From Candidatus Zipacnadia bacterium (GTDB lineage Bacteria > Armatimonadota > Zipacnadia > Zipacnadales > UBA5352): 64,000 nt of DNA. The notes beneath the pieces were generated by a model. That model did not search any database and was not told the DNA's origin. It saw only the letters and a list, made by a program, of their open reading frames with translations. Shown here one piece after another: positions 1 through 64,000 of this stretch; position 1 is the stretch's first letter; each line of letters opens with the position of its first letter. A program made the translations under genes and the position numbers. The stretch spans positions 1 to 64,000 of the forward strand of contig JALGUJ010000001.1 in assembly GCA_029820945.1 (NCBI GenBank), given 5' to 3'.

Positions 1-1818
1 ACGCACGATTACCAGCTGGAACTCCCCTGGGGCAGTCCGACGCTCGAAGTAGCCGTTGGCCGCATCTGTCTCAAACGTGATCCGGCAGCGAGAGCCCAGA
101 TTGCAGTCCCGTTCGAGGACCTTCCCATAGTCCAAGCCCTTGAACTTGAAGAATGTCGGGAAACGGCAACCTACGAAAGCTTCGCCTTCCTCGACCTCAT
201 CTGTCCGAAACGGAGCGGAAGCGCGTTCGCCCCGCAGGAAGAGCGCAGCCATGGCAGGCGAGCGTTCAAGGAGCGAGGACAGGATTTCCTCCAGCGGTCG
301 CGAGTCGGCGAGGGATTCCTCTATCTGCTCCCGCCTGCGCCTCTCGCGAAGCGCCCGCAGACCGGGGTGGTTGCGCAGCAGGTCCTCCAGTTCGCCCTCC
401 ACCTCCCGCCGGAGGTCGCCCTCGCTCAAGCGATCCCGGCTGTTCATGAACAAGTCCTCTCGCGCGCGCCCGCTCAGTCCCGTGCAGTCGACGATGACCA
501 GAAGCGACTCCTTCAGATACCCCAACCCGACGCGCTTCCGAGCAAGGAAATCCTGCGTGAGGTGACCGTGCGTCTGCCCGTTGATCGTGAAGATGACTGC
601 CTCATTGCCCCTGTACGTAGCGGCGCGGTTCTTCCTGAACGCGTAGATGGCTGCGGTCATCCTCTCGCCCGCCGCCATTAGGTCTGCCGACGCAGGGAAG
701 TCGGGTTCCAGGTTGTTGGCTCTATCATCATCGAGGCGGACCCTGAGTCCCGTCAGTGTGGTCTCGTGGCTTCCACGACGCCCGCCGAAGTCCCTACATT
801 CGTGGAAGCGGATCGGGAGCGCTACGTCGGGCAACAGGAGGTCTGCTCTGCGAAGGAAACCGTCCCTGCGGAGCATGTCTGAGCGGAACCCCGTGGCGTC
901 ATATTGGTAGAGCTTGATCAGCGTCCCCCACTCGGACTCCCGTGCGTAAGGGTCCACGCCGTGAGGAAAGATGGGGATGGCGGGGGCGCTGAAATGCAGG
1001 ACCTCGCCCCTCCCCGTCTGCGTTTCGGCACCACAGGGCGCCAGGTACGTGTAGACGGAACTCCGGCGCCCCTCGGTCGGGTCCTCCCGCCGGACAACGG
1101 TGAAGCCCCAATCCGCGTCCGATGGCTGAGGGGAGCGAAGAAGGCGGGGATTGCGCCGGCTGACCACCAACTGAAGATTCTGACGGCCTGCGAACTTGAG
1201 GGCGCCCGCACCTCCCATGTTGAACTTTCCCTGGACAAACGGAATCCGCAGCTTGTTGTCCCTGTGAAGAGACAGGATCGTGTTAGGGAGGTCCAGCGGC
1301 GTCTGCCCCTCACCGCGGTCCGACACGGTGAAGCAGGGATGCCTCTTGTCACCGGTTGCGCAGATGGTAATGTCCCGCGCCACGGCGGTGCGTTCCTGAT
1401 CGGTCCAGTCGGACATGCGCCCGGCGTGGAGACCTCGGGGGTTCGACCTCTGCTCGAAGAAGCGCCCAATGGCCTCTCGGATACTTCGTGGCGCCTCTGT
1501 GCTGACGGGATCTATACCATGGACCATGCACTCGTTCATCAGCCTCGCATCAACCGAGTTGACAAGCTTCTCGACAAGTGCTGCATCCGGCCTGCTCTGT
1601 TGATTGCCGACCGTGTTGTAGTTGTTCTCGTAGTCCCCATACAGCCGCCAGGCGTCGACGTCATCCCAAAGCTCGACATCGGTGAGCACGGAGATGACCT
1701 CGTCCTCACTGTCGGCCCGCATGAGACGCAGGCACAGGTCCTTGCACTCCTCGTTTGTCAACGGGATCGCCCCCCTCGGGGTCGCGACGCGATTCCCTGC
1801 AACTGGCACCGTGTCCAT
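1..1818 (-). CDS. GHKL (Bergerat-fold) ATPase, MORC/Hsp90-like, 3' end missing
   Basis: The reading frame is open for 606 codons and runs off the left edge, so the C-terminus is missing. Three Bergerat ATP-binding motifs are visible. The N-box is ALVEKLVNSVDA (E-x3-N), followed by VSDRGEG (DxGxG) and a glycine-rich lid around GKFNMGGAGAL. These mark a GHKL ATPase, but no histidine-kinase dimerisation domain, transmembrane segment or DNA gyrase/MutL signature is seen, so a MORC-like stand-alone ATPase is more likely than a sensor kinase. The second half is rich in charged residues and unrecognised. The start is uncertain: the ATG at 1818 has a GGAGGA about 34 bases upstream, while a TTG at 1761 follows a GAGGGGGGCG and would begin MTNEEC. 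The bacterial family is often found in DNA-defence gene neighbourhoods (established knowledge), but the partner genes would lie left of the window. Confidence 0.75.
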   Translation of the reverse strand, partial: MDTVPVAGNRVATPRGAIPLTNEECKDLCLRLMRADSEDEVISVLTDVELWDDVDAWRLYGDYENNYNTVGNQQSRPDAALVEKLVNSVDARLMNECMVHGIDPVSTEAPRSIREAIGRFFEQRSNPRGLHAGRMSDWTDQERTAVARDITICATGDKRHPCFTVSDRGEGQTPLDLPNTILSLHRDNKLRIPFVQGKFNMGGAGALKFAGRQNLQLVVSRRNPRLLRSPQPSDADWGFTVVRREDPTEGRRSSVYTYLAPCGAETQTGRGEVLHFSAPAIPIFPHGVDPYARESEWGTLIKLYQYDATGFRSDMLRRDGFLRRADLLLPDVALPIRFHECRDFGGRRGSHETTLTGLRVRLDDDRANNLEPDFPASADLMAAGERMTAAIYAFRKNRAATYRGNEAVIFTINGQTHGHLTQDFLARKRVGLGYLKESLLVIVDCTGLSGRAREDLFMNSRDRLSEGDLRREVEGELEDLLRNHPGLRALRERRRREQIEESLADSRPLEEILSSLLERSPAMAALFLRGERASAPFRTDEVEEGEAFVGCRFPTFFKFKGLDYGKVLERDCNLGSRCRITFETDAANGYFERRTAPGEFQLVIVR

Positions 1819-1916
1819 CCGCTTCGCATGTTTCGTCGCGGACGCTTCTCTTCCTCCTCGGCCGCTTCACGCCGCCTATCATGAGTAATTCGGGAGTTGT
1901 GCCCCGGACTCCTCCA

Positions 1917-3896
1917 TCACGGCCACGGAAAGAACGGTGCCGGGGTGCGCCAGATGCCCGAGATGGTCGCCCATAGCACCGCCTGGGAGAACTCGCCCAG
2001 GATCAGGCCGAAGAAGAAGGGCCGCAGGCGCTGATACACGCTCATGCCCCCGTAGCGCACGATCCCGCCCTTGACCAGCCACGCGATCAGCATCGGGAAC
2101 CAGAAGACGATCATGCTCCACGAGCCCGAGAGCGCGAAGCCCAGCGGTGAGAGCGGCCACCACACGTAGCGCATGCGCAGCACGCTGAGCGCCAGCGTGA
2201 CGAGGACCCCCGAGCCGAAGAAGGCGGGCAGCCGCGGATCGTACTCGTCCCCCGACTGGAGGATGGGCGCGAAGTAGCGGAAGCCCAGCAGGGGGTTGCC
2301 CCGGTAGACGTAGCTGTACATGCCGATCGCCTCGTGCTCGTGGGGCAGCCGCAGGTGGAGCCATCCCCCGAAGGTCAGCGCGACCAGCAGGGCCACCGCC
2401 AGGGCGGCGAAGAGGTGGCGGCGGTCGAGGCCCGTGCGGTCGGACATCTTCAGCGAATCCAGCAGCGTCGAGAGCAGGTTGCCGCGCAGGTCGCGGGTGA
2501 AGACCGCGTCGGCCAGCGACAGCGCCGTCAGCGTATTGGGCCCGAGCGTCCTCATGGGCGTAGCGAGCCGCACCAGGTCCACCGGCCGGAAGCTGGTCTC
2601 GGTCATCAGCAGCCCCGCCTCCCCCACCGCCCGCGCCATCACCACGCAGACCACCAGGAGGAAGACGAGCGTCTCGAGGGTGGCCATCCAGGGGGTCATC
2701 CCCAGCAGCGTGAACCACCAGGTCACGACGAGCACCGCCGCCCCGAGGCCGATCAGCGCCACGCGGGGAGGCAGGGCGGGGCGCGCCTCGACGGCGTGCG
2801 CAGCGGAGTGTTCCCGGCCGCCTACCGCCGCCCGCCAGACCGCGCGCAGATGCACGCGCGCTGAGCGCAGCAGGTAGCCGGTGAGCACGAGGTAGGCGCC
2901 CGCGACCTGATAGCCGTTCCACAGCGTGGTCGGATACAGCGGCATGGCCTCCGGCGTGGCGCCGAAGGCCGAGAAGACGATGTTCTGCACTCTGATGATG
3001 ACGAAGAAGGCCCAGAGCGAGAAGAGCACCTGGCTCGGGAGGAAGTAGCCGAAGCCAACCGCAGCCATGGAGGTATAGGCGGTGGTGTGTCCCAGGTCGC
3101 GCCACGGTCTCCCCATGGCGTTGAAGACGAGCCGGTTGAGGCGGTACTGGATCGGGATCTCCGGCATGGATGGGCGGATGCCGTGGATGCCGTTGAGCGC
3201 AAAGACGATGGTGGGCAGCGCAAAGCCAATCCACATGACCGGGTCGGCGAAGACCGAGCGCGACCAGCGAGAATGCTCCGCGAGCTCGACGGGCAGGACG
3301 GTGAGGGGGAAGGAGAGCTTCTCGTTATCGACCCACTGGCGGCGGATGACCGAGGCAAGGCAGAAGTAAGCCACGAACATGGAGAGCACGGGCGGGAGCC
3401 AGGCCGCGAGCGCGTGCAGCCACGGCCGCCACGGCATGTCGCCGCCACGCAGCCCCTCATAGAACGCGCGCGCGACCGACTGCGCGGCGTCGCCCTGCAC
3501 ATCGAACGGCACCGCCCACTGCGGGATATGCTGGAAGAACAGCTCCTGCCAGTGGTTCGCGGGCGTGGCGTAGTAGTTGACGGCGATGAGGGCGGGGATC
3601 CAGCGCTCGAGCAGGCCGCGGCTCATGGTCAGCGCGGCCGCGAGGGTCATGGTGTAGACGATGACGACCTCGTGCGGGCGCAGAGCTCGCCGGGGCGCCA
3701 GCGCCCCCAGGGCGAGGTTGACGAAGACGACCGCGAGCAGCAGGCCGATGGCCACCGGGGTGAACTGGCAGATGCCGAGCTGTATCGAGCCGATGGTCAT
3801 CTCGGCCCAGGAGACGATCCAGCAGGCGGCCGCGGCACAGGCGGCGCCGAGCAGGATTGCCCTGAGCGAGAGGCGGCGGCCCGCGATCGGGATCAC
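1917..3896 (-). CDS. DUF6785/DUF6784-like polytopic membrane protein
   Basis: A 659-residue integral membrane protein with at least ten hydrophobic stretches. The first lies at residues 13-31, and there are paired helices around 45-65 and 78-98. It resembles the large DUF6785-type membrane proteins common in Armatimonadota, Hydrogenedentota and Lentisphaerota, which look distantly like oligopeptide transporters. The transport role and substrate are unproven. Charged motifs between helices (RRQWVDNEKLSFPL near residue 190) are typical of this group as I recall it. The start is a GTG and no better in-frame start exists upstream, but the ribosome binding site is weak. It is the last gene of the operon encoding a histidine kinase and a receiver-ParA protein, 73 bases downstream of the latter. 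It may therefore be controlled by, or act with, that signalling pair. Confidence 0.7.
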   Translation of the reverse strand: MIPIAGRRLSLRAILLGAACAAAACWIVSWAEMTIGSIQLGICQFTPVAIGLLLAVVFVNLALGALAPRRALRPHEVVIVYTMTLAAALTMSRGLLERWIPALIAVNYYATPANHWQELFFQHIPQWAVPFDVQGDAAQSVARAFYEGLRGGDMPWRPWLHALAAWLPPVLSMFVAYFCLASVIRRQWVDNEKLSFPLTVLPVELAEHSRWSRSVFADPVMWIGFALPTIVFALNGIHGIRPSMPEIPIQYRLNRLVFNAMGRPWRDLGHTTAYTSMAAVGFGYFLPSQVLFSLWAFFVIIRVQNIVFSAFGATPEAMPLYPTTLWNGYQVAGAYLVLTGYLLRSARVHLRAVWRAAVGGREHSAAHAVEARPALPPRVALIGLGAAVLVVTWWFTLLGMTPWMATLETLVFLLVVCVVMARAVGEAGLLMTETSFRPVDLVRLATPMRTLGPNTLTALSLADAVFTRDLRGNLLSTLLDSLKMSDRTGLDRRHLFAALAVALLVALTFGGWLHLRLPHEHEAIGMYSYVYRGNPLLGFRYFAPILQSGDEYDPRLPAFFGSGVLVTLALSVLRMRYVWWPLSPLGFALSGSWSMIVFWFPMLIAWLVKGGIVRYGGMSVYQRLRPFFFGLILGEFSQAVLWATISGIWRTPAPFFPWP

Positions 3897-3969
3897 TCCG
3901 GACGCGGCATGGCCAACTCGGGGCCGGTTCGCCGCCCGCGCACCGAATCCCTCGCGGCGGCCGAGGGTG

Positions 3970-5151
3970 CTACCAGACGGTCTGCCGCCCGATCTGTTCC
4001 GAGGTCAGCCGATCGACGATCTCGATCACGCTGGCGGAGAATACGCTCTCGGGCTGGGCGACGACCACGGGGATTCCCGACCTCTGCGCGGCGGCGCAGG
4101 GCTCCGCGGCGGGCGGCACGACGCCGACGACGTCCACACCCAGCAGCTCCTGGATCTCCTGCGCGCTTGGGGCGACGGGCAGGGCGGAGCGGTTGACCAC
4201 GATGGCGCCCATGAGCTGCCCGGTCACACCGGCGGTGCGCAGGACGTCCAGGCTGACGCGGGCCGCGTACATGCATGCCGCCTCGGGCTCGAGCAGCAGG
4301 AAGACGCGCCACGCGCGCCGCATGGCCTCCCGCCCCGCCTCGGTTGGGTAGGAGGGGATGTCGAGGATGGTGAAGTCCGCCAGCTCCGAAGCGGAGTCCA
4401 CGATGGCGGCGGCCTGCTCAGCACTCACCTCGACCTCCTGGCGCGCCTCCTGGGGCCCGAAGAGCACGCGGAGGCCGAAGGGAGTCCGCTGCAGGCGCGA
4501 GCCGAGGGTCTCTGGCGTGATCTGCCTCGCGCCCAGCTCCACCAGGTGGCTGATGTTCTCGGGGGGAGTGCGCGACAGCAGCGACGAGAGAGTCCCGGGC
4601 TCCCCACGCAGCTCGATGGCGATGGCCGACTGCCCGCGGTTCGCGAGCGCGGACGCGAAGTTGACGACGAGGGTTGTCGTGCCGACGCCGCCCTTGGCGC
4701 CGACAAAGGCGATCGTGCCGCTCTCCCCGCCGCGACGCATCTGGCTGAGCTCCCGTTGCAGGGCGCTGTGGCGCTCGATGGCGTAGCGAACCGCGCGCAG
4801 CAGCGAGCCGCCGCTGATGTTCTGCTTCACGAGGTAGTCCTGAGCGCCCTCCTGGACCGCGCTGATCGCCACGTCCTCATCGTCGAGGCCGCTGAGGACC
4901 ACGATCGGGACATCGGGGTGAGCCTCGTGCACGCGGGTGAAGGTCTCCAGACCGCGGCTCTCGGGCAGCCCAAGGTCGAGTAGGATGATGCTGAAGCGCT
5001 CACTGTCGAGCCGCTCAAACGTCTCGGGCAGATTACGGGCCTGCGTGATAACGACGTCCTCGCCCCCCGCGTCGTGAAGCATCTCGCGGAGCAGCCGAGC
5101 GTCGGCCGCGTTGTCCTCGACCAGTAGGATGCTCATCGATCTGTCCTGCAT
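3970..5151 (-). CDS. Receiver domain fused to ParA/MinD-type ATPase (TadZ/CpaE-like)
   Basis: 393 residues. The N-terminal receiver domain (about 6-125) has the acidic pair at E12-D13, the phospho-acceptor Asp59 in IILLDL and Lys109. After a short helical linker comes a ParA/MinD-family P-loop ATPase with the deviant Walker A GAKGGVGTTT (about 151-160) and a switch-II Asp in FTILDIPSYP. This architecture is that of TadZ/CpaE, which localises type IV/Tad pilus machinery at the cell pole. No Tad pilus genes (cpaF, tadB, tadC) are visible here, so another polar or septal target is possible. The first ATG is chosen because GAGGGG lies 9 bases upstream; a second ATG is five codons in. It is 36 bases downstream of the histidine kinase, a likely source of phosphate for Asp59. 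Confidence 0.85.
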   Translation of the reverse strand: MQDRSMSILLVEDNAADARLLREMLHDAGGEDVVITQARNLPETFERLDSERFSIILLDLGLPESRGLETFTRVHEAHPDVPIVVLSGLDDEDVAISAVQEGAQDYLVKQNISGGSLLRAVRYAIERHSALQRELSQMRRGGESGTIAFVGAKGGVGTTTLVVNFASALANRGQSAIAIELRGEPGTLSSLLSRTPPENISHLVELGARQITPETLGSRLQRTPFGLRVLFGPQEARQEVEVSAEQAAAIVDSASELADFTILDIPSYPTEAGREAMRRAWRVFLLLEPEAACMYAARVSLDVLRTAGVTGQLMGAIVVNRSALPVAPSAQEIQELLGVDVVGVVPPAAEPCAAAQRSGIPVVVAQPESVFSASVIEIVDRLTSEQIGRQTVW

Positions 5152-5187
5152 GGCAGCAACCCCTCACGAGTGGTTGGCCGGCCGAAC

Positions 5188-6933
5188 TCAGCGTCGCACT
5201 CGAGCTGCGCTGGCCTCAGCGGGCAGGGCGAAATAGAAGGTCGAGCCCTCGCCGGGCCTGGACTCGACCCAGATGCTGCCCCCGTGGCGCTCGACGATCT
5301 TCTTGCAGATGGCCAAGCCGATGCCGGTGCCCGGGTACTCATCGTCCGCGTGCAGGCGCTGGAAGATGGCGAAGATGCGCTCTCTCTGCTCCTCAGCAAT
5401 GCCTATGCCGTTGTCGCTGACTGCGAAGACCCACTCGCCGTTGCGCGGATGGGCCGCGACCGTGACCTCGGGAGTGCGCTCGGCCCGGAACTTGATGGCG
5501 TTGCTGATGAGGTTCTGGAAGAGCTGGACCATCTGCGCTCGATCCACCCACAGGCTGGGCATGTCGCCGTGCTCGATGCGGGCGCCCGCCTCCTCGATGG
5601 CGGCCGTGAGATTGCTCAAGGCCTCCTCGACCACATCGCTGAGGTCGGTGAGCACGAACTCCGCGCCTCGGCTGCCCACCCGCGAGTAGCGCAGCAGGTC
5701 CTCGATCATGCGCTGCATGCGCGTGGCGCCATCGATCGCGTAGCCAACGAACTCCCGCCCGTCCTCGTCAAGCCGGTCCGCATAGCGCTTGCCGAGCAGC
5801 TCGACGTAGCTGCGGACCATGCGCAGGGGCTCCTGCAGGTCATGCGAGACGACGTAGGCAAACTGCTCCAGCTCGCGGTTCGACCGCGCCAGCTCCTCCA
5901 GCGTCTGCCGCAGCTCCCGTTCGGCGTTCTTGCGCTCCGTGATGTCCTTGAAGACCACCACCGCACCGACCACATCGCCGTTCTCGCGCAGCGGCGTGCT
6001 GGTGTACTCGACGGGGAAGCTCTCCCCTCCCTTGCGCCAGAACACCTCATCGCTGACATGGTAGACGTCATTGTCCTTGAAGGCGGCGTAGATCAGCGAC
6101 TGCTCCTCGCGGTGCGGACCGCCGTCCTGGTCGGTGTGCTGGATGAGCGGGTGGCTCCTCCGGCCCACCAGCTCATCCGTGTCATAGCCCAGCATCACGC
6201 TGGCGGCCGGGTTCGCGAAGGTTATCCGGCCGTCCAGGTCGATGCCGAAGATGCCCTCCCCGGCCCAGGTGAGGATGAGCCGGCTGAGGCGCCTGAGCCG
6301 CTCCAACTCCTCTTGTGACGGCTCGTCCTGAGAGACTCGCCGCAGGACGACCACGGTGCCGCGGCACTGCCCATTGTCCCAGATAGGGCGCGCGGTGTAC
6401 CGCACGGGTACCGGCTCCCCGTCCTTGCGCCACAGCACCTCGCTGGTCTCCCGCGGCGGCTCATCGCTTCCGTGGGCATTGAGGATGGCACAGTCGTCCC
6501 GCAGGTAGGGCTCTCCGTCCGGGTAGGAGTGGTGGATGAGCGTGTGCGAGTCCCACCCCAGCATCTCCTCCACGTCGTATCCCAGCATCGAGGCCGTCGC
6601 GCTGCTGACGAAGGTGAAGCGACCCGCGAGGTCAAGCCCGAAGATGCCCTCATGCGCCGACCCGAGAATGAGCTCGAGGCGGTGGGTCATCTGAGCGAGC
6701 TCCTGCGCCGCCCTCTCCTCCCGCATGGTCAGGGCGCCCATGATCCAGCCGTAGACCACCAGGGACAGCAGGACCAGTCCGCGCAGATAGAGCCTGTGGG
6801 GGTGCTCTGTGGGGAACAGCGCCTCCGTGAGGCTATCTGGAGGGCCGAAGCGCCAGTAGAAAAGCCCGTCAACGCTCCAGATGACCAGGCCCAGGAAGAC
6901 CGAGTACAGCACCGTCTTCACTGCAGTCTTCAC
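5188..6933 (-). CDS. Membrane sensor histidine kinase with two PAS domains
   Basis: 581 residues. Two predicted membrane helices (about 6-26 and 50-68) are followed by two tandem PAS domains (about 84-205 and 215-335). Each has the EGIFG(L/I)DL opening typical of PAS folds. A HisKA domain carries the phospho-acceptor His364 in VVSHDLQEPL, and the HATPase domain has N-box QNLISNAIKF (about 473), DNGIGI and PGTGIGL. The kinase core resembles phytochrome-type and CheY-partner kinases. The PAS ligands cannot be read from sequence. The start is GTG, with CGGAGG 6-11 bases upstream. A strong sigma70-like promoter lies about 60-90 bases upstream. It heads an operon with the receiver-ParA fusion and the DUF6785-like membrane protein. 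Confidence 0.93.
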   Translation of the reverse strand: MKTAVKTVLYSVFLGLVIWSVDGLFYWRFGPPDSLTEALFPTEHPHRLYLRGLVLLSLVVYGWIMGALTMREERAAQELAQMTHRLELILGSAHEGIFGLDLAGRFTFVSSATASMLGYDVEEMLGWDSHTLIHHSYPDGEPYLRDDCAILNAHGSDEPPRETSEVLWRKDGEPVPVRYTARPIWDNGQCRGTVVVLRRVSQDEPSQEELERLRRLSRLILTWAGEGIFGIDLDGRITFANPAASVMLGYDTDELVGRRSHPLIQHTDQDGGPHREEQSLIYAAFKDNDVYHVSDEVFWRKGGESFPVEYTSTPLRENGDVVGAVVVFKDITERKNAERELRQTLEELARSNRELEQFAYVVSHDLQEPLRMVRSYVELLGKRYADRLDEDGREFVGYAIDGATRMQRMIEDLLRYSRVGSRGAEFVLTDLSDVVEEALSNLTAAIEEAGARIEHGDMPSLWVDRAQMVQLFQNLISNAIKFRAERTPEVTVAAHPRNGEWVFAVSDNGIGIAEEQRERIFAIFQRLHADDEYPGTGIGLAICKKIVERHGGSIWVESRPGEGSTFYFALPAEASAARVRR

Positions 6934-6994
6934 GTCTTGCCTCCGTGCGGCCGGGGGACGGCACGGCAGACATGTGAGGACGACCGGCGCGGGG

Positions 6995-7023
6995 ATGATA
7001 GCACCAGCCTACATATCGGTCAA
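6995..7023 (-). promoter_or_regulatory. Sigma70-type promoter of the kinase operon
   Basis: Reading the minus strand, TTGACC (7018-7023) and TATCAT (6995-7000) are separated by exactly 17 bases, close to the consensus. The GTG start of the histidine kinase lies about 60 bases downstream of the -10 box. The region between this element and the upstream response-regulator stop codon (7130) is otherwise empty. Confidence 0.7.
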
Positions 7024-7129
7024 CTCTGTGACGGCGCCGGTGGCGAACCGGTCCAGGCACGGGGGCCGGCCAAGGCGCGCTCGACGCCCATCTCCGCGGG
7101 CGGGCCGGCGGAGGGGTGAGGCACATGCT

Positions 7130-7537
7130 TCAGCCGCTGGGCGACTGCACCAGGGCCCGCTCGATCGCGTGCAGCAGAGGCGCGAGGTCAGCGCTCTTCT
7201 CAATATAGTCGTCCGCGGCCCACGTCAGGAAGTTGTCGGCGAACGCGGGATACGCGGTGTGGATGATCACCGGCACGGCGGGCGCGATGTCCAGCAGCTC
7301 CTGCAGCGCGCTGAGACCGTCACGTCCGGGCATGGCGATGTCGAGCACAACCAGCGCCGGGGCGCACTCGCGCACCTCCATCGCGGCGCGGTCCGCCGTG
7401 TCGGCGAGTCGCACCCGGAAGCCCTCCCGCTCCAGCCGGCAGCGGTACATCTCGCGCTGAGCGGCGTCGTCATCGACGAAGAGGATCTCCGCCCCCAGCG
7501 TTCGACCCGTCCGGGTCTCCTGCACAGCCTGGGCCAT
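7130..7537 (-). CDS. Single-domain response regulator (CheY-like)
   Basis: 135 residues, almost entirely one receiver domain. The acidic cluster VDDD is at about 21-24, the phospho-acceptor Asp66 is in VVLDIAMP, the switch Thr94 is in IIHTAY and the conserved Lys114 is in YIEKS. No DNA-binding or enzymatic output domain follows. The start at 7537 is preferred because GAGGGAG precedes it by about 9 bases. An ATG 17 codons further upstream has no ribosome binding site. It lies upstream of the histidine kinase on the same strand but is separated from it by 196 bases and a promoter. It could be a phospho-relay partner of that kinase or belong to another pathway. Confidence 0.88.
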   Translation of the reverse strand: MAQAVQETRTGRTLGAEILFVDDDAAQREMYRCRLEREGFRVRLADTADRAAMEVRECAPALVVLDIAMPGRDGLSALQELLDIAPAVPVIIHTAYPAFADNFLTWAADDYIEKSADLAPLLHAIERALVQSPSG

Positions 7538-7727
7538 CTCCGTCACTCCCTCATGGTGGCACTGAGCCTCTGCCAATCGAGCAGGCATTTGCCGTACGGA
7601 GTGTGTATGTCAAGAGTGTTGTGCGATGGGGTGGGACGGCGGCGCGCTGCTCCTCCGAGGCCAGTATCGTCGCCGGAAGGCAGAACTTGAGGTCCGGCGG
7701 CTGCAGAGGCGATGATCGGCGGACCGG

Positions 7728-8564
7728 TCAGGTGCGGAACAGGGGAGGAGGAAGCAGGCCGTCCGGGGGCTCTCCCACTACGTCGCCGCCGCGCTGGAGG
7801 GCCGCGAGCAGCTCCGCGAACGCTGCCGACGCGCACTCCGTCACCCCGGCCAGGGCGACCAAGTGGCCCGCTGCCGGGGGTCTGCGCTCCATCAGGAGCA
7901 GGCAGGTGCTGGCAGAGGTAGCGTGGGCGCGGAAGGCCTCCCGCGGCAGTGCGATGACCGCGTGCACCGTGACCGTGCGCAGAAGCCAGCGGCGCGCGTG
8001 CGACCAGCGGCTGTTTGCCAACAGGCCCTCAGGCAGCACCACGGCGATCCATCCCCCGGGCCTGCACAGCTCCACGAACCGCTCGAGGAACAGCAGCTCC
8101 GTCGGTATCCTGCGCAGACGCTCGAGGTCGCCCCCGGAGGGGGACGACCGTTGCCGGCCGTCGCGCCAGGGCAGATGGTAGTGGGCGGCCATGCGGCGCA
8201 GCGTCGCCTCACGGCTGTCGCGCAGCTCGGCGCCGAATGGGGGGTTGCCGACCACGAAGTCGAATGCCCCGGCCGGCAGGGCTCCGGGCAGAAGCGCGTC
8301 GGCGATGATGACGTGGCAGCCGCCGCCGGGGAGCGCCGGCGCTTCGCGCCAGGCCGCGATCATCGCCGGATCGCAGTCCACGCCGATGGCCTGGGCCGCG
8401 CCGCGCTCCAGCGCGGCACACAGCCACTCGCCCGGCCCACACGCGGGGTCGAGGACACACGCACCGTCAAACCGCGCGCCCAGGCCGCTCAGCGCGTCCA
8501 TCGCGAAGTCCACGATGGGCCGCGGCGTGAAGTACTGCCCCAGCTCGGCTCGTGCATCAGCCAT
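7728..8564 (-). CDS. Small N6-adenine DNA methyltransferase-like protein
   Basis: 278 residues with the layout of a gamma-class amino-methyltransferase. It opens with ELGQYFTPRPIVDF, a HsdM/TaqI-type lead-in. The AdoMet motif DPACGPGEWL is at about residues 40-50, and the catalytic NPPF is in FVVGNPPFGAE (about 110). LPEGLLANSRW follows, similar to the post-catalytic region of HsdM proteins. No target-recognition domain, helicase or nuclease is fused or adjacent, so it may be an orphan methylase or act on another substrate. The ATG overlaps the end of the upstream sulfatase gene by 8 bases, so the two are translationally linked. Base composition is like the neighbours. Confidence 0.75.
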   Translation of the reverse strand: MADARAELGQYFTPRPIVDFAMDALSGLGARFDGACVLDPACGPGEWLCAALERGAAQAIGVDCDPAMIAAWREAPALPGGGCHVIIADALLPGALPAGAFDFVVGNPPFGAELRDSREATLRRMAAHYHLPWRDGRQRSSPSGGDLERLRRIPTELLFLERFVELCRPGGWIAVVLPEGLLANSRWSHARRWLLRTVTVHAVIALPREAFRAHATSASTCLLLMERRPPAAGHLVALAGVTECASAAFAELLAALQRGGDVVGEPPDGLLPPPLFRT

Positions 8565-9963
8565 GGTCGGTGAGGGTCAGGAAGTCACCGGTCCGCATCA
8601 TCCACTCGCGCAGCGCCGAGCGCATCTGCCTCAGAGTGCTCTCGTGGTCGGGGGCGCCCGCGGCGTTGTGAAGCTCGTCGGGGTCCTCCGCCAGGTCGAA
8701 GAGCTGCTCCGCGGGCCCGTCGGCATGATAGACGTACTTGTGTCGCTCGGAGACGGCGGCGCGCCAGTGATAGCCGCCCTGGATGTATCCATTGAACTCG
8801 ACGAAGGCGCAATCCCGGCCGGGCGCGGCCGCGTCTCGGAGTATCGGCGCCGGGCTCTCACCTTGGACGCCCGACGGCGGTTCCTGCGAGAAGAGGTCCA
8901 GGATGGTGGGGGCGAGGTCAACGTGTGAGGCAAGCTGTGGCCGACGCCCGGGTTCGATGCCGGGCCCGCGCATCATGCAGGCCGGCCGGCCGGCGCGGTC
9001 GTAGGGGACCCCCTTCTGATACAGCCCCATGGCGCCGAGCATCTCGCCGTGATCGCCGGTCATGACGGTCGGCGTCTCGTCCGCCCGCCCCGACCGCTCC
9101 AGGGCATCGAGGACGATCCCGTGGCACGCGTCGGCGAAGGCCACGAAGCCCGGGTAGCAGGCGATGCCCCGAGCCCACTGCTCCCACGTCCAGCCCTCGA
9201 CCGCCTGCCGCCCCGGAGCATCCCGGATGGCCTCCGGCATGCCCGAGGCATCGAAGTCCAGGCCCGGCGGAGGCTCCATCTCCTCGGGGTCGAACATGCT
9301 CAGCCAGGGCTCGGGCACCAGGATGGGCGGGTGCGGCGCGCCCGGCGAGCACCATGCCGCAAAGGGCCTGTCCGATGGCGCGTCGAGGATGAAGTCGGCG
9401 ATGGCCCGCGCTCGCACCATGTCCGGGTGCTCATCGGCCGGCCGGGTCCACTCGGCCGGGACCGGGGTGCTAAAGCCCCACTCATGCCGGCCCTCATCCG
9501 TGCGGGTCCTGATGGAGGCGCGCCGGGAGCCCGCCTCCAAGCCCTGCTCCGCCATCATCTGCTCGTGCTCGGCATAGGGGAAGCGCCCCCGGTCGAAGCG
9601 CGCGTACTGCTCGGTCCGATCCTCTCCCTCGGCCCGGTTGATGTGCCAGATCCCGCTGTAGCCGACGTGCCACCCGGCGTCGTGGAGGCGGTCGATGAGC
9701 AGCTCCTCACCCGGATTCATGGTGGCGTAGCCCTCGCCGAAGCTGATGGAGCCGTGAGCGTGGGGCCATCGCCCGGTCATCATCGAGGGCCTGGTGGGGA
9801 CGCACAGCGGGGTGGCGCAGTAGAAGCGCTCAAAGACCGCGCTCTCGGAAGCGAGGCGGTCCCAGTGGGGAGTCGGGACCGGGCCGCCATAGGGGCCGAT
9901 GGCATCTCGCTGAAGCTGATCGCACAACAATACGAGGAGATTCGGCGGCTTTGGAGAAGTCAT
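8557..9963 (-). CDS. Sulfatase (type I, formylglycine-dependent)
   Basis: 468 residues. The sulfatase signature C-x-P-x-R appears as LCVPTRPSMMTGR. Cys54 would be converted to formylglycine by a maturase encoded elsewhere. Metal-site features include the N-terminal LLCDQ and GDHGEMLGAMG in the second half. The family hydrolyses sulfate esters of polysaccharides or choline, or phosphonate esters; the short form with CDQ resembles iduronate/choline-sulfatase-like members. There is no signal peptide from the start chosen (ATG 9963, GGAG 7 bases upstream), so it looks cytoplasmic. Twelve codons further upstream is another possible start without a ribosome binding site. It probably removes sulfate from oligosaccharides released by the exported enzymes in this region (inference). 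Confidence 0.9.
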   Translation of the reverse strand: MTSPKPPNLLVLLCDQLQRDAIGPYGGPVPTPHWDRLASESAVFERFYCATPLCVPTRPSMMTGRWPHAHGSISFGEGYATMNPGEELLIDRLHDAGWHVGYSGIWHINRAEGEDRTEQYARFDRGRFPYAEHEQMMAEQGLEAGSRRASIRTRTDEGRHEWGFSTPVPAEWTRPADEHPDMVRARAIADFILDAPSDRPFAAWCSPGAPHPPILVPEPWLSMFDPEEMEPPPGLDFDASGMPEAIRDAPGRQAVEGWTWEQWARGIACYPGFVAFADACHGIVLDALERSGRADETPTVMTGDHGEMLGAMGLYQKGVPYDRAGRPACMMRGPGIEPGRRPQLASHVDLAPTILDLFSQEPPSGVQGESPAPILRDAAAPGRDCAFVEFNGYIQGGYHWRAAVSERHKYVYHADGPAEQLFDLAEDPDELHNAAGAPDHESTLRQMRSALREWMMRTGDFLTLTDHG

Positions 9964-10167
9964 GCTCTGTCTCCGGTTCGTGGACCATGGTATCACGGCA
10001 CCGATCGCCAGAGCGTCGCCGGTGAGGGGACCCTTCGCCGGCGCGAAGGCAGACCCCTTCGCACGAGGAAACGCCGGAGCAGGACGCCGGGCCTGATCCC
10101 CGCATCATGGACGTCCGGGCGGGAGGGGAGGCCCGTATCATCGCACAGAAGTGAGGAGGAGTAGCCA

Positions 10168-12261
10168 GTGCCCATCTTGGACTCAGTGACTATGGAGCCG
10201 CGCCGAACCTACTCCGTTGAGGAGCTCGAGGAAGCCGCACGGGAGATGCGGGCCTGGGTCATGATCGCGCTGCAGGCCGCCGGCTCCGGGCATACCGGCG
10301 GCACAATGTCGATTGCCGACGTCACAGCGGCCCTGTATCTTCGCCATATCCGGCATGACCCGGCCAACCCCAAGTGGGAGGGCCGAGACCGGGTCTTCTG
10401 GTCCGCCGGCCACAAGGCTCCGATAATCTACGCCGCGCTGGGCATGGCCGGCTACTTCGACGACATGCCCGTCGCCTACCACGACGAGCCCCTGGAGCAG
10501 TTCGCGGACGTCCCCGCCATGCAGAAGACGGTGCTGCTGCGCAAGCTCGGGTCGCCTTTCGATGGACATCCGAACTCGCTCAAGCTCCCCGGGATCGAGG
10601 TCTGCTCCGGATCGCTGGGGCAGGGCCTGGGGGTCGCCTGCGGCTCGGCCCTCAACGCGAGGATCTACGGACATGACTACCGCGTCTACTGCATCATGGG
10701 GGATGGGGAGCAGCAGGAGGGCTCGATCTGGGAGTCGGTCATGTTCGCCTCACACCACGCCCTCGATAACCTGGTCGGCATCATCGACGACAACCGCCTG
10801 CAGATCGATGGGCCCACCGCCGAGGTGTGCAATGTCCAGTCGCTCGAGGAGAGGTACCGCGCCTTCGGCTGGGAGGTCCTCAACATCGACGGCCATGACA
10901 TGGAAGACATCCTGGCGGGATTGGAACGCGCCGATTCGGTCCGGGGCCGCCCGACGCTCATCCTCGCCCATACGATCAAGGGCAAGCATGTGGACTTCGC
11001 CGAGAACGTCGTCGGCTACCACGGGGTGCCGCCCAAGGACGGCAGGTACGGGGACGAGTCGCTGGAGCGGGCCCTGCGGTCCATCCCGGCCACCGACCTC
11101 TTCCCGCCCGAGCGCGTGGACGAGATCCTCGCCTTCGCCGAGGAGTACGGGAGGATCGGGGAGCAGCGCGCGGACGCGGAGGTGCCCAGCTTCGGCCGCA
11201 ACTGGTGGTGGAACGAGAGCGATGACATGCAGGTCGAGATGGACGCGACGCGCAACGGCTTCGGCGAGGGCATCGCCGAGGTCGGCGCCGACCCGGACGT
11301 GGTCGCCCACGGCGCCGACATCACCGGCTCGATTCGCATGTCGCGCTTCTACGAGCCCGACGGCGAGAACGAGGACCCTGAGCGTAAGAAGCGCTTCGTC
11401 AGTTGCGGCATCGCCGAGGCCAACATGACCGAGGTCGCGGCCGGCTTCGCCATCGAGGGAAAGACGCCATTCATCGGCTCCTACGGCGTCTTCGCCACCG
11501 GCCGCAACTGGGACCAGCTCCGCACTACCGTCGGGTACAGCGGCCTGCCGGTCAAGATCGCCGACGCGCACGGCGGCGTCTCGGTCGGCCCGGACGGCGC
11601 CACGCACCAGGCGCTGGAGGAGATCTTCCTGATCACCGCCATACCCGGCTTCATGATGTTCGTGCCCTGCGATGCGGTCGAGACCGCCAAGGCGACCAAG
11701 GCCGCCGCCGCCACCGACGCTCCCACCGCGGTGCGCTTCGCTCGGGAGGCCACGCCCGTCGTGACCACCGAGGATACGCCCTTCGAGGTGGGCATCGCCA
11801 ACGTTATCCGCTACCGCGGCAGCGCGCCCAACTTCGTGGACGCCTTCGAGACCGTGCTCTCGACCGAGTACACCGCCGAGGACGAGGACCTGGCGCTTAT
11901 CGCCTGCGGCCCGATGGTCCCTGAGTCCATGCGCGCCGCGGTGATACTCAAGGAGGAGTACGACCTCGAAACGCGCGTGGTGAACCTGCACACCGTCAAG
12001 CCTATCGACAGGGAGGCGATCGCCGCCGCCGCGCGCGACACCGGCGTCGTGGTCACGGCCGAGGAGCACCAGGTCGGGGGCATCGGCGGCCGCGTCGCCG
12101 CCGTCATCTGCGAGGCCGGCTTGGAGACCGGCGTCCGCTTCGGCATGATCGGCGTGCAGGACCGCTTCGGCGAGTCCGGCGAGCCCTGGCAACTGGTCAA
12201 GGTCTTCGGGCTGACCGGCGAGCACATCGCCCGCAAGGCCCTGGACCTACTCGGGCAGTAG
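10168..12261 (+). CDS. tkt: Transketolase
   Basis: 697 residues, the full length of a one-chain transketolase. The thiamine-diphosphate domain has GHTGG (41-45) and the metal/TPP motif GDGEQQEG (about 178) ending in DNRLQIDG. The pyrimidine-binding domain carries the catalytic Glu in CGIAEANM and FATGRNWDQLR. It transfers two-carbon units between ketose and aldose phosphates in the pentose phosphate pathway. The start is GTG at 10168, which has GAGGAGGA 8 bases upstream. An ATG 8 codons in lacks a good ribosome site. It is transcribed alone, divergently from the sulfatase, and is followed by a terminator. Confidence 0.95.
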   Translation: MPILDSVTMEPRRTYSVEELEEAAREMRAWVMIALQAAGSGHTGGTMSIADVTAALYLRHIRHDPANPKWEGRDRVFWSAGHKAPIIYAALGMAGYFDDMPVAYHDEPLEQFADVPAMQKTVLLRKLGSPFDGHPNSLKLPGIEVCSGSLGQGLGVACGSALNARIYGHDYRVYCIMGDGEQQEGSIWESVMFASHHALDNLVGIIDDNRLQIDGPTAEVCNVQSLEERYRAFGWEVLNIDGHDMEDILAGLERADSVRGRPTLILAHTIKGKHVDFAENVVGYHGVPPKDGRYGDESLERALRSIPATDLFPPERVDEILAFAEEYGRIGEQRADAEVPSFGRNWWWNESDDMQVEMDATRNGFGEGIAEVGADPDVVAHGADITGSIRMSRFYEPDGENEDPERKKRFVSCGIAEANMTEVAAGFAIEGKTPFIGSYGVFATGRNWDQLRTTVGYSGLPVKIADAHGGVSVGPDGATHQALEEIFLITAIPGFMMFVPCDAVETAKATKAAAATDAPTAVRFAREATPVVTTEDTPFEVGIANVIRYRGSAPNFVDAFETVLSTEYTAEDEDLALIACGPMVPESMRAAVILKEEYDLETRVVNLHTVKPIDREAIAAAARDTGVVVTAEEHQVGGIGGRVAAVICEAGLETGVRFGMIGVQDRFGESGEPWQLVKVFGLTGEHIARKALDLLGQ

Positions 12262-12284
12262 AGGGCCCGTCCGCAAGCCAACAA

Positions 12285-12318
12285 GCCCGCCGGGTCCCCG
12301 AGGCCCGGCGGGCCTTTT
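12285..12318 (+). terminator. Rho-independent terminator of transketolase
   Basis: GCCCGCCGGG (12285-12294) pairs with CCCGGCGGGC (12304-12313), giving a 10-bp stem with a 9-base loop. A four-T run follows at 12315-12318. It sits 23 bases after the stop codon, between two convergent genes. Confidence 0.85.
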
Positions 12319-12422
12319 CGTGCCGCCAGGCACATCGGCCGGCAAGTGCGGCAACACCCACTTGATGCTGCCGTCCGTATCGGCGTCTCACCGCTGAGCG
12401 CGACGGCAAGGGAGCCGCCGCG

Positions 12423-14498
12423 TCAGCGGAGGGTGAGCCTGTAGACGTGCACGCCGAGCGGCTCGAACTCAGCGCGGATGGCACCGTCCTGCGTCTGGAT
12501 GCTCCGGTCCTCGAACATGACCTCAGCGTGGTCGTCGCAGGCGACTCCCGGCGCGAGCAGCTCCAGGTCAATGGCGCATGAGACGGCCTCTTCCCCCGGG
12601 TTCACCGCGATGACGTACAGCCGGTCCTCGACGCGCTTGACGGCCGTGTGCACCGCGCCGCCGTCCTCGGTGAAGACGTGCTGGCCCAGGTTGCCCGTCA
12701 GCAGCGCCGGCTCGAGCGCGATCAGCTCGTCGTTGACGCGCTTCATCTCGGCCCAGACGGCCGGGTTGTCGTCAGGCAGGTACCAGTTCGCGTCGCGGAA
12801 GGAGTACCAGAACAGGCCGCGGGCGCCGTGCGCCAGGGCCAGGTACGTCATGCACCGGTGCTCATCGGGCTCGACCAGCCGCGTGTTCGGCCACGACCAG
12901 ACCTGCCCGATGAAGTAGTGCACGTGCTTGGGGATGACGTCCCGCCCGTGGTCGAGCGTGTCGGCGATCTGGGTGATCTTCCCCCGGCCAATGGGATAGA
13001 CGTCGGCGGAGACGATGTCCGTCTGGGGCGCGAGCTCCTCGTAGGTGCTGGGGTTGTTCAGGCAGGTGTACGCGGGACGGCTGGGGTCCTGCATCCGGAT
13101 GTACATGTATGCGTCGGCGATCATCTCGATAACGGGTACCGTCGCGCGCGGCTCGTCCTGGATCCACCACGCGAAGACGGCGTCGCTGTCGATCACGCTC
13201 TGCATCGCCTCACGCCACCGCTCGCTGTTGGGGCGGCCCCGCCAGTAGAGCGCGACCCCTGCCTTCAGACCCGCCTGCCGCACGGCCTCGACGTTCTCGG
13301 CGTGGCACTGCACGGCGTTGAAGCCGTGGGCCCTGACAAGCTCATAGTCCTCGGGCTCGACGTGATAGAGGCCCCGCGCGAAGAAGGGCTCGCCGTTGAC
13401 CAGCACCGTCCCATCCTCGGTGATCGCGGCTGGCGCCGGAACGCACCACCAGGTGCCCTCGAAGCTCTGAACCGTCTCCTCCCCCTGCATGAGCCTAGCC
13501 GACCAGGCGTACTTGCCGTCCGCCGGCCGCTGCGGGGGGCCGACCTGTAGGCTGCGCCCCTCGGCCTCGGTCACCGTGTCGCTCCAGAGCGCATCGCCGC
13601 CCTCGAACGGCCGAACGTCAAGGGCGATGGTCGCGCCGTCAAGGTCCGCCAGAGCGGCGTAGAGCGTGATGACCACGGAAGGGTCGGGATCGCGCCCCTC
13701 TCGTGACACGCGCCGACTGCGCACGGACATCGCCGGGCACAGGAGGTCCTCCGGCCTCTCCGCCACGTAGGGGCTGACATCGCCCGAAAGGGTGAACTCG
13801 AAGTCCTCGAAGATGCCCTGCTCTCCCCTCTCGAGGGTCATCGCCCATACGCCGTCGTCCGCGCCATCGGGCACGCCGACGGTGGCGCTGTCGGTCATCT
13901 TCCCCGTGGTGTTCAGCACGGCGACCTCAGTGCCGTCCGGCGCCAACAGGTGGGCCTTCACGGTCTCGCCCGCGCCCTGTCCTCCGACACGGACGGCGAA
14001 CTCCCGGCCGCCGGGGGGCACAAACAGGAACACCGGCGCCGCGCGACTGACGCCGTGGAAGGGCTCGCCCCCGGCGCCGGCCGGAATGAGGAGCCGGGCG
14101 CCCTCTGCAGCCAGTGTGAAGCCGTTGCGCCCGCCATCGACACGCACATCGTGCGGACCGATGCGCGTCGCGGCGAAGCTCACCGAGGCGCTCTCTCCCA
14201 CCGCCGCCTCGGCCCGGCCGAGTTCCGCACCGGATGGGTCCAGAACGCTGAGCTTCGCGCCTCCCTTGTAGCGCCCCACCTGCTCGCAGGCGATCGTCAC
14301 TACCACCTCACCGGGCTCGGCCACGTAGAGCAGCAGGTTCGTCATCCCACGCAGCTTGGTGTGGCCGAGTTCAAGGTCATGCCGGCTGCCGCTGCCGGGG
14401 GCGAAGAACCCGCCGGGCAGCAGCTCCACCTCGGCGGCGCAGCCCAACGTCGCCGCGGCCGCCAGCGCCATCGCGCCCATGAGCGTGCCGTGACGCAT
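12423..14498 (-). CDS. Exported TIM-barrel glycosidase-like protein
   Basis: 691 residues with an N-terminal signal peptide; a Cys at the LGC site could make it a lipoprotein, although the lipobox is imperfect. Residues 30-300 look like beta-sandwich modules. From about residue 350 a TIM-barrel-like region begins with FFARGLYHVEPEDYELV and includes AWWIQDEP, whose Glu is placed like the acid/base residue of clan GH-A enzymes. A beta-rich C-terminal domain follows. It resembles GH2/GH5-like proteins but I cannot assign a family. The start at 14498 has AGGAGG about 9 bases upstream; the longer open frame runs into the divergent oxidoreductase gene and is not real. Confidence 0.75.
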   Translation of the reverse strand: MRHGTLMGAMALAAAATLGCAAEVELLPGGFFAPGSGSRHDLELGHTKLRGMTNLLLYVAEPGEVVVTIACEQVGRYKGGAKLSVLDPSGAELGRAEAAVGESASVSFAATRIGPHDVRVDGGRNGFTLAAEGARLLIPAGAGGEPFHGVSRAAPVFLFVPPGGREFAVRVGGQGAGETVKAHLLAPDGTEVAVLNTTGKMTDSATVGVPDGADDGVWAMTLERGEQGIFEDFEFTLSGDVSPYVAERPEDLLCPAMSVRSRRVSREGRDPDPSVVITLYAALADLDGATIALDVRPFEGGDALWSDTVTEAEGRSLQVGPPQRPADGKYAWSARLMQGEETVQSFEGTWWCVPAPAAITEDGTVLVNGEPFFARGLYHVEPEDYELVRAHGFNAVQCHAENVEAVRQAGLKAGVALYWRGRPNSERWREAMQSVIDSDAVFAWWIQDEPRATVPVIEMIADAYMYIRMQDPSRPAYTCLNNPSTYEELAPQTDIVSADVYPIGRGKITQIADTLDHGRDVIPKHVHYFIGQVWSWPNTRLVEPDEHRCMTYLALAHGARGLFWYSFRDANWYLPDDNPAVWAEMKRVNDELIALEPALLTGNLGQHVFTEDGGAVHTAVKRVEDRLYVIAVNPGEEAVSCAIDLELLAPGVACDDHAEVMFEDRSIQTQDGAIRAEFEPLGVHVYRLTLR

Positions 14499-14660
14499 GA
14501 CAGGCAGCCTCCTTCTCTGCAGCGTCCTGGGCATGAATTCGCGCTGCTCTTCGCTTCCGTCACGCGCGCGACCTGCCCGGAGGGGAGCAGGAGGCGCTGC
14601 GTCACCGGGGAAGGAGGCGGTGACCGGGTTCACACGCCGACGCACCGGAGGGATGGCACC

Positions 14661-15695
14661 ATGAGCTTCACGCTGGGCGTCTACCTCGATGACAACCCCC
14701 ACGCCGGCGGACACATGGCCGACGTCGCCGCGCTCGACGCCATCGACCGCGTGCTGATGACCGGCTCCGAGCAGGCGGCGCAGATCGCGGCCGACATGCA
14801 CAAGGCGGACCTCGTTGGGCGCTGGGATGCGCTGGTGGCCGACGAGGAGGTCGGCGCGATCCTGGTGCTGACCAACAACCGCGATGCCGCGCGACTGACC
14901 CTGGAGGCGGTCGAGGCCGGGAAGTACGTCTACGGCGAGAAGCCGGGAGCACGGAACGTGGCGGAGATGGAGGCCATCGTCGATGCGTGCCGGCGCACGG
15001 GCGGGCACTTCACCCCCTGCTACGTCCGCCGAACCTACGCCGACACCCGCGAGGTCCGGCGGCTCATCGGCGAGGGGGCGCTGGGTGAGCTGTGGTCACT
15101 CCACGCGAGCTGGATCACCTCGCAGGCGGACCTGCGCGGCGTGGACCACTGGCTCTTCGACGCCGAGGTCGCGGGCGGGGGCATCCTCTACTGGCTGGGC
15201 TGCCACTGGATCGACACGCTCAGGTTCGTCACCGGCCAGCGGATCGTGGCGGTCGCCGCCATGACCGCCACGCAGGACACGCGCATCTCGGTAGAGGACG
15301 TGGCCTGCCTGTCCGTGCGGCTGGAGGGAGGGGCGATCGGCACCATCCGCTGCGGCTACCTGCAGAGCCCCTACCACGGCTACGACGACTACCAGCTCAT
15401 GACCGCGTACGAGGGCTCCCTGGGGACGCTCTCGCACTTGTCGCACGGCGAGGTGACGCTGCGGCTGCGCACCCGCGCCGAGGGCCACTCGGAGGCCGGT
15501 GAGCTTCAGGAGATGCGCATCGACGACGCGCGGCCCGGCGGCTATGCCTACTACCTGCTGCGCGATGTCGTCGAGGCGGCGGCGGAACGCCGGGAGCCCC
15601 TGGCGACCGAGGAGGACGCGCTCTACGTCCTGCGCGTCGCCAAGGCCGCGTACGAGGCGAGCGCATCCGGGACCACTCAGGCCCTCCAGTGGTGA
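14661..15695 (+). CDS. Gfo/Idh/MocA-family oxidoreductase
   Basis: 344 residues. The usual N-terminal Rossmann GxGxxG is weak (LGVYLDDNPHAGG), but the family hallmark YGEKPGARN (EKP with the substrate-side Lys) is present at about residue 95. The C-terminal alpha/beta sheet domain has GGGILYWLGCHWID, corresponding to the G-G-G-x-x-x-D-x-G-x-H-x-x-D region. Family members are NAD(P)-dependent sugar or inositol dehydrogenases, or act on pseudo-oligosaccharides. A degenerate nucleotide loop makes cofactor use less certain. The ATG has GGAGGG 9 bases upstream. It is divergent from the exported TIM-barrel gene and may process its products (inference). Confidence 0.85.
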   Translation: MSFTLGVYLDDNPHAGGHMADVAALDAIDRVLMTGSEQAAQIAADMHKADLVGRWDALVADEEVGAILVLTNNRDAARLTLEAVEAGKYVYGEKPGARNVAEMEAIVDACRRTGGHFTPCYVRRTYADTREVRRLIGEGALGELWSLHASWITSQADLRGVDHWLFDAEVAGGGILYWLGCHWIDTLRFVTGQRIVAVAAMTATQDTRISVEDVACLSVRLEGGAIGTIRCGYLQSPYHGYDDYQLMTAYEGSLGTLSHLSHGEVTLRLRTRAEGHSEAGELQEMRIDDARPGGYAYYLLRDVVEAAAERREPLATEEDALYVLRVAKAAYEASASGTTQALQW

Positions 15696-15829
15696 GCCCC
15701 GGCCCTGCCGGCGCTCTGTCGCTGCCGCGCCGGTCCTCAGGCGCCTCGGCCCACGCGTGCGGCCGGAGGCCGGCTTCGCAGCGCTCGGGCGGCATCATCG
15801 CCGCGGCCTGCCCGCCTGCCCTCGGACCA

Positions 15830-15857
15830 TTGACAGCGCGCCTGGGCGCGGTAGAAT
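15830..15857 (+). promoter_or_regulatory. Sigma70-type promoter of the M48 protease gene
   Basis: TTGACA (15830-15835) and TAGAAT (15852-15857) are separated by 16 bases. This is a perfect -35 box and a 5/6 match at -10 in a very GC-rich intergenic stretch. The protease ATG lies about 50 bases downstream. Confidence 0.75.
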
Positions 15858-15909
15858 CCCGCGTGAGCCTGCAACTTGCGAGAGACTGGGCATGGGAGGC
15901 GGCTGACCG

Positions 15910-17541
15910 ATGGCACGACTGGCGCTGCATTCGTTTCTCACGCTGGGTCTGCTGTTCGGGCTCGCATTCGCCGTCATGGTCGCGCTGATGTTCGTGCTGG
16001 GCGCGCCGCTGTCGCTGGCCGTCGCCGGGGCGATCATACTGAGCGCGCTTCACTACCTGGTTGCTCCGTACCTCATCCAGTGGTTCCACAATATCGAGTG
16101 GATGGCGCCGGAGGCCGTCGATCCCGGCATCGCCTCCCTGATCCGCTCCGTCTGCCATCAGCGCCGCATCTCCGAGCCACGCTTCGGCCTTATCCGGGAC
16201 GGCAACCCCAACGCCTTCACCTTCGGCCACTACCCGGGCAACGCCCGGGTGGTGGTGACCACCGGCCTGCTCGAGGTCTGCAACGACGAGGAACGGCGCG
16301 CGGTGGTCGCCCACGAGATGGGCCACATCGTCCACTGGGACTTCGTGGTCATGACCATTGCCGCGACGGTCCCCCTCGTGCTCTACATGATCTACCGCTT
16401 CGGGATACGCGCGGGCAGCGGGCGCCGCAAGGGCGGCGCGGTAGTGCTGCTGGTCGCCCTGGGAGCCTTCATCGCCTACGTCATCTCGGAGTACATCGTG
16501 CTGCTGCTCTCGCGCGTGCGCGAGTACTACGCGGACGAGTTCTCGGCAGAGACCGTGCACGACCCCAACGCATTGGCGACGGGCCTGGTGAAGATCGCCT
16601 ACGGGCTGGCGCGCTCGCGGCCGCCGGAGGAGAAGGAGGAGCAGCTCGTCCCGGCCACCGCGAGCCTGAAGCCGTTCGGCATCTTCGACGCGACCTTCGG
16701 CAAGTCCATGGCGGTCGCGACCGCCGGAGCCTATGGCCTCGCCGGCGACGATGTCGCGACCTCCGAGCGGGCGGTCAATGCGATGAGGTGGGACCTGTGG
16801 AACCCCTGGGCGTTCTTCATGGAGCTGCGCTCCACGCACCCGCTACCCGCCAAGCGCATCCGCGCGCTGGCCCGCATCGCCGAGCGCATGGGGCAGCCGC
16901 CGGCCTACCGGGTCCCGGAGCGGCCACCCGAGAGCTACTGGGACGAGTTCGGCGTGGACCTGCTCGTCAACGCCCTGCCCCCGATCGGCCTGCTGATGGG
17001 GATCGCCGGCGGCATCGGCCTCGGCTTCGCCCAGGCGATGCCGGTTACGGGCGTGGCCATCATCGTGATGGGCCTCGGCGTCGGCATGCTGGTGAAGCTC
17101 GCCCTCACCTACCCGCGGGGTCGGTTCGAAGAGCGGCGCGTGGCGGACCTGGTCGGCGAGGTGAAGGTCTCGGCCATCCGCCCCATTCCGGCCAGACTCG
17201 AGGGCCAGGTCATCGGCCGCGGCATCCCCGGGCTCTACTGGGGCGACGACCTCGTGCTCCAGGACGAGAGCGGCTTCATCCTCCTGCAGTATCGCCAGCC
17301 CATCGGCTTCCTGGAGTTCCTCTTCGGGCTGTTCCGCGCCGAGGGCTTCATCGGCCAGCGTATCACGGTGGAGGGCTGGTACCGCCGCGCGCCGGTCCCC
17401 TACCTTGAGCTGTGGAAGGCCTACCTGCCCAACGGCGACACGCACACCAGCCACAACTGGGGCGTCGCCCTGGCGCTGGCGATCTTCCTGAGCGGCGGTG
17501 GACTGCTCGTCGCGTTGCTCGGGATGCTCGGGCAGATGTGA
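15910..17541 (+). CDS. M48-family membrane zinc metalloprotease (HtpX-like) with long C-terminal extension
   Basis: 543 residues. Two N-terminal membrane helices (about 8-30, 33-55) precede the zinc site HEMGH (135-139). Helices follow at about 145-162 and 175-200, then REYYADEF, which supplies the third zinc ligand Glu205. This is the HtpX/Ste24 arrangement for quality control of membrane proteins, with the active site facing the cytoplasm. HtpX is usually about 290 residues. Here a further 250 residues include two more helices (about 357-400), a soluble beta-rich region and a final C-terminal helix. GGGAGGCGG lies about 9 bases before the ATG and a strong promoter precedes it. A role in envelope stress is inferred. 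Confidence 0.9.
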   Translation: MARLALHSFLTLGLLFGLAFAVMVALMFVLGAPLSLAVAGAIILSALHYLVAPYLIQWFHNIEWMAPEAVDPGIASLIRSVCHQRRISEPRFGLIRDGNPNAFTFGHYPGNARVVVTTGLLEVCNDEERRAVVAHEMGHIVHWDFVVMTIAATVPLVLYMIYRFGIRAGSGRRKGGAVVLLVALGAFIAYVISEYIVLLLSRVREYYADEFSAETVHDPNALATGLVKIAYGLARSRPPEEKEEQLVPATASLKPFGIFDATFGKSMAVATAGAYGLAGDDVATSERAVNAMRWDLWNPWAFFMELRSTHPLPAKRIRALARIAERMGQPPAYRVPERPPESYWDEFGVDLLVNALPPIGLLMGIAGGIGLGFAQAMPVTGVAIIVMGLGVGMLVKLALTYPRGRFEERRVADLVGEVKVSAIRPIPARLEGQVIGRGIPGLYWGDDLVLQDESGFILLQYRQPIGFLEFLFGLFRAEGFIGQRITVEGWYRRAPVPYLELWKAYLPNGDTHTSHNWGVALALAIFLSGGGLLVALLGMLGQM

Positions 17542-17712
17542 AGCTGAGCGAAGAGCTCGCAGACAAGAGGACGCGGCAGCGGCGCGGCCTGCATGCATCC
17601 AGCATGCCCGCCTGGCCCACGCCCGCCTGCCAAGGCCGGAGCGTGCGAGAACGGTCGCAGCACCCCAAGCCCGACGCCGCATCCGATCACATCGCGCAGC
17701 ACGGAGGTCACC

Positions 17713-18978
17713 ATGGTCGAGAACGCGTCAGCCGCCTGGACCGAGGCCCGCAACACGCTGATCGAGGAGATCGACCGCTGGATCGACGGGGCGATTCGGC
17801 GCCAGAAGGACCTCCCCTTCGCCGGCGGGCACGACGAGTGCAACTACACCGCGACCTGGCCCACATTCTCGCGTATCACCGGCGACCCCGAGCCCATGGA
17901 GTTCTGCAGGCGCCTGCGCGACGAGCTCCTCGCCTGGCCCGAGTTCTACCACGGCTTCTACCCCGACGCGAAGTGGGACATCGAGCACTCCGTGGAGAAC
18001 TGGACGGTCTTCATGCGCTCGCTGGCGGAGGCGGATCCCGGGGACGACGCCACGCTCGACGGCATCGAGGACGTCGTGCACCACCTGGGCAACTGGGCCG
18101 ACGGCTGCCCTGACTGGTTCGACTGGGAGAGGCGGCGGTTCGTCAGCGAGTACGTCGGCACGCGCCAGGTGCGCGACGAGCCACCCTGGGACTTCTCCAC
18201 CTACTGGGACGCGCGCGCCTCGGAGCTGGCGCTGGCCTACTACGACCTGCGCGGCGAGGAGCGGTACCTGCAGTTCGCCGTCGCCTTCGCGACCGGCTGG
18301 GCCGATCACATCCTCGCGCAGGACGGCCTGGGCTATTGGCTGATGCTCGACGCCGACCCCGATGACCGGGAGGGCTTCCGCGCGGCCTACGGCGAGTACC
18401 CGGAGGACTTCCACGCGCGCAACATCGGCTGGATCCCCGAGGTCATGCGCCACATGCTGCACGTCTACAGCCGGGTCGGCGGCGAGGAGCTCAAGGATGC
18501 GGCGTTGAAGATCATCGAGCTTGGCCCGGACGCGATCGAGAGCCGGCGCGGCGCGCGCCCGGACGTCTGGCAGTGGAAGCGCGAATACGATGAGCGCACC
18601 GGCGATCTGCGCTTCGCCGACGAGATCGATGAGGCGGAGGACGCCCTGCTGGCCGCGGCACGCGAGGCGGCGGAGCAGCCGCTCCCGGAGATCGTTATGC
18701 TCGAGGGCCCGGCGCCGTATCCGCAGCGCCTGTACGCGTGGCGCGACGGCGCCGGCGACCTGCACGACCTGGAGGGCCCGTCGCCCGAGCAGGTGATGGC
18801 GGCATCGCTGCGAGCCGGCGACGACGGACTCGGGGTCCACGCCATGAACCTCGCCGCCCGCGAGCTGCATCTGGCGGCGACCACGCTGCGCGACGGCCGT
18901 GAGCACGGCTGCAACGGGCGCTTCATCCACGGCGCGGGGGCCATGGCCGTGCGGGTCCTGGCCGCGGCGAGCGAGTAG
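17713..18978 (+). CDS. Hypothetical protein, possible six-hairpin (alpha/alpha) fold
   Basis: 421 residues, no signal peptide, very acidic and rich in Trp, Tyr and His. I do not recognise the family. Long amphipathic helices with motifs such as WDARASELALAYYDLRGEERY and a repeated spacing of aromatic residues suggest an (alpha/alpha)6 toroid. That fold is used by unsaturated glucuronyl hydrolases, epimerases and other sugar enzymes. The ATG at 17713 has CGGAGG 6-11 bases upstream; an earlier in-frame ATG lacks one. It follows the protease by 171 bases on the same strand and precedes a hairpin terminator. A cytoplasmic sugar-processing role is only a guess. Confidence 0.7.
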   Translation: MVENASAAWTEARNTLIEEIDRWIDGAIRRQKDLPFAGGHDECNYTATWPTFSRITGDPEPMEFCRRLRDELLAWPEFYHGFYPDAKWDIEHSVENWTVFMRSLAEADPGDDATLDGIEDVVHHLGNWADGCPDWFDWERRRFVSEYVGTRQVRDEPPWDFSTYWDARASELALAYYDLRGEERYLQFAVAFATGWADHILAQDGLGYWLMLDADPDDREGFRAAYGEYPEDFHARNIGWIPEVMRHMLHVYSRVGGEELKDAALKIIELGPDAIESRRGARPDVWQWKREYDERTGDLRFADEIDEAEDALLAAAREAAEQPLPEIVMLEGPAPYPQRLYAWRDGAGDLHDLEGPSPEQVMAASLRAGDDGLGVHAMNLAARELHLAATTLRDGREHGCNGRFIHGAGAMAVRVLAAASE

Positions 18979-19001
18979 CGTCGGCGTCGGAAACCGGGGC
19001 G

Positions 19002-19033
19002 GGCCCGCCCATCTGAGGCGGGCCGCGGCGTTT
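19002..19033 (+). terminator. Hairpin terminator between convergent genes
   Basis: GGCCCGCC (19002-19009) pairs with GGCGGGCC (19017-19024) around a 7-base loop. Only a short T run follows. The hairpin fills the 70-base gap between the hypothetical protein and the convergent subtilase gene and may serve both. Confidence 0.5.
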
Positions 19034-19048
19034 CTGCCCCCCTTCGCG

Positions 19049-20791
19049 CTACTCTTCGCGTCTCCGCCCGCGCAGGCGCCAGCCAAGGGCCGCCAGCCCG
19101 GTGAGGAACAGGCCGGCGGTGACCGGCTCGGGGATGTAGCGGTCGCCGTACTGCAGGCCCTCGTAGCAGTCGAGCATCCCGTAGCCGTAGTACGGATCGT
19201 AGCCGCCGGCTATGCTGTCATCTGCGCTATTCCAGAGAATGTCGCGGAAGGCCCAGTACGGCAGGTCCGGGTAGCGCGTGCGTGCCAATCCCGCGAACCC
19301 CGATACAAGGGGGGCGGAGAAGGACGTGCCGCCGAAGTTGGGCAGATAGAGGTCCTCGCCCAGGACGATCTTGTCGTCGTTATCGGGAGGCATATCGGGC
19401 GCCCCGAACTCGGGCAACACAAGGTAGAGCCCACACCAGGAGTACATGTCGTTCACGCCACCGCGATAAGAGAAGTTCCAGCCTGGGGCGACGATGTCCA
19501 GGGTCTCGCCCGGGGCGGCGTAGTTCGAGCCTGCCCAGGTATTGTCCATCTCCGTCATCCCCACCGAGATCGTCTCGGGGAGCACGGCCGGGAATGCAAG
19601 GCCTTCGGCCCCCGAGTTGCCGGCGGCGCAGACGACGATGCAGCCGCGGCCTACGGCGTACTGGATGGCCTCGTAGATGGCGCCCTCTTCGGTGTCGGGG
19701 TCGGAGTAGTTGGCGGGGTCGAAGTCGCCCGGCTCCGCGCCCCAACTGCAGTTGATGATGTCGGCGCCGGACGCGGCGGCGTAGCGGATGCCATCGGCCG
19801 CGTCGAAGCCGTCACCGTTTCCCTCCGGGTCTGTGACGCGCACGGGCATGATGGAGCAGTTGTACGCGACGCCGGCAAGCCCCCGGCCGTTGTTGGTGGT
19901 TGCCGCCGCGAAGCTGGCGACCTCTGTGCCGTGCACCACGCCGAGGTCGGGGATGCCGTCCTCGTTGTCGTCGTCGGCATTGCCGATGGCCGCGTCCACG
20001 TCGGGAATCTGCGGATTGAACTCATCCCATACGTAGTCCTCCGGCCACCAGGCGGGATCCCACACCGTGGGCTCGTTGTCCACATCCGCCGGGTCCCAGA
20101 CGACGCTGGCACCCGGGTTCTGCCCGACGAAGTCCCAGCCGTGGAAGTCATCGACCCACCCGTTGCCGTCGTCATCCACTCCCTCAGTACCGTTGACCTC
20201 GGCTGTGTTCTGCCACAGGTTCGCGACGAGGTCCTCGTGGTAGATGGACACACCGCTGTCAACCACGGCGATGACGGTGTCGGCGCTGCCCGTCTGCAGG
20301 TCCCACGCCTCCGGCGCTCGGATCTGGAAGAGGTACTCCTGGTGCACTGAGGGATGCTCGGGCATGGGCGGATCATCGGCAGACCCGAAGTAGGGGTCGT
20401 TCGGCATGGCGCAATCGGTGATCCGCATCTGCCTATGCGCCGATGCCACGTCGGGGTGGTTACTCAGGCGCGCCGCCACGTCGTCGGGCGAGAGGTCACT
20501 GGGCAGCTCCATGAGGTAGAGGCCCGGCCGCTCGGGGCGCTCCATGACACGCGCGCGGAAGCGCCGCCCCAGCGCCTCGGCCGCCTCTCGGCCCCCGGCA
20601 TCGTCATTGAGCCGGAAGTAGACGCCTCGTGAGCCCCAGGTGCTCGCGGCGGGCTGGCGCGAGGACAGCGGAACGATGACGCTGGCCGAGCTGTGGAGGT
20701 AATCCCCCAGGCACCGAGTCGCCCCAAATACGGCCGGCAACAGATACAGGATAATGGCAGGCAGCAGAATATGCCGCCGCAAGTAATGCAC
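19049..20791 (-). CDS. Exported subtilisin-like (S8) protease with PEP-CTERM tail
   Basis: 580 residues. An N-terminal signal (hydrophobic 8-24) and an inhibitor-I9-like propeptide (about 55-125) precede the S8 catalytic domain. The triad is Asp178 in AVVDSGV, His287 in VVHGTEVASF and Ser490 in GGTSFSAPLVSG, with the oxyanion Asn391. A long Asp/Trp-rich insert (about 205-280, including DDDGNGWVDDFHGWDF) probably binds calcium. The C-terminus is a textbook PEP-CTERM signal: PEP at 554-556, a hydrophobic helix and an arginine-rich tail. An exosortase/EpsH enzyme elsewhere in the genome should process it. The start is a GTG preceded by GGAGGAG. It probably matures or degrades exported proteins at the cell surface. 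Confidence 0.93.
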   Translation of the reverse strand: MHYLRRHILLPAIILYLLPAVFGATRCLGDYLHSSASVIVPLSSRQPAASTWGSRGVYFRLNDDAGGREAAEALGRRFRARVMERPERPGLYLMELPSDLSPDDVAARLSNHPDVASAHRQMRITDCAMPNDPYFGSADDPPMPEHPSVHQEYLFQIRAPEAWDLQTGSADTVIAVVDSGVSIYHEDLVANLWQNTAEVNGTEGVDDDGNGWVDDFHGWDFVGQNPGASVVWDPADVDNEPTVWDPAWWPEDYVWDEFNPQIPDVDAAIGNADDDNEDGIPDLGVVHGTEVASFAAATTNNGRGLAGVAYNCSIMPVRVTDPEGNGDGFDAADGIRYAAASGADIINCSWGAEPGDFDPANYSDPDTEEGAIYEAIQYAVGRGCIVVCAAGNSGAEGLAFPAVLPETISVGMTEMDNTWAGSNYAAPGETLDIVAPGWNFSYRGGVNDMYSWCGLYLVLPEFGAPDMPPDNDDKIVLGEDLYLPNFGGTSFSAPLVSGFAGLARTRYPDLPYWAFRDILWNSADDSIAGGYDPYYGYGMLDCYEGLQYGDRYIPEPVTAGLFLTGLAALGWRLRGRRREE

Positions 20792-21470
20792 CGAGTCTCA
20801 TCCTCTCCTCCCAGATCCCTCGCGGTACCGCCGAAGGCACCTCGCCTTCCAGGTGATCTGCGCCTCGCCTGTGGTTGTGAATTCGGCGAACAAGAGCGAC
20901 TGTCCTCTCTTGTCACCAGATCGTGAGCGAAACGTGAGCTAAGACCCGAACGAATGGGAACACGGCCCGCATCGGCGCTTGCGACAACATCCCCGTTCCT
21001 GTGCCCATCCGCCGCCTGGCGGGAGCCGACGCGCGAAGAGCATACGCGTGACACGATGGACCTGCGGCGCCGCCGTTCACATTCAGCCGGCGGCAGATGC
21101 GGCGCGGCGCAGGCGGAGGTCCGCCCGGCAGCGCGGGACGGAGCCAAGATGCGCCGCAGTGCCGCCGCCGGCGAGCGCCATGCGTCCCGCCTCCATCCCC
21201 TCCACAATCCCTCGCGTAGGTCGAGCATCCTCGCCCGACAGAGCCGTTTCGGCCCGAGCCGTTGCCGTGCGGGCGGCATCACGCGCTCGACCATCCGACG
21301 AGCGTCGCCGCCATGTGAAGTCCTTTGCGGGAGGGGACCGGGGAGGGCGGGTCCCTCTTAGAGAAGAGCCGTCCCCCGTCGGTCGTTGCAGTTGCCGTGT
21401 ACTCCTGCCGGGCACACGAATGCCGACGCAGGCGAGGCATGCGATCCGAGGCCGGGGACGGTGGTGGCGA
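20792..21470 (-). other. Gene-free stretch between subtilase and carB
   Basis: 679 bases without a convincing gene. Open frames here have third positions that do not follow the strong GC bias of the real genes. There is an imperfect G+C hairpin near 21330-21358 downstream of carB, without a T run. No promoter matching the consensus was found upstream of the subtilase. Confidence 0.5.
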
Positions 21471-24761
<3,291 letters not shown>

Positions 24762-24862
24762 GCGTCCTCCCGCGCCGGTTGTGGGTAGCGAGTTGCGGCT
24801 TCCGAACAGCGCCAGACTGCGGTCGGTGCCTCTCGTACCCCTGCGCACCGCGTCAGTTAAGG

Positions 24863-24884
24863 AAAACCCCGCCCGGAGGCGGGG
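24863..24884 (-). terminator. Terminator-like hairpin between carA and carB
   Basis: Reading the minus strand, CCCCGCC and GGCGGGG form a 7-bp stem with a 4-base loop, followed directly by TTTT (24863-24866). It begins a few bases after the carA stop codon and lies about 100 bases before the carB start. It has the form of an intrinsic terminator or attenuator inside a two-subunit operon. Confidence 0.7.
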
Positions 24885-24890
24885 GAATCG

Positions 24891-26096
24891 TCACCGGCGA
24901 GCGCTCACTGCTTTCATGTGGTCGATGAAGATGTCGAACAGGTAGTGCGAGTCATGTGGCCCCGGTCCCGCCTCAGGATGATACTGCACCGAGAAGATGG
25001 GCAGTTCGGTGTGCCGCATCCCCTCGAGCGACTGGTCGTTGAGGTTGATGTGAGTGATCTCAACATCATCGGGGAGGCTGTCGGGATCGACGCAGTAACC
25101 GTGGTTCTGCGTGGTGATCTCGACCTTGCCCGTCTCCAGGCGCTTGACCGGGTGGTTGCAGCCGCGGTGGCCGTACTTGAGCTTGTAGGTCGTGCCGCCG
25201 AAGGCATGCCCGAGCAGTTGCTGGCCCAGGCAGATGCCGAAGATGGGCAGCTCCGGGTCTATCAGGTCCTCAACGACCTCGATGACGTAGCCGAGAGCGG
25301 CCGGGTCGCCGGGGCCGTTGGAGACCACGACGCCGTCCGGATCCCACTCCCTGATCCGATCCGCCTCCGTCGTGCAGGGCGTGACGATGACCTCGCAGCG
25401 CCGCTGCACGAGATGCCGCAGGATGTTCTGCTTCACCCCGCAGTCGATGACCACCACGCGGAAGCCGAACCACTGCTCGTCGGCCTCCAGGTAGCCCACG
25501 GGCGAGGCGGCCGTGCCGCCGAAGGGCATGAAGGCCCGGGGGAAGTCGGCATCTTCCTCCTCGATGTAGCCGCGAGGGCCCCAGCGCCGCGGCCGGTCAT
25601 GGATGACCTCCCTCACCAGGTCTCGGCCCGACAGCGGCGGCAGCTCCTGCGCCCGCGCGACCAGCGACTGCTCGTCAAGGTCGGTGGTGGAGACCATGCC
25701 CATCTGCCAGCCCTCGTCACGCAGGTGCGAGGCCAGCTTCCGCGTGTCCACGTCGCTGATGCCGACGATGCCGTTGTCCGCGAGGAAGCGCCCGAGACTC
25801 TGCTCGGAGCGCCAGTTGCTGGGCTCCTCGTTGTACTCCCTGACGACGAAGCCCTCCACCCACGGGCGCCATGACTCCATGTCCACGGGGTTGATGCCGT
25901 AGTTCCCGATCTCGGGGTAGGTCATCGTCACGATCTGGCCGCGGTAGGACGGATCGGTGAGGACCTCCTGATACCCGACCATACCGGTGTTGAAGCAGAT
26001 CTCACCGAAGGCCTCGCCCTCGGCCCCGAAGTTGTATCCGTGCAGAACCATCCCGTCCGCCAGCGCGAGTATGGCGGGCCGCCTCTCGCGAGACAT
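24891..26096 (-). CDS. carA: Carbamoyl-phosphate synthase, small (glutaminase) subunit
   Basis: 401 residues. The CPSase small-chain N-terminal domain opens with PAILALADGMVLHGYNFGA. The class I glutamine amidotransferase domain has VSNGPGDP, the nucleophile Cys in FGICLGQQLLGHA, and the His/Glu pair in SVQYHPEAGPGPHDS. It hydrolyses glutamine and channels ammonia to CarB. The start at 26096 (MSRERR) has GAGGTGAG about 6 bases upstream; a frame extending another 36 residues crosses a likely promoter and is rejected. Its terminator-like 3' hairpin is listed separately. Confidence 0.96.
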   Translation of the reverse strand: MSRERRPAILALADGMVLHGYNFGAEGEAFGEICFNTGMVGYQEVLTDPSYRGQIVTMTYPEIGNYGINPVDMESWRPWVEGFVVREYNEEPSNWRSEQSLGRFLADNGIVGISDVDTRKLASHLRDEGWQMGMVSTTDLDEQSLVARAQELPPLSGRDLVREVIHDRPRRWGPRGYIEEEDADFPRAFMPFGGTAASPVGYLEADEQWFGFRVVVIDCGVKQNILRHLVQRRCEVIVTPCTTEADRIREWDPDGVVVSNGPGDPAALGYVIEVVEDLIDPELPIFGICLGQQLLGHAFGGTTYKLKYGHRGCNHPVKRLETGKVEITTQNHGYCVDPDSLPDDVEITHINLNDQSLEGMRHTELPIFSVQYHPEAGPGPHDSHYLFDIFIDHMKAVSARR

Positions 26097-26159
26097 CCAC
26101 TCACCTCGAAGAGACCGGTGCGGCAACGCGCTCGGTGCTCGTGCGCCTCCCTTCAAGTC

Positions 26160-26188
26160 ATTATGCCATATCGCGACCGTGGGTGCAA
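26160..26188 (-). promoter_or_regulatory. Probable carA promoter
   Basis: On the minus strand, TTGCAC (26183-26188) and CATAAT (26160-26165) are separated by 17 bases. The -10 box matches 5 of 6 positions and the -35 box matches 3 of 6. The carA start is about 64 bases downstream, leaving a leader of roughly 55 bases. Confidence 0.5.
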
Positions 26189-26207
26189 TCGCTTCGCTGC
26201 TCAAGAG

Positions 26208-26382
26208 AGCATCCAGATTCCTGTGGATGACACACGGACGCCCCCATCCGCACGTCGTTGCTCTGCAGGCGTTCGCGCCGCAACGGGGTTGGCCTCACCC
26301 TGCGTCCCTCCCACCCAGGAGCGGGATGCGCAGGCACGGGACGTCGCCGCTCGGTGCGCGCAGCCACACGAATCTGGATGCT
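26208..26382. repeat. 19-bp inverted repeat flanking 137 bases
   Basis: The arm at 26208-26226 (AGCATCCAGATTCCTGTGG) and the reverse complement of the arm at 26364-26382 differ at one position (18 of 19). No flanking target duplication is clear. It could be a miniature transposable element, a pair of operator sites or a long-range hairpin. Confidence 0.6.
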
Positions 26383-26532
26383 GCCCGGCTCAAAGCCGAA
26401 GGCGACCGGCTTGGGCCTCACGTGACTTCGACACGGCTGGGCCATGGAATCCAGGTCCGGACCGTAGTGCCATCCCCCCACGCTCCATGCGCCGAATCGG
26501 GGGGATTCGCCGGCCCTGTGAAGGCCTGGCCT

Positions 26533-27558
26533 CTACAGCGGTAGCGCCACCACGCGGTTCGAGGCCGCGGCGATCTGCGCCGCCTGCGCCACCTCGGTGT
26601 TGCGCAGGCCCTCGATGCCGGGGATGGTCACCTCGGTGTCGTCCACCACCGCCTCGATGAACTCGCGCACCTCGCGCTGCACCCCGGGCTCGTATCCCCG
26701 CGCGGTCTCATCGTAGGGTGTGCTCTGCGGCTCACCGTCCCCGGCCACCCAGGTGACCTCACGGGTCTTGCTGTCGAAGAAGACGGTGCCCTCGGTGCAG
26801 AAGATCTTGCCGTCGTAGGTGCCCAGCCTGGCCGCGTGGCCGGCCAGCAGCGCGCCGCGTCCGCCCTCCTGGAAGTTGATGACGACGTGCGCGAAGTCCT
26901 CGTAGTCCACCTCGGGGTTGACGTAGTTGTCCATCGAGGCGTAGACCGTATGCGCCTCGCCGAGGATCTGGCGTATGAAGTCGATCTCGTGGGCGGAGAT
27001 CTCGAAGAGCGGCCCGCCCGACAACTCCTTCTTCATGCGCCAGGTCTGGGCGTATCTCCCGGCCCAGCCGCCGCCCATGCGCGTCACCTGCATTCCGAAC
27101 GGCTCGCCCAGGTCGCCGGCATTGATCAGGTCGATGATCCACGCGTAGGGCGGGTTGTAGCGCTGGACCTGGCCGATCATCAGCTTGACGCCCGCCGAGT
27201 CGCATGCCTCGATCATGGCGCGGGCGTCGGCGACATTGAGCGCCATCGGCTTCTCGCAGAAGACGTGCTTGCCGGCCTCGGCCGCGCGGCGCACCAGCTC
27301 GGCGTGGAGGTAGTTGGGCGCGGCCACGATCACCGCCCCGATGTCCTCGCGCTCGAGCATCTCACGCAGATCGGTATAGGCGTCGATGGGGCCGCGCGCG
27401 CGCGCCTCCTCGCCGATCTCCCGCGCCGCCGCCTCCGCCGCGCCCTCGGCCGGGTCACTGACGGCGACGACGCGCCCCAACTCGCAGGTCGCGGCTCTCC
27501 TCGCCAGGCCCCTGCCCATGTTGCCGGCGCCGATGAGACCGATCAGAAGCTCAGCCAT
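26533..27558 (-). CDS. Gfo/Idh/MocA-family dehydrogenase
   Basis: 341 residues. The Rossmann domain begins LLIGLIGAGNMGRG (GxGxxG at about residues 10-15), with the family motif CEKPMALN at about 98. The C-terminal domain carries GGPLFEISAHEIDF, matching the catalytic G-G-x-x-x-D/E-x-x-x-H-x-x-D pattern. Members oxidise or reduce sugar hydroxyls with NAD(P). TGGAGG lies about 9 bases before the ATG. It is the third gene of an operon with a TIM-barrel sugar isomerase/epimerase and a 57-residue DUF4177-like protein, consistent with catabolism of an inositol- or ketosugar-type substrate (inference). Confidence 0.92.
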   Translation of the reverse strand: MAELLIGLIGAGNMGRGLARRAATCELGRVVAVSDPAEGAAEAAAREIGEEARARGPIDAYTDLREMLEREDIGAVIVAAPNYLHAELVRRAAEAGKHVFCEKPMALNVADARAMIEACDSAGVKLMIGQVQRYNPPYAWIIDLINAGDLGEPFGMQVTRMGGGWAGRYAQTWRMKKELSGGPLFEISAHEIDFIRQILGEAHTVYASMDNYVNPEVDYEDFAHVVINFQEGGRGALLAGHAARLGTYDGKIFCTEGTVFFDSKTREVTWVAGDGEPQSTPYDETARGYEPGVQREVREFIEAVVDDTEVTIPGIEGLRNTEVAQAAQIAAASNRVVALPL

Positions 27559-27691
27559 CGCTATGCCTCCAGTGGCCCACGCCGGACCGACCCCGTTTGC
27601 GGCGGCCGGCTCCCCGCCCTCTGCGTGCAGGTCACGCGCGCCGCCCGTCGCAGGGGTGGCGCCGTCTCGCGTCCGGACATGTCGTGCAGCA

Positions 27692-27865
27692 TCAGGCCTC
27701 GCGCGGGCCGTTGTCGAGACGCCTGCGCATCAGGACATTCAGGAAGTCGTTGCCCGAGAGCATAATGGGCTCCCAGCCATCCCTGGCGTCGCTGTTGATG
27801 CGCTCGTTGAGGACTGAGATGCTGGTGGTAGGCATGTGCAAGACGCGGTACTCGTACTCCGCCAT
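27692..27865 (-). CDS. DUF4177-like 57-residue protein
   Basis: A small gene reading MAEYEYRVLHM... and ending VLMRRRLDNGPREA. The YEYRV start, a central DGWEPI and a C-terminal V-L-x-R-R are the pattern of DUF4177-type proteins, tiny beta-alpha-beta proteins of unknown role. GAGGGAGGG lies 6-14 bases before the ATG. It is 22 bases after the isomerase stop and 133 bases before the oxidoreductase, all on the minus strand. Codon third positions follow the local GC bias. It is distinct from random frames because the start, ribosome site and domain pattern agree. Confidence 0.75.
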   Translation of the reverse strand: MAEYEYRVLHMPTTSISVLNERINSDARDGWEPIMLSGNDFLNVLMRRRLDNGPREA

Positions 27866-27887
27866 TGCTCGTCCCTCCCTCGTCGGG

Positions 27888-28712
27888 CTACCGGCCCAGG
27901 ATGGCGTCCATCGAGCGGCTGGTGGCCTCGATCAGGCGCTCGGGGTGGTGGGAGTACGGCGGCATCATCTCCGCGGTGACCGGCCCATCATACCCAATCT
28001 CCTCCAGCGCACCCATGACCGCGTTCCAGGGTACGTCGCCCTCGAGCAGGTCCACGAAGCCGTCGAAGCTGCCGGTCCCGATGCTCTCTCGGAAGTCCTT
28101 GATGTGGACCGCCTTGATCCGGTCGTCGAGGATGCGGATCCACTGATCCGGGTAGCCGTTCGGGACCACGTTGCCCACATCGAAGTAGGCCTGCACGGAG
28201 TCCTCGCCGATCTCATCAATGATCTCCGCGAACTCGAGCGGGCTGAGCAGGAACTTGTTCCAGACGTACTCGAGCCCGATGCAGACGCCGGCGTCGTCGG
28301 CGTCCTCGCTCAGGTCGGAGAAGGTCTCGACCACGTCGTCGTAGGCCCGGTCGTAGGGGTAGTCCGCGGTGACGGTGCAGGGCACGACCAGGAGCGTGTC
28401 AGCGCCCAGCGCGGCGCCGAGCCGAAGCGACCTGCGGATGATCTCGCAGCCCTTCGCGGCGACATCCGGGTCGGGCCCGCAGGCAGGGTACTCCCAGCCG
28501 AGACCGCTCGCGATGGTGCGCAGCTCAAGGCCGATCTCCTCCGCCATCTCCACGAACTGCTGCATCTCGCCCGGACTGCTGTCGGGCGTGATCTCGCCCT
28601 CCGGCTCCACGGTGAGCTCGATGCCCTCAAAGCCGTACTCCTTCGCCATCTTCATGCGGTCCTCGATCGACATCCCCTCAGGAAAGGACCAGAAGCTGAT
28701 CGCCTTGACCAT
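27888..28712 (-). CDS. Sugar phosphate isomerase/epimerase (xylose isomerase-like TIM barrel)
   Basis: 274 residues, no signal peptide. The AP-endonuclease-2/xylose-isomerase-like TIM barrel begins KAISFWSFPEG. Barrel-strand motifs carrying the metal ligands can be seen: GIELTVEPEG, LVVPC, GLEYVWN, AYFDVGNV, KAVHIKDF and TAEMMPP, with Glu, Asp, His and Glu at the expected positions. Relatives isomerise or epimerise ketoses and inositols. The ATG at 28712 has GGCGGAGG 6-13 bases upstream; the 12 residues of an earlier GTG are not needed. It heads an operon with the DUF4177-like gene and a dehydrogenase. Confidence 0.9.
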   Translation of the reverse strand: MVKAISFWSFPEGMSIEDRMKMAKEYGFEGIELTVEPEGEITPDSSPGEMQQFVEMAEEIGLELRTIASGLGWEYPACGPDPDVAAKGCEIIRRSLRLGAALGADTLLVVPCTVTADYPYDRAYDDVVETFSDLSEDADDAGVCIGLEYVWNKFLLSPLEFAEIIDEIGEDSVQAYFDVGNVVPNGYPDQWIRILDDRIKAVHIKDFRESIGTGSFDGFVDLLEGDVPWNAVMGALEEIGYDGPVTAEMMPPYSHHPERLIEATSRSMDAILGR

Positions 28713-29011
28713 GATCTTCCTCCGCCTCGCGTCTGTCGGTTGGCACAACCTGGGGCCGCCACAGATGGGGCCGCCCGCCTCGGCTGCTTCGCTTCACCAC
28801 TCCCCGATTCCTGCCTGCCTCCCGGACGGCCTGATAATAGGTGGGCACCGCTCGCGCGTCGGCGAGGCGTCGTGGGCGTTCGGCGGCAACAAGTCGGTAA
28901 CAAGTCTGCACAGCGCGTCAAGAGCGCGCGAGGTGCCACCGATGATGATGCTGACAGGTAGGGGTCAGACGGAGCGAACTCGCTCTGCCGTTTCTATCCG
29001 AGGTGCGCACA

Positions 29012-30007
29012 ATGAGCCATCCTATCGAGCAGATACGTGGGGATGATCTGCTCTCGTCACGCCATGACGCGGATCTGCTGGAGGCGCTCTCACAGGCGAC
29101 CGGCGTCCTCGACCTCCTGCGCAGGGCCGATGAGATCACCCCACCCGAGATCGACCTGTGGAGCGCCCTGGTGCTGGGCGATCCCGCCGAGCTGTACGTG
29201 CACGCCCCCGGTCCGCTGAGCCCTTCCCTCGCCCTCGCTCTAGGCCGGTCCATGAGCGAGGAGCTGCGGCTCTACGTCGGGAAGCCGGAGCATCTCTGGC
29301 CGATCGAGCCCACGCTTACCTCCTGCACCGACGTTGGCTGCGAGCTGGTCACGGAGCTGTCGGAGGCGTATCACGACCATGTGACGGAGCGCGGCGAGGA
29401 GGTCGTGGCCGTCGCCCGCGCAAGCGCCCTGCGGCGGAACGGCCTCACGCTGGACCGATGGCGCCAGGCCGATGAGGCGCTCCAGGTCACCGCGTGGATG
29501 CTGGGCTCCCTGACGGACTCGGAGATGCCGGCGCGCGGGGTCATCGACCCTATCAGCGGCGCCTATACGAACGCGTTCTTCCGGCAGGCGCTCGACAAGG
29601 AGCTGGCACGGCACCAGCGCGTCGCGTCGGAGCTGTGCGTCATCCTACTTCAGCTTCGGCGTACCTCGCCGATGCTTGCCGATCAGCGGCCCGCACCGCA
29701 GGTGCTGGCCGCGGCGGCTCAGGTCACGCTCGCGGAGCTGCGCGATTCGGACCTCGTCGCCCGGCTGGACTCGCGGCGTCTGGCGGCGCTGCTGCCCTGC
29801 ACGAGCCCGCGCAACGGCCTGATCGCGGCCAGCCGCCTGGGCGAGGCCCTGCAGGACGTCGAGGAGCTGAAGGGATGGAGCATCGACATAGGCGTCAGCG
29901 GCGTCGGCCTCGACACGGCCTGCAGCAACGAACTGCTCGACCAGGCCACGTACGCGATGCTGGCGGCGCAGAAGGGGGCCTCGCGGCACCCCTTCGTGTA
30001 CGTGTAG
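29012..30007 (+). CDS. Degenerate GGDEF-domain protein
   Basis: 331 residues. The C-terminal half aligns with a diguanylate cyclase fold: DPISGAYTNAFFRQALDKEL matches the D(x)LTG(L)xNR start, and VARLDSRRLAALLP falls where RxGGDEFxxLLP should be. The catalytic GG(D/E)EF is replaced by LDSRR, so c-di-GMP synthesis is not expected. The fold may bind nucleotides or act as a regulatory module. The N-terminal ~170 residues are helical and unrecognised, with no membrane segment. The ATG at 29012 follows GAGGTG by 7 bases. It stands alone, convergent with the large heparinase-like gene. Confidence 0.75.
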   Translation: MSHPIEQIRGDDLLSSRHDADLLEALSQATGVLDLLRRADEITPPEIDLWSALVLGDPAELYVHAPGPLSPSLALALGRSMSEELRLYVGKPEHLWPIEPTLTSCTDVGCELVTELSEAYHDHVTERGEEVVAVARASALRRNGLTLDRWRQADEALQVTAWMLGSLTDSEMPARGVIDPISGAYTNAFFRQALDKELARHQRVASELCVILLQLRRTSPMLADQRPAPQVLAAAAQVTLAELRDSDLVARLDSRRLAALLPCTSPRNGLIAASRLGEALQDVEELKGWSIDIGVSGVGLDTACSNELLDQATYAMLAAQKGASRHPFVYV

Positions 30008-30025
30008 CGGCGGCGGCGTGCCCCT

Positions 30026-33000
30026 TTACGGCGCCAGCACGTGGACGGTATCGTGGGTCGCCGCCAGCAGGCGCAGGCCGCCGGGCCCGGCCATTGTCTC
30101 CACCAGCAGCGGCCTACCCATCGCCTCGAAGTCCGCCACAGCGTCCATCTGCCCGCGCACCAGCACCACGCGGCCGTCATCGCAGGCCACGAGGATGCCG
30201 GACGTCGCGCCTTCGCGCGGCACGAGCGCGATGTCGTTGATCGTGTCGCCGAAGTTCCTCTGCGCCAGCACATCACCGCCGGGGCCCAGGACGTACAGGT
30301 AGCCCGTCTCCGACGCCGCCAGCAGCTCGGGCGCCATGTCGCCAAGGACGTCGCCGACGAGCACCTCGCGATAGGCGAAGCCGTAGTTGGGGAAGCTGAA
30401 GCGCACGTCGCCACCCCACGTGGTGAGGGTGAAGGCACCCGTGGACGATCCGTTGGCGATCTCGTACGAGCCGTCGCCGTCCATGTCCGCGACCGCCATC
30501 TGCACGTCCCCCAGCTCGGAGTAGGTGCGCGGCAGTGCCCTGCCATCCGCGCTGAAGACCTGCACCGAGCCATATCGGTTCGCGACCGCGATCTCCTTGA
30601 CGCCATCGCCGTCGAGGTCGATCACCGCCATCTCGTTCGGCCCATGCGGCACTCGATCGAAGCGCCAGAGCAGGTTGAAGTCCGTGTCATAGCGTGCCAG
30701 ATTCCCGTTCTTGAGGCACGCCATGATGTCCGGGGCGCCGTCGCCGTCGATGTCGTCCACGGCCAGCGCGCCGACGCGCGGCTGGCGCACGCTGCTGGTG
30801 CCCACGCGCAGCGGCAGGTCGGCATGGTGCGCGCGCTCCTCGGCGCCGCTGGCCGCATCCAGCACGTGAATGCGCTCGTCATCGGCGCCGACGAGCACCT
30901 CCAGCGCCCCGTCCCCGTCGATGTCGCCCTCCGCCACGCAGCGCGCGATCCCGCCCGCCGCGAAGCGCCACAGCGTCTCGCCCGCGGCCGTCACGGCCGT
31001 GGCCAGGTTCGCGCGCAGCACGATCAGCTCCTGGGCGCCGTCGCCGTCCAGGTCCACCGGGTGCAGCTTCTCGATCGGCTGCATCTCGGTCCCGGGCTCG
31101 ACCTCGATCTCGATGGCTTGCTCGACCGTCAGTGGCGGCAGCTCCTCCCGCGGCGGCTCCAGAGCCTCCACCGGTCCGGCGGCCGCGCGAGCCTGGTAGC
31201 GTGCGAAGGCCTGCTCCAGCTCGATAAGGCCTGCCTCCAGCTCACCGAACTGCGCCAGGTCCATGTCGAGTCGGCCCTCCTGCAGCAGCAGCGGCATGCC
31301 CCCGAGCGTGACCGATTCGAGGTCCGGGGGACCTATGATGGTGACGCGGGCCGGATGAGCCTCGAACTCGCCGCTGATGGGGGCCTTCGCCCAGATCTCG
31401 CCCCGAAAGTCGGTCACGTCCGCCGCCCACGCGCGGTCGAGCGTGAAGGCGATCATCTTCATCTGGGCCTGGCCGCGCATGGTCGCCTCATCGCCCATCA
31501 GCACCACCAGCCAGGGCTCGCCGTCGCGCGTGATCATGGCGGCCTCGTCGCTGATGGGCCGCAGGTCGTACTCCTTCGGCTCCTCGCTGCCATCGCTGTA
31601 GAGGAGAGTGTGGAACGCGCGTTGCTCGCCCGGCTGTAGGTGGCCTCCGAGCCGCTGGCGCATGTAGGTGATGTGCCGGCCCACGTGGTTGATGCGGCCC
31701 GTCAGCTTGCACCGGGCCTGCCCGCCGGAGGTGACGTGGAAGCGGTATTGGGGCGCCGCCTCCACCAGCTCTTCCGGCAGCGGCGGCGCCTCCTCGGCCT
31801 CGATCTCCGCCACCGTCTCGCCGGCCTCATCGCGAAGCACCATGCGGTCGAGCATCACGCCCGGGCCCTCGCGCAGCGTAATGGTAAGGCGGTGCTTGCC
31901 GTCCTCGGCGATCTGGATGTTCGGGGTCGGCGTGTCTTTGGTCCAGGTGCCGGACGAGGGGCCGAACTGCCCGATCGGGATGTGGAAGGCGATCCGCTCG
32001 CCGCCATCGACCGACACGTAGAAGCTGTCCTTCCCGCTGTCGAGGCCGTAGGCGAAGAGGCTCAACTCGTACTGGCCCGCCGGCAGGTCGAGCATGGTGT
32101 CGAGCTGCGAGTGCGGCGACGTGAAGGTCACGGCCTTCGCCACGCCCTCGGCCGGGTCGGTGACGGTGATCAGGTCGCGGCTCCCGACGCCGCCCTCGCC
32201 CTGGCGCACGGTGTGGAAGATGCGGCCCGCCTCCAGGCCCTGCTCGCCCTCCGCCAGCGTCTTCCAGTTGCCGAGGAAGGTGTAGTCGCCCTCCTCGTTG
32301 GCGCGCAGGCGGTCGGTGACCAGCACGAACTCGCCCTTGAGCCAGAAGATGTTGCGCGTCCAGTCCACCCCGTTGTAGTCGTACATCGTGGTCTCGCAGA
32401 GCGTGGCGGTCGGCAGGTCGGCAAGCGACTCCAGGGCGGTGCAGGAGGGCACCAGCTCGGCCACGCGGCCGTCCCTGATCACGCTCACCCCGTTGTGGTC
32501 GGTAGTGTTGCGCACCAGGTAGTCGCCGTCGATGAGCCAGTCGTGCCCGTCCGCGAAGAGCTTGATGATGCAGTTGCCGTCGTACTGCAGGTGCTTGCCG
32601 CGCGCGTAGCCGTCCAGCAGGAAGTACTGCGCGTCCATGTCGAGGCTTTCGCGGAAGGCGATCTTGTCGAAGCACTTCTCCAGGGGGATGTTCGGCGGCG
32701 TAGGCTCGCCGCCGTAGTCGGCATGCTCGGTGGTATAGCGGTACACCTCCGGGTGCAGCTCGAACACGTTCGCGCCCACTAGATCGTACCAGGGCACCGG
32801 CTTCACCGACGGATCGTAGGGGTTGGCGTAGCCGCCCTCGTGCACCCTGTCGAGCCACCAGAGGAAGCGCCCGTCCTTATGGTACCACAGAGCCCAGTGC
32901 TGGTTGCGGACGTAGGCTCCCCGGCCGTAGTCCGAGTCGCCGAAGCCGGCGACATCGCCGGTGTTATCGCAGATCGCGACCTCATACTCGGCGTGGCGGC

Positions 33001-34687
33001 GCGCGTTGCCGTTCTCGAAGAATGTGTAGTCGTTCTCGGCCAGCGTGTACTCGATCGTGTGGCGCGGCACGATGGATTCGTAGCCGGCCGAGTCCTCCTG
33101 GGGCTTCCAGCACCTCACCTGGTTGTTGAAGCAGGCCGAGCACTTGCGCAGCATCAGCTCCATCTGGCCGTCGAGGTTGCCGTAGAAGCGGTCGAAGTAG
33201 CGGGCCATCCAGTAGATGCCCAGCAGCGGGAAGGTGGTGTGGTTCCAGATGATACCATCGTTGTTCTCGAGATTCCCGTACCCGGACGTGCGTGCCGGGA
33301 GGACGTAGAGCGTGTTGAGGATCACGTTCGTGGCCGCGAGGCGCTCCCCGTCGGTCCAGATCGGCGCCTCCTCGATGACGTCCCACATGGCGCCGATCAT
33401 GTTCGAGGTGGTCTCCTCCGGCCAGGTGATGTGGAAGCGGGGATCCTCCATGAAGCGCTCGGCCGCGTCCTCGATCAGGATCTTCTTCGCGCGCCGCGCC
33501 CAGGCCACGTCGCCCGTGTCGCGGTACTGCACGACGGCCTCCCAGAACCGCCGCGTGATGTTGATGTCCACCGGCGAGTCGATCAGCTCCCGCGCCTGCT
33601 CCTCGCTCATGGGCTCGACGCCGGAGACCTCCAGCAGAGGGCCGGTGAAGGCCCAGTTGGGGGCATTGGGCACCATGGCCAGGAGCGCCTCCACGCCGGC
33701 CGCCAGGCCCTCGAGCTCCGATGCGCCGACCACGAGCACGTTCGTGGCCCTGGGCCAGTTGTAGGGCTCGTGGACGATCTGCAGCACGTAGCGCCCGGGG
33801 CCGGGCTTGAGGGCGTCGATCGCCAGATACTTGTTGAAGTACAGCCGCTCGATGACGAAGTTGCTGTTCAGGTTCCCCAGCGCGATGATGGTGCCCTCAG
33901 CCCCGACCAGCGACTTCGCGTCGGCGGTCACGGGCAGGCGCGCCCCCGTCTTCGCCTCGATCTGCGCCGAGAGGTGTTCGCCCAGCGCCGCGTATTCCTC
34001 GCCCTCGGGCACGGCGACAGTCGCGGCCGGCTGGCCATCCTCAACAATGGGTGTGCGCAGATTCAGCTCGCGGACCTGCTCGATGCCCGTCGAGCCATGC
34101 GCGGCCAGCGGGAAGCGGGGGCCCCACGTCTCGCGGTCCGCGACCTGCAGTGACGCATCGTCGATGATCGTCTCGCTGGTCCAGTAGTGCATGGTGTAGA
34201 TGTAGACGCGCGCCGTGGTCGTGCCCTCCGGCGCCTCCATGCCCACCATGAAGCGCTGCCAGTCGCCACCGATCGCTGGGGCGACACGCACGCTGCGCAG
34301 CTCGTTGCTGGGTAGGAAGCGAAGCTGCAGGTCCACGGCGTCATCGTGGTTGCGCGAGACGGCCTTCGCCCAGACGCTCAGCAGGTAGAGCTTGCCCGCC
34401 TCTGCCGGCACCTCCTGGACGACGCCGATGGCCCAGGTGTTGTCGCGCTCCTCAGGACCGGTGTCGATGAGGCGCACGGCCTTCTCGCCCGAGTGCGCCT
34501 CGTCGGTGATGACGAGTTGGCTCTCCGGGACGTCGCCTCCGTAGCGGCTCCAGCCCACGGGGATGCCGCCCTCCCCGACCTCCTCGAAGCCGGGGTTGGC
34601 CAGCAGGTTCTCCTGCGCCACGGCGGGAGCGTGCAACATGGCGAGAGCGCTGATGGCGACGATGATGATGCGCGTGCGGCGCAGCAT
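30026..34687 (-). CDS. Exported heparinase II/III-like protein with FG-GAP repeats
   Basis: 1,553 residues. A signal peptide (cleavage near AVAQEN) is followed by a carbohydrate-binding-like module beginning LLANPGFEEVGEGG. Then come an unrecognised region and a helical (alpha/alpha) toroid, about residues 400-700. A heparinase-II/III-like beta region includes KLFADGHDWLIDG and NTTDHNGVSVIRDG. The last ~300 residues hold at least five FG-GAP/VCBS-type blades, each with DxDGDG calcium loops (DLDGDGAQE, DIDGDGALE, DIDGDGAPD, DLDGDGVKE, DMDGDGSYE). It probably cleaves or binds an acidic polysaccharide outside the cytoplasm. GGAGGTGG precedes the ATG. It has no close operon partner. Confidence 0.8.
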   Translation of the reverse strand: MLRRTRIIIVAISALAMLHAPAVAQENLLANPGFEEVGEGGIPVGWSRYGGDVPESQLVITDEAHSGEKAVRLIDTGPEERDNTWAIGVVQEVPAEAGKLYLLSVWAKAVSRNHDDAVDLQLRFLPSNELRSVRVAPAIGGDWQRFMVGMEAPEGTTTARVYIYTMHYWTSETIIDDASLQVADRETWGPRFPLAAHGSTGIEQVRELNLRTPIVEDGQPAATVAVPEGEEYAALGEHLSAQIEAKTGARLPVTADAKSLVGAEGTIIALGNLNSNFVIERLYFNKYLAIDALKPGPGRYVLQIVHEPYNWPRATNVLVVGASELEGLAAGVEALLAMVPNAPNWAFTGPLLEVSGVEPMSEEQARELIDSPVDINITRRFWEAVVQYRDTGDVAWARRAKKILIEDAAERFMEDPRFHITWPEETTSNMIGAMWDVIEEAPIWTDGERLAATNVILNTLYVLPARTSGYGNLENNDGIIWNHTTFPLLGIYWMARYFDRFYGNLDGQMELMLRKCSACFNNQVRCWKPQEDSAGYESIVPRHTIEYTLAENDYTFFENGNARRHAEYEVAICDNTGDVAGFGDSDYGRGAYVRNQHWALWYHKDGRFLWWLDRVHEGGYANPYDPSVKPVPWYDLVGANVFELHPEVYRYTTEHADYGGEPTPPNIPLEKCFDKIAFRESLDMDAQYFLLDGYARGKHLQYDGNCIIKLFADGHDWLIDGDYLVRNTTDHNGVSVIRDGRVAELVPSCTALESLADLPTATLCETTMYDYNGVDWTRNIFWLKGEFVLVTDRLRANEEGDYTFLGNWKTLAEGEQGLEAGRIFHTVRQGEGGVGSRDLITVTDPAEGVAKAVTFTSPHSQLDTMLDLPAGQYELSLFAYGLDSGKDSFYVSVDGGERIAFHIPIGQFGPSSGTWTKDTPTPNIQIAEDGKHRLTITLREGPGVMLDRMVLRDEAGETVAEIEAEEAPPLPEELVEAAPQYRFHVTSGGQARCKLTGRINHVGRHITYMRQRLGGHLQPGEQRAFHTLLYSDGSEEPKEYDLRPISDEAAMITRDGEPWLVVLMGDEATMRGQAQMKMIAFTLDRAWAADVTDFRGEIWAKAPISGEFEAHPARVTIIGPPDLESVTLGGMPLLLQEGRLDMDLAQFGELEAGLIELEQAFARYQARAAAGPVEALEPPREELPPLTVEQAIEIEVEPGTEMQPIEKLHPVDLDGDGAQELIVLRANLATAVTAAGETLWRFAAGGIARCVAEGDIDGDGALEVLVGADDERIHVLDAASGAEERAHHADLPLRVGTSSVRQPRVGALAVDDIDGDGAPDIMACLKNGNLARYDTDFNLLWRFDRVPHGPNEMAVIDLDGDGVKEIAVANRYGSVQVFSADGRALPRTYSELGDVQMAVADMDGDGSYEIANGSSTGAFTLTTWGGDVRFSFPNYGFAYREVLVGDVLGDMAPELLAASETGYLYVLGPGGDVLAQRNFGDTINDIALVPREGATSGILVACDDGRVVLVRGQMDAVADFEAMGRPLLVETMAGPGGLRLLAATHDTVHVLAP

Positions 34688-34978
34688 GGCGGCCACCTCC
34701 GGACGCAGCCTCGAGTCAACGCGCCGTATCCCTTCGATTCCGGGCACTGCGGCACCTGCCGCGGCAGGGGCGCCGGGCACCCCAGGGAAGCGCGACAGGT
34801 CTCCAGAGCCTCTCCGGAAAGCCGCAATCCGAGCCCTTCGCGGTTGTCTGGTGTAGGGCTTTGCGAGGGTAGACCTCCACGCGAAAGGGACGATCTGGGG
34901 GCGTTCTGCCCCTTGCCGGACAGGCTCTCAAGCCACGCCCGACCGTTGGTCCGTATCGGGAGTCGTGTCGTTCAGGAG

Positions 34979-35000
34979 GGGCGAGCTTCCTTGCTCGCCC
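34979..35000. repeat. Short perfect palindrome
   Basis: GGGCGAGC and GCTCGCCC form an 8-bp stem with a 6-base loop (TTCCTT). There is no T run on either side, so it is more likely a palindromic repeat than a terminator. Confidence 0.6.
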
Positions 35001-35067
35001 GGTCGTTCGCGGGCCTCCCCCCCGCCCCCCTCTCCCTGGCGCGACAGACGACGTCGCGCGGGCGGGA

Positions 35068-35120
35068 CGAGGGGGGAGGAACGGCTTCTCGGCGCTGTTG
35101 CCCGGCCGTCTGGAGGCGCG
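35068..35120 (+). repeat. Palindromic element, intergenic copy
   Basis: These 53 bases match 35983-36035 at 51 positions. They are bounded by CCCCCCTC (35025-35032) and GAGGGGGG (35069-35076), and are followed by a second hairpin with a GCGGGA/TCCCGC stem at about 35117-35134. Confidence 0.8.
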
Positions 35121-35449
35121 GGATTACACTCCCGCCCGCGGCTTCTATTCAGTTGTCAAGGTGCGCACCACGCCGTCGCGATCGGCCCGGGGCCGCGGCG
35201 CACGAACTGGGCTCCCCTGTTAACATAGGAACCGGAGGGCTCTCATTTGCCGGCCATTTCGGATATTCCATAAAGAGATCAGCGAAGAGGCGAGGGGAAA
35301 GGCGAGACTTCTTGCTATGGCGGCAGAAAGCGGCGGGCGGCGTGGGCACGCCGCTCGTCCGTACGGCTTCGTTCGCGCGGGTGCATCATCTGCGCGCGAT
35401 GGCCGGGGTGGGCAGCCCGGCCCTCCGGGACGGCTGGGGCGGGTCCGTG

Positions 35450-35471
35450 GCACGGGTCTCCAGGCCCGTGC
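35450..35471. repeat. Short perfect palindrome next to the restriction gene end
   Basis: GCACGGG (35450-35456) and CCCGTGC (35465-35471) form a 7-bp stem with an 8-base loop, 23 bases beyond the restriction gene stop codon. No T run follows on the minus strand, but it could still stabilise the 3' end of the message. Confidence 0.5.
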
Positions 35472-35493
35472 GCCATTTGCCGTCGTCGTTGCC

Positions 35494-38400
35494 TCAGTTG
35501 CCGTCGTTGCTTTCGTTGCCGCCGTGCCCCTCGATGATCGCGATCTCCTCTTCGCCGAGGCCGTAGAGCGCATACACGATGCGGTCGATGAGGGCATCGG
35601 TGCGCGCCAGCGCCTCGTTGAGCGCGTCGAGGTCCTCCATCGCCTCCTCGTAGGCTTCCTGCACCAGGTTGTCGATCTGCGCGCGGCGCGGGTCCACGTC
35701 CATCTTCCGCCGGTTCGCGGCCTGGCAGAGGCGCCGCGACAGCTCCGCGTAGTCCGGCACCCGCTCGCGGTCGTCGAAGTCGCGGATGATGGTCCTGCCC
35801 GACAGGTCGTCGATGGCGCAGCCCAGCCGCCGCTCCAGCCAGCCCAGGAAGCGCTGCTTCTCCTCGTGCCTGCGCGCGTTGAGGTCGATCATGCGCTGGG
35901 CCAGCGAGGCGAGGAGGTCGTGGACGAAGTCCTCGCGGAGGTCGCTGACCTCACCCCCCTCGGTCCCCCCTCTCCGTTCCGGCGAGGGGGGAGGAACGGC
36001 TTCTCGGCGTTGTTGCCCGGCCGCCTGGAGGCGCGTGGCTTCAGCCGCGCCCCGTTCGTCGTCGTCCGCCCGCTCCTCGAACCACGCGATCTCCGCGGCC
36101 CAGTAGTCATCCTCGCGAAGCTCGGGCTTGCCGGCAGGACCGTGCGCGGCGGCATGAGCGGCGAGCGCCGCCCGCGCCAGCACGAAGGGCGTCTCATAGT
36201 CGCCAGCTTCGATGGCCTCTCGACACCGCCCCAGCGCCTCCTCCTTCAGCGCCTCGTCCGTCGGATGGTCAAAGTCGATGATGCGGATGGGAAGCGCGCG
36301 CGTCTCCGCGAGGACGATCTTCGGGAAGTCATCCCGGAGCGCCACTGCAGAGGCTTGGACGTGGATGTAGGAGAGCAGCGCGGAATTCAGTGTTGCGAGG
36401 AGATACCAAAGGCCATACTGGTCGACCGCGACAATGGACTGGATGGATTTGTTCGTGACGAAGTCAGCATCCGTCCAGGCAGCTTGCAGCTCGAATTGCC
36501 TGCTGATCAACTCGCGCAGGAGCAAACGCGAACCCGTGAAGTAACGCTGTGGCTTGTACTCCGCAATTCCACCATGGTACTCCACATCCGCTGTTTCGGT
36601 CTCGAGCTTGTACCGTCGCAGTTCCCCAACCAGCCCGGGCTCCTTCGGGGCAGCGCGTGCTGGCGTGACATTGAAGGGCGTGATACCACGCTGAACGTCC
36701 GCATGCTCACCTAGCGGCTCCGAGAGGCGCCCAATCTTGGCCGCAACCTCCACGGCCATCGGGGGCATGTAGGTCAGCATCTGCAGATCCGCAGCTCCCG
36801 GTAGGTCCTCAGAGAACCATCTGCCGGTATCATGTGTTACCCAGCGCTGGTCACCGGCCTCGATGCAACTGACGTGATCCTTCCGCCCGTAGGTGAGCAC
36901 GCGGACCCGCGTTGAGTCCGCTGGCCGTCTCTCCTCCCTTGCGCCGAGAAGTATCATTGTGTCAACGTACGCATCTACGAACACGTCGTACGGGAGGTTG
37001 ACTACGGTATTGGGCGCCAATGCGCCAAGAACGGCCTCCCTCAGACCGGCCGACGCGCTCGCCGTCTGCCATCCGCTGGGCAGGATCTGCCCCACATGGC
37101 CCCCGGAACGCGCTATTCGTGTAGCCTTCTGCAGGAAGAGCGCGAAGGCATCATCGCTTGGATGAGCAAAGGACGCGCGGCAGAAAGCGGAAGCTTCGCT
37201 CGCGATGACCAAAGGGCCCCACGGCGGATTCCCCACCACCGCATCGAACCCGCGCTCGCCCTCCCGCTTCGGGCCCTGCTCGGTGAAGAAGGCATCGGGG
37301 AACTCCAGCTCCCAGTGGAAGAAGCTGTGCTCGGCGGCGAGGGACTGGGCGTCGGCGAACCAGCCCTCGCGTTCCAGGTCGTCGAAGGCCGCCGGGCCCG
37401 TCAGCGCGTCCACCGCGCGGGCGTAGTCGGCGTCATCGACCTCGTTGCCGAAGTACGTGGAGAGCCAGACGTTGGCGACCTGCCGGAAGCGCTCGCGGCG
37501 CTGCTCGATCTCCCGCCACGCGGCCTCCTTCTCCCGCTCCTGCGCCAGCGTGTCCGTGGGCATGCGCTCGATAAGGTTGAAGGCCTGTAGCAGGCGCGTG
37601 GCCTCGGGCAGGAAGGACTGCGTGAAGAGGTTGAGCTGCGCCGAGCGCTCGCGCTCGCCGGCGTCGGGGAGCCGCCGCATCTCGCCCAGCCGCGCGCCGA
37701 TGAGCGAGTTGCCCTTGCGCAGGTGGTGTTTGAGGAAGGACAGCGGCTTGCCGAACTCGACGGTGTGCAGCCACAGAGAGAGCTTGGCCAGCTCGACGGC
37801 GAGCGGGTTGAGGTCCACGCCGTAGAGGCAGCGCTCGACCACGCGGCGCTTGTAGAAGATGTTCTCGTCATCCTCATCGGCGGCCTCGGCGGGCGGGAGG
37901 TGCGACGGGTCTGTAATGATCGCCTCGGTGATCTCCTCGGAGGCGGCGACGAGGAAGTGCCCCGAGCCCATCGCGGGGTCGAGGACCATCAGCTCGAAGT
38001 AGGGCTCGAGCAGGTCGAGCTTGAGCTTCTCGATGACGGCGCGCATCTTGGCGCTCTCGGGGTGGTCGTCGCCCCAGCGGGCGATGCGGCGCTCGCGTTC
38101 GGCGATCTGGGCCTCGACCGCGGGCCTGTCCGCGGCGACGCGGGCGGCGGCCGCGGTGAGGAGCGGGTCGAGAGTGTTGGTGACGATGTAGTCCACGATG
38201 TACTCGGGCGTGTAGTAGGAGCCGGTGGCCTTGCGCTCGCCGCGGTCGGTCTGCAGGTAGACCTCGTCCTCCCAGCGTCGGCGCTCGGCCTCGCGCTCGT
38301 CGTCGCCGGCGTCGGCGAGGGGGATGATGCGCGGGGCGCGGTCGCCGGGCACCTCGATGACGGGCTCGCCCGGGGGCGCCCAGTGCGGGCGCAGCTCGAG

Positions 38401-39645
38401 CAGGCCCTCGTAGATGGAGCCGAGCTCGCGCACGGACAGCTCGTGGTAGTCGAGGTTCACCCTCCGGCCGGAGTCGGGGTCCTGGTCGCGGCCGAGGGAG
38501 TCGATGACGCGGGCCATCTCGCGGTCGGGGACGCGCACGCGCGGGTCGCCGAGCAGCGGCCACTGGTCGGGGTCGAAGAGGCCGCCGTCGTACTCGGGCA
38601 CGCCGCTCTCGGGGTCGCCGGCGTTGATGATCTCGGAGAGGTTGCGGCACCAGGTCCACAGCGAGGTGCCGGCGCGCGGGTAGTCCTCGCCGGCGTCGAG
38701 GCGCGCGGCCACCTGCTCGCGGCGGGCGGTGACGGCGAAGTCGCGGCGGTAGGTCTCGTTCTCGACGGGCAGCAGGCGGCGGGCCTCGGCGTAGAAGGCG
38801 AAGAGCAGGCGGTAGAGCACGATGAGCGCGGCCTCGTGGACCTGCTCGATGTCCTCCGGGCCGAGGTGGTCGCTGCCATGGATCATGCCGGTCATCAGCG
38901 AGGTGAGGGCGTCGTAGACGCGGTCCTTGAGGCGGTCGGTGAGTCCCAGCCAGTACTGGCGGCTCTCGTCGAGGGTGCGCTCGACGAGGCTGCGGCCGTC
39001 GGGTCCGGGCGCGAAGCCCGCGGCGCGGAAGAAGAGGAAGAAGTAGCGGAAGTCCTGGACGTCGGCGTCGAGCAGGGCGGGGAGATCGACCTCGTAGTAG
39101 TGGAGGCCGGCGCGGGAGGCCTCACGCTCGTAGATGCGCCAGAGGCGGCCGTTGGTGAGGATGCCCCACCGGGCGCCGGAGTCGAGGAGGTAGCGGCGTA
39201 TCTGGGCGCCGGGGTGCTGGCGGCGGGCGGCCTCGTCCTCGCCGGGCTCGGCGGACCCGAGGTGGCGGTCCCAGCGCTTGGCCTCGCCCACGGCGGCGGC
39301 GCGGCGGTAGTACTGCTCATCGCCGCGTGAGGGCGCGACCTCGGCCAGCTCCTCCGCCGAGGCGAAGAGGGCGTAGTCGGGGGTGAAGATGCTCTCAACG
39401 GTCTCCAGGGGCGGCTGGGGGTCCAGCTCGAAGCCGAGTCTGCGCATCACCGGGCGGATGAGCTTCTCCTCGCAGACGGCCTCGTGGGCGTCCTTGACGA
39501 GCGGGACGTTGCGCTCGTAGATGTCGCGGAGCGCCGTCTGGAGGGCGAGGGCGGCCTGCAACGCGCCGCCCTCAAGCTCGGGCACCAGCTCGTCGAGGTA
39601 GTGGTCGGAGAAGAGACCGTGGTTGCGGTGCGGCTTATCAGGCAT
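35494..39645 (-). CDS. Single-chain restriction-modification enzyme (type IIG-like)
   Basis: 1,383 residues. A PD-(D/E)xK nuclease signature is suggested by TPDY (Asp90) and VGEAKRWD (Glu121, Lys123). The methyltransferase part has TGSYYTPEYIVDYIV (about 475), the AdoMet motif LDPAMGSGHFL (555-565) and catalytic NPPW (806-809), making it an N6-adenine methylase of the Eco57I/TaqI group. The region after 950 would be the target-recognition domain, with a helical tail. Nuclease, methylase and specificity on one chain indicate a type IIG/IIL-like system or a BREX-PglX-like protein; no BREX genes are adjacent. An in-frame palindromic repeat adds a Pro/Gly/Arg-rich linker at about 1200-1232. AGGGGGAG precedes the ATG. 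Confidence 0.85.
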   Translation of the reverse strand: MPDKPHRNHGLFSDHYLDELVPELEGGALQAALALQTALRDIYERNVPLVKDAHEAVCEEKLIRPVMRRLGFELDPQPPLETVESIFTPDYALFASAEELAEVAPSRGDEQYYRRAAAVGEAKRWDRHLGSAEPGEDEAARRQHPGAQIRRYLLDSGARWGILTNGRLWRIYEREASRAGLHYYEVDLPALLDADVQDFRYFFLFFRAAGFAPGPDGRSLVERTLDESRQYWLGLTDRLKDRVYDALTSLMTGMIHGSDHLGPEDIEQVHEAALIVLYRLLFAFYAEARRLLPVENETYRRDFAVTARREQVAARLDAGEDYPRAGTSLWTWCRNLSEIINAGDPESGVPEYDGGLFDPDQWPLLGDPRVRVPDREMARVIDSLGRDQDPDSGRRVNLDYHELSVRELGSIYEGLLELRPHWAPPGEPVIEVPGDRAPRIIPLADAGDDEREAERRRWEDEVYLQTDRGERKATGSYYTPEYIVDYIVTNTLDPLLTAAAARVAADRPAVEAQIAERERRIARWGDDHPESAKMRAVIEKLKLDLLEPYFELMVLDPAMGSGHFLVAASEEITEAIITDPSHLPPAEAADEDDENIFYKRRVVERCLYGVDLNPLAVELAKLSLWLHTVEFGKPLSFLKHHLRKGNSLIGARLGEMRRLPDAGERERSAQLNLFTQSFLPEATRLLQAFNLIERMPTDTLAQEREKEAAWREIEQRRERFRQVANVWLSTYFGNEVDDADYARAVDALTGPAAFDDLEREGWFADAQSLAAEHSFFHWELEFPDAFFTEQGPKREGERGFDAVVGNPPWGPLVIASEASAFCRASFAHPSDDAFALFLQKATRIARSGGHVGQILPSGWQTASASAGLREAVLGALAPNTVVNLPYDVFVDAYVDTMILLGAREERRPADSTRVRVLTYGRKDHVSCIEAGDQRWVTHDTGRWFSEDLPGAADLQMLTYMPPMAVEVAAKIGRLSEPLGEHADVQRGITPFNVTPARAAPKEPGLVGELRRYKLETETADVEYHGGIAEYKPQRYFTGSRLLLRELISRQFELQAAWTDADFVTNKSIQSIVAVDQYGLWYLLATLNSALLSYIHVQASAVALRDDFPKIVLAETRALPIRIIDFDHPTDEALKEEALGRCREAIEAGDYETPFVLARAALAAHAAAHGPAGKPELREDDYWAAEIAWFEERADDDERGAAEATRLQAAGQQRREAVPPPSPERRGGTEGGEVSDLREDFVHDLLASLAQRMIDLNARRHEEKQRFLGWLERRLGCAIDDLSGRTIIRDFDDRERVPDYAELSRRLCQAANRRKMDVDPRRAQIDNLVQEAYEEAMEDLDALNEALARTDALIDRIVYALYGLGEEEIAIIEGHGGNESNDGN
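35983..36035 (+). repeat. Palindromic element inside the restriction gene
   Basis: 51 of 53 bases match the intergenic copy at 35068-35120. The flanks form CCCCCCTC (35965-35972) against GAGGGGGG (35984-35991) and a GGCGCG.GGC/GCC.GCGCC hairpin at 36030-36052. Read on the gene strand it stays in frame and encodes a low-complexity linker. Confidence 0.8.
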
Positions 39646-39794
39646 GGCGTGGCTCCCCCTTGGCTGCGCATCGGGTCGGCGGCGTTCTGTTCGCCGCGGG
39701 GGGCTCGCGTGCCTGCATGCAGAACGCGAGGACCTCAGGGCGGCGGTGGCGAAATGCGAGGCGTCATCGACCGAGGGCACGGGGAGCGTTCGCC

Positions 39795-42700
39795 ATGCGC
39801 CCAATCGCGATCGTCGCCGTCGCGCTGGTAGCCTGCGCGGGCCTCGCGCAGGACGCCGAGGAGACGCCCACGCTCATCCCGGACTGGTGGGCCCGGCAGG
39901 CCGTCGCGACCATCCCACCGGCGCGCCCCGAGCCGCCGACCATCGACGGTCGCGTGGGCTACCGGGAGTGGTTCTACGCCTCCGGCGTTGACGGCTTCAT
40001 CGACGTGGACACGGGTAACCTGCCCGATCTGCCGGTGCGCATGTACGCCTGCTACGACGAGGCCCACGTCTACGTCGCGGTGCGGATCGAGCGCCCGCCG
40101 ATGCATCCCACGCCGCGCTCGACCTTCGAGCCGGGCCGCCACGACCACATCTGGTGGCAGGACGACGCCTTCGAGCTGGTGATCCGGCCCGGGCGCCGCG
40201 AGCGGGGCATCGAGCACTTCTACGCCTTCGTCGGCAACGCCGTCGGGGCGTGGAGCCTGATGCGCGGCGATCTGGAGGGCTCGGGCGGGGACACCTCGGT
40301 GGAGGCGGAGTGGGAGTACGCCGCCGGCCCGGCCGGGCGCACGGCCTGGTCGGGCGAGCTGGCGATCCCGATCGAGCAGCTCAGCGACTGCGAGCCGCCG
40401 CAGCCGGGCTCGGTGTGGCTGATGGACCTGATGGGCCAGCAGGTAACGCCGCGCAAGCGCATGATCGACCTGGGGATGGTCTGGAACAACCGGATGCACG
40501 GCTACCGCTGCCCGGTGACGCCGCGGTTCGTGTTCGTGGGCGAGGACGGCCCGATCCTGCGCCCGCACGGCGTGGGTCGGCTGTCGGCCACGGGCGAGCC
40601 GCCGGTGGAGAACTCGGGGATGCGCATGGTCTTCTACAACCTGGGCGACGAGGCGTTCAGCCTGGACGGGCGCGTCCAGCTCTTCCGCGCGCCCGCCGAC
40701 CACCCCGAGGGCGCGCTGACGCTCTACGACGCCTGGGACCGCGTCAGGCGCATCCGCGAGGGCGGGCGGGACATCGACCCCACGCAGGCCGTGCAGGCCT
40801 TCCGCAGCGAGGAGGACATCCTGCGGGAGCTGAACGAGCGCTTCGAGTTCGTGGGCGAGCGCGAGGGGCGGCTGGTGGTCCGCGCCAGCCCCGCGGAGGG
40901 TGAAGCGGGCAACGCCTACTTCAACCTCGAGCGCCCCGTCGAGAACGGCGAGTACATCGTCGCGTGGGAGTTCACCGACCCTGAGACGGGCGAGGTGGTC
41001 AGCGCGCAGGTCGTGCCCTACGCCATCCTGCCCGGCCTGAAGGTCTCGCTGCGCCCGTTCTTCCTGAAGTACGGGAAGCTGCGCGCGGAGGCGTCGCTGG
41101 CGAACCTGGAGCTGCGCGAGGACGACCGGGTCGAGTTCGCCCTGGAGGTGGGAGGCGAGCGGCTCGCGACGGCGGCGGCTCCGATCGACCCGCAGGCCGA
41201 GTCGGTGCATGTGTTCCTGGACGCGACCGGCATCGAGCCCGGGGCGGAGGCGGCGGTGACCGCGCGGCTGCTGCGCCCCGACGGGGCCGAGGTGATCGCG
41301 AACTCCGCGACGGTGACGCGGCCGCCGGACCCCGAGTGGTGGCCGAATGAGATCGGGCGGTCACAGGTGGTGCCGCCGCCCTTCGAGCCGGTGCGGCCCG
41401 ACGGCGAGCGCGCCGTCACGGTCTGGCAGCGGCGCATCGAGATCGGCGACAACGGCCTGCCGGCGTCGATCGTGGCGCGCGGGACGGAGCTGCTGGCGCG
41501 GCCGGTGACGCTGGACCTGGGCGGGCCGACGCAGTGGACCTGCCGACGCGCGTCCATCGACGAACGCGACGCGGTGTTCGAGGCGACGGGCAGCGCGGGC
41601 CCGCTGGCGCTGTCCATGCGCAGCGTATTCCACTACGACGGGACGGGGCGGTTCGACCTGGAGATCGCGCCGGGCGATGGGGGCGCGACGATTGAGCGGC
41701 TGGTGCTGGAGGTTCCGGTGGTCGAGGATCTCGCACGCCTGGCCTGGCACCAGGGCACGTGGACCGATCCGCAGCGGGCATCCCGCACGACCTTCGCGGG
41801 CAGCGTCGAGGAGTGGTTCGAGCAGTACCCGGAGGGCATGGTGCCCTTCACCTGGGCCTGCTACGTGGGCGCCGAGGACCGGGGGGTGCAGTGGTTCTGC
41901 GAGGCGGACCGCGACTGGTCGAACGCCGACGAGGAGCGCGTGGTGGGGCTGGCGCGCGAGGACGGCGCGGTCGTGCTGGACGTGGCGATGATCGACGAGC
42001 CGCTGGAGATCGCTCAGCCCTGGCGCGCGACATTCGGCCTGACCGTGACGCCGGTGAAGGACGCGGCGCCGGGCCGGCAGATCGTGCGGGTCGCGATGGG
42101 CCGCCCGCCCGGCGTGCAGGAGGACGCGGACCTGGAGGACCTGGCGAAGACCCACCAGGCGATCATCGACGCCGGCGCAAACATGGTCTCGACCTACATC
42201 ACCGACGAGGAGCACTTCGGCTGCCCGCGCATCTACAACCCGCGCTACGAGCAGGCGGCTCGCGAGTACGCGCAGATGCTGCACGGGCTGGGCCTGCGCT
42301 ACACGCCCTACTGCGGCTGGGGCGTGAACGCGAACATCCCCGACTTCTCGACCTTCGGCCAGGAGATGCTCGCGGAGCCCGTCAAGAACATCGGCTGGGG
42401 ATGCTTCCTGCACAACCACGCCGGCACGTTCCCCGACTGGTGGCTGCACGGCGCGAAGCACCTCATCGAGCAGACCGGGCTGGACGGCGTGTACATGGAC
42501 GGGATGGCGATGCCGCGGCTGATGCAGAACGAGCTGGACGGCTACGCGTGGACCGACCGCGAGGGCCGGGGGCGCGGCAGCTACAGCATCTGGGCCATCC
42601 GCGAGTTCATCGAGCGGCTCTACGTCTACACGCACGTCGAGGCGCCCAAGGACGCGATCATCCGCAACCACTACAACCTGGAGACCTTCTGCATCGGCGC

Positions 42701-43331
42701 CTTCACCGATGAGCGCGTGACCGGCGAGGGCCAGTATCACGCGGGCGAGACGGTGCTGGAGGTCAACAGCCCGGCGGAGTTCCGCGCGAACTTCATGACG
42801 CAGGGCAACGGCGTGGCGACCACCGGCCTGTGGTGGAACTGGCTCAAGCTGCCCATCGCGCGCAACGAGATGCGCTCGATGTTCATCATCCACGATGTCC
42901 CGATGGGCGTCGGCGGGGGGATCGTGCGCTACTACGGCCGCCAGATCGGATACGGGCGGAAGACGCGACCGTGGGTGCATCTGCACAGGCTGCGCGCGGC
43001 CTTCGAGGGCGCCGAGTTCATCGGCTACTGGCAGGATGACGTGATCCAGGCGGAGCCGGAGGGTCTGCTCGCCAGCGCGTGGGTGGACCGCGACGGCGGG
43101 CGGGCCCTGGTCGCCATCGCGAACCTGCCGAACGAGCCCTGGAGCGGCACGGTGAGCTTCGACCGCGAGCTGCTCGGGATAGCGGCGGATGCGCAGCCCA
43201 TCGATGCCATGTTCGACGAACCGATCGAGACCGAAGGCGACACGATCTCGCTGGAGATCGAGCCGCAGCGCTATCGGGTGATCATCTTCGGCGACCGCGT
43301 GCCGGTGCCGGAGAACGCGCGAATCGACTGA
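39795..43331 (+). CDS. Exported CBM9-like plus DUF6067-type glycoside hydrolase-like protein
   Basis: 1,178 residues with a signal peptide ending near GLAQDA. Residues about 45-230 resemble a CBM9/DOMON sugar-binding domain (TIDGRVGYREWFYASG, ACYDEAHVYVAVRI). Beta-sandwich regions follow. From about 780 a TIM-barrel-like catalytic region contains MVSTYITDEEHFG, LRYTPYCGWGVNAN and GLDGVYMDGMAMP. The Asp in VYMDG is placed like a catalytic or substrate-binding acid. The order of modules fits DUF6067-type/GH123-like proteins; the reaction is unknown. The ATG at 39795 has GGGGAG about 8 bases upstream. It is divergent from the restriction gene and 13 bases upstream of the C45 peptidase, so the two are co-transcribed. 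Confidence 0.78.
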   Translation: MRPIAIVAVALVACAGLAQDAEETPTLIPDWWARQAVATIPPARPEPPTIDGRVGYREWFYASGVDGFIDVDTGNLPDLPVRMYACYDEAHVYVAVRIERPPMHPTPRSTFEPGRHDHIWWQDDAFELVIRPGRRERGIEHFYAFVGNAVGAWSLMRGDLEGSGGDTSVEAEWEYAAGPAGRTAWSGELAIPIEQLSDCEPPQPGSVWLMDLMGQQVTPRKRMIDLGMVWNNRMHGYRCPVTPRFVFVGEDGPILRPHGVGRLSATGEPPVENSGMRMVFYNLGDEAFSLDGRVQLFRAPADHPEGALTLYDAWDRVRRIREGGRDIDPTQAVQAFRSEEDILRELNERFEFVGEREGRLVVRASPAEGEAGNAYFNLERPVENGEYIVAWEFTDPETGEVVSAQVVPYAILPGLKVSLRPFFLKYGKLRAEASLANLELREDDRVEFALEVGGERLATAAAPIDPQAESVHVFLDATGIEPGAEAAVTARLLRPDGAEVIANSATVTRPPDPEWWPNEIGRSQVVPPPFEPVRPDGERAVTVWQRRIEIGDNGLPASIVARGTELLARPVTLDLGGPTQWTCRRASIDERDAVFEATGSAGPLALSMRSVFHYDGTGRFDLEIAPGDGGATIERLVLEVPVVEDLARLAWHQGTWTDPQRASRTTFAGSVEEWFEQYPEGMVPFTWACYVGAEDRGVQWFCEADRDWSNADEERVVGLAREDGAVVLDVAMIDEPLEIAQPWRATFGLTVTPVKDAAPGRQIVRVAMGRPPGVQEDADLEDLAKTHQAIIDAGANMVSTYITDEEHFGCPRIYNPRYEQAAREYAQMLHGLGLRYTPYCGWGVNANIPDFSTFGQEMLAEPVKNIGWGCFLHNHAGTFPDWWLHGAKHLIEQTGLDGVYMDGMAMPRLMQNELDGYAWTDREGRGRGSYSIWAIREFIERLYVYTHVEAPKDAIIRNHYNLETFCIGAFTDERVTGEGQYHAGETVLEVNSPAEFRANFMTQGNGVATTGLWWNWLKLPIARNEMRSMFIIHDVPMGVGGGIVRYYGRQIGYGRKTRPWVHLHRLRAAFEGAEFIGYWQDDVIQAEPEGLLASAWVDRDGGRALVAIANLPNEPWSGTVSFDRELLGIAADAQPIDAMFDEPIETEGDTISLEIEPQRYRVIIFGDRVPVPENARID

Positions 43332-43344
43332 CGGAGAGGCCGCC

Positions 43345-44370
43345 ATGTTCTACGTCGAAGCGTCGGGAACGCCCTACCAGATCGGCCGGCAGCTCGGCGA
43401 GCAGACGAAGCTGGCCATCGCGAACTCGCTGGACATGCTTGCCGCCCGCTTCCGGCACTGGGATGACGCCCAGCTCCAGCGGGCCCGCGAGCGCCACATG
43501 GCCTACACGGAGCGGCTGATGCCCGAGCTCATCGAAGAGGCGCGGGGCATCGCCGACGGCTCGGGCGTGGAGTTCCGCTGGATCTACCTGGCGAGCTTCT
43601 ACGCCTCCCTGCGCCATGGGCTGGAGGGCTGCTCGAACCTGATCTTCACCGCGAGCGCGGACGGGCCGATCCTCGCGCGCACCTGCGACCTGCCCAGGGC
43701 CGAGGGCAAGCACGCGGGGCTGGCGCTCGTGCGGCCCGAGGGCGGCACAGCGGTGCTGGCGACCTACTGGCCGGGCACCACCTGGCGCGGCAGCGGCATC
43801 AACGAGGCCGGGCTGGCGGTCGGTGGCTCGTCGTGCTCGGCCGAGGTGCCGATGCCCGAAGAGGCGATGAACCCGCACGCACTGCCCACGTGGGTGCTGT
43901 CGCGGGCGGAGAGCGTGGCGGACGCCATCACGATGCTCGCCTCGGTGGACGCGCTGCCGTGGGGCGCGAACCATGCGCTGGTGGATGCCCGCGGCGATGC
44001 GGCCATCGTCGAGAAGGCGGGCGCGCACCAGGCGGTACGCCGGCCCGATGGCGGCCGACTGTGGTGCACCAACCACGCGCTGACCGCCGAGCTCTCGCGC
44101 TTCGCCATCGATGACCCGGAGCGGCGGGAGGAGTCCACGGCGCGCTTCGACGCCATCGCGCGGCTCAGCGCCGAGGGCGAGCCCGGCGTGGAGCTGGCGC
44201 GCTCGGTGCTGGCCTACAACGGCCGTCCGGGGGCGCTGTCGCGCTACGGAGACGACGATCCGCGGGGCAACGAGACCGCATGGGCCTTCATCGCCCGGCC
44301 GGCGGCCGGGGAGCTGGAGGCCTGCTTCAGCCATCCCGACCGCGATCCGTGGCACAGCTTCGCGCTCTGA
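43345..44370 (+). CDS. C45-family Ntn hydrolase (acyl-CoA:6-aminopenicillanate acyltransferase-like)
   Basis: 341 residues. The AAT/C45 fold opens with GTPYQIGRQLGEQ. The conserved LEGCSNLIF places Cys96 as the N-terminal nucleophile released by self-cleavage. Downstream motifs are GPILARTCDLP, GINEAGLAVGG and WCTNHALT. Members hydrolyse or transfer amide-linked acyl groups (penicillin acylases, acid ceramidase-like and peptidoglycan-amide enzymes); the substrate cannot be read here. There is no signal peptide. GGAGAGG lies 6-12 bases before the ATG, 13 bases after the exported glycosidase stop, so it may trim an N-acyl group from a product of that enzyme (inference). Confidence 0.88.
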   Translation: MFYVEASGTPYQIGRQLGEQTKLAIANSLDMLAARFRHWDDAQLQRARERHMAYTERLMPELIEEARGIADGSGVEFRWIYLASFYASLRHGLEGCSNLIFTASADGPILARTCDLPRAEGKHAGLALVRPEGGTAVLATYWPGTTWRGSGINEAGLAVGGSSCSAEVPMPEEAMNPHALPTWVLSRAESVADAITMLASVDALPWGANHALVDARGDAAIVEKAGAHQAVRRPDGGRLWCTNHALTAELSRFAIDDPERREESTARFDAIARLSAEGEPGVELARSVLAYNGRPGALSRYGDDDPRGNETAWAFIARPAAGELEACFSHPDRDPWHSFAL

Positions 44371-44384
44371 ACCGGACGGCGGGC

Positions 44385-45293
44385 TCAGGCATCCGCCGAG
44401 CCGTGCCGGCGCGCGAAGGCGCCGACCGCATCGTGGTCTTCGCCGCGCGCGATGATCACCAGGCCCGGCCAACCCGCGTCCTGCGCCACTGGCTCGACCG
44501 TCAACTCCGCCTCAGACATGTCGAGGTAGACCAGGCCGCCGGCCGTCGGCACGAAGCCCTTGGCGCGGTAGACCTGGTCGCTGATGCGTCGCAGCTCAGC
44601 CTGCAGGGCTTCGAGGTCCACCGGTCCTCCAAAGGCGACCGAGAAGCGCACGAAGTTGGGGTCAGCGCACAGCGCGTACTCCCCCGCCAATCCCCGCACG
44701 CGCGCGCCCTCGAAGAGTGCCAGGTCCACCTCGCACCGCACCGTGCGCAGGACGGTCACACCGGGGTTGATCTCCCGCACGATCTGTTCGGCGCGATCCA
44801 CCTCCTCCGGGAACAGGTCGATCTTGTTCAGCAGCACGGTGTCCGCAGCCTCGATCTGCGCCCTGATGTTCGGCAGCGTGTGAACCAGCTTGGGCAGGCT
44901 GCCGGGATCGACGACGCTCACGATGGAGGCGAGGTCGTAGACCTCGTCCAGCCTGGTCTCCGCCAGCAGCCGCTCGATGACCCCGGGGTCGGCGATGCCG
45001 CTGGCCTCGATCACCACGCCCACGATGGGGTCGTCCGAGCCGTCGAAGCGCTCCGGGATGCGCTGCAGGTGGCCGACGAACTGTGTGACCAGGCACGTGC
45101 AGAAGATGCTTCCGCCCGGGATGACCACGACTTCCTCCTCAGTCTCGTGCAACAGGGCGCCGTCGATGTCCTCGGGCGAGAACTCGTTGACGAGGTACAC
45201 GATCCGCTCGTCCGGCCGCGTCTCGACGATGTGCTTGAGGAAGGTCGTCTTCCCACTGCCCAGAAAGCCCGTGACCAGGCATATCGGTATCAT
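44385..45293 (-). CDS. G3E-family (CobW/P47K) GTPase, probable metallochaperone
   Basis: 302 residues. The P-loop GFLGSGKTT (9-17), the switch-like VVIEASGIADP and the guanine motif LLNKIDLF identify the G3E family (CobW, HypB, UreG, MeaB, ZNG1). The usual zinc motif G-C-x-C-C is altered: the same place reads GGSIFCTC, leaving two cysteines in a C-T-C arrangement. The CobW C-terminal domain starts near RFSVAFGGPVD. The ATG overlaps the stop of the upstream methyltransferase-thioredoxin gene by 4 bases (ATGA). This tight coupling suggests it delivers a metal or cofactor to that enzyme. Confidence 0.9.
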   Translation of the reverse strand: MIPICLVTGFLGSGKTTFLKHIVETRPDERIVYLVNEFSPEDIDGALLHETEEEVVVIPGGSIFCTCLVTQFVGHLQRIPERFDGSDDPIVGVVIEASGIADPGVIERLLAETRLDEVYDLASIVSVVDPGSLPKLVHTLPNIRAQIEAADTVLLNKIDLFPEEVDRAEQIVREINPGVTVLRTVRCEVDLALFEGARVRGLAGEYALCADPNFVRFSVAFGGPVDLEALQAELRRISDQVYRAKGFVPTAGGLVYLDMSEAELTVEPVAQDAGWPGLVIIARGEDHDAVGAFARRHGSADA

Positions 45294-46669
45294 GGTCCGA
45301 GCTTCTCCTCCAGGCGCCTCCGGATGGCCGTGACGAGCCGGAGCTGGTCGGGGATGATGGACACGAAGGTGGGGACGCCGTCGATGCAGATGGTCGGCAC
45401 ATGTCCCGCGTCGAGGCGGCAGAGCATCCCCAGGCCCTCGCGGCGAGTGATCTTGTGCTCGCGCACCTCGACGCTCCGCCCCAGCTCCTCCGCGGCGCGC
45501 CGCGCGGCGTCCACCATGTACTGGCAGGGCGCACAGGTCGAGGAGTCGAGGGTGATCACGTCCAGGATCACCGTGTCGCCCCCTTCGTAGTCGGGCAGCT
45601 CGATGTCCTCGAAGGCGTCCTCGCGCCTCGTGGTGACAAGCCGGCGGGCGACCTCGCGCTCGTACTCGTCCCGCGCCATCAGGCCCGCGGCCGCGACGTT
45701 CTCAGGCGGGGTATCGAAGGGCAGGTCGCAGCCGGGCGCGAGGATGTAGCCCTCGCCGTCGCCGATGTCAATGCACTCGAGGGCCGCCCGCTTCGCGTCA
45801 TCCTCGCTCCCCAACAGCAGCACGACGGTGAGCTGCAGGTTCCCGCCGAACGACTTGCCGTGCGCGCGGGCGATGTCGCGCAGCAGGGCCAGATCCACGT
45901 TCTCGTCCACCGAGATGCTGTCACAGGCGGTCCGGGCCCTGACCTCCAGGTTCCGCGTGGCGTCGCCGCAGCAGAACAGCGAGGCCGGCCTGCCGCGCTC
46001 GTGGATGTGGTCGAAGAGCGCGTTCGACGGCTCCGCCACGAACTGCTGGAAGTGCTCGGGGGAGATCTGGCTCACCATCGGGTCCACCACGGCGATGACG
46101 TCCGCCCCGTTGTCGATGTATGCGTCGGCCGCCTGCCTGCCCACCTCGGCGCAGAAGGACATCAGCTCCTGCACCCGCGCCGGCGTGTCGAACATCTCCA
46201 GGAAGATGTTGTTGCCCAGCAGGTGCAGGCCGAGGGTGAAGGGCCCGCAGATGAGCCCGTAGATCGCCACGCGCTCCCCGATCTCCGCCTTCGTGGCCCG
46301 CAACGCCTCCATGGTGAGCGGGAAGCGCGCCTCGGCCGTGCTGAACTCGGGCAGGTCAGGCAGCTCGGCGCCCTCGGCCAGCGGATGGCTGCACACGCTC
46401 GGCGGGCCGTCCGGGGCCCAGCGAAGCTCGCAGCCGAGGACCTCGGCCTCCATCTGCAGGTCGAACGTCACCGGCAGCCCATCGGGCCGGTACAGCTCGT
46501 CGGCCGCCAGCAGCCCCTGCGTGATCAGCTCAGCAGACCGCAGGTAGTCGTCGGCGTGGACGCCGATCAGCGCCCCGCCATGGCACCCGACAAAGGGGAC
46601 CCACGCCGGCCGCGTGGTCCTGTGGTTGTGTATCGCCTGCAGAAGTACCTCTTTGCCGCAGATCTCCAT
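45290..46669 (-). CDS. UroD/MtaA-type methyltransferase fused to a thioredoxin-like domain
   Basis: 459 residues. Residues 1-345 form a UroD-fold domain of the MtaA/MtbA (methylcobamide:thiol methyltransferase) type, with LGCELRW, IYGLICGPFTL and YILAPGCDLPFDTPPENV. The zinc site of MtaA is HxC plus a later Cys. Here the later Cys314 is present, but the first pair reads LFCCG (Phe232-Cys233-Cys234), so the His is lost. Residues 362-459 are thioredoxin-like with CAPC (Cys379, Cys382) and a cis-Pro region AGHVPTICIDG. A redox relay to an active-site thiolate is plausible. The start at 46669 has GAGG 6-9 bases upstream; a much longer open frame crosses the divergent gene and is rejected. A CobW-type GTPase follows with a 4-base overlap. 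Confidence 0.85.
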   Translation of the reverse strand: MEICGKEVLLQAIHNHRTTRPAWVPFVGCHGGALIGVHADDYLRSAELITQGLLAADELYRPDGLPVTFDLQMEAEVLGCELRWAPDGPPSVCSHPLAEGAELPDLPEFSTAEARFPLTMEALRATKAEIGERVAIYGLICGPFTLGLHLLGNNIFLEMFDTPARVQELMSFCAEVGRQAADAYIDNGADVIAVVDPMVSQISPEHFQQFVAEPSNALFDHIHERGRPASLFCCGDATRNLEVRARTACDSISVDENVDLALLRDIARAHGKSFGGNLQLTVVLLLGSEDDAKRAALECIDIGDGEGYILAPGCDLPFDTPPENVAAAGLMARDEYEREVARRLVTTRREDAFEDIELPDYEGGDTVILDVITLDSSTCAPCQYMVDAARRAAEELGRSVEVREHKITRREGLGMLCRLDAGHVPTICIDGVPTFVSIIPDQLRLVTAIRRRLEEKLGP

Positions 46670-46882
46670 CAGTCCTCGCGCCCCCAATCGCCGACACGCT
46701 CGGGACGGTCGTCCGGCGCGCCGCACGTGAGGCGGGCGCCGGGCTGTTAAGTATAGGCCGCGCGGGCCGCGAATCCTCCCTGCCCGGTCCCGCGTGCCCC
46801 GGCTCTGCTGCGCGTGTGGTTGTCGCCGGATGGCCGCCGCCTGGAAGGACTCCTCAGACCGCTCGGGAAGCATGCCTCCGCC

Positions 46883-49800
46883 ATGACGCCATCGCCGCCC
46901 CGGATGAGGACCTCGCGACAGAGCCTGTGCACCTCGGTCGCCATCGCGTGCGCCGTCGGCCTGGTCGCCGCAGCGCCGAGCCGGGCCGCGGCGTCGCTTC
47001 CCGTCCTGGACGAGTCCGCCTGGGAGCTGCGCCCCGACTGGATAGGCGAGCCCGATCGGCGGTCGGCGGGCGCCGGATACACCGTGCGCGACGGCATCGC
47101 GCACTTCCGCGTCCCCGAGTCGGGCAGGGCGATGAGCGTGCGCGCGAGCCTGCCGGAGCCGATCGACCTGGACGCTCTGCCCTTCCTGCGCGTGCGCTAC
47201 CGGGCGGTGGGCGTGACGCCCGCGTACGGGCGGCAGTACTTCCTGTGGATGCACAGCTCCGAGACCGGCGGCTCCGCCGTGATCCGGCTCGAGGAGCTGC
47301 TCCTCAACGGCAGGTGGCACACTCAGGTGCTGGAGCCGCACGCCTCGCTGGTGTTCGATGAGGCGGCCCTGCACCTGGCCGTGGGCGCAGACGGGGGCGA
47401 GCTGCAGATCGCCTCGGTCGAGTTTCTGCCCGAGTACCCGCACTTCAGCGTGGCCGACAGCTTCTCCGGTGACCTCGAAGCGCGTGCGGCCATGCCGGAG
47501 TCCGCGCCCGTGCCGATCGATGAGCCGGCCGCCGTCCCTGCACAGGAGGTCCAGGAGACGGTCGGGCTCAGCGACCGGCTCCCGACCGAGACCTTCGCCT
47601 ACGGCGGTGTCCCGTACGAGCCGCCGCCCAACGGACGGGCGGCGCTCATCCCCCGGTATGACGAGGGCGAGCTGGTCGTGCCGTGCGCGGCGACCGCCCG
47701 GGAGATCCACTTCATCATGGCCGCACGGCTCCCCAAGTGGCAGCCGAAGCCCTTCACGCCGTGGGGGGCGATGAAGCGGGCGCTGGCGCAGGTGGAGCGA
47801 CTGAGCGTGTTCCTCGACTACGCGGACGGCACGACCGATCAGGTCTTCCCCTACTGCCCGGACACGAGCAGGTTCGAGCTCTGCCGCGGGCTGAAGGCCT
47901 ACGCCGCTCCGGCCGCGGCGAAGCCGCTGAAGGCCGTGCGCTTCGCCCACGACGCGCGCAACGCCAGGCTGTACCTGTGCGCACTGACCGCGCGCACCGG
48001 CGCGCCGCTGCACGCCGCTGCCTACGCGCCCGACACGCCGCCGGCGGTCGATCCTCCCGAGGTCGCGCCGACCGCGCCTCTCCTCGAACTGGTGAACGAC
48101 CACCTCACCATCGCGAACGCCTACTACGCGCTCCACTTCGATCTGCGACCGACCTTCCGGCTCACCGGGATCGACCGGGCCGGCGTGGCCACCGCGCCCA
48201 CGCTCTTCTCCGCCAGGCGCGGCACTGAACCCTACCGGTCCGACGAGATGACCGTCATCGGCGAGCCGCGGCTCAACGAGACCAGCGTGCACCTGCGGCT
48301 CAGGCCTCCCGACAGCCTTCCGGCCGTGTTCGACCTCACGCTGCAGGCCGACTCCTCTCCCGAGCTGGTCATGGAGCTGAGCGTGACGAACGAGGGCCGC
48401 CAGCCGCTGGGGCTCGAGGTGGTGTTCCCGCACCTGCGCCGGCTGCGCGTGGGCGATCTCGCGGACACGTGGTACTTCTACCCGTCGCACTGCGCGCGGC
48501 TGACCCGGGGCATCTCCGCAAACCGCCGGGCCTACGGCGGGCGCTTCCCCCTGCAGTTCTTCTCGGTCTTCAACCCGCGGCTGGGCCGGGGCGTGTACGT
48601 CGCCACCCGCGACCGGACCGGGGTGGACCGGCACTACGAGCTTGCCAAGCGGTTTGACGGCGTGGAGGCGCGAATCCGGTACCCCGACAGCCTGGTGATC
48701 GCGCCCGGCGGCACGCTGGAGCTGCCCGAGACCGTCCTGGCGCTGCACCCCGGCGACTGGCACCAGGCCCTCGCGGCCTATCGGGAGTGGGCGAGGCCGT
48801 GGTATCTCGAGGGCAATGTGCGGCCGGAGTGGTTCAGGCGCGTCACCAACATGCGCACCTTCAACCTGCAGGACCCGGGCAAGAACCACCGGCAGGTCCG
48901 TGACCCCGAGACCGGCCGGTACCGGGTAGACGAGGTGCTCGACGAAGAGGAGCGGCGCTTCGGGCGTGTGGACTACGCGCACTTCTTCGACTACCGCGTC
49001 TCCGAGCAGTTCGGACGATGGGGCGACTACGACGAGTTCTCAGCGATCGGCGGCGCGGAGGGCTTCAGCCGCTGCCTGCGGCAGTTCGAGGCCCGCGGTT
49101 GCCGCCTGGGCCTCTACATGGAGGGCTTCCTGGCCTCGGGCACCTCGAAGGTGGCGCAGGAACACGCCGAGCAGTGGCGCATCGAGAGGCGCGGCGGCGG
49201 GTTCCTGAGCAAGCACTCGACGCCCGGTGAGCCCGTCTACGGCATGTGCCCGTTCATGCCGGGATGGCGCCGGCATCTCGCCGATACCGCCGCGCGGCTG
49301 GTGCGGCAGTTCGACGTGGACGGGATCTACCTCGACGAGTTCGGCTTCAATAGCTCCGGCTACTACTGCTACCGCGAGGATCACCCGCATCCGGTGCCGG
49401 GAAGGCCGCTGCAGGGGGTGATGGCCACGCTTCGCGAGGTTAAGGAGTCGCTGCCCGACGACATCGCGCTGTACACCGAGGAGTGCCCGGCCGATGTCGC
49501 GAGCCAGCACGCCGACGGATCCTTCTCCTACTTCCTGAGCTACAACGACCCGCCGCACACGCCGGGGCGGCTCAGCGCGTATCGGTTCGCGTTTCCCGAG
49601 TTCCGGCTGCTGGCGCTGTCCGCGCAGACCATCGCCGCCGGCGACTACATCGACCAGCCCAAGTTCGTTCTCTTCAACGGGCTCGGGTACTACGGCTCGG
49701 GCATCATCATCGTGGATCAGGCCGAGCGCAGCTATCGGGAGACCATCCGGGTGCTGCAGGAGCATCGCGAGGCCTTCAACTCGCTTGAGGCCGAGCCACT

Positions 49801-50044
49801 GATACCGACGGAGACGCCGGGCATCCTGGCGAACCGCTTCCCGGGCCCGAGCGAGACCGTCTACACCGTCTTCAACACCATGTATCACACGGTGCGGTGC
49901 CCCGTCGTGCGCATCGCCGAGCACCAGCAGTGCCGGCTGCTCTACGGGTCGGAGGAGATGTCGGTTCAACGGCGCGAAGGCGCCGCGGTCGTGCACCTGA
50001 CCCTGGGCCCGCGCGCCGTCGCCTGCTTCTGCTGCCCGCGGTAG
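46883..50044 (+). CDS. Exported glycoside hydrolase-like protein (DUF6259-like)
   Basis: 1,053 residues from the ATG chosen. Signal peptide: CTSVAIACAVGLVAAAP, then a signal-peptidase site near SRAAAS. The N-terminal half is beta-rich. The centre has QFFSVFNPRLGRGVYVATRDRTG, and the C-terminal half is TIM-barrel-like with HFFDYR, GLYMEGFLASG and DGIYLDEFGFNSSG; the Glu in LDEFG may be catalytic. The pattern recalls DUF6259 proteins common in Hydrogenedentota and Armatimonadota; the substrate is unknown. The start is uncertain: GTG at 46814, or ATGs at 46883 and 46904, with only a weak GGGAAG before 46883. An amidohydrolase gene follows 63 bases downstream. Confidence 0.7.
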   Translation: MTPSPPRMRTSRQSLCTSVAIACAVGLVAAAPSRAAASLPVLDESAWELRPDWIGEPDRRSAGAGYTVRDGIAHFRVPESGRAMSVRASLPEPIDLDALPFLRVRYRAVGVTPAYGRQYFLWMHSSETGGSAVIRLEELLLNGRWHTQVLEPHASLVFDEAALHLAVGADGGELQIASVEFLPEYPHFSVADSFSGDLEARAAMPESAPVPIDEPAAVPAQEVQETVGLSDRLPTETFAYGGVPYEPPPNGRAALIPRYDEGELVVPCAATAREIHFIMAARLPKWQPKPFTPWGAMKRALAQVERLSVFLDYADGTTDQVFPYCPDTSRFELCRGLKAYAAPAAAKPLKAVRFAHDARNARLYLCALTARTGAPLHAAAYAPDTPPAVDPPEVAPTAPLLELVNDHLTIANAYYALHFDLRPTFRLTGIDRAGVATAPTLFSARRGTEPYRSDEMTVIGEPRLNETSVHLRLRPPDSLPAVFDLTLQADSSPELVMELSVTNEGRQPLGLEVVFPHLRRLRVGDLADTWYFYPSHCARLTRGISANRRAYGGRFPLQFFSVFNPRLGRGVYVATRDRTGVDRHYELAKRFDGVEARIRYPDSLVIAPGGTLELPETVLALHPGDWHQALAAYREWARPWYLEGNVRPEWFRRVTNMRTFNLQDPGKNHRQVRDPETGRYRVDEVLDEEERRFGRVDYAHFFDYRVSEQFGRWGDYDEFSAIGGAEGFSRCLRQFEARGCRLGLYMEGFLASGTSKVAQEHAEQWRIERRGGGFLSKHSTPGEPVYGMCPFMPGWRRHLADTAARLVRQFDVDGIYLDEFGFNSSGYYCYREDHPHPVPGRPLQGVMATLREVKESLPDDIALYTEECPADVASQHADGSFSYFLSYNDPPHTPGRLSAYRFAFPEFRLLALSAQTIAAGDYIDQPKFVLFNGLGYYGSGIIIVDQAERSYRETIRVLQEHREAFNSLEAEPLIPTETPGILANRFPGPSETVYTVFNTMYHTVRCPVVRIAEHQQCRLLYGSEEMSVQRREGAAVVHLTLGPRAVACFCCPR

Positions 50045-50107
50045 CGCGCGGAGCCAGTCGGCAGACGCCTGGCGTCCCTTCGTCACGACCACAAGGAGGA
50101 GCATCTC

Positions 50108-51313
50108 ATGGCCGAAGCCATCACGGTTCTTCACGGCAGGTTGATCGATGGGACGGGCGCCGAGCCCGTGGAAGACAGTGCGGTCGTCGTCCGGGACGGT
50201 CTCATCGAGGCGGTGGGCCGGGCGGACGAGCTGGCGCCAGGGGTGGAAGCCGAGGTCATCGACGCGACCGGCAGGACGGTCATGCCCGGCCTGATCGAGG
50301 GGCACGCGCACGTCAGCGGCAAACACGAGAGCCAGCGGCGCCTGCGTCTGACCCTGCAGCGGGGCATCACGACGGTCTGCAGCGTCTCGGCCAACACCGG
50401 AGGGATCGCGCTGCGGGACGCCATCGACTCCGGCGATGTTCGCGGCTGCGCGCGGCTGCTCGCGGGCTGCATCGTCAGCCCGACCAACGGCCACGTCAGG
50501 TTCCGCGACGCCGACGGACCGTGGGAGGTGCGCAAGGCGGTGCGCGAGATGGTCCAGGCGGGGGCGGACTTCATCAAGACCGCGGCCTCCGGCGGCTTCT
50601 GGGGCAAGAACGAGGTCTGCGCCATGCGCAACTACACCTACGAGGAGCTGGCGGCGCTGGCGGACGAGGCGCACGCCTGGTTCAGGCCGGTGGTCGTGCA
50701 CTGCCACACGCAGCCGGGGCTCGGCAACTGCATCCGCGCGGGCATCGATCAGATCCATCACGGCGCCTTCATCGACGAGGAGGCGGTGCATGGCATACAG
50801 GAGCGCGGGCTTCACTACATGCCGACGCTCAGCGTGACCTGCCAGCGCAACATCGACGCGCTCTCCGACCAGCCGTGGCAGACGAGGGAGATGACGCAGG
50901 CCCAGCCGGTCCATCGCGAGGGCGTGCGCCTGGCCCATGAGATCGGCGTCAAGCTGGCCGTGGGCACCGACTACCCGGGCACGCCCAAGACCTGGAAGAT
51001 CGGCGACCGGACCTGGTGGGAGCTGTGGGAGCTCGTCCAGTGCGGGCTGTCGCCAATGGAGGCGATCGTGGCCGCCACGCGCACCAACGCGGAGGCCTAC
51101 GGGCGGCTCGATGAGCTGGGCACACTCGAGCCGGGGAAGAGGGCGGACCTGATCGTCACCTCGGCCGACCCGCTGGCGGACCTGCCGGCCTTCCAGCACG
51201 CTGAGAGCATCAGCCTGGTCATCAAGGACGGCGTGGTGGAGTTCGCCGACGAGCAGTACAGGCAGCACTACCGCATCCGCGAACCCCAGCCGCCCGACCG
51301 GCCGCAGGACTGA
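50108..51313 (+). CDS. Metal-dependent amidohydrolase (imidazolonepropionase-like)
   Basis: 401 residues of the amidohydrolase superfamily. The composite beta-sandwich at both ends is framed by LIDGTGAEP and GKRADLIV. Metal ligands are His66 and His68 in GHAHV, Lys157 in FIKTAA (probably carboxylated), His198/His200 in VVHCHT, His217/218 in QIHHGAF and the Asp in AVGTDYPG. Relatives hydrolyse cyclic amides, dipeptides or N-acyl compounds. AAGGAGGAG lies 7-15 bases before the ATG. There is no signal peptide. It is downstream of the exported DUF6259-like protein in the same direction and may finish degradation of an imported amide. Confidence 0.93.
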   Translation: MAEAITVLHGRLIDGTGAEPVEDSAVVVRDGLIEAVGRADELAPGVEAEVIDATGRTVMPGLIEGHAHVSGKHESQRRLRLTLQRGITTVCSVSANTGGIALRDAIDSGDVRGCARLLAGCIVSPTNGHVRFRDADGPWEVRKAVREMVQAGADFIKTAASGGFWGKNEVCAMRNYTYEELAALADEAHAWFRPVVVHCHTQPGLGNCIRAGIDQIHHGAFIDEEAVHGIQERGLHYMPTLSVTCQRNIDALSDQPWQTREMTQAQPVHREGVRLAHEIGVKLAVGTDYPGTPKTWKIGDRTWWELWELVQCGLSPMEAIVAATRTNAEAYGRLDELGTLEPGKRADLIVTSADPLADLPAFQHAESISLVIKDGVVEFADEQYRQHYRIREPQPPDRPQD

Positions 51314-51373
51314 TTGCACACCATCCTCCGCGAGAGAACCGGGCGAGTTGGGCCTGGACGGCAGGCCCGTCGG

Positions 51374-51406
51374 CGGGCATCCCGCTCCGAATGCGGGACG
51401 CCCGCG
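51374..51406. terminator. Bidirectional hairpin between convergent genes
   Basis: GCGGGC (51374-51379) pairs with GCCCGC (51401-51406), and CCCGC (51382-51386) pairs with GCGGG (51394-51398), around a small internal loop and a 7-base end loop. No T run is present, so termination is inferred from position between two converging genes. Confidence 0.4.
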
Positions 51407-51431
51407 GCACGGCAGCGATCGCGGAGCCGCC

Positions 51432-54400
51432 TCAGTGAGGCCCGGCATCCCCCGCCCGCAGCAGGCGCACGCAGTGCGGGATGGCGGTCACGGTCAGGCC
51501 GTCGGCAAGCTGCGCGACGGTGCCAAGCCTCTCGCCCGTGGCCACGTCGATGACCGGCATTGGCGCCAGGATCGGCAGTTCGAGGATCACCGGATCGCAG
51601 CGCACGGTCGCCTCGACCGCCTCGTCGCCCGTGGACAGCAGAGCGATGGTGCGCGCGTCCGGATAGGCGTACACGAACAGGTCGTCGCCGCCGGTGACGT
51701 CGAGGCGTCCGGCCTCACCCTCGCGCCCCGCAGCCCAGAAGATGGCGGACCGCACCAGGCGCGAGAAGGCGTACTCATCCGACCGGCCGGCGATCCAGGC
51801 CGCGCGACCCTCGCCCACCTCGCGGACGGTCATGCCGGGGGAGACGGTCTCGCCGTCCACCAGCGCGCAGGCGACCCTGACGTCCTCGGCGACGGGCCGC
51901 GCGCCGACGGTCTCGACCATGCCCGGAATCGTCGGGGGGATCTCGACCGCCTGCACCCCGGCGGCCCTGACCAGCGCCGCGCCCTCCTCCTCGCGCGCGG
52001 CGGCCAATGCATCCTCGTCAAGCCACTCGTCGCCGGAGTACGCCGCGCCGGCCTCCGCGACCTCGGTCGCGCCGGTGCCGTCCACGCCGAAGACGTCGGC
52101 CAGTGCCCAGCCGTCATCCAGCGCCGAGGGCCCCTGCAGGCCGACCACGCCGCCGCCCGCGCGCACGAACTCGCGCACGGCATCGGCCAGGCGGGCATCC
52201 TCCCAGATGTACCCGCCGCTCCAGGCGCTGCCGGGCATTCCGTAGAGGAACAGGCAGTGCGCGTCGTCGGGCACGCCCGCCTCGATGACCTCGCGGAAGC
52301 CGATGAAGCGCACGCGCACGGGCAGGTCGGTCAGGTGCCGGAGCCGGTGGTCGTGCCACGGCCGCCAGGAGTACTGCCTGCCCCACGAGTGCACGACGTA
52401 GAGGTTCAGCGCGCCCTCCCACGCGCGCACGCCGCCGAGCTCGCCGGCCATGAGTCGGAACTCGTCGCTGATCTGCGCGATCTCCTCGACCATGTCGTCG
52501 CGCATGGCCTCATCGGAGAGGTCGGTGACGCCGGGCATGGGCATCCAGTACAGGCCCATGGGCGGCTGCATCAGCAGGCCGCGGCGCGTGCGGCCCCACT
52601 GGGTGCCGAACAGCGCCGCACCGTCCGGCCGGGCGACGAGGTGGCTGTGCAGCCAGTTCACGCGCAGGCGGCGGTAGACCTCGCCGGGGAAGTCCACGAG
52701 CGCCCGCGCCGTCACCGGATCCGCGGCGGGCTTGTCCACCTCATCCACGTTCCCGGCCTCGAGGCTGCCCAGGTACGGCTCGATCCCGACGTGGCAGTCG
52801 CCCCAGTAGAGCCAGGTGCGCGCGCCGTGCTCGTGCACCACGTCGGTGGCACGGCGCATGAAGCCCCTGACGCCCTCCTGCACCCACGCCATCCATGCCA
52901 GGTACTGTGGCCGCGGCGGCACGTCCAGCGTGCGTGGCGGCATGACCAGCCAGCGCGGATCGAACTCGATGCCGGTGGCCTCGGTGAAGGCGCGCTGGTT
53001 CTCGGGCCGTGCCGCGTTGGTGTAGGACTCCCAGTCGTAGCCGCCCTGCGGATTGCCGCCCGGCCAGGCGTAGGCCAGGTCGTCGTACCAGAAGGTCTCC
53101 AGCACGCCCTCCAGCGGCGCGACCTCCTCGCGAAGCGCGCTCAGAGCGTGCTCGACGAAGGGCTCGTGGAGCGGATCGCCGATGCGCGCCGTCTGGTTCA
53201 TGTAGTAGACCCTGAAGGTGCGGCCGTCCTCGGCGCCGCGGATGGTGATCCGCTTCGAGCCCGGGTCGTACTCCCAGCTCTCGGCGGGCACCTCCTCGTC
53301 CGTCTCAAGGTCGAGGACCAGCCAGTGCTCGGCGGGCGGGAAGAAGTCGCTGACCGCCAGGCTGCCCCACGCCGGAGCCTCGAGCCTCATCTCCACCGTC
53401 CCCACCTCGGCGGGCGGCGTGTCCATGTACCAGTAGCCGAACTGCAGGTGGTCGGGGCTCCCGGAGTCCGCGGTGTGGATGGGCGCGGAGGAAAGCATTG
53501 CCGTGTGGTAGCCGGCGTCCCGCCAGGCCGCGAGGCCCTCCCGAGTGGCGCTGCCGTGCGGCGAGACCAGCTCGTTGGCGCCGATGCGCTCGGCCCACGG
53601 GAAGGCCTCCGCCGCGCGCTCGTTGCCGTGCCAGCTCATCGTGATGCGCAGCTCGTCGTTGTCCGCCTCGCGCACTGCCCGGCGCATCGCGCGGCGGTAC
53701 TCGGCCTCACCGCTCGCGATAGCCGCGACGCGCCGCTCGGCGGCCGTGAGGTAGTTCGAGGCGGCGCTGAGACGGCGCCGCTCCATGGCATCCTGCGCCG
53801 CGGCCAGCAGGCCCGCCGCGACCCGCCGCTCGGCAAGCTCCGTGTCGGCGGCCTCAATCGCCTCTCCCACGGCCTCACTGCGTAGCCTCAGCTCAGACAT
53901 CGCCGCACCTCCGTAGCCCACCGGACGCGTGATGCTCGCGATCTCCGCGCCGCCCGCGTCCACGAAGGTCACCGTCACGCGGCCCTCGCCATCTCCGATG
54001 CGCTCCGCGGGCATGAGGGGCCGGGAGGCCTCGGCCACGGGCAGCTCGCGGCTCAGCGCCTCCTCGCCCGCGCTGTCCGTGATCTGCACCCGCAGACCAG
54101 AGACCGCGGTGGGCAGCGCGACATCGTCGAGGTTCAGCCGCACCTGCTCGCCCGGGAGGTAGGTGCGCTGCGTCATCAGCGGCGCGAAGCTCCGCACGCC
54201 GCGGGAGATGCGGACCTCGTCGATGGCGCCGCGCAGGTGATCGCGCCAACTGTCGTGGGAGCCGAAAACAGTGTTGCCGGGCTTCTCGGTGTAGGTGCCC
54301 TCATCGGCGTGTTGCGTCTCGCCCGCCAGGCGGCCGTTGATGTAAAGCCGCGCGGTCCGGTCGGCGTCGTGGGTCAGCGCGACGTGCTGCCATTCGCCGC

Positions 54401-54860
54401 GCCGCCACGGGATGCCCGCGAGGGAGTACCAGCGGATGGGGAAGGTCTCGGCGCGGTAGCCGAAGGTGGCCGTCCCTCGCGCGTAGTGGGCGGTGAGGTA
54501 GTAGTTGATGGCGACCGAGAAGATGTTCCCCTCGGGGCCATCCGGCCGCAGCCACATCTCGACCGTGAACGGCTGGTCCACGGCGAGCCGCAGCATCTCG
54601 TGGCTGGGCAGGCGCACGCACTGCCCGCGACCGTCGAGGCCCGCGGCCCGGCCGAAGACGCCCGGGACCGACGGCGCGTCCTTGCGCATCTCCGCCGTGA
54701 CCCCGAGCACGCCCTCGACCGGCTGGGGGCCGTCATCCTCGTCGAGGTGCAGCAGCACGAGTGTCTGCTCGTCCGGCTCGTAGGGCAGGAACCAGGCCTC
54801 GGCGGCGTGCACGGGAAGCGTGGCCAGCGTGCAGAGGGCGGTGATCGCGACGCGTGTCAT
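51432..54860 (-). CDS. Exported LamG plus GH112-like (galactosyl-N-acetylhexosamine phosphorylase-like) protein
   Basis: 1,142 residues with a signal peptide (ALCTLATLPVHAAEA). Residues about 35-230 are a LamG/concanavalin-like jelly roll (VEMWLRPDG, WQHVALTHD, AIDEVRISRG). A beta and coiled region follows (about 330-390 helical). The C-terminal 750 residues resemble GH112 lacto-N-biose phosphorylases: ETFWYDDL, LYWGDCHVGIEPYLGS, VHSWGRQYSW and MPGSAWSGGYIW. GDxxxGxEPY and the GSAWSGG loop are characteristic as I recall the family. GH112 enzymes are normally cytoplasmic phosphorylases, so an exported form with LamG is odd. The ATG at 54860 follows GGAGGGAGAG. A GH20-like gene lies just upstream, on the same strand. 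Confidence 0.75.
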   Translation of the reverse strand: MTRVAITALCTLATLPVHAAEAWFLPYEPDEQTLVLLHLDEDDGPQPVEGVLGVTAEMRKDAPSVPGVFGRAAGLDGRGQCVRLPSHEMLRLAVDQPFTVEMWLRPDGPEGNIFSVAINYYLTAHYARGTATFGYRAETFPIRWYSLAGIPWRRGEWQHVALTHDADRTARLYINGRLAGETQHADEGTYTEKPGNTVFGSHDSWRDHLRGAIDEVRISRGVRSFAPLMTQRTYLPGEQVRLNLDDVALPTAVSGLRVQITDSAGEEALSRELPVAEASRPLMPAERIGDGEGRVTVTFVDAGGAEIASITRPVGYGGAAMSELRLRSEAVGEAIEAADTELAERRVAAGLLAAAQDAMERRRLSAASNYLTAAERRVAAIASGEAEYRRAMRRAVREADNDELRITMSWHGNERAAEAFPWAERIGANELVSPHGSATREGLAAWRDAGYHTAMLSSAPIHTADSGSPDHLQFGYWYMDTPPAEVGTVEMRLEAPAWGSLAVSDFFPPAEHWLVLDLETDEEVPAESWEYDPGSKRITIRGAEDGRTFRVYYMNQTARIGDPLHEPFVEHALSALREEVAPLEGVLETFWYDDLAYAWPGGNPQGGYDWESYTNAARPENQRAFTEATGIEFDPRWLVMPPRTLDVPPRPQYLAWMAWVQEGVRGFMRRATDVVHEHGARTWLYWGDCHVGIEPYLGSLEAGNVDEVDKPAADPVTARALVDFPGEVYRRLRVNWLHSHLVARPDGAALFGTQWGRTRRGLLMQPPMGLYWMPMPGVTDLSDEAMRDDMVEEIAQISDEFRLMAGELGGVRAWEGALNLYVVHSWGRQYSWRPWHDHRLRHLTDLPVRVRFIGFREVIEAGVPDDAHCLFLYGMPGSAWSGGYIWEDARLADAVREFVRAGGGVVGLQGPSALDDGWALADVFGVDGTGATEVAEAGAAYSGDEWLDEDALAAAREEEGAALVRAAGVQAVEIPPTIPGMVETVGARPVAEDVRVACALVDGETVSPGMTVREVGEGRAAWIAGRSDEYAFSRLVRSAIFWAAGREGEAGRLDVTGGDDLFVYAYPDARTIALLSTGDEAVEATVRCDPVILELPILAPMPVIDVATGERLGTVAQLADGLTVTAIPHCVRLLRAGDAGPH

Positions 54861-54918
54861 GCTGATCTCTCCCTCCGACGTCATCGCAGCTCGGGGCCCT
54901 GGCGGCGGCGAGACCGCC

Positions 54919-57900
54919 TTACCCCGCCGCCCAGGTCACGGCGTTGAGCAGCAGCCGCGCCTCCGCGCCCTCCGGCTCCACGTCACTTCCGTCCTCCGCC
55001 AGGCCGACGGCGAGGCCGATGGCGACGTAGCGGCCCTCGCCGTGCTCGCCCGCGATGACGACCGCGTCCTCGGTCTCGGCGCTCCGGGCGAGCACCACGC
55101 CGCTCGGGCCGGGCTCGAGCAGGATGTGGTCGTAGTAGGAGTGCGGCTGCGCCTGGTCGGGCGGGATGCCCTCGGTCACCGGATGCTCGGCCACGACCAC
55201 CCAGTCGGCGTGGCGCTCCTTGTCGATGCCCGCGGCGCAGATCTCCGGCAGGATAGCGGGCAGGCCGCGGAAGCCGGCCGCGTCATGGGTCACCACTAGG
55301 CCGCCGCCGGCCGAGACGTAGTCGCGCAGCGCCGCGACCTCCTCGCCGCCCACGACCGAGACGACCTTCGGCTGCGGGATGACGACCGCATCGCAGGGCG
55401 CCACCACGTCGGGGCTGATGCGCGCGACGGGCAGCACCTCCAGCGTCTCCTGCCTCGCCAGCCAGGAGTGGATCCCGCCCGAGCCGTAGGCCGCGGGCAG
55501 CACGCCGACGTGAATGCGGTCACTCTGGAAGGCCGGCGGGCCGAAGCGCGCGGCCTGCTCGGGAGTCATGGGCTCCAGTTCGGGCGGCGGCGCATCCGGA
55601 TCGAGGGAGCCCTCCTTACGCATCCACACGTTGCCCGAGCAGCCCTTCCTGCCCGGCGGCTGCCCGCTGTCGGCCGTCCCCTGGATGTCCACGCGGATGA
55701 AGTACGCCCTGCTTCGGTCCACCTCGGGCACCTCGACCGTGTAAACGTTGGCCTCGTTGCGGTGCGCGGCCACGCCACGGTGCTCGTCCACCGCTATCTC
55801 GACCGTCTCCTCCGGCGCGTCCTTCGGCGCGGCCAGCAGCCTCACCGCGTACTGCACCAGGCCGTGCCAGCCGCTCGTGTAGCGGAAACCGACCTGGTAG
55901 GTGCCCGGCGACTGGAGCAGCTCGGTCACCTCGAACGTCTTCTCGATGCGGCGGCTCTCCTCGAAGTCCTCGGCATTCCACTGGCCGATGGTGTTGGTGC
56001 GGTAGGGCAGGCCCGGGTCGCGGATGCCGAACTGCCGGAGGTGCTCGCCGATCTCGGAGGCCGTCTGGCCGATGACCTCCAGCGTGTCGTCGAAGCGACT
56101 CGCGCCGTCCCAGCCCTCCAGGGCGTCCCGCCAGTCGCGCATGGCCTCTTCGGCCTGGAAGGACGCCAGCGCCATCTCGTACATCTCCTCGTTGAGTCGC
56201 GGCCGGGCGGTCTCGGGTTCCAGCGTCTCGTCTGCCAGCACCACGCCCATGTCGTAGATCGTGCGGAGCATGCGCAGCATCCCGCCGATCGCCTCAGCCT
56301 CGGCGACGAGGGCCGGGGCGTCCCAGCCGTGCGCGGTCTCGGCAGCCCAGCGGCAGGTCTCGATGTCGGCGTCGAGGTGCTCGAGGGTCGGGAAGTAGCG
56401 GTACATGCCCTCGCCCAAGGTGGGCACCGCGCCCTGCTTGACGAGGCTGGCGGCCCGGCCGAAGAAGGCGCTGTAGGGCACGCGCGAGCCGTAGAGGTCC
56501 CAGCCCACCGGCCCCATGCGCACCGCCCACTCGGCGACCGCGTCCGGGTCCTCGAAGCCCTCGCGGGTGGCCCAGGCGGCGGCGAACTCCCGCGGGCTGC
56601 GCCCCCTGGCGTTCCAAGACCACTCCGCCGCGGCCAGCACGTTGAACTGGTAGCAGATGTTGTCGGGCGTCGCGTAGCCGCAGAGGCACTCGAGGCCGTC
56701 GTCCACGAACTCGTTCATGCGGTAGTGGATGAACTGCGGGCCGGTCCAAGGGCAGACGATGCGCCACGAGGCCGTGAGCTGCGGGTAGCAGCCCAGCCAG
56801 CGCCCCTGCGCGGCGTAGTCCTCCAGCAGCGGGTAGATCATCTCATCGCGCGAGCTGTCGTAGGTGCGGCCGCCGTCGTAGTAGGTCACCCCCACGTCCG
56901 GCGGCACCTCCGCAAGCACCTCGTCGTTGGTCGAGTAGCTGCCCTGCGTCAGCAGGATGCGCAGGCCCACGTCCGGGTGCTTCTGCTGATTCCGGCGGTA
57001 GGCCTCGACGATGGCCCTGCTCTCCAGCACGTACTGCCCGAGCCTCTGGCAGCGAGGGCACCGGCACTGCACGTGCGCCTCGCTCAGCCACGCGCAGATG
57101 TCGGTGACCCCGTCGATGGAGCTCATGCCGTCCATCCACCCGGCCAGCACGTCGATGAACTGGGGCTGGGAGGCGCATGGGGCGATGAGGCCGCGGTCGG
57201 CCGTCTCCACGTCGTAGCCCCGCCCGACCAGCTCCGGGTAGGCGTCGTACACGCCGGTGCGCAGCAGGTGGTCGAGGTGGGTGATGATGGGCACCACCTT
57301 CAGCGCGTTGCGGCGCCCGAGCGCGATGGCCTCCTCGTTGACCTCGACCGTCGGAGTCCCGTCCTCATCCACCATCTCGCGCACGTGGGTCTCGACGAGG
57401 TTCATCTTGTGCGCGGCCATCCACTCGATGTCGCGCACGCTGGAGCCGCCCCACTCGCCGCGCTCCGACAGATCCGGCCAGTCCAGCACCTCCGCCAGCG
57501 GGATCTCCACCGACTCCTCGGTCAGCGTGGCCTCCAGGAGCTGGCGCAGAGTCTGCGCGGCGTAGTAGACGCCGGCATCCGTGAGCCCGGTGAGCACCAG
57601 CTCGTCATCGGCATAGGGAACGATCGCGTAGGCCTGCTCTGAGTTGCGGACCCCGCGCAGGCGGTCCGGATCGATGGCCGGCCGGTGCCGGACCCTCCCC
57701 TCCGCGTCGCAGACGCCCAGCACGATCTCGAAGGCCTCCCCGTCGGCCTGCACCCCCGCGCGCTCGGCGAAGAGCGCCCGGAGCTGCTCGCAGGCGGTAC
57801 GCTCGGCCGGCCCGGCCTCGCGCCGCGCCCGGATCCGCACCTGGTCGGGCGCGAGCACGACCTTGCGCGGGATCTCGATCTGCTTCGGCATCGGCAGCGT

Positions 57901-58023
57901 CCAGCGAATCCACGTCGCGGCCGCATCCGGCGGGACCGCCATTGGCTCGGCGGCCAGCGCACCGGTCGCGGCCGCGCACACGATCAACGCCGGCACGATC
58001 TGCATGTGCAGAGCATGGGACAT
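54919..58023 (-). CDS. Exported GH20-like glycosidase with C-terminal ThuA/GATase-like domain
   Basis: 1,034 residues with a signal peptide (IVPALIVCAAATGALAAEP). Residues 40-170 look like the beta-N-acetylhexosaminidase N-terminal (GH20b, zincin-like) domain ending in DAGVYYAAQTLRQLLE. The TIM-barrel-like region starts at about 180 (LDWPDLSERGEWGG) and includes ICAWLSEAHVQC followed by CRCPRC, a cysteine cluster seen in GH20-like enzymes. The Glu in LSEAH sits where a catalytic acid is expected. Beta-sandwich modules follow. The last ~200 residues resemble a ThuA/trehalose-utilisation GATase-like domain (LRDYVSAGGGLVVTHDA). GAGGGGG precedes the ATG at 58023; 12 residues of an earlier start are rejected. 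It is upstream of the LamG/GH112-like gene. Confidence 0.75.
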   Translation of the reverse strand: MSHALHMQIVPALIVCAAATGALAAEPMAVPPDAAATWIRWTLPMPKQIEIPRKVVLAPDQVRIRARREAGPAERTACEQLRALFAERAGVQADGEAFEIVLGVCDAEGRVRHRPAIDPDRLRGVRNSEQAYAIVPYADDELVLTGLTDAGVYYAAQTLRQLLEATLTEESVEIPLAEVLDWPDLSERGEWGGSSVRDIEWMAAHKMNLVETHVREMVDEDGTPTVEVNEEAIALGRRNALKVVPIITHLDHLLRTGVYDAYPELVGRGYDVETADRGLIAPCASQPQFIDVLAGWMDGMSSIDGVTDICAWLSEAHVQCRCPRCQRLGQYVLESRAIVEAYRRNQQKHPDVGLRILLTQGSYSTNDEVLAEVPPDVGVTYYDGGRTYDSSRDEMIYPLLEDYAAQGRWLGCYPQLTASWRIVCPWTGPQFIHYRMNEFVDDGLECLCGYATPDNICYQFNVLAAAEWSWNARGRSPREFAAAWATREGFEDPDAVAEWAVRMGPVGWDLYGSRVPYSAFFGRAASLVKQGAVPTLGEGMYRYFPTLEHLDADIETCRWAAETAHGWDAPALVAEAEAIGGMLRMLRTIYDMGVVLADETLEPETARPRLNEEMYEMALASFQAEEAMRDWRDALEGWDGASRFDDTLEVIGQTASEIGEHLRQFGIRDPGLPYRTNTIGQWNAEDFEESRRIEKTFEVTELLQSPGTYQVGFRYTSGWHGLVQYAVRLLAAPKDAPEETVEIAVDEHRGVAAHRNEANVYTVEVPEVDRSRAYFIRVDIQGTADSGQPPGRKGCSGNVWMRKEGSLDPDAPPPELEPMTPEQAARFGPPAFQSDRIHVGVLPAAYGSGGIHSWLARQETLEVLPVARISPDVVAPCDAVVIPQPKVVSVVGGEEVAALRDYVSAGGGLVVTHDAAGFRGLPAILPEICAAGIDKERHADWVVVAEHPVTEGIPPDQAQPHSYYDHILLEPGPSGVVLARSAETEDAVVIAGEHGEGRYVAIGLAVGLAEDGSDVEPEGAEARLLLNAVTWAAG

Positions 58024-58186
58024 CGCGATACCCCCTCGGGCGCGCGTGGTGCGCTTCATCCTGACATCGGGGAGCCCTTACGCCGTGCGCAGGCGAATCC
58101 CTTCCCGTGCAGGCAGGAGCACTGCGGGTAATCACGAAGGCTCACATGGTCCGCAAGGCACCAACGCAGGGGAGAATCACAGGCCG

Positions 58187-58738
58187 ATGCGTCGGCTTTC
58201 TCGGGCGCTATCCATCGCGCTTGCCGCCGCTATCGTCCTGCCGGGCGGCTGCACGGTCGTTCGGCAGGACGTGCGCGAGCCCGTCTTGCCGCAGCCACAG
58301 GCCGCGAGCGAGTTCGAAGCCCGTTGCGTCCGCGTGATCGACGGCGACACCATCGAGCTCGATGATGGCGAGCATGTGCGCTACATCGGCATGGACACGC
58401 CGGAGATGCGCCCGGTCGAGCCCTGGGCGGAGGCGGCGACGGAGGCGAACCGCGAGCTGGTCGAGGGCGAGATGCTTCGACTGGAGACGGATGTCCAGCT
58501 ACGCGACCGCTACGGCCGCCTGCTGGCCTACGTCTACGTGGGCGACCTCTTCGTCAACGAGCGACTGGTCCGCGACGGCTACGCCCACGCCGTCAGCTAC
58601 CCGCCGAACGTGGCGCACCAGGAGGAGCTGGTCGCGGCCCAACGCGAGGCGCGGGAGGCCGACCGTGGGCTCTGGGGCGATGAGAGTCAGCAGCAGCCCA
58701 AAGCTGCACACGGCCGTCCGCCAGACGCCAACGAGTGA
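58187..58738 (+). CDS. Exported staphylococcal-nuclease-like (SNase) protein, possible lipoprotein
   Basis: 183 residues. A signal peptide ends in LPGGC; a lipobox-like Cys22 could be lipid-modified. The SNase domain is complete: VIDGDTIEL, YIGMDTPE (Ca-site Asp), RDRYGRLLAYVYV with the catalytic Arg, and NERLVRDGYA. It cuts DNA or RNA at the cell surface, for nutrition or competition. The ATG is preceded by GGGGAG about 12 bases upstream. It is divergent from the GH20-like gene, with nothing linking it functionally to its neighbours. Confidence 0.93.
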   Translation: MRRLSRALSIALAAAIVLPGGCTVVRQDVREPVLPQPQAASEFEARCVRVIDGDTIELDDGEHVRYIGMDTPEMRPVEPWAEAATEANRELVEGEMLRLETDVQLRDRYGRLLAYVYVGDLFVNERLVRDGYAHAVSYPPNVAHQEELVAAQREAREADRGLWGDESQQQPKAAHGRPPDANE

Positions 58739-58932
58739 CACGCCCGCAGCACCATGACCTTCGCACCTGTCGCCTGGACCCAATCAGGCCCGTCAGGCGT
58801 ACGTACACTCGGTAGTCGATCAGACGAGCAGGCAGCTTCACGAGCGCCGGCCCGGGGCGGGTGAACCTGGGTGCGGTGGGTCAGGGCCCCTCCGGGCCGG
58901 TCCAGCGCTGACGCCGGGAGGAATGATGGCGC

Positions 58933-59214
58933 ATGAAGCTCAACGTCGCAGCATTCGGACTGACGTGCGCGATCGTGTGGGCCGTCTCGTTGCCGCTGCT
59001 GGCCTGGTGGTTCATCCTGCTGGAGGGCCCGGATGCTACGGTGGGGCTGCTCGGGCGCATGTACCCGGGCTATGCGGCGACGGCGGTCGGCAGTCTCGTC
59101 GGCATCCTCTGGGGCTTCGCCGACGGACTGGCCGGCGGCCTGATCTTCGCCTGGCTCTACAACACGCTCGCCGAGCGGCTCGCGGCGCAGCCCGAACCGG
59201 CTGAGGCGGCCTGA
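58933..59214 (+). CDS. Small two-helix membrane protein (holin-annotated family)
   Basis: 93 residues with two hydrophobic helices (about 8-30 and 48-75) joined by a short loop LEGPDATVGLLGRMYPG. It matches the pattern of small conserved membrane proteins (KLNVAAFGLTC...GSLVGILWGFxDG..IFAWLYN) often labelled bacteriophage holin. That label is doubtful here because no lysis or phage genes are nearby. GGGAGG lies 12-17 bases before the ATG. It is 194 bases after the nuclease gene. Confidence 0.8.
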   Translation: MKLNVAAFGLTCAIVWAVSLPLLAWWFILLEGPDATVGLLGRMYPGYAATAVGSLVGILWGFADGLAGGLIFAWLYNTLAERLAAQPEPAEAA

Positions 59215-59224
59215 CCGCATCGGC

Positions 59225-60436
59225 TCACTCGGCCTCGACCACGAGCGGGGCGGCCCACAGCGACCCGCCGATGGGCGCGGAGCCGCTCCGCGCCTCAAAG
59301 GTGATCGTGTACTCACCTGCAGGCACCGCCGCGAAGACCGCCACCGCCTCGCGCGGGGAGGTCGGCCCGATGTCCCGCAGCACGAGCCCGTGGGCCGGCA
59401 CCAGCCTGTCGCCCGCCCGCAGCCGCAGGCTGAGATCGACGATCCGCTCGCGTTGGAAGGTCGCCAGCCGCACGGGAATGCGCAGCTCACCCGGCACGGC
59501 AGTCTCGGGCACGTCCGCATCGAGCGCCAGATGGCCGTCGAGATAGCGCACGCTATCCAGACCGGCGCAGGCGACGAGCCCGACGGAGTACTTGGTCGAC
59601 TCTCCGGGGGCAAGTTCTCGCGCGTCGAAGATGACCTCCTGTGAGATGATCGGCGTGCCACCCGGGCTGCCCGCCCAGGAGTAGAAGACCACGTCCTCGT
59701 TGAACTCCTCGGGGGACACGACCGTCGCGCACAGCAGCTTCCGCTCGGAGTCCACCAGCGCCATCCAGGGCTGGGCGGGCGCGAGGAAGCGGCTCCAGCG
59801 CTCCTGAGGCGCCTCGCCGAGCAGCATCGCCTCGGGCGAGGTCTCCGCGAGTGTCCGGCGGCGCTCGGTCGTCGGCGCGATGGGCATCACCAGCCGCTGT
59901 GTGCCAGCGGTCACGTCCGCCTGCCCGCCGAGCTGGTACATCCCGTGCAGCCAGTAGCTCCTGCCGAACGCCTCGTCACCGGTGTTCGTGAGCGTCACGG
60001 CCATGCCAACAGTCGCCCGGTTCTGCCCGAGCGACACCTGCCGAGTGACCATCCCCCGGCTGACGCGCACGCTCCAGATGTCCGGGGCCTCCTGGAGCTG
60101 GATGATCTCGGCCTCGTACGGCTCCAGGGAGTACGCGCCGCCGGGGTAGAGCCAGTCGGTCAGGCCCCAGCCGTTGCGATGCTCGCGGTAGACCGGGATC
60201 GGCGGGATGACCTGCTCTCGCGTGATGCGGCCCGGCGCCAGCAGCGGTCCGTGGCCCTTCAGCTCGAAGTCCGAGATCGCGCCGCCCATCGCCGGCAGCA
60301 CCCGCACCAGGAGCAGGTCGTTCTCCAGCGTGATGTACTCGACGCCGTCGATGGTCTCCTCGCGCACGGTGCACTCGGCCCACGCGCCCGCGGCGGCGAG
60401 TGCGATGATGGCGGCGGCGAGCCACGGCGGCCTCAC
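59225..60436 (-). CDS. Exported galactose-mutarotase-like beta-sandwich protein
   Basis: 403 residues. Signal peptide: WLAAAIIALAAAGAWAE. The N-terminal segment ENDLLLVRVLPAMGGAISDFE followed by GHGPLLAP is the pattern of aldose-1-epimerase/mutarotase-like supersandwich proteins. The rest is beta-rich without an assigned family. The start is GTG at 60436, overlapping the stop codon of the upstream gene as GTGA, with GGAGGG 5-10 bases before it. An extended frame of 48 more residues inside the upstream gene is rejected. The coupling implies a shared export step and a shared polysaccharide substrate. Confidence 0.7.
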   Translation of the reverse strand: MRPPWLAAAIIALAAAGAWAECTVREETIDGVEYITLENDLLLVRVLPAMGGAISDFELKGHGPLLAPGRITREQVIPPIPVYREHRNGWGLTDWLYPGGAYSLEPYEAEIIQLQEAPDIWSVRVSRGMVTRQVSLGQNRATVGMAVTLTNTGDEAFGRSYWLHGMYQLGGQADVTAGTQRLVMPIAPTTERRRTLAETSPEAMLLGEAPQERWSRFLAPAQPWMALVDSERKLLCATVVSPEEFNEDVVFYSWAGSPGGTPIISQEVIFDARELAPGESTKYSVGLVACAGLDSVRYLDGHLALDADVPETAVPGELRIPVRLATFQRERIVDLSLRLRAGDRLVPAHGLVLRDIGPTSPREAVAVFAAVPAGEYTITFEARSGSAPIGGSLWAAPLVVEAE

Positions 60437-63400
60437 TGCAGGCCCTCCTCGTAGTCCAGGTCGCGGAGCAGCGTCCCCCACAGCCCCAGCTCCCGGCACA
60501 TCTCGACCGTCCCGCCCGGCAGATCGTAGCCTGCGGGGTACCACCGCTCGGTCGAGAGCGGGTGGAAGCTCCCATGCCACGGGTAGGTCTCGTCGAGTGC
60601 CGCCAGCACCCGGTCCGTCAGCGTCAGCAACGCGGGGCCGTTGGGCGCGGCAATCACCAGCTTCCCGCGCTCGATGCTCACCCGCTGAGGCCCGTCATGG
60701 ACGCGCACGTGCACCACTGGGCCGCCGCCCGCCTCGGCGGCGCCCACCACCGGGATCGCGACCTCGGCGCGCTGCTCCTTAGGCGCGGCGCCGGCGTACC
60801 ACCAGCGGAAGTACTCCGCGATGAACCCCGCCGCGCGCCGCTCGAACTCGCTCGGCTCGTCCGGAGTGACGATCTCGCACGCGGGCGCGCCCTCCCGCAC
60901 GAACGGGAAGCTCTCCAGCTCGTTCGGCTCCAGGCGGAAGATGGACGAGTCGTAGACCAGGAGGGTCGAACCGGCTTCGCTGAGTGCGAGCTGGCCCACC
61001 TCGTGCTCGGCGATGGGCAGCGGCCGGATCTCGCCATCAGCACCGGACAGCCTCTCGACGCGGGCCACGATGCGCGCGGGCATCCTGCCCTGCGCGACGC
61101 GCAGCCGCGCCGGCCCGCCGACCCACGCGCCGCGGATCTCCAGCACCACCCAGTCGCGACCGCGCAGCTCCAGATCGAGCGTGGTATCCGTGCCGGCCAC
61201 GGACTGCTCGATGGTGCCACCGTCGTAGGGCGCCACGATGGGCGCCCCCTCTTCCAGCAGCCAGCTCCCGTCCAGCGTGACCGTCGCCTGCACCGGCGTG
61301 ACCTCGACGTTGACGACGGCGATGGCGGCGTCGCCGCGCTCTCCGTAGCGCGCGCAGACCACCGGCGCGGCGGTGCGCACGCCGTGCACCGGCCACCAGC
61401 CGCGCGCGAGCAGGTCCACCATCATGCGCTGGAACTCGAGCGCGGGTGGGCAGCCCATCGTCCAGTCCGGCGCCGGCGCAATGCCATAGGCGAGACCGGC
61501 GGCCATGTCACGCCGCAGCCTCGCCTGGTAGACGCGCTGGATGTCGCGGGCCGAGTACTCGCGCCAGTTGACCTCCGAGCCGAGATTGTCCGCCCGCGCG
61601 GAGCTGTGCAGGCCGATGAACTTGTGGCCGCAGATGCGCCTCAGCTTCTCGTACCAGTAGCGGCCGATGCTCTGGCCGTCCTGACCGGTCTCGGCGTTGA
61701 GCTGGCGGTGTTCGACCATGAAGCTGTCGGCGCTGAACATGGCGCCGTAGAAGAAGTCGTGCTCGCCGCCGGGGTTGAACTTCACGCCCGCGCGGAAGGC
61801 GCCGTCGCGCACCATGAAGCTGTGCAGGTAGTCGCACTGCAGCGCCATCGCCTGGCCGTCGAGCGCGTAGGGGCCATCCCCGTCATACGCCGCGCCCGGC
61901 GTCTCGGCCACGTGCGGGCCGCGGTAGCGGAAGTGACCGAATGAGTTGTCGTGGCCGAAGCCGGTGGTCTGGGCGATCTCGCAGGCGCGCCGGATGTCGT
62001 CGCTGAAGACCCGGCCGTAGAGCCCGCCCCAGGCGAAGGTGCGGTAGTCCGTGTCGTAGCTCTTCACGCCCTGGCGGCCGAGCGGCCGGATCATGTTGTC
62101 CGCGTAGATGGTCTGCGCCAGCGTCGCCTCGGCCGAGTTGATGATGTACCAGCACGTGGCGATGTTCCACTCCCAGGTGCGGTCGATCTTCCGCCGCCGG
62201 TCGGCGTGCATGTCCTCGGGCCGCCAGGAGGTGAACATGGGGCTGCGCTTGGCCACATCCGGGAAGCCCGGCTGGTAGTCCCACAGCGCCTCGCGGCCCC
62301 ACATGTCGCCGGCGCGCTTCCAGGGGGCGTAGAACCAGTCGTGCGTGATCTGCGCGCGGCGCACGCGCTCGCGGGAGTAGCCGTCGCGGTAGTAACTGTT
62401 GACGTGCCCGCAGCCCTCGATGCCGCGCGCGAAGCCCGGATGCACGTCCGGCGCCGGCCAGAAGCGCCCGGGGAACATGCGGTAGTAGCGCTCCACCGCG
62501 CCGAGGTGGCCGAAGTCGCCCCGGAAGGGGAAGACCACGAAGCTCGCCACGTCCTTCTTCCCCGGCGGCAGGTGCAGGCGCGTGCCGTAGTAGAACGCGC
62601 CCTCCTCGTCCAGCCCGCTCTCCATGAAGGCGTTCAGCGAATCGCCCGCCAGCCCCATCGCCAGCCCGGCCTCGCCGTCGCTCACACAGGCGAGCGGGAA
62701 GGTAGACAGGTCTGTGTGCCGCCCCACGCCCGGCTCCGGGTCCTGGTGCACCTGCAGGCCATCGAAGAGTCCCGTCGGCGTCATATTCTCCAGCGGCGTG
62801 ACCATCCGCAACGCCACGTCCACAGGCTCGTCCGCGTTGTTGATAAGCGCGAAGGTCACCACGAGTCCCAGCTCGTGCGCCTCCAGCTTCCGCACGATCC
62901 GCAGGTCCAGCCCGTCCACCTGCAGGGCCTGGCCGGCAGCAGTTACCGCATGATCGGTCACCGTTTCGCGCGCGGGCTCCGGCAGTTCGTGCCACTCGCC
63001 GTCCAGCCCCTCGCGTGCCATGAAGCGCAGTGTCCCCGCGGCCATGCGGAAGCCGCCGCGCTTCACGGGCCGGCGCACCCACCAGCCTGAGCCGCTCAGC
63101 GACAGCGCCCGGTGCAGCTCCCTCCGGCCGGTGGCGTCCAGCACAATCTCCACGTTGCCCCACCGCACCGGCCACGCCCGGTCCATGGCCGCCTGCGTGC
63201 GCGCGAAGGCCGCGTCGTAGTCCACGTCCGTCTCGATCTCGGGCACAGGCGCGGCGGTGTCGGCGGTCTCCTCGACGGTCAGCGCGTCGAAGATGATCTC
63301 CGCGTGCCGGTAGGCGTCGGCGGTGTACGTGTAGAGGTCGAGTGCCGCGACGCGGCTCGGCACGCCCGCAAACTCCGACGAGGTCTCGGTGGTCTGCACC

Positions 63401-63807
63401 CCGGGCACGAACTGCAGGCGCACCCACTGCCCCGTCTTCGCGTAGGGCGCGTACCAGGTATGCCGCGCGAGCCGGTTGCCCTCCGGATCGATCAGCGCCA
63501 CCTGGATCGAGTTCGCCCACTCGAGGATCTTCGCGCTGATCGAGAGGCGCATCCCACGCATGTCGGTGGTCGGGAACCGCCAGCGGATCTTGCAGGTGCC
63601 CGGCCCGTCGGTCGAGTCGAAGCTAAGCCTGACCGCATGCTCGCCCTCCACACGGTCATCGACCAGCTCCATCGCCCCGTTCTCCCCACGGTAGCCGTCG
63701 CGCAGCTCGAGGCCGTCGAGGCTCTCGAAGCCGTTCGCGACGTCCTCCGGCGCGGCGAGGACGCTCAGCGGCAGCAGCAGGCATAGACCAGCAACGAGCG
63801 CGCGCAT
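60433..63807 (-). CDS. Exported large protein, unrecognised family, glycosidase-like
   Basis: 1,124 residues with a signal peptide (ALVAGLCLLLPLSVLAAP). Residues 30-190 look like a carbohydrate-binding jelly roll. The centre has long runs rich in Trp, Tyr, His and Asp (SYYRDGYSRERV, TWEWNIATCWYIIN, YDTDYRTFAWGGLYGR, GHDNSFGHFRYRG), suggesting a large catalytic fold of the alpha/alpha or TIM type. I cannot name a family. GGAGG lies 5-9 bases before the ATG. It is translationally coupled (GTGA) with the mutarotase-like gene. As the rightmost gene, its upstream region is cut at the window edge. Confidence 0.7.
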   Translation of the reverse strand: MRALVAGLCLLLPLSVLAAPEDVANGFESLDGLELRDGYRGENGAMELVDDRVEGEHAVRLSFDSTDGPGTCKIRWRFPTTDMRGMRLSISAKILEWANSIQVALIDPEGNRLARHTWYAPYAKTGQWVRLQFVPGVQTTETSSEFAGVPSRVAALDLYTYTADAYRHAEIIFDALTVEETADTAAPVPEIETDVDYDAAFARTQAAMDRAWPVRWGNVEIVLDATGRRELHRALSLSGSGWWVRRPVKRGGFRMAAGTLRFMAREGLDGEWHELPEPARETVTDHAVTAAGQALQVDGLDLRIVRKLEAHELGLVVTFALINNADEPVDVALRMVTPLENMTPTGLFDGLQVHQDPEPGVGRHTDLSTFPLACVSDGEAGLAMGLAGDSLNAFMESGLDEEGAFYYGTRLHLPPGKKDVASFVVFPFRGDFGHLGAVERYYRMFPGRFWPAPDVHPGFARGIEGCGHVNSYYRDGYSRERVRRAQITHDWFYAPWKRAGDMWGREALWDYQPGFPDVAKRSPMFTSWRPEDMHADRRRKIDRTWEWNIATCWYIINSAEATLAQTIYADNMIRPLGRQGVKSYDTDYRTFAWGGLYGRVFSDDIRRACEIAQTTGFGHDNSFGHFRYRGPHVAETPGAAYDGDGPYALDGQAMALQCDYLHSFMVRDGAFRAGVKFNPGGEHDFFYGAMFSADSFMVEHRQLNAETGQDGQSIGRYWYEKLRRICGHKFIGLHSSARADNLGSEVNWREYSARDIQRVYQARLRRDMAAGLAYGIAPAPDWTMGCPPALEFQRMMVDLLARGWWPVHGVRTAAPVVCARYGERGDAAIAVVNVEVTPVQATVTLDGSWLLEEGAPIVAPYDGGTIEQSVAGTDTTLDLELRGRDWVVLEIRGAWVGGPARLRVAQGRMPARIVARVERLSGADGEIRPLPIAEHEVGQLALSEAGSTLLVYDSSIFRLEPNELESFPFVREGAPACEIVTPDEPSEFERRAAGFIAEYFRWWYAGAAPKEQRAEVAIPVVGAAEAGGGPVVHVRVHDGPQRVSIERGKLVIAAPNGPALLTLTDRVLAALDETYPWHGSFHPLSTERWYPAGYDLPGGTVEMCRELGLWGTLLRDLDYEEGLQ

Positions 63808-64000
63808 GGTATCCTCCGCCCACGGGTCGTGGCGTGCCACCGCCTTCTTCGCGTTCCCCGGACGCGAACCTCCGCGCCTCGAGCCCACTGCCGAACTGCC
63901 GCAATCGTGCCCGGGCAGGTGGCCGACACCCGCTCGCGAATATGCCGTGAGCCCTGCCGACGCCGACTCGATTCGCTCCGGGAGGCCCTGCTGTGCAGAA
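63808..64000 (-). other. Upstream region at window edge
   Basis: 193 bases beyond the last gene. No start, promoter or domain could be identified on either strand, and a gene entering from the right cannot be excluded. Confidence 0.3.

Follow-up and report, generated by a model that had tools for sequence, protein, structure and literature searches.

Methylcobamide:coenzyme M methyltransferases of the MtaA and MtbA type (TIGR01463, NF040654, NF041608; PDB 4ay7) are UroD-fold barrels that carry the HxC...C zinc-ligand pattern of the MtaA/CmuA family. Three-component O-demethylase and methanol methyltransferase systems combine an MT1, a corrinoid protein, an MT2 and the activator RACo. Bacterial MtaA-like methyltransferases, probably linked to sulfur or selenium, are also found in the type 1 mlp clusters of Kountz and Balskus (PMC10418091), where they keep His-Cys-Cys almost invariably; in that work sites with carboxylates where others have Cys are associated with oxygen, and His-Cys-Cys sites with sulfur or selenium, and there is no mention of CobW or other GTPases or of a thioredoxin fusion. 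As for the GTPases, the COG0523/CobW G3E proteins (YjiA, CobW, ZNG1) have in common a P-loop, an NKxD motif and a CobW_C domain, and the CxCC metal motif is present in all COG0523 members (PMC2770081). Subfamily 13 of COG0523 (Haas 2009) co-localises with mtaA/mtaB/mtaC in methanogens, and a COG0523 GTPase beside a corrinoid methyltransferase has therefore been on record since 2009 (PMC2770081).

The window, the whole stretch of 64,000 nucleotides that was analysed, holds a gene pair akin to these proteins (Table 1): a UroD/MtaA-fold methyltransferase fused to a thioredoxin domain, here called UroD-Trx, and a COG0523-type GTPase. By analogy, the pair would act as an MT2 of the MtaA type assisted by a COG0523 protein, yet it departs from MtaA in the zinc triad and the family score, and from COG0523 in the CxCC motif. 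UroD-Trx shares with MtaA/MtbA the barrel and both zinc cysteines; it differs in having Phe for the zinc His, an extra invariant His30 and a fused CAPC thioredoxin, in scoring far under the family cut-offs, and in being found here in bacteria. The GTPase resembles subfamily 13 in lying next to an MtaA-like/corrinoid methyltransferase gene. All component types of the three-component systems occur in the genome or in related clusters, although the putative MT2 is here MtaA-like with a thioredoxin rather than a methyl-THF enzyme, the candidate MT1s are of the UroD fold, and the context is one of sugars. Our literature search, which was incomplete and is no proof of novelty, turned up no account of the thioredoxin fusion, of the His-to-Phe change or of the GSxFCxC class, and nothing relevant on anaerobic corrinoid demethylation of sugars.

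Table 1. Features of the gene pair, with positions in the window.
Feature	Position	Strand	Basis or remark
UroD/MtaA-fold methyltransferase with C-terminal thioredoxin domain (UroD-Trx)	45290..46669	-	459 aa
URO-D barrel domain, residues 9-327	45689..46645	-	Pfam PF01208; AF2 model nearest MtaA 4ay7, TM 0.89 over target
His30, directly after barrel strand 1; candidate substitute metal ligand	46580..46582	-	56/56 homologues
FCCG (F232-C233-C234-G235), in place of MtaA HxCG	45965..45976	-	HMMER alignment to MtaA
Cys314 of APGCD, second conserved zinc Cys	45728..45730	-	60/60 homologues
Thioredoxin-fold domain, residues ~367-457	45299..45571	-	AF2 secondary structure; profile match to 1nho, 1fo5
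CAPC redox motif, C379-C382	45524..45535	-	cis-Pro position P425 likewise conserved
COG0523/CobW-type G3E GTPase	44385..45293	-	302 aa; start codon overlaps UroD-Trx stop
P-loop GFLGSGKT of GTPase	45246..45269	-
GSIFCTC, residues 61-67 of GTPase, in place of GCxCC	45093..45113	-	alignment to YjiA

Architecture of the gene pair

The frames, coordinates and strand of both genes are as the earlier note gave them, including the 4-base ATGA overlap that joins the 3' end of UroD-Trx to the start of the GTPase. We regard them as the true coding frames because their ribosome-binding sites are good (GCGAGG, and GGAGGAG, which sits within the upstream gene) and their GC3 of 0.90-0.94 exceeds the 0.71-0.76 of the competing plus-strand ORFs. 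No cobalamin riboswitch or other Rfam RNA was found in the 64-kb window.

The barrel of UroD-Trx scores 192.9 bits against URO-D (PF01208), for which the gathering threshold is 23.9. The AF2 model, made from 37 sequences and confident throughout (pLDDT 92.5, pTM 0.90), consists of a barrel and a thioredoxin fold. Together with the ATGA overlap, these results bear out the previously described fusion coupled to a GTPase gene. The solved structures nearest to the model are MtaA 4ay7 and 4ay8 (TM 0.87-0.89 over the target, 26% identity), which rank ahead of the uroporphyrinogen decarboxylases. UroD-Trx nevertheless stays below the curated cut-off of MtaA/CmuA (TIGR01463; 145.1 versus 235.4 bits), as it does for the HemE uroporphyrinogen decarboxylases (TIGR01464; 69.4 versus 302.95 bits). 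PF01717, the core of MetE and of the Mes folate-independent methionine synthases, is not among its Pfam matches and was not found elsewhere in the genome.

The thioredoxin domain of the window protein has only sub-cut-off NCBIfam and Pfam matches; for Thioredoxin_3 (PF13192; cut-off 24.8) it reaches 16.0 bits, whereas a homologue (L017) reaches 32.1. Its CxxC and cis-Pro signature is conserved among the homologues, with C379, P381 and C382 kept in 60/60 and P425 in 59/59. A link to selenoproteins (CobW-related selenoprotein NF041053, HUIPC thioredoxin NF047660) was considered and rejected: the matches are weak and sub-cut-off, and there is no sequence reason for Sec. As a separate observation, planctomycete-type UroD-Trx proteins (L017:1543-3168, L014, L015, L022 and others) extend for about 85 residues beyond the active thioredoxin, and by eye this extension resembles a cysteine-free second Thioredoxin_3-like domain, Pfam reporting one stretch only.

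Altered metal motifs in both partners

In the HMMER alignment to MtaA 4ay7, Phe232 falls on the zinc His, and Cys234 and Cys314 fall on the zinc Cys positions, in agreement with the earlier note, which had the zinc His lost in FCCG and Cys314 kept. The change from His to Phe is found in 59/59 sequences, with both Cys retained; motif counts refer to 60 non-identical UroD-Trx homologues, some of them partial, with denominators of 56-60. F232, C234, C314, CAPC and H30 are invariant among homologues from several phyla, which rules out Phe232 as a private mutation. The peptides with which the genomes were scanned were short and one lay within the CAPC region, so the conservation of CAPC is partly built in; F232, H30 and C314 lie outside every scan peptide, and a whole-genome search of the phylum with full-length UroD-Trx gave the same motif result. 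The conserved part of FCCG is F232, C234 and G235, while position 233 varies (Cys in 8/59, Val in 51/59); the presence of a second Cys in the motif is clade-specific.

The position of His30 is Gly in MtaA. In the AF2 model His30 follows the first barrel strand and Cys314 the last, and these two strands are adjacent in the URO-D fold. Given that the two residues follow neighbouring strands, and that MtaA has Gly where His30 stands, we think that His30 may serve in place of the missing zinc His as a candidate ligand. Where a different metal or a redox-regulated thiolate had been suggested, the motifs could instead describe an ordinary zinc site with His30 replacing the lost His.

The partner protein is a COG0523/CobW GTPase by its domains (cobW 116.8 bits, CobW_C 28.7 bits, both over cut-off), P-loop and NKxD motif. 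The alignment to YjiA places S62-I-F-C-T-C67 on the GCICC stretch, with GSIFC aligned and T-C following; SIFCTC thus stands where G3E proteins have GCxCC, as had been noticed before. Among 55 partner GTPases the motif reads SxFCxC in 54 and SxYCxC in one; S62, C65 and C67 are invariant and F64 near-invariant at a median identity of ~27%. The residue before NEF, Glu37 in YjiA (ENEF), is V, I, Q or L. Metal binding by this GTPase appears doubtful, since two of the three CxCC cysteines and the position of YjiA Glu37 are changed.

The loss of the zinc His and of two CxCC cysteines might be read as decay, with both proteins degenerate, the methyltransferase metal-free, and the pair retained for regulation or as a scaffold. 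We hold this to be very improbable: C234, C314, H30, CAPC and GSxFCxC do not vary even among widely diverged sequences, and the GTPase has kept an intact P-loop and NKxD.

In phylum genomes lacking UroD-Trx (L124-L130), the full-length CobW proteins inspected read GCICC, GCVCC, GCACC or GCLCC. The sole apparent exception, L123, has a GSL motif, but the end of its contig also holds the last part of a UroD-Trx. Two of the canonical proteins, G189:C164 (L129) and G244:C142 (L125), read GGCVCC, and the L129 gene, by eye, adjoins genes resembling those of CODH and of the CooC ATPase, perhaps a further COG0523 group with its own client.

Linkage, co-inheritance and corrinoid partners

The GTPase gene lies directly downstream of UroD-Trx in 44 of the 50 informative loci (those with room for it), often with the same 4-base overlap, and the pairwise distances of the two proteins correlate (r=0.88, above all 2000 permutations). 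Across the 60 homologues a loose pairing is thereby ruled out. The exceptions are two Hydrogenedentes and four planctomycete-type loci, where an FxCG UroD-Trx has no adjacent GSxFCxC GTPase, and lineage f40 (L131, L132, L141), with no such GTPase nearby. Given these loci and the canonical CobW proteins of genomes without UroD-Trx, the dependence seems to be one-way: the GSxFCxC GTPase appears to require UroD-Trx, while UroD-Trx has no strict need of a linked GTPase. The two refutations named in the earlier note, a private Phe232 and genes that are not co-conserved, thus fail: the fusion, the gene coupling, FxCG and GSxFCxC are fixed and inherited together in several phyla. Lineage f40 and the six further loci do speak against strict interdependence of the two motifs.

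No B12-binding domain is encoded on the window's contig. The earlier remark that the window lacks a corrinoid protein is true but misleading, for the same genome has one on another contig (C82), directly beside RACo, and so combines these two parts of a three-component corrinoid methyltransferase system. The corrinoid protein adjoins UroD-Trx in about 21 related loci; in Bacteroidales, the corrinoid protein, a Met_synt_B12-like protein and RACo form one gene run with UroD-Trx, and in sister genomes a PocR-AraC regulator lies opposite the corrinoid protein/UroD-Trx locus. RACo is present in 14/14 genomes with UroD-Trx versus 153/291 in the phylum sample, whose MAGs are incomplete (p ~1e-4 before correction for relatedness); the support at genus level is modest (p ~0.008).

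The own genome has one UroD-Trx, one partner GTPase and eight other UroDs, none with the FxCG/CAPC combination. The UroD paralogues beside UroD-Trx vary between loci; most combine either HSCG or DxDG with a His further on, and all lack the thioredoxin, while UroD-Trx is constant across the clusters. These neighbours bear on whether UroD-Trx could itself be the MT1. It would then remove the methyl from sulfur or selenium in its substrate, its thioredoxin would reduce or capture the thiol that is formed, and the UroDs next to it would be unrelated or alternative MT1s. Soft S or Se substrates are a good match for a Cys-rich site (PMC10418091), and in many loci the nearest genes are the corrinoid protein, UroD-Trx and the GTPase alone. 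Nevertheless, with MtaA, the closest characterised relative, being an MT2, and with different UroD paralogues added around a constant UroD-Trx, we consider it rather unlikely.

A route to methionine, in which a homocysteine S-methyltransferase encoded nearby would put the corrinoid methyl on homocysteine and UroD-Trx would be a donor or partner, had looked strong as the main story from gaps in MetF, MetE and MetH-type pterin genes: none of MetE, MetF (MTHFR) or a MetH-type (second) pterin-binding domain was found in the own MAG. A PF02574 homocysteine S-methyltransferase gene also lies directly downstream in two other lineages (L131 and L007/L048-type loci), and in the own genome a tandem pair of such genes lies close to a UroD paralogue and a ThyX-like gene (G000:C128:59218-60976, L090). 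However, MTHFR is present in 6/8 sister genomes that carry UroD-Trx, which makes the gap in the own MAG uninformative and led us to demote this route; as most clusters also lack such a gene, it is quite improbable.

A proposed corrinoid-dependent demethylation system

We give about an even chance to the proposition that the pair is the common end, an MT2 with its dedicated maturation GTPase, of an anaerobic corrinoid-dependent demethylation system. The methyl groups, whose source is probably O-methylated sugars or comparable methoxy compounds, would be loaded onto a small stand-alone corrinoid protein by substrate-specific MT1s of the UroD fold, for which the genome has several candidates; RACo would reactivate the corrinoid. 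UroD-Trx would come next as the MtaA-like MT2: at a metal site built from Cys234, Cys314 and probably His30, it would hand the methyl of the corrinoid on to an acceptor that is a thiol or another sulfur species. Its thioredoxin domain would supply the acceptor or site thiol or keep it reduced, and the GTPase would act as a dedicated maturation factor that inserts the metal.

The MT2 role is suggested by MtaA, itself an MT2, being nearest among solved structures in both sequence and fold, and by the invariance of both Cys ligands where the His alone is changed. Given that the neighbouring UroDs vary while UroD-Trx is constant, variable MT1s with one common thiol-side MT2 would be the simplest division of labour. 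The clustering of the corrinoid protein, the Met_synt_B12-like protein and RACo, together with the occurrence of RACo in every UroD-Trx genome, points to a demethylation system. Counting against the proposition, the own-genome pair is not adjacent to the corrinoid protein; it is further weakened by the loci without an adjacent GTPase, the doubtful metal binding of the GTPase, and a sugar context that is clearest in Bacteroidales, whose UroD-Trx enzymes are ~46% identical to the window protein. A bolder version, in which the CAPC thiol (or a bound sulfide or persulfide) is a protein-borne replacement for coenzyme M that accepts the methyl at a rebuilt Cys234/Cys314/His30 site with metal from the SxFCxC GTPase, seems to us decidedly unlikely; we know of no other UroD-fold methyltransferase with a built-in methyl acceptor.

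A sugar substrate is suggested by the sugar genes around the clusters and by a P450 gene set in Labilibacter sediminis (L049). The surroundings in Bacteroidales, where isolates of Labilibacter, Carboxylicivirga and Saccharicrinis are among the carriers of the cluster, include galactokinase, RhaT, alpha-L-fucosidase, GH2, GH26, sulfatase, KDPG aldolase and an MFS sugar transporter. In L049 (11122-13338), genes for a P450, a 2Fe-2S ferredoxin and a pyridine-nucleotide reductase lie directly downstream of the UroD-Trx/RACo cluster. The P450 matches PDB 6g5o/6g5q (1.1e-190), titled in the PDB only as 'Cytochrome P450', of which we take 6g5o to be the Zobellia 6-O-methyl-D-galactose demethylase. 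A three-gene oxidative system for 6-O-methyl-galactose demethylation has been described (PMC10033563). This placing of an oxygen-dependent beside a putatively oxygen-independent demethylation system is the best clue to methylated sugars. In the window itself, large proteins with GH123_N, DUF6259, lacto-N-biose phosphorylase and LamG domains (39795-43328, 46883-50041, 51435-54884) make up a neighbourhood of polysaccharide or glycan degradation, which fits a sugar substrate and is no proof of it.

Taken together, the motif changes shared across phyla point to an unstudied methyl-stripping route, whose methyl source is probably O-methylated plant and algal sugars used without oxygen. Polysaccharides of algae and plants commonly contain O-methylated sugars. 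The known demethylation of 6-O-methyl-galactose is by a P450 and requires oxygen, and a corrinoid route, if true, would fill a gap in anaerobic carbon cycling. If the corrinoid system indeed lies beside sugar genes in culturable Bacteroidales, these organisms may tell the fate of the methyl group. The paired motif changes also offer a clean natural experiment on the fit between a COG0523 GTPase and the metal site of its client.
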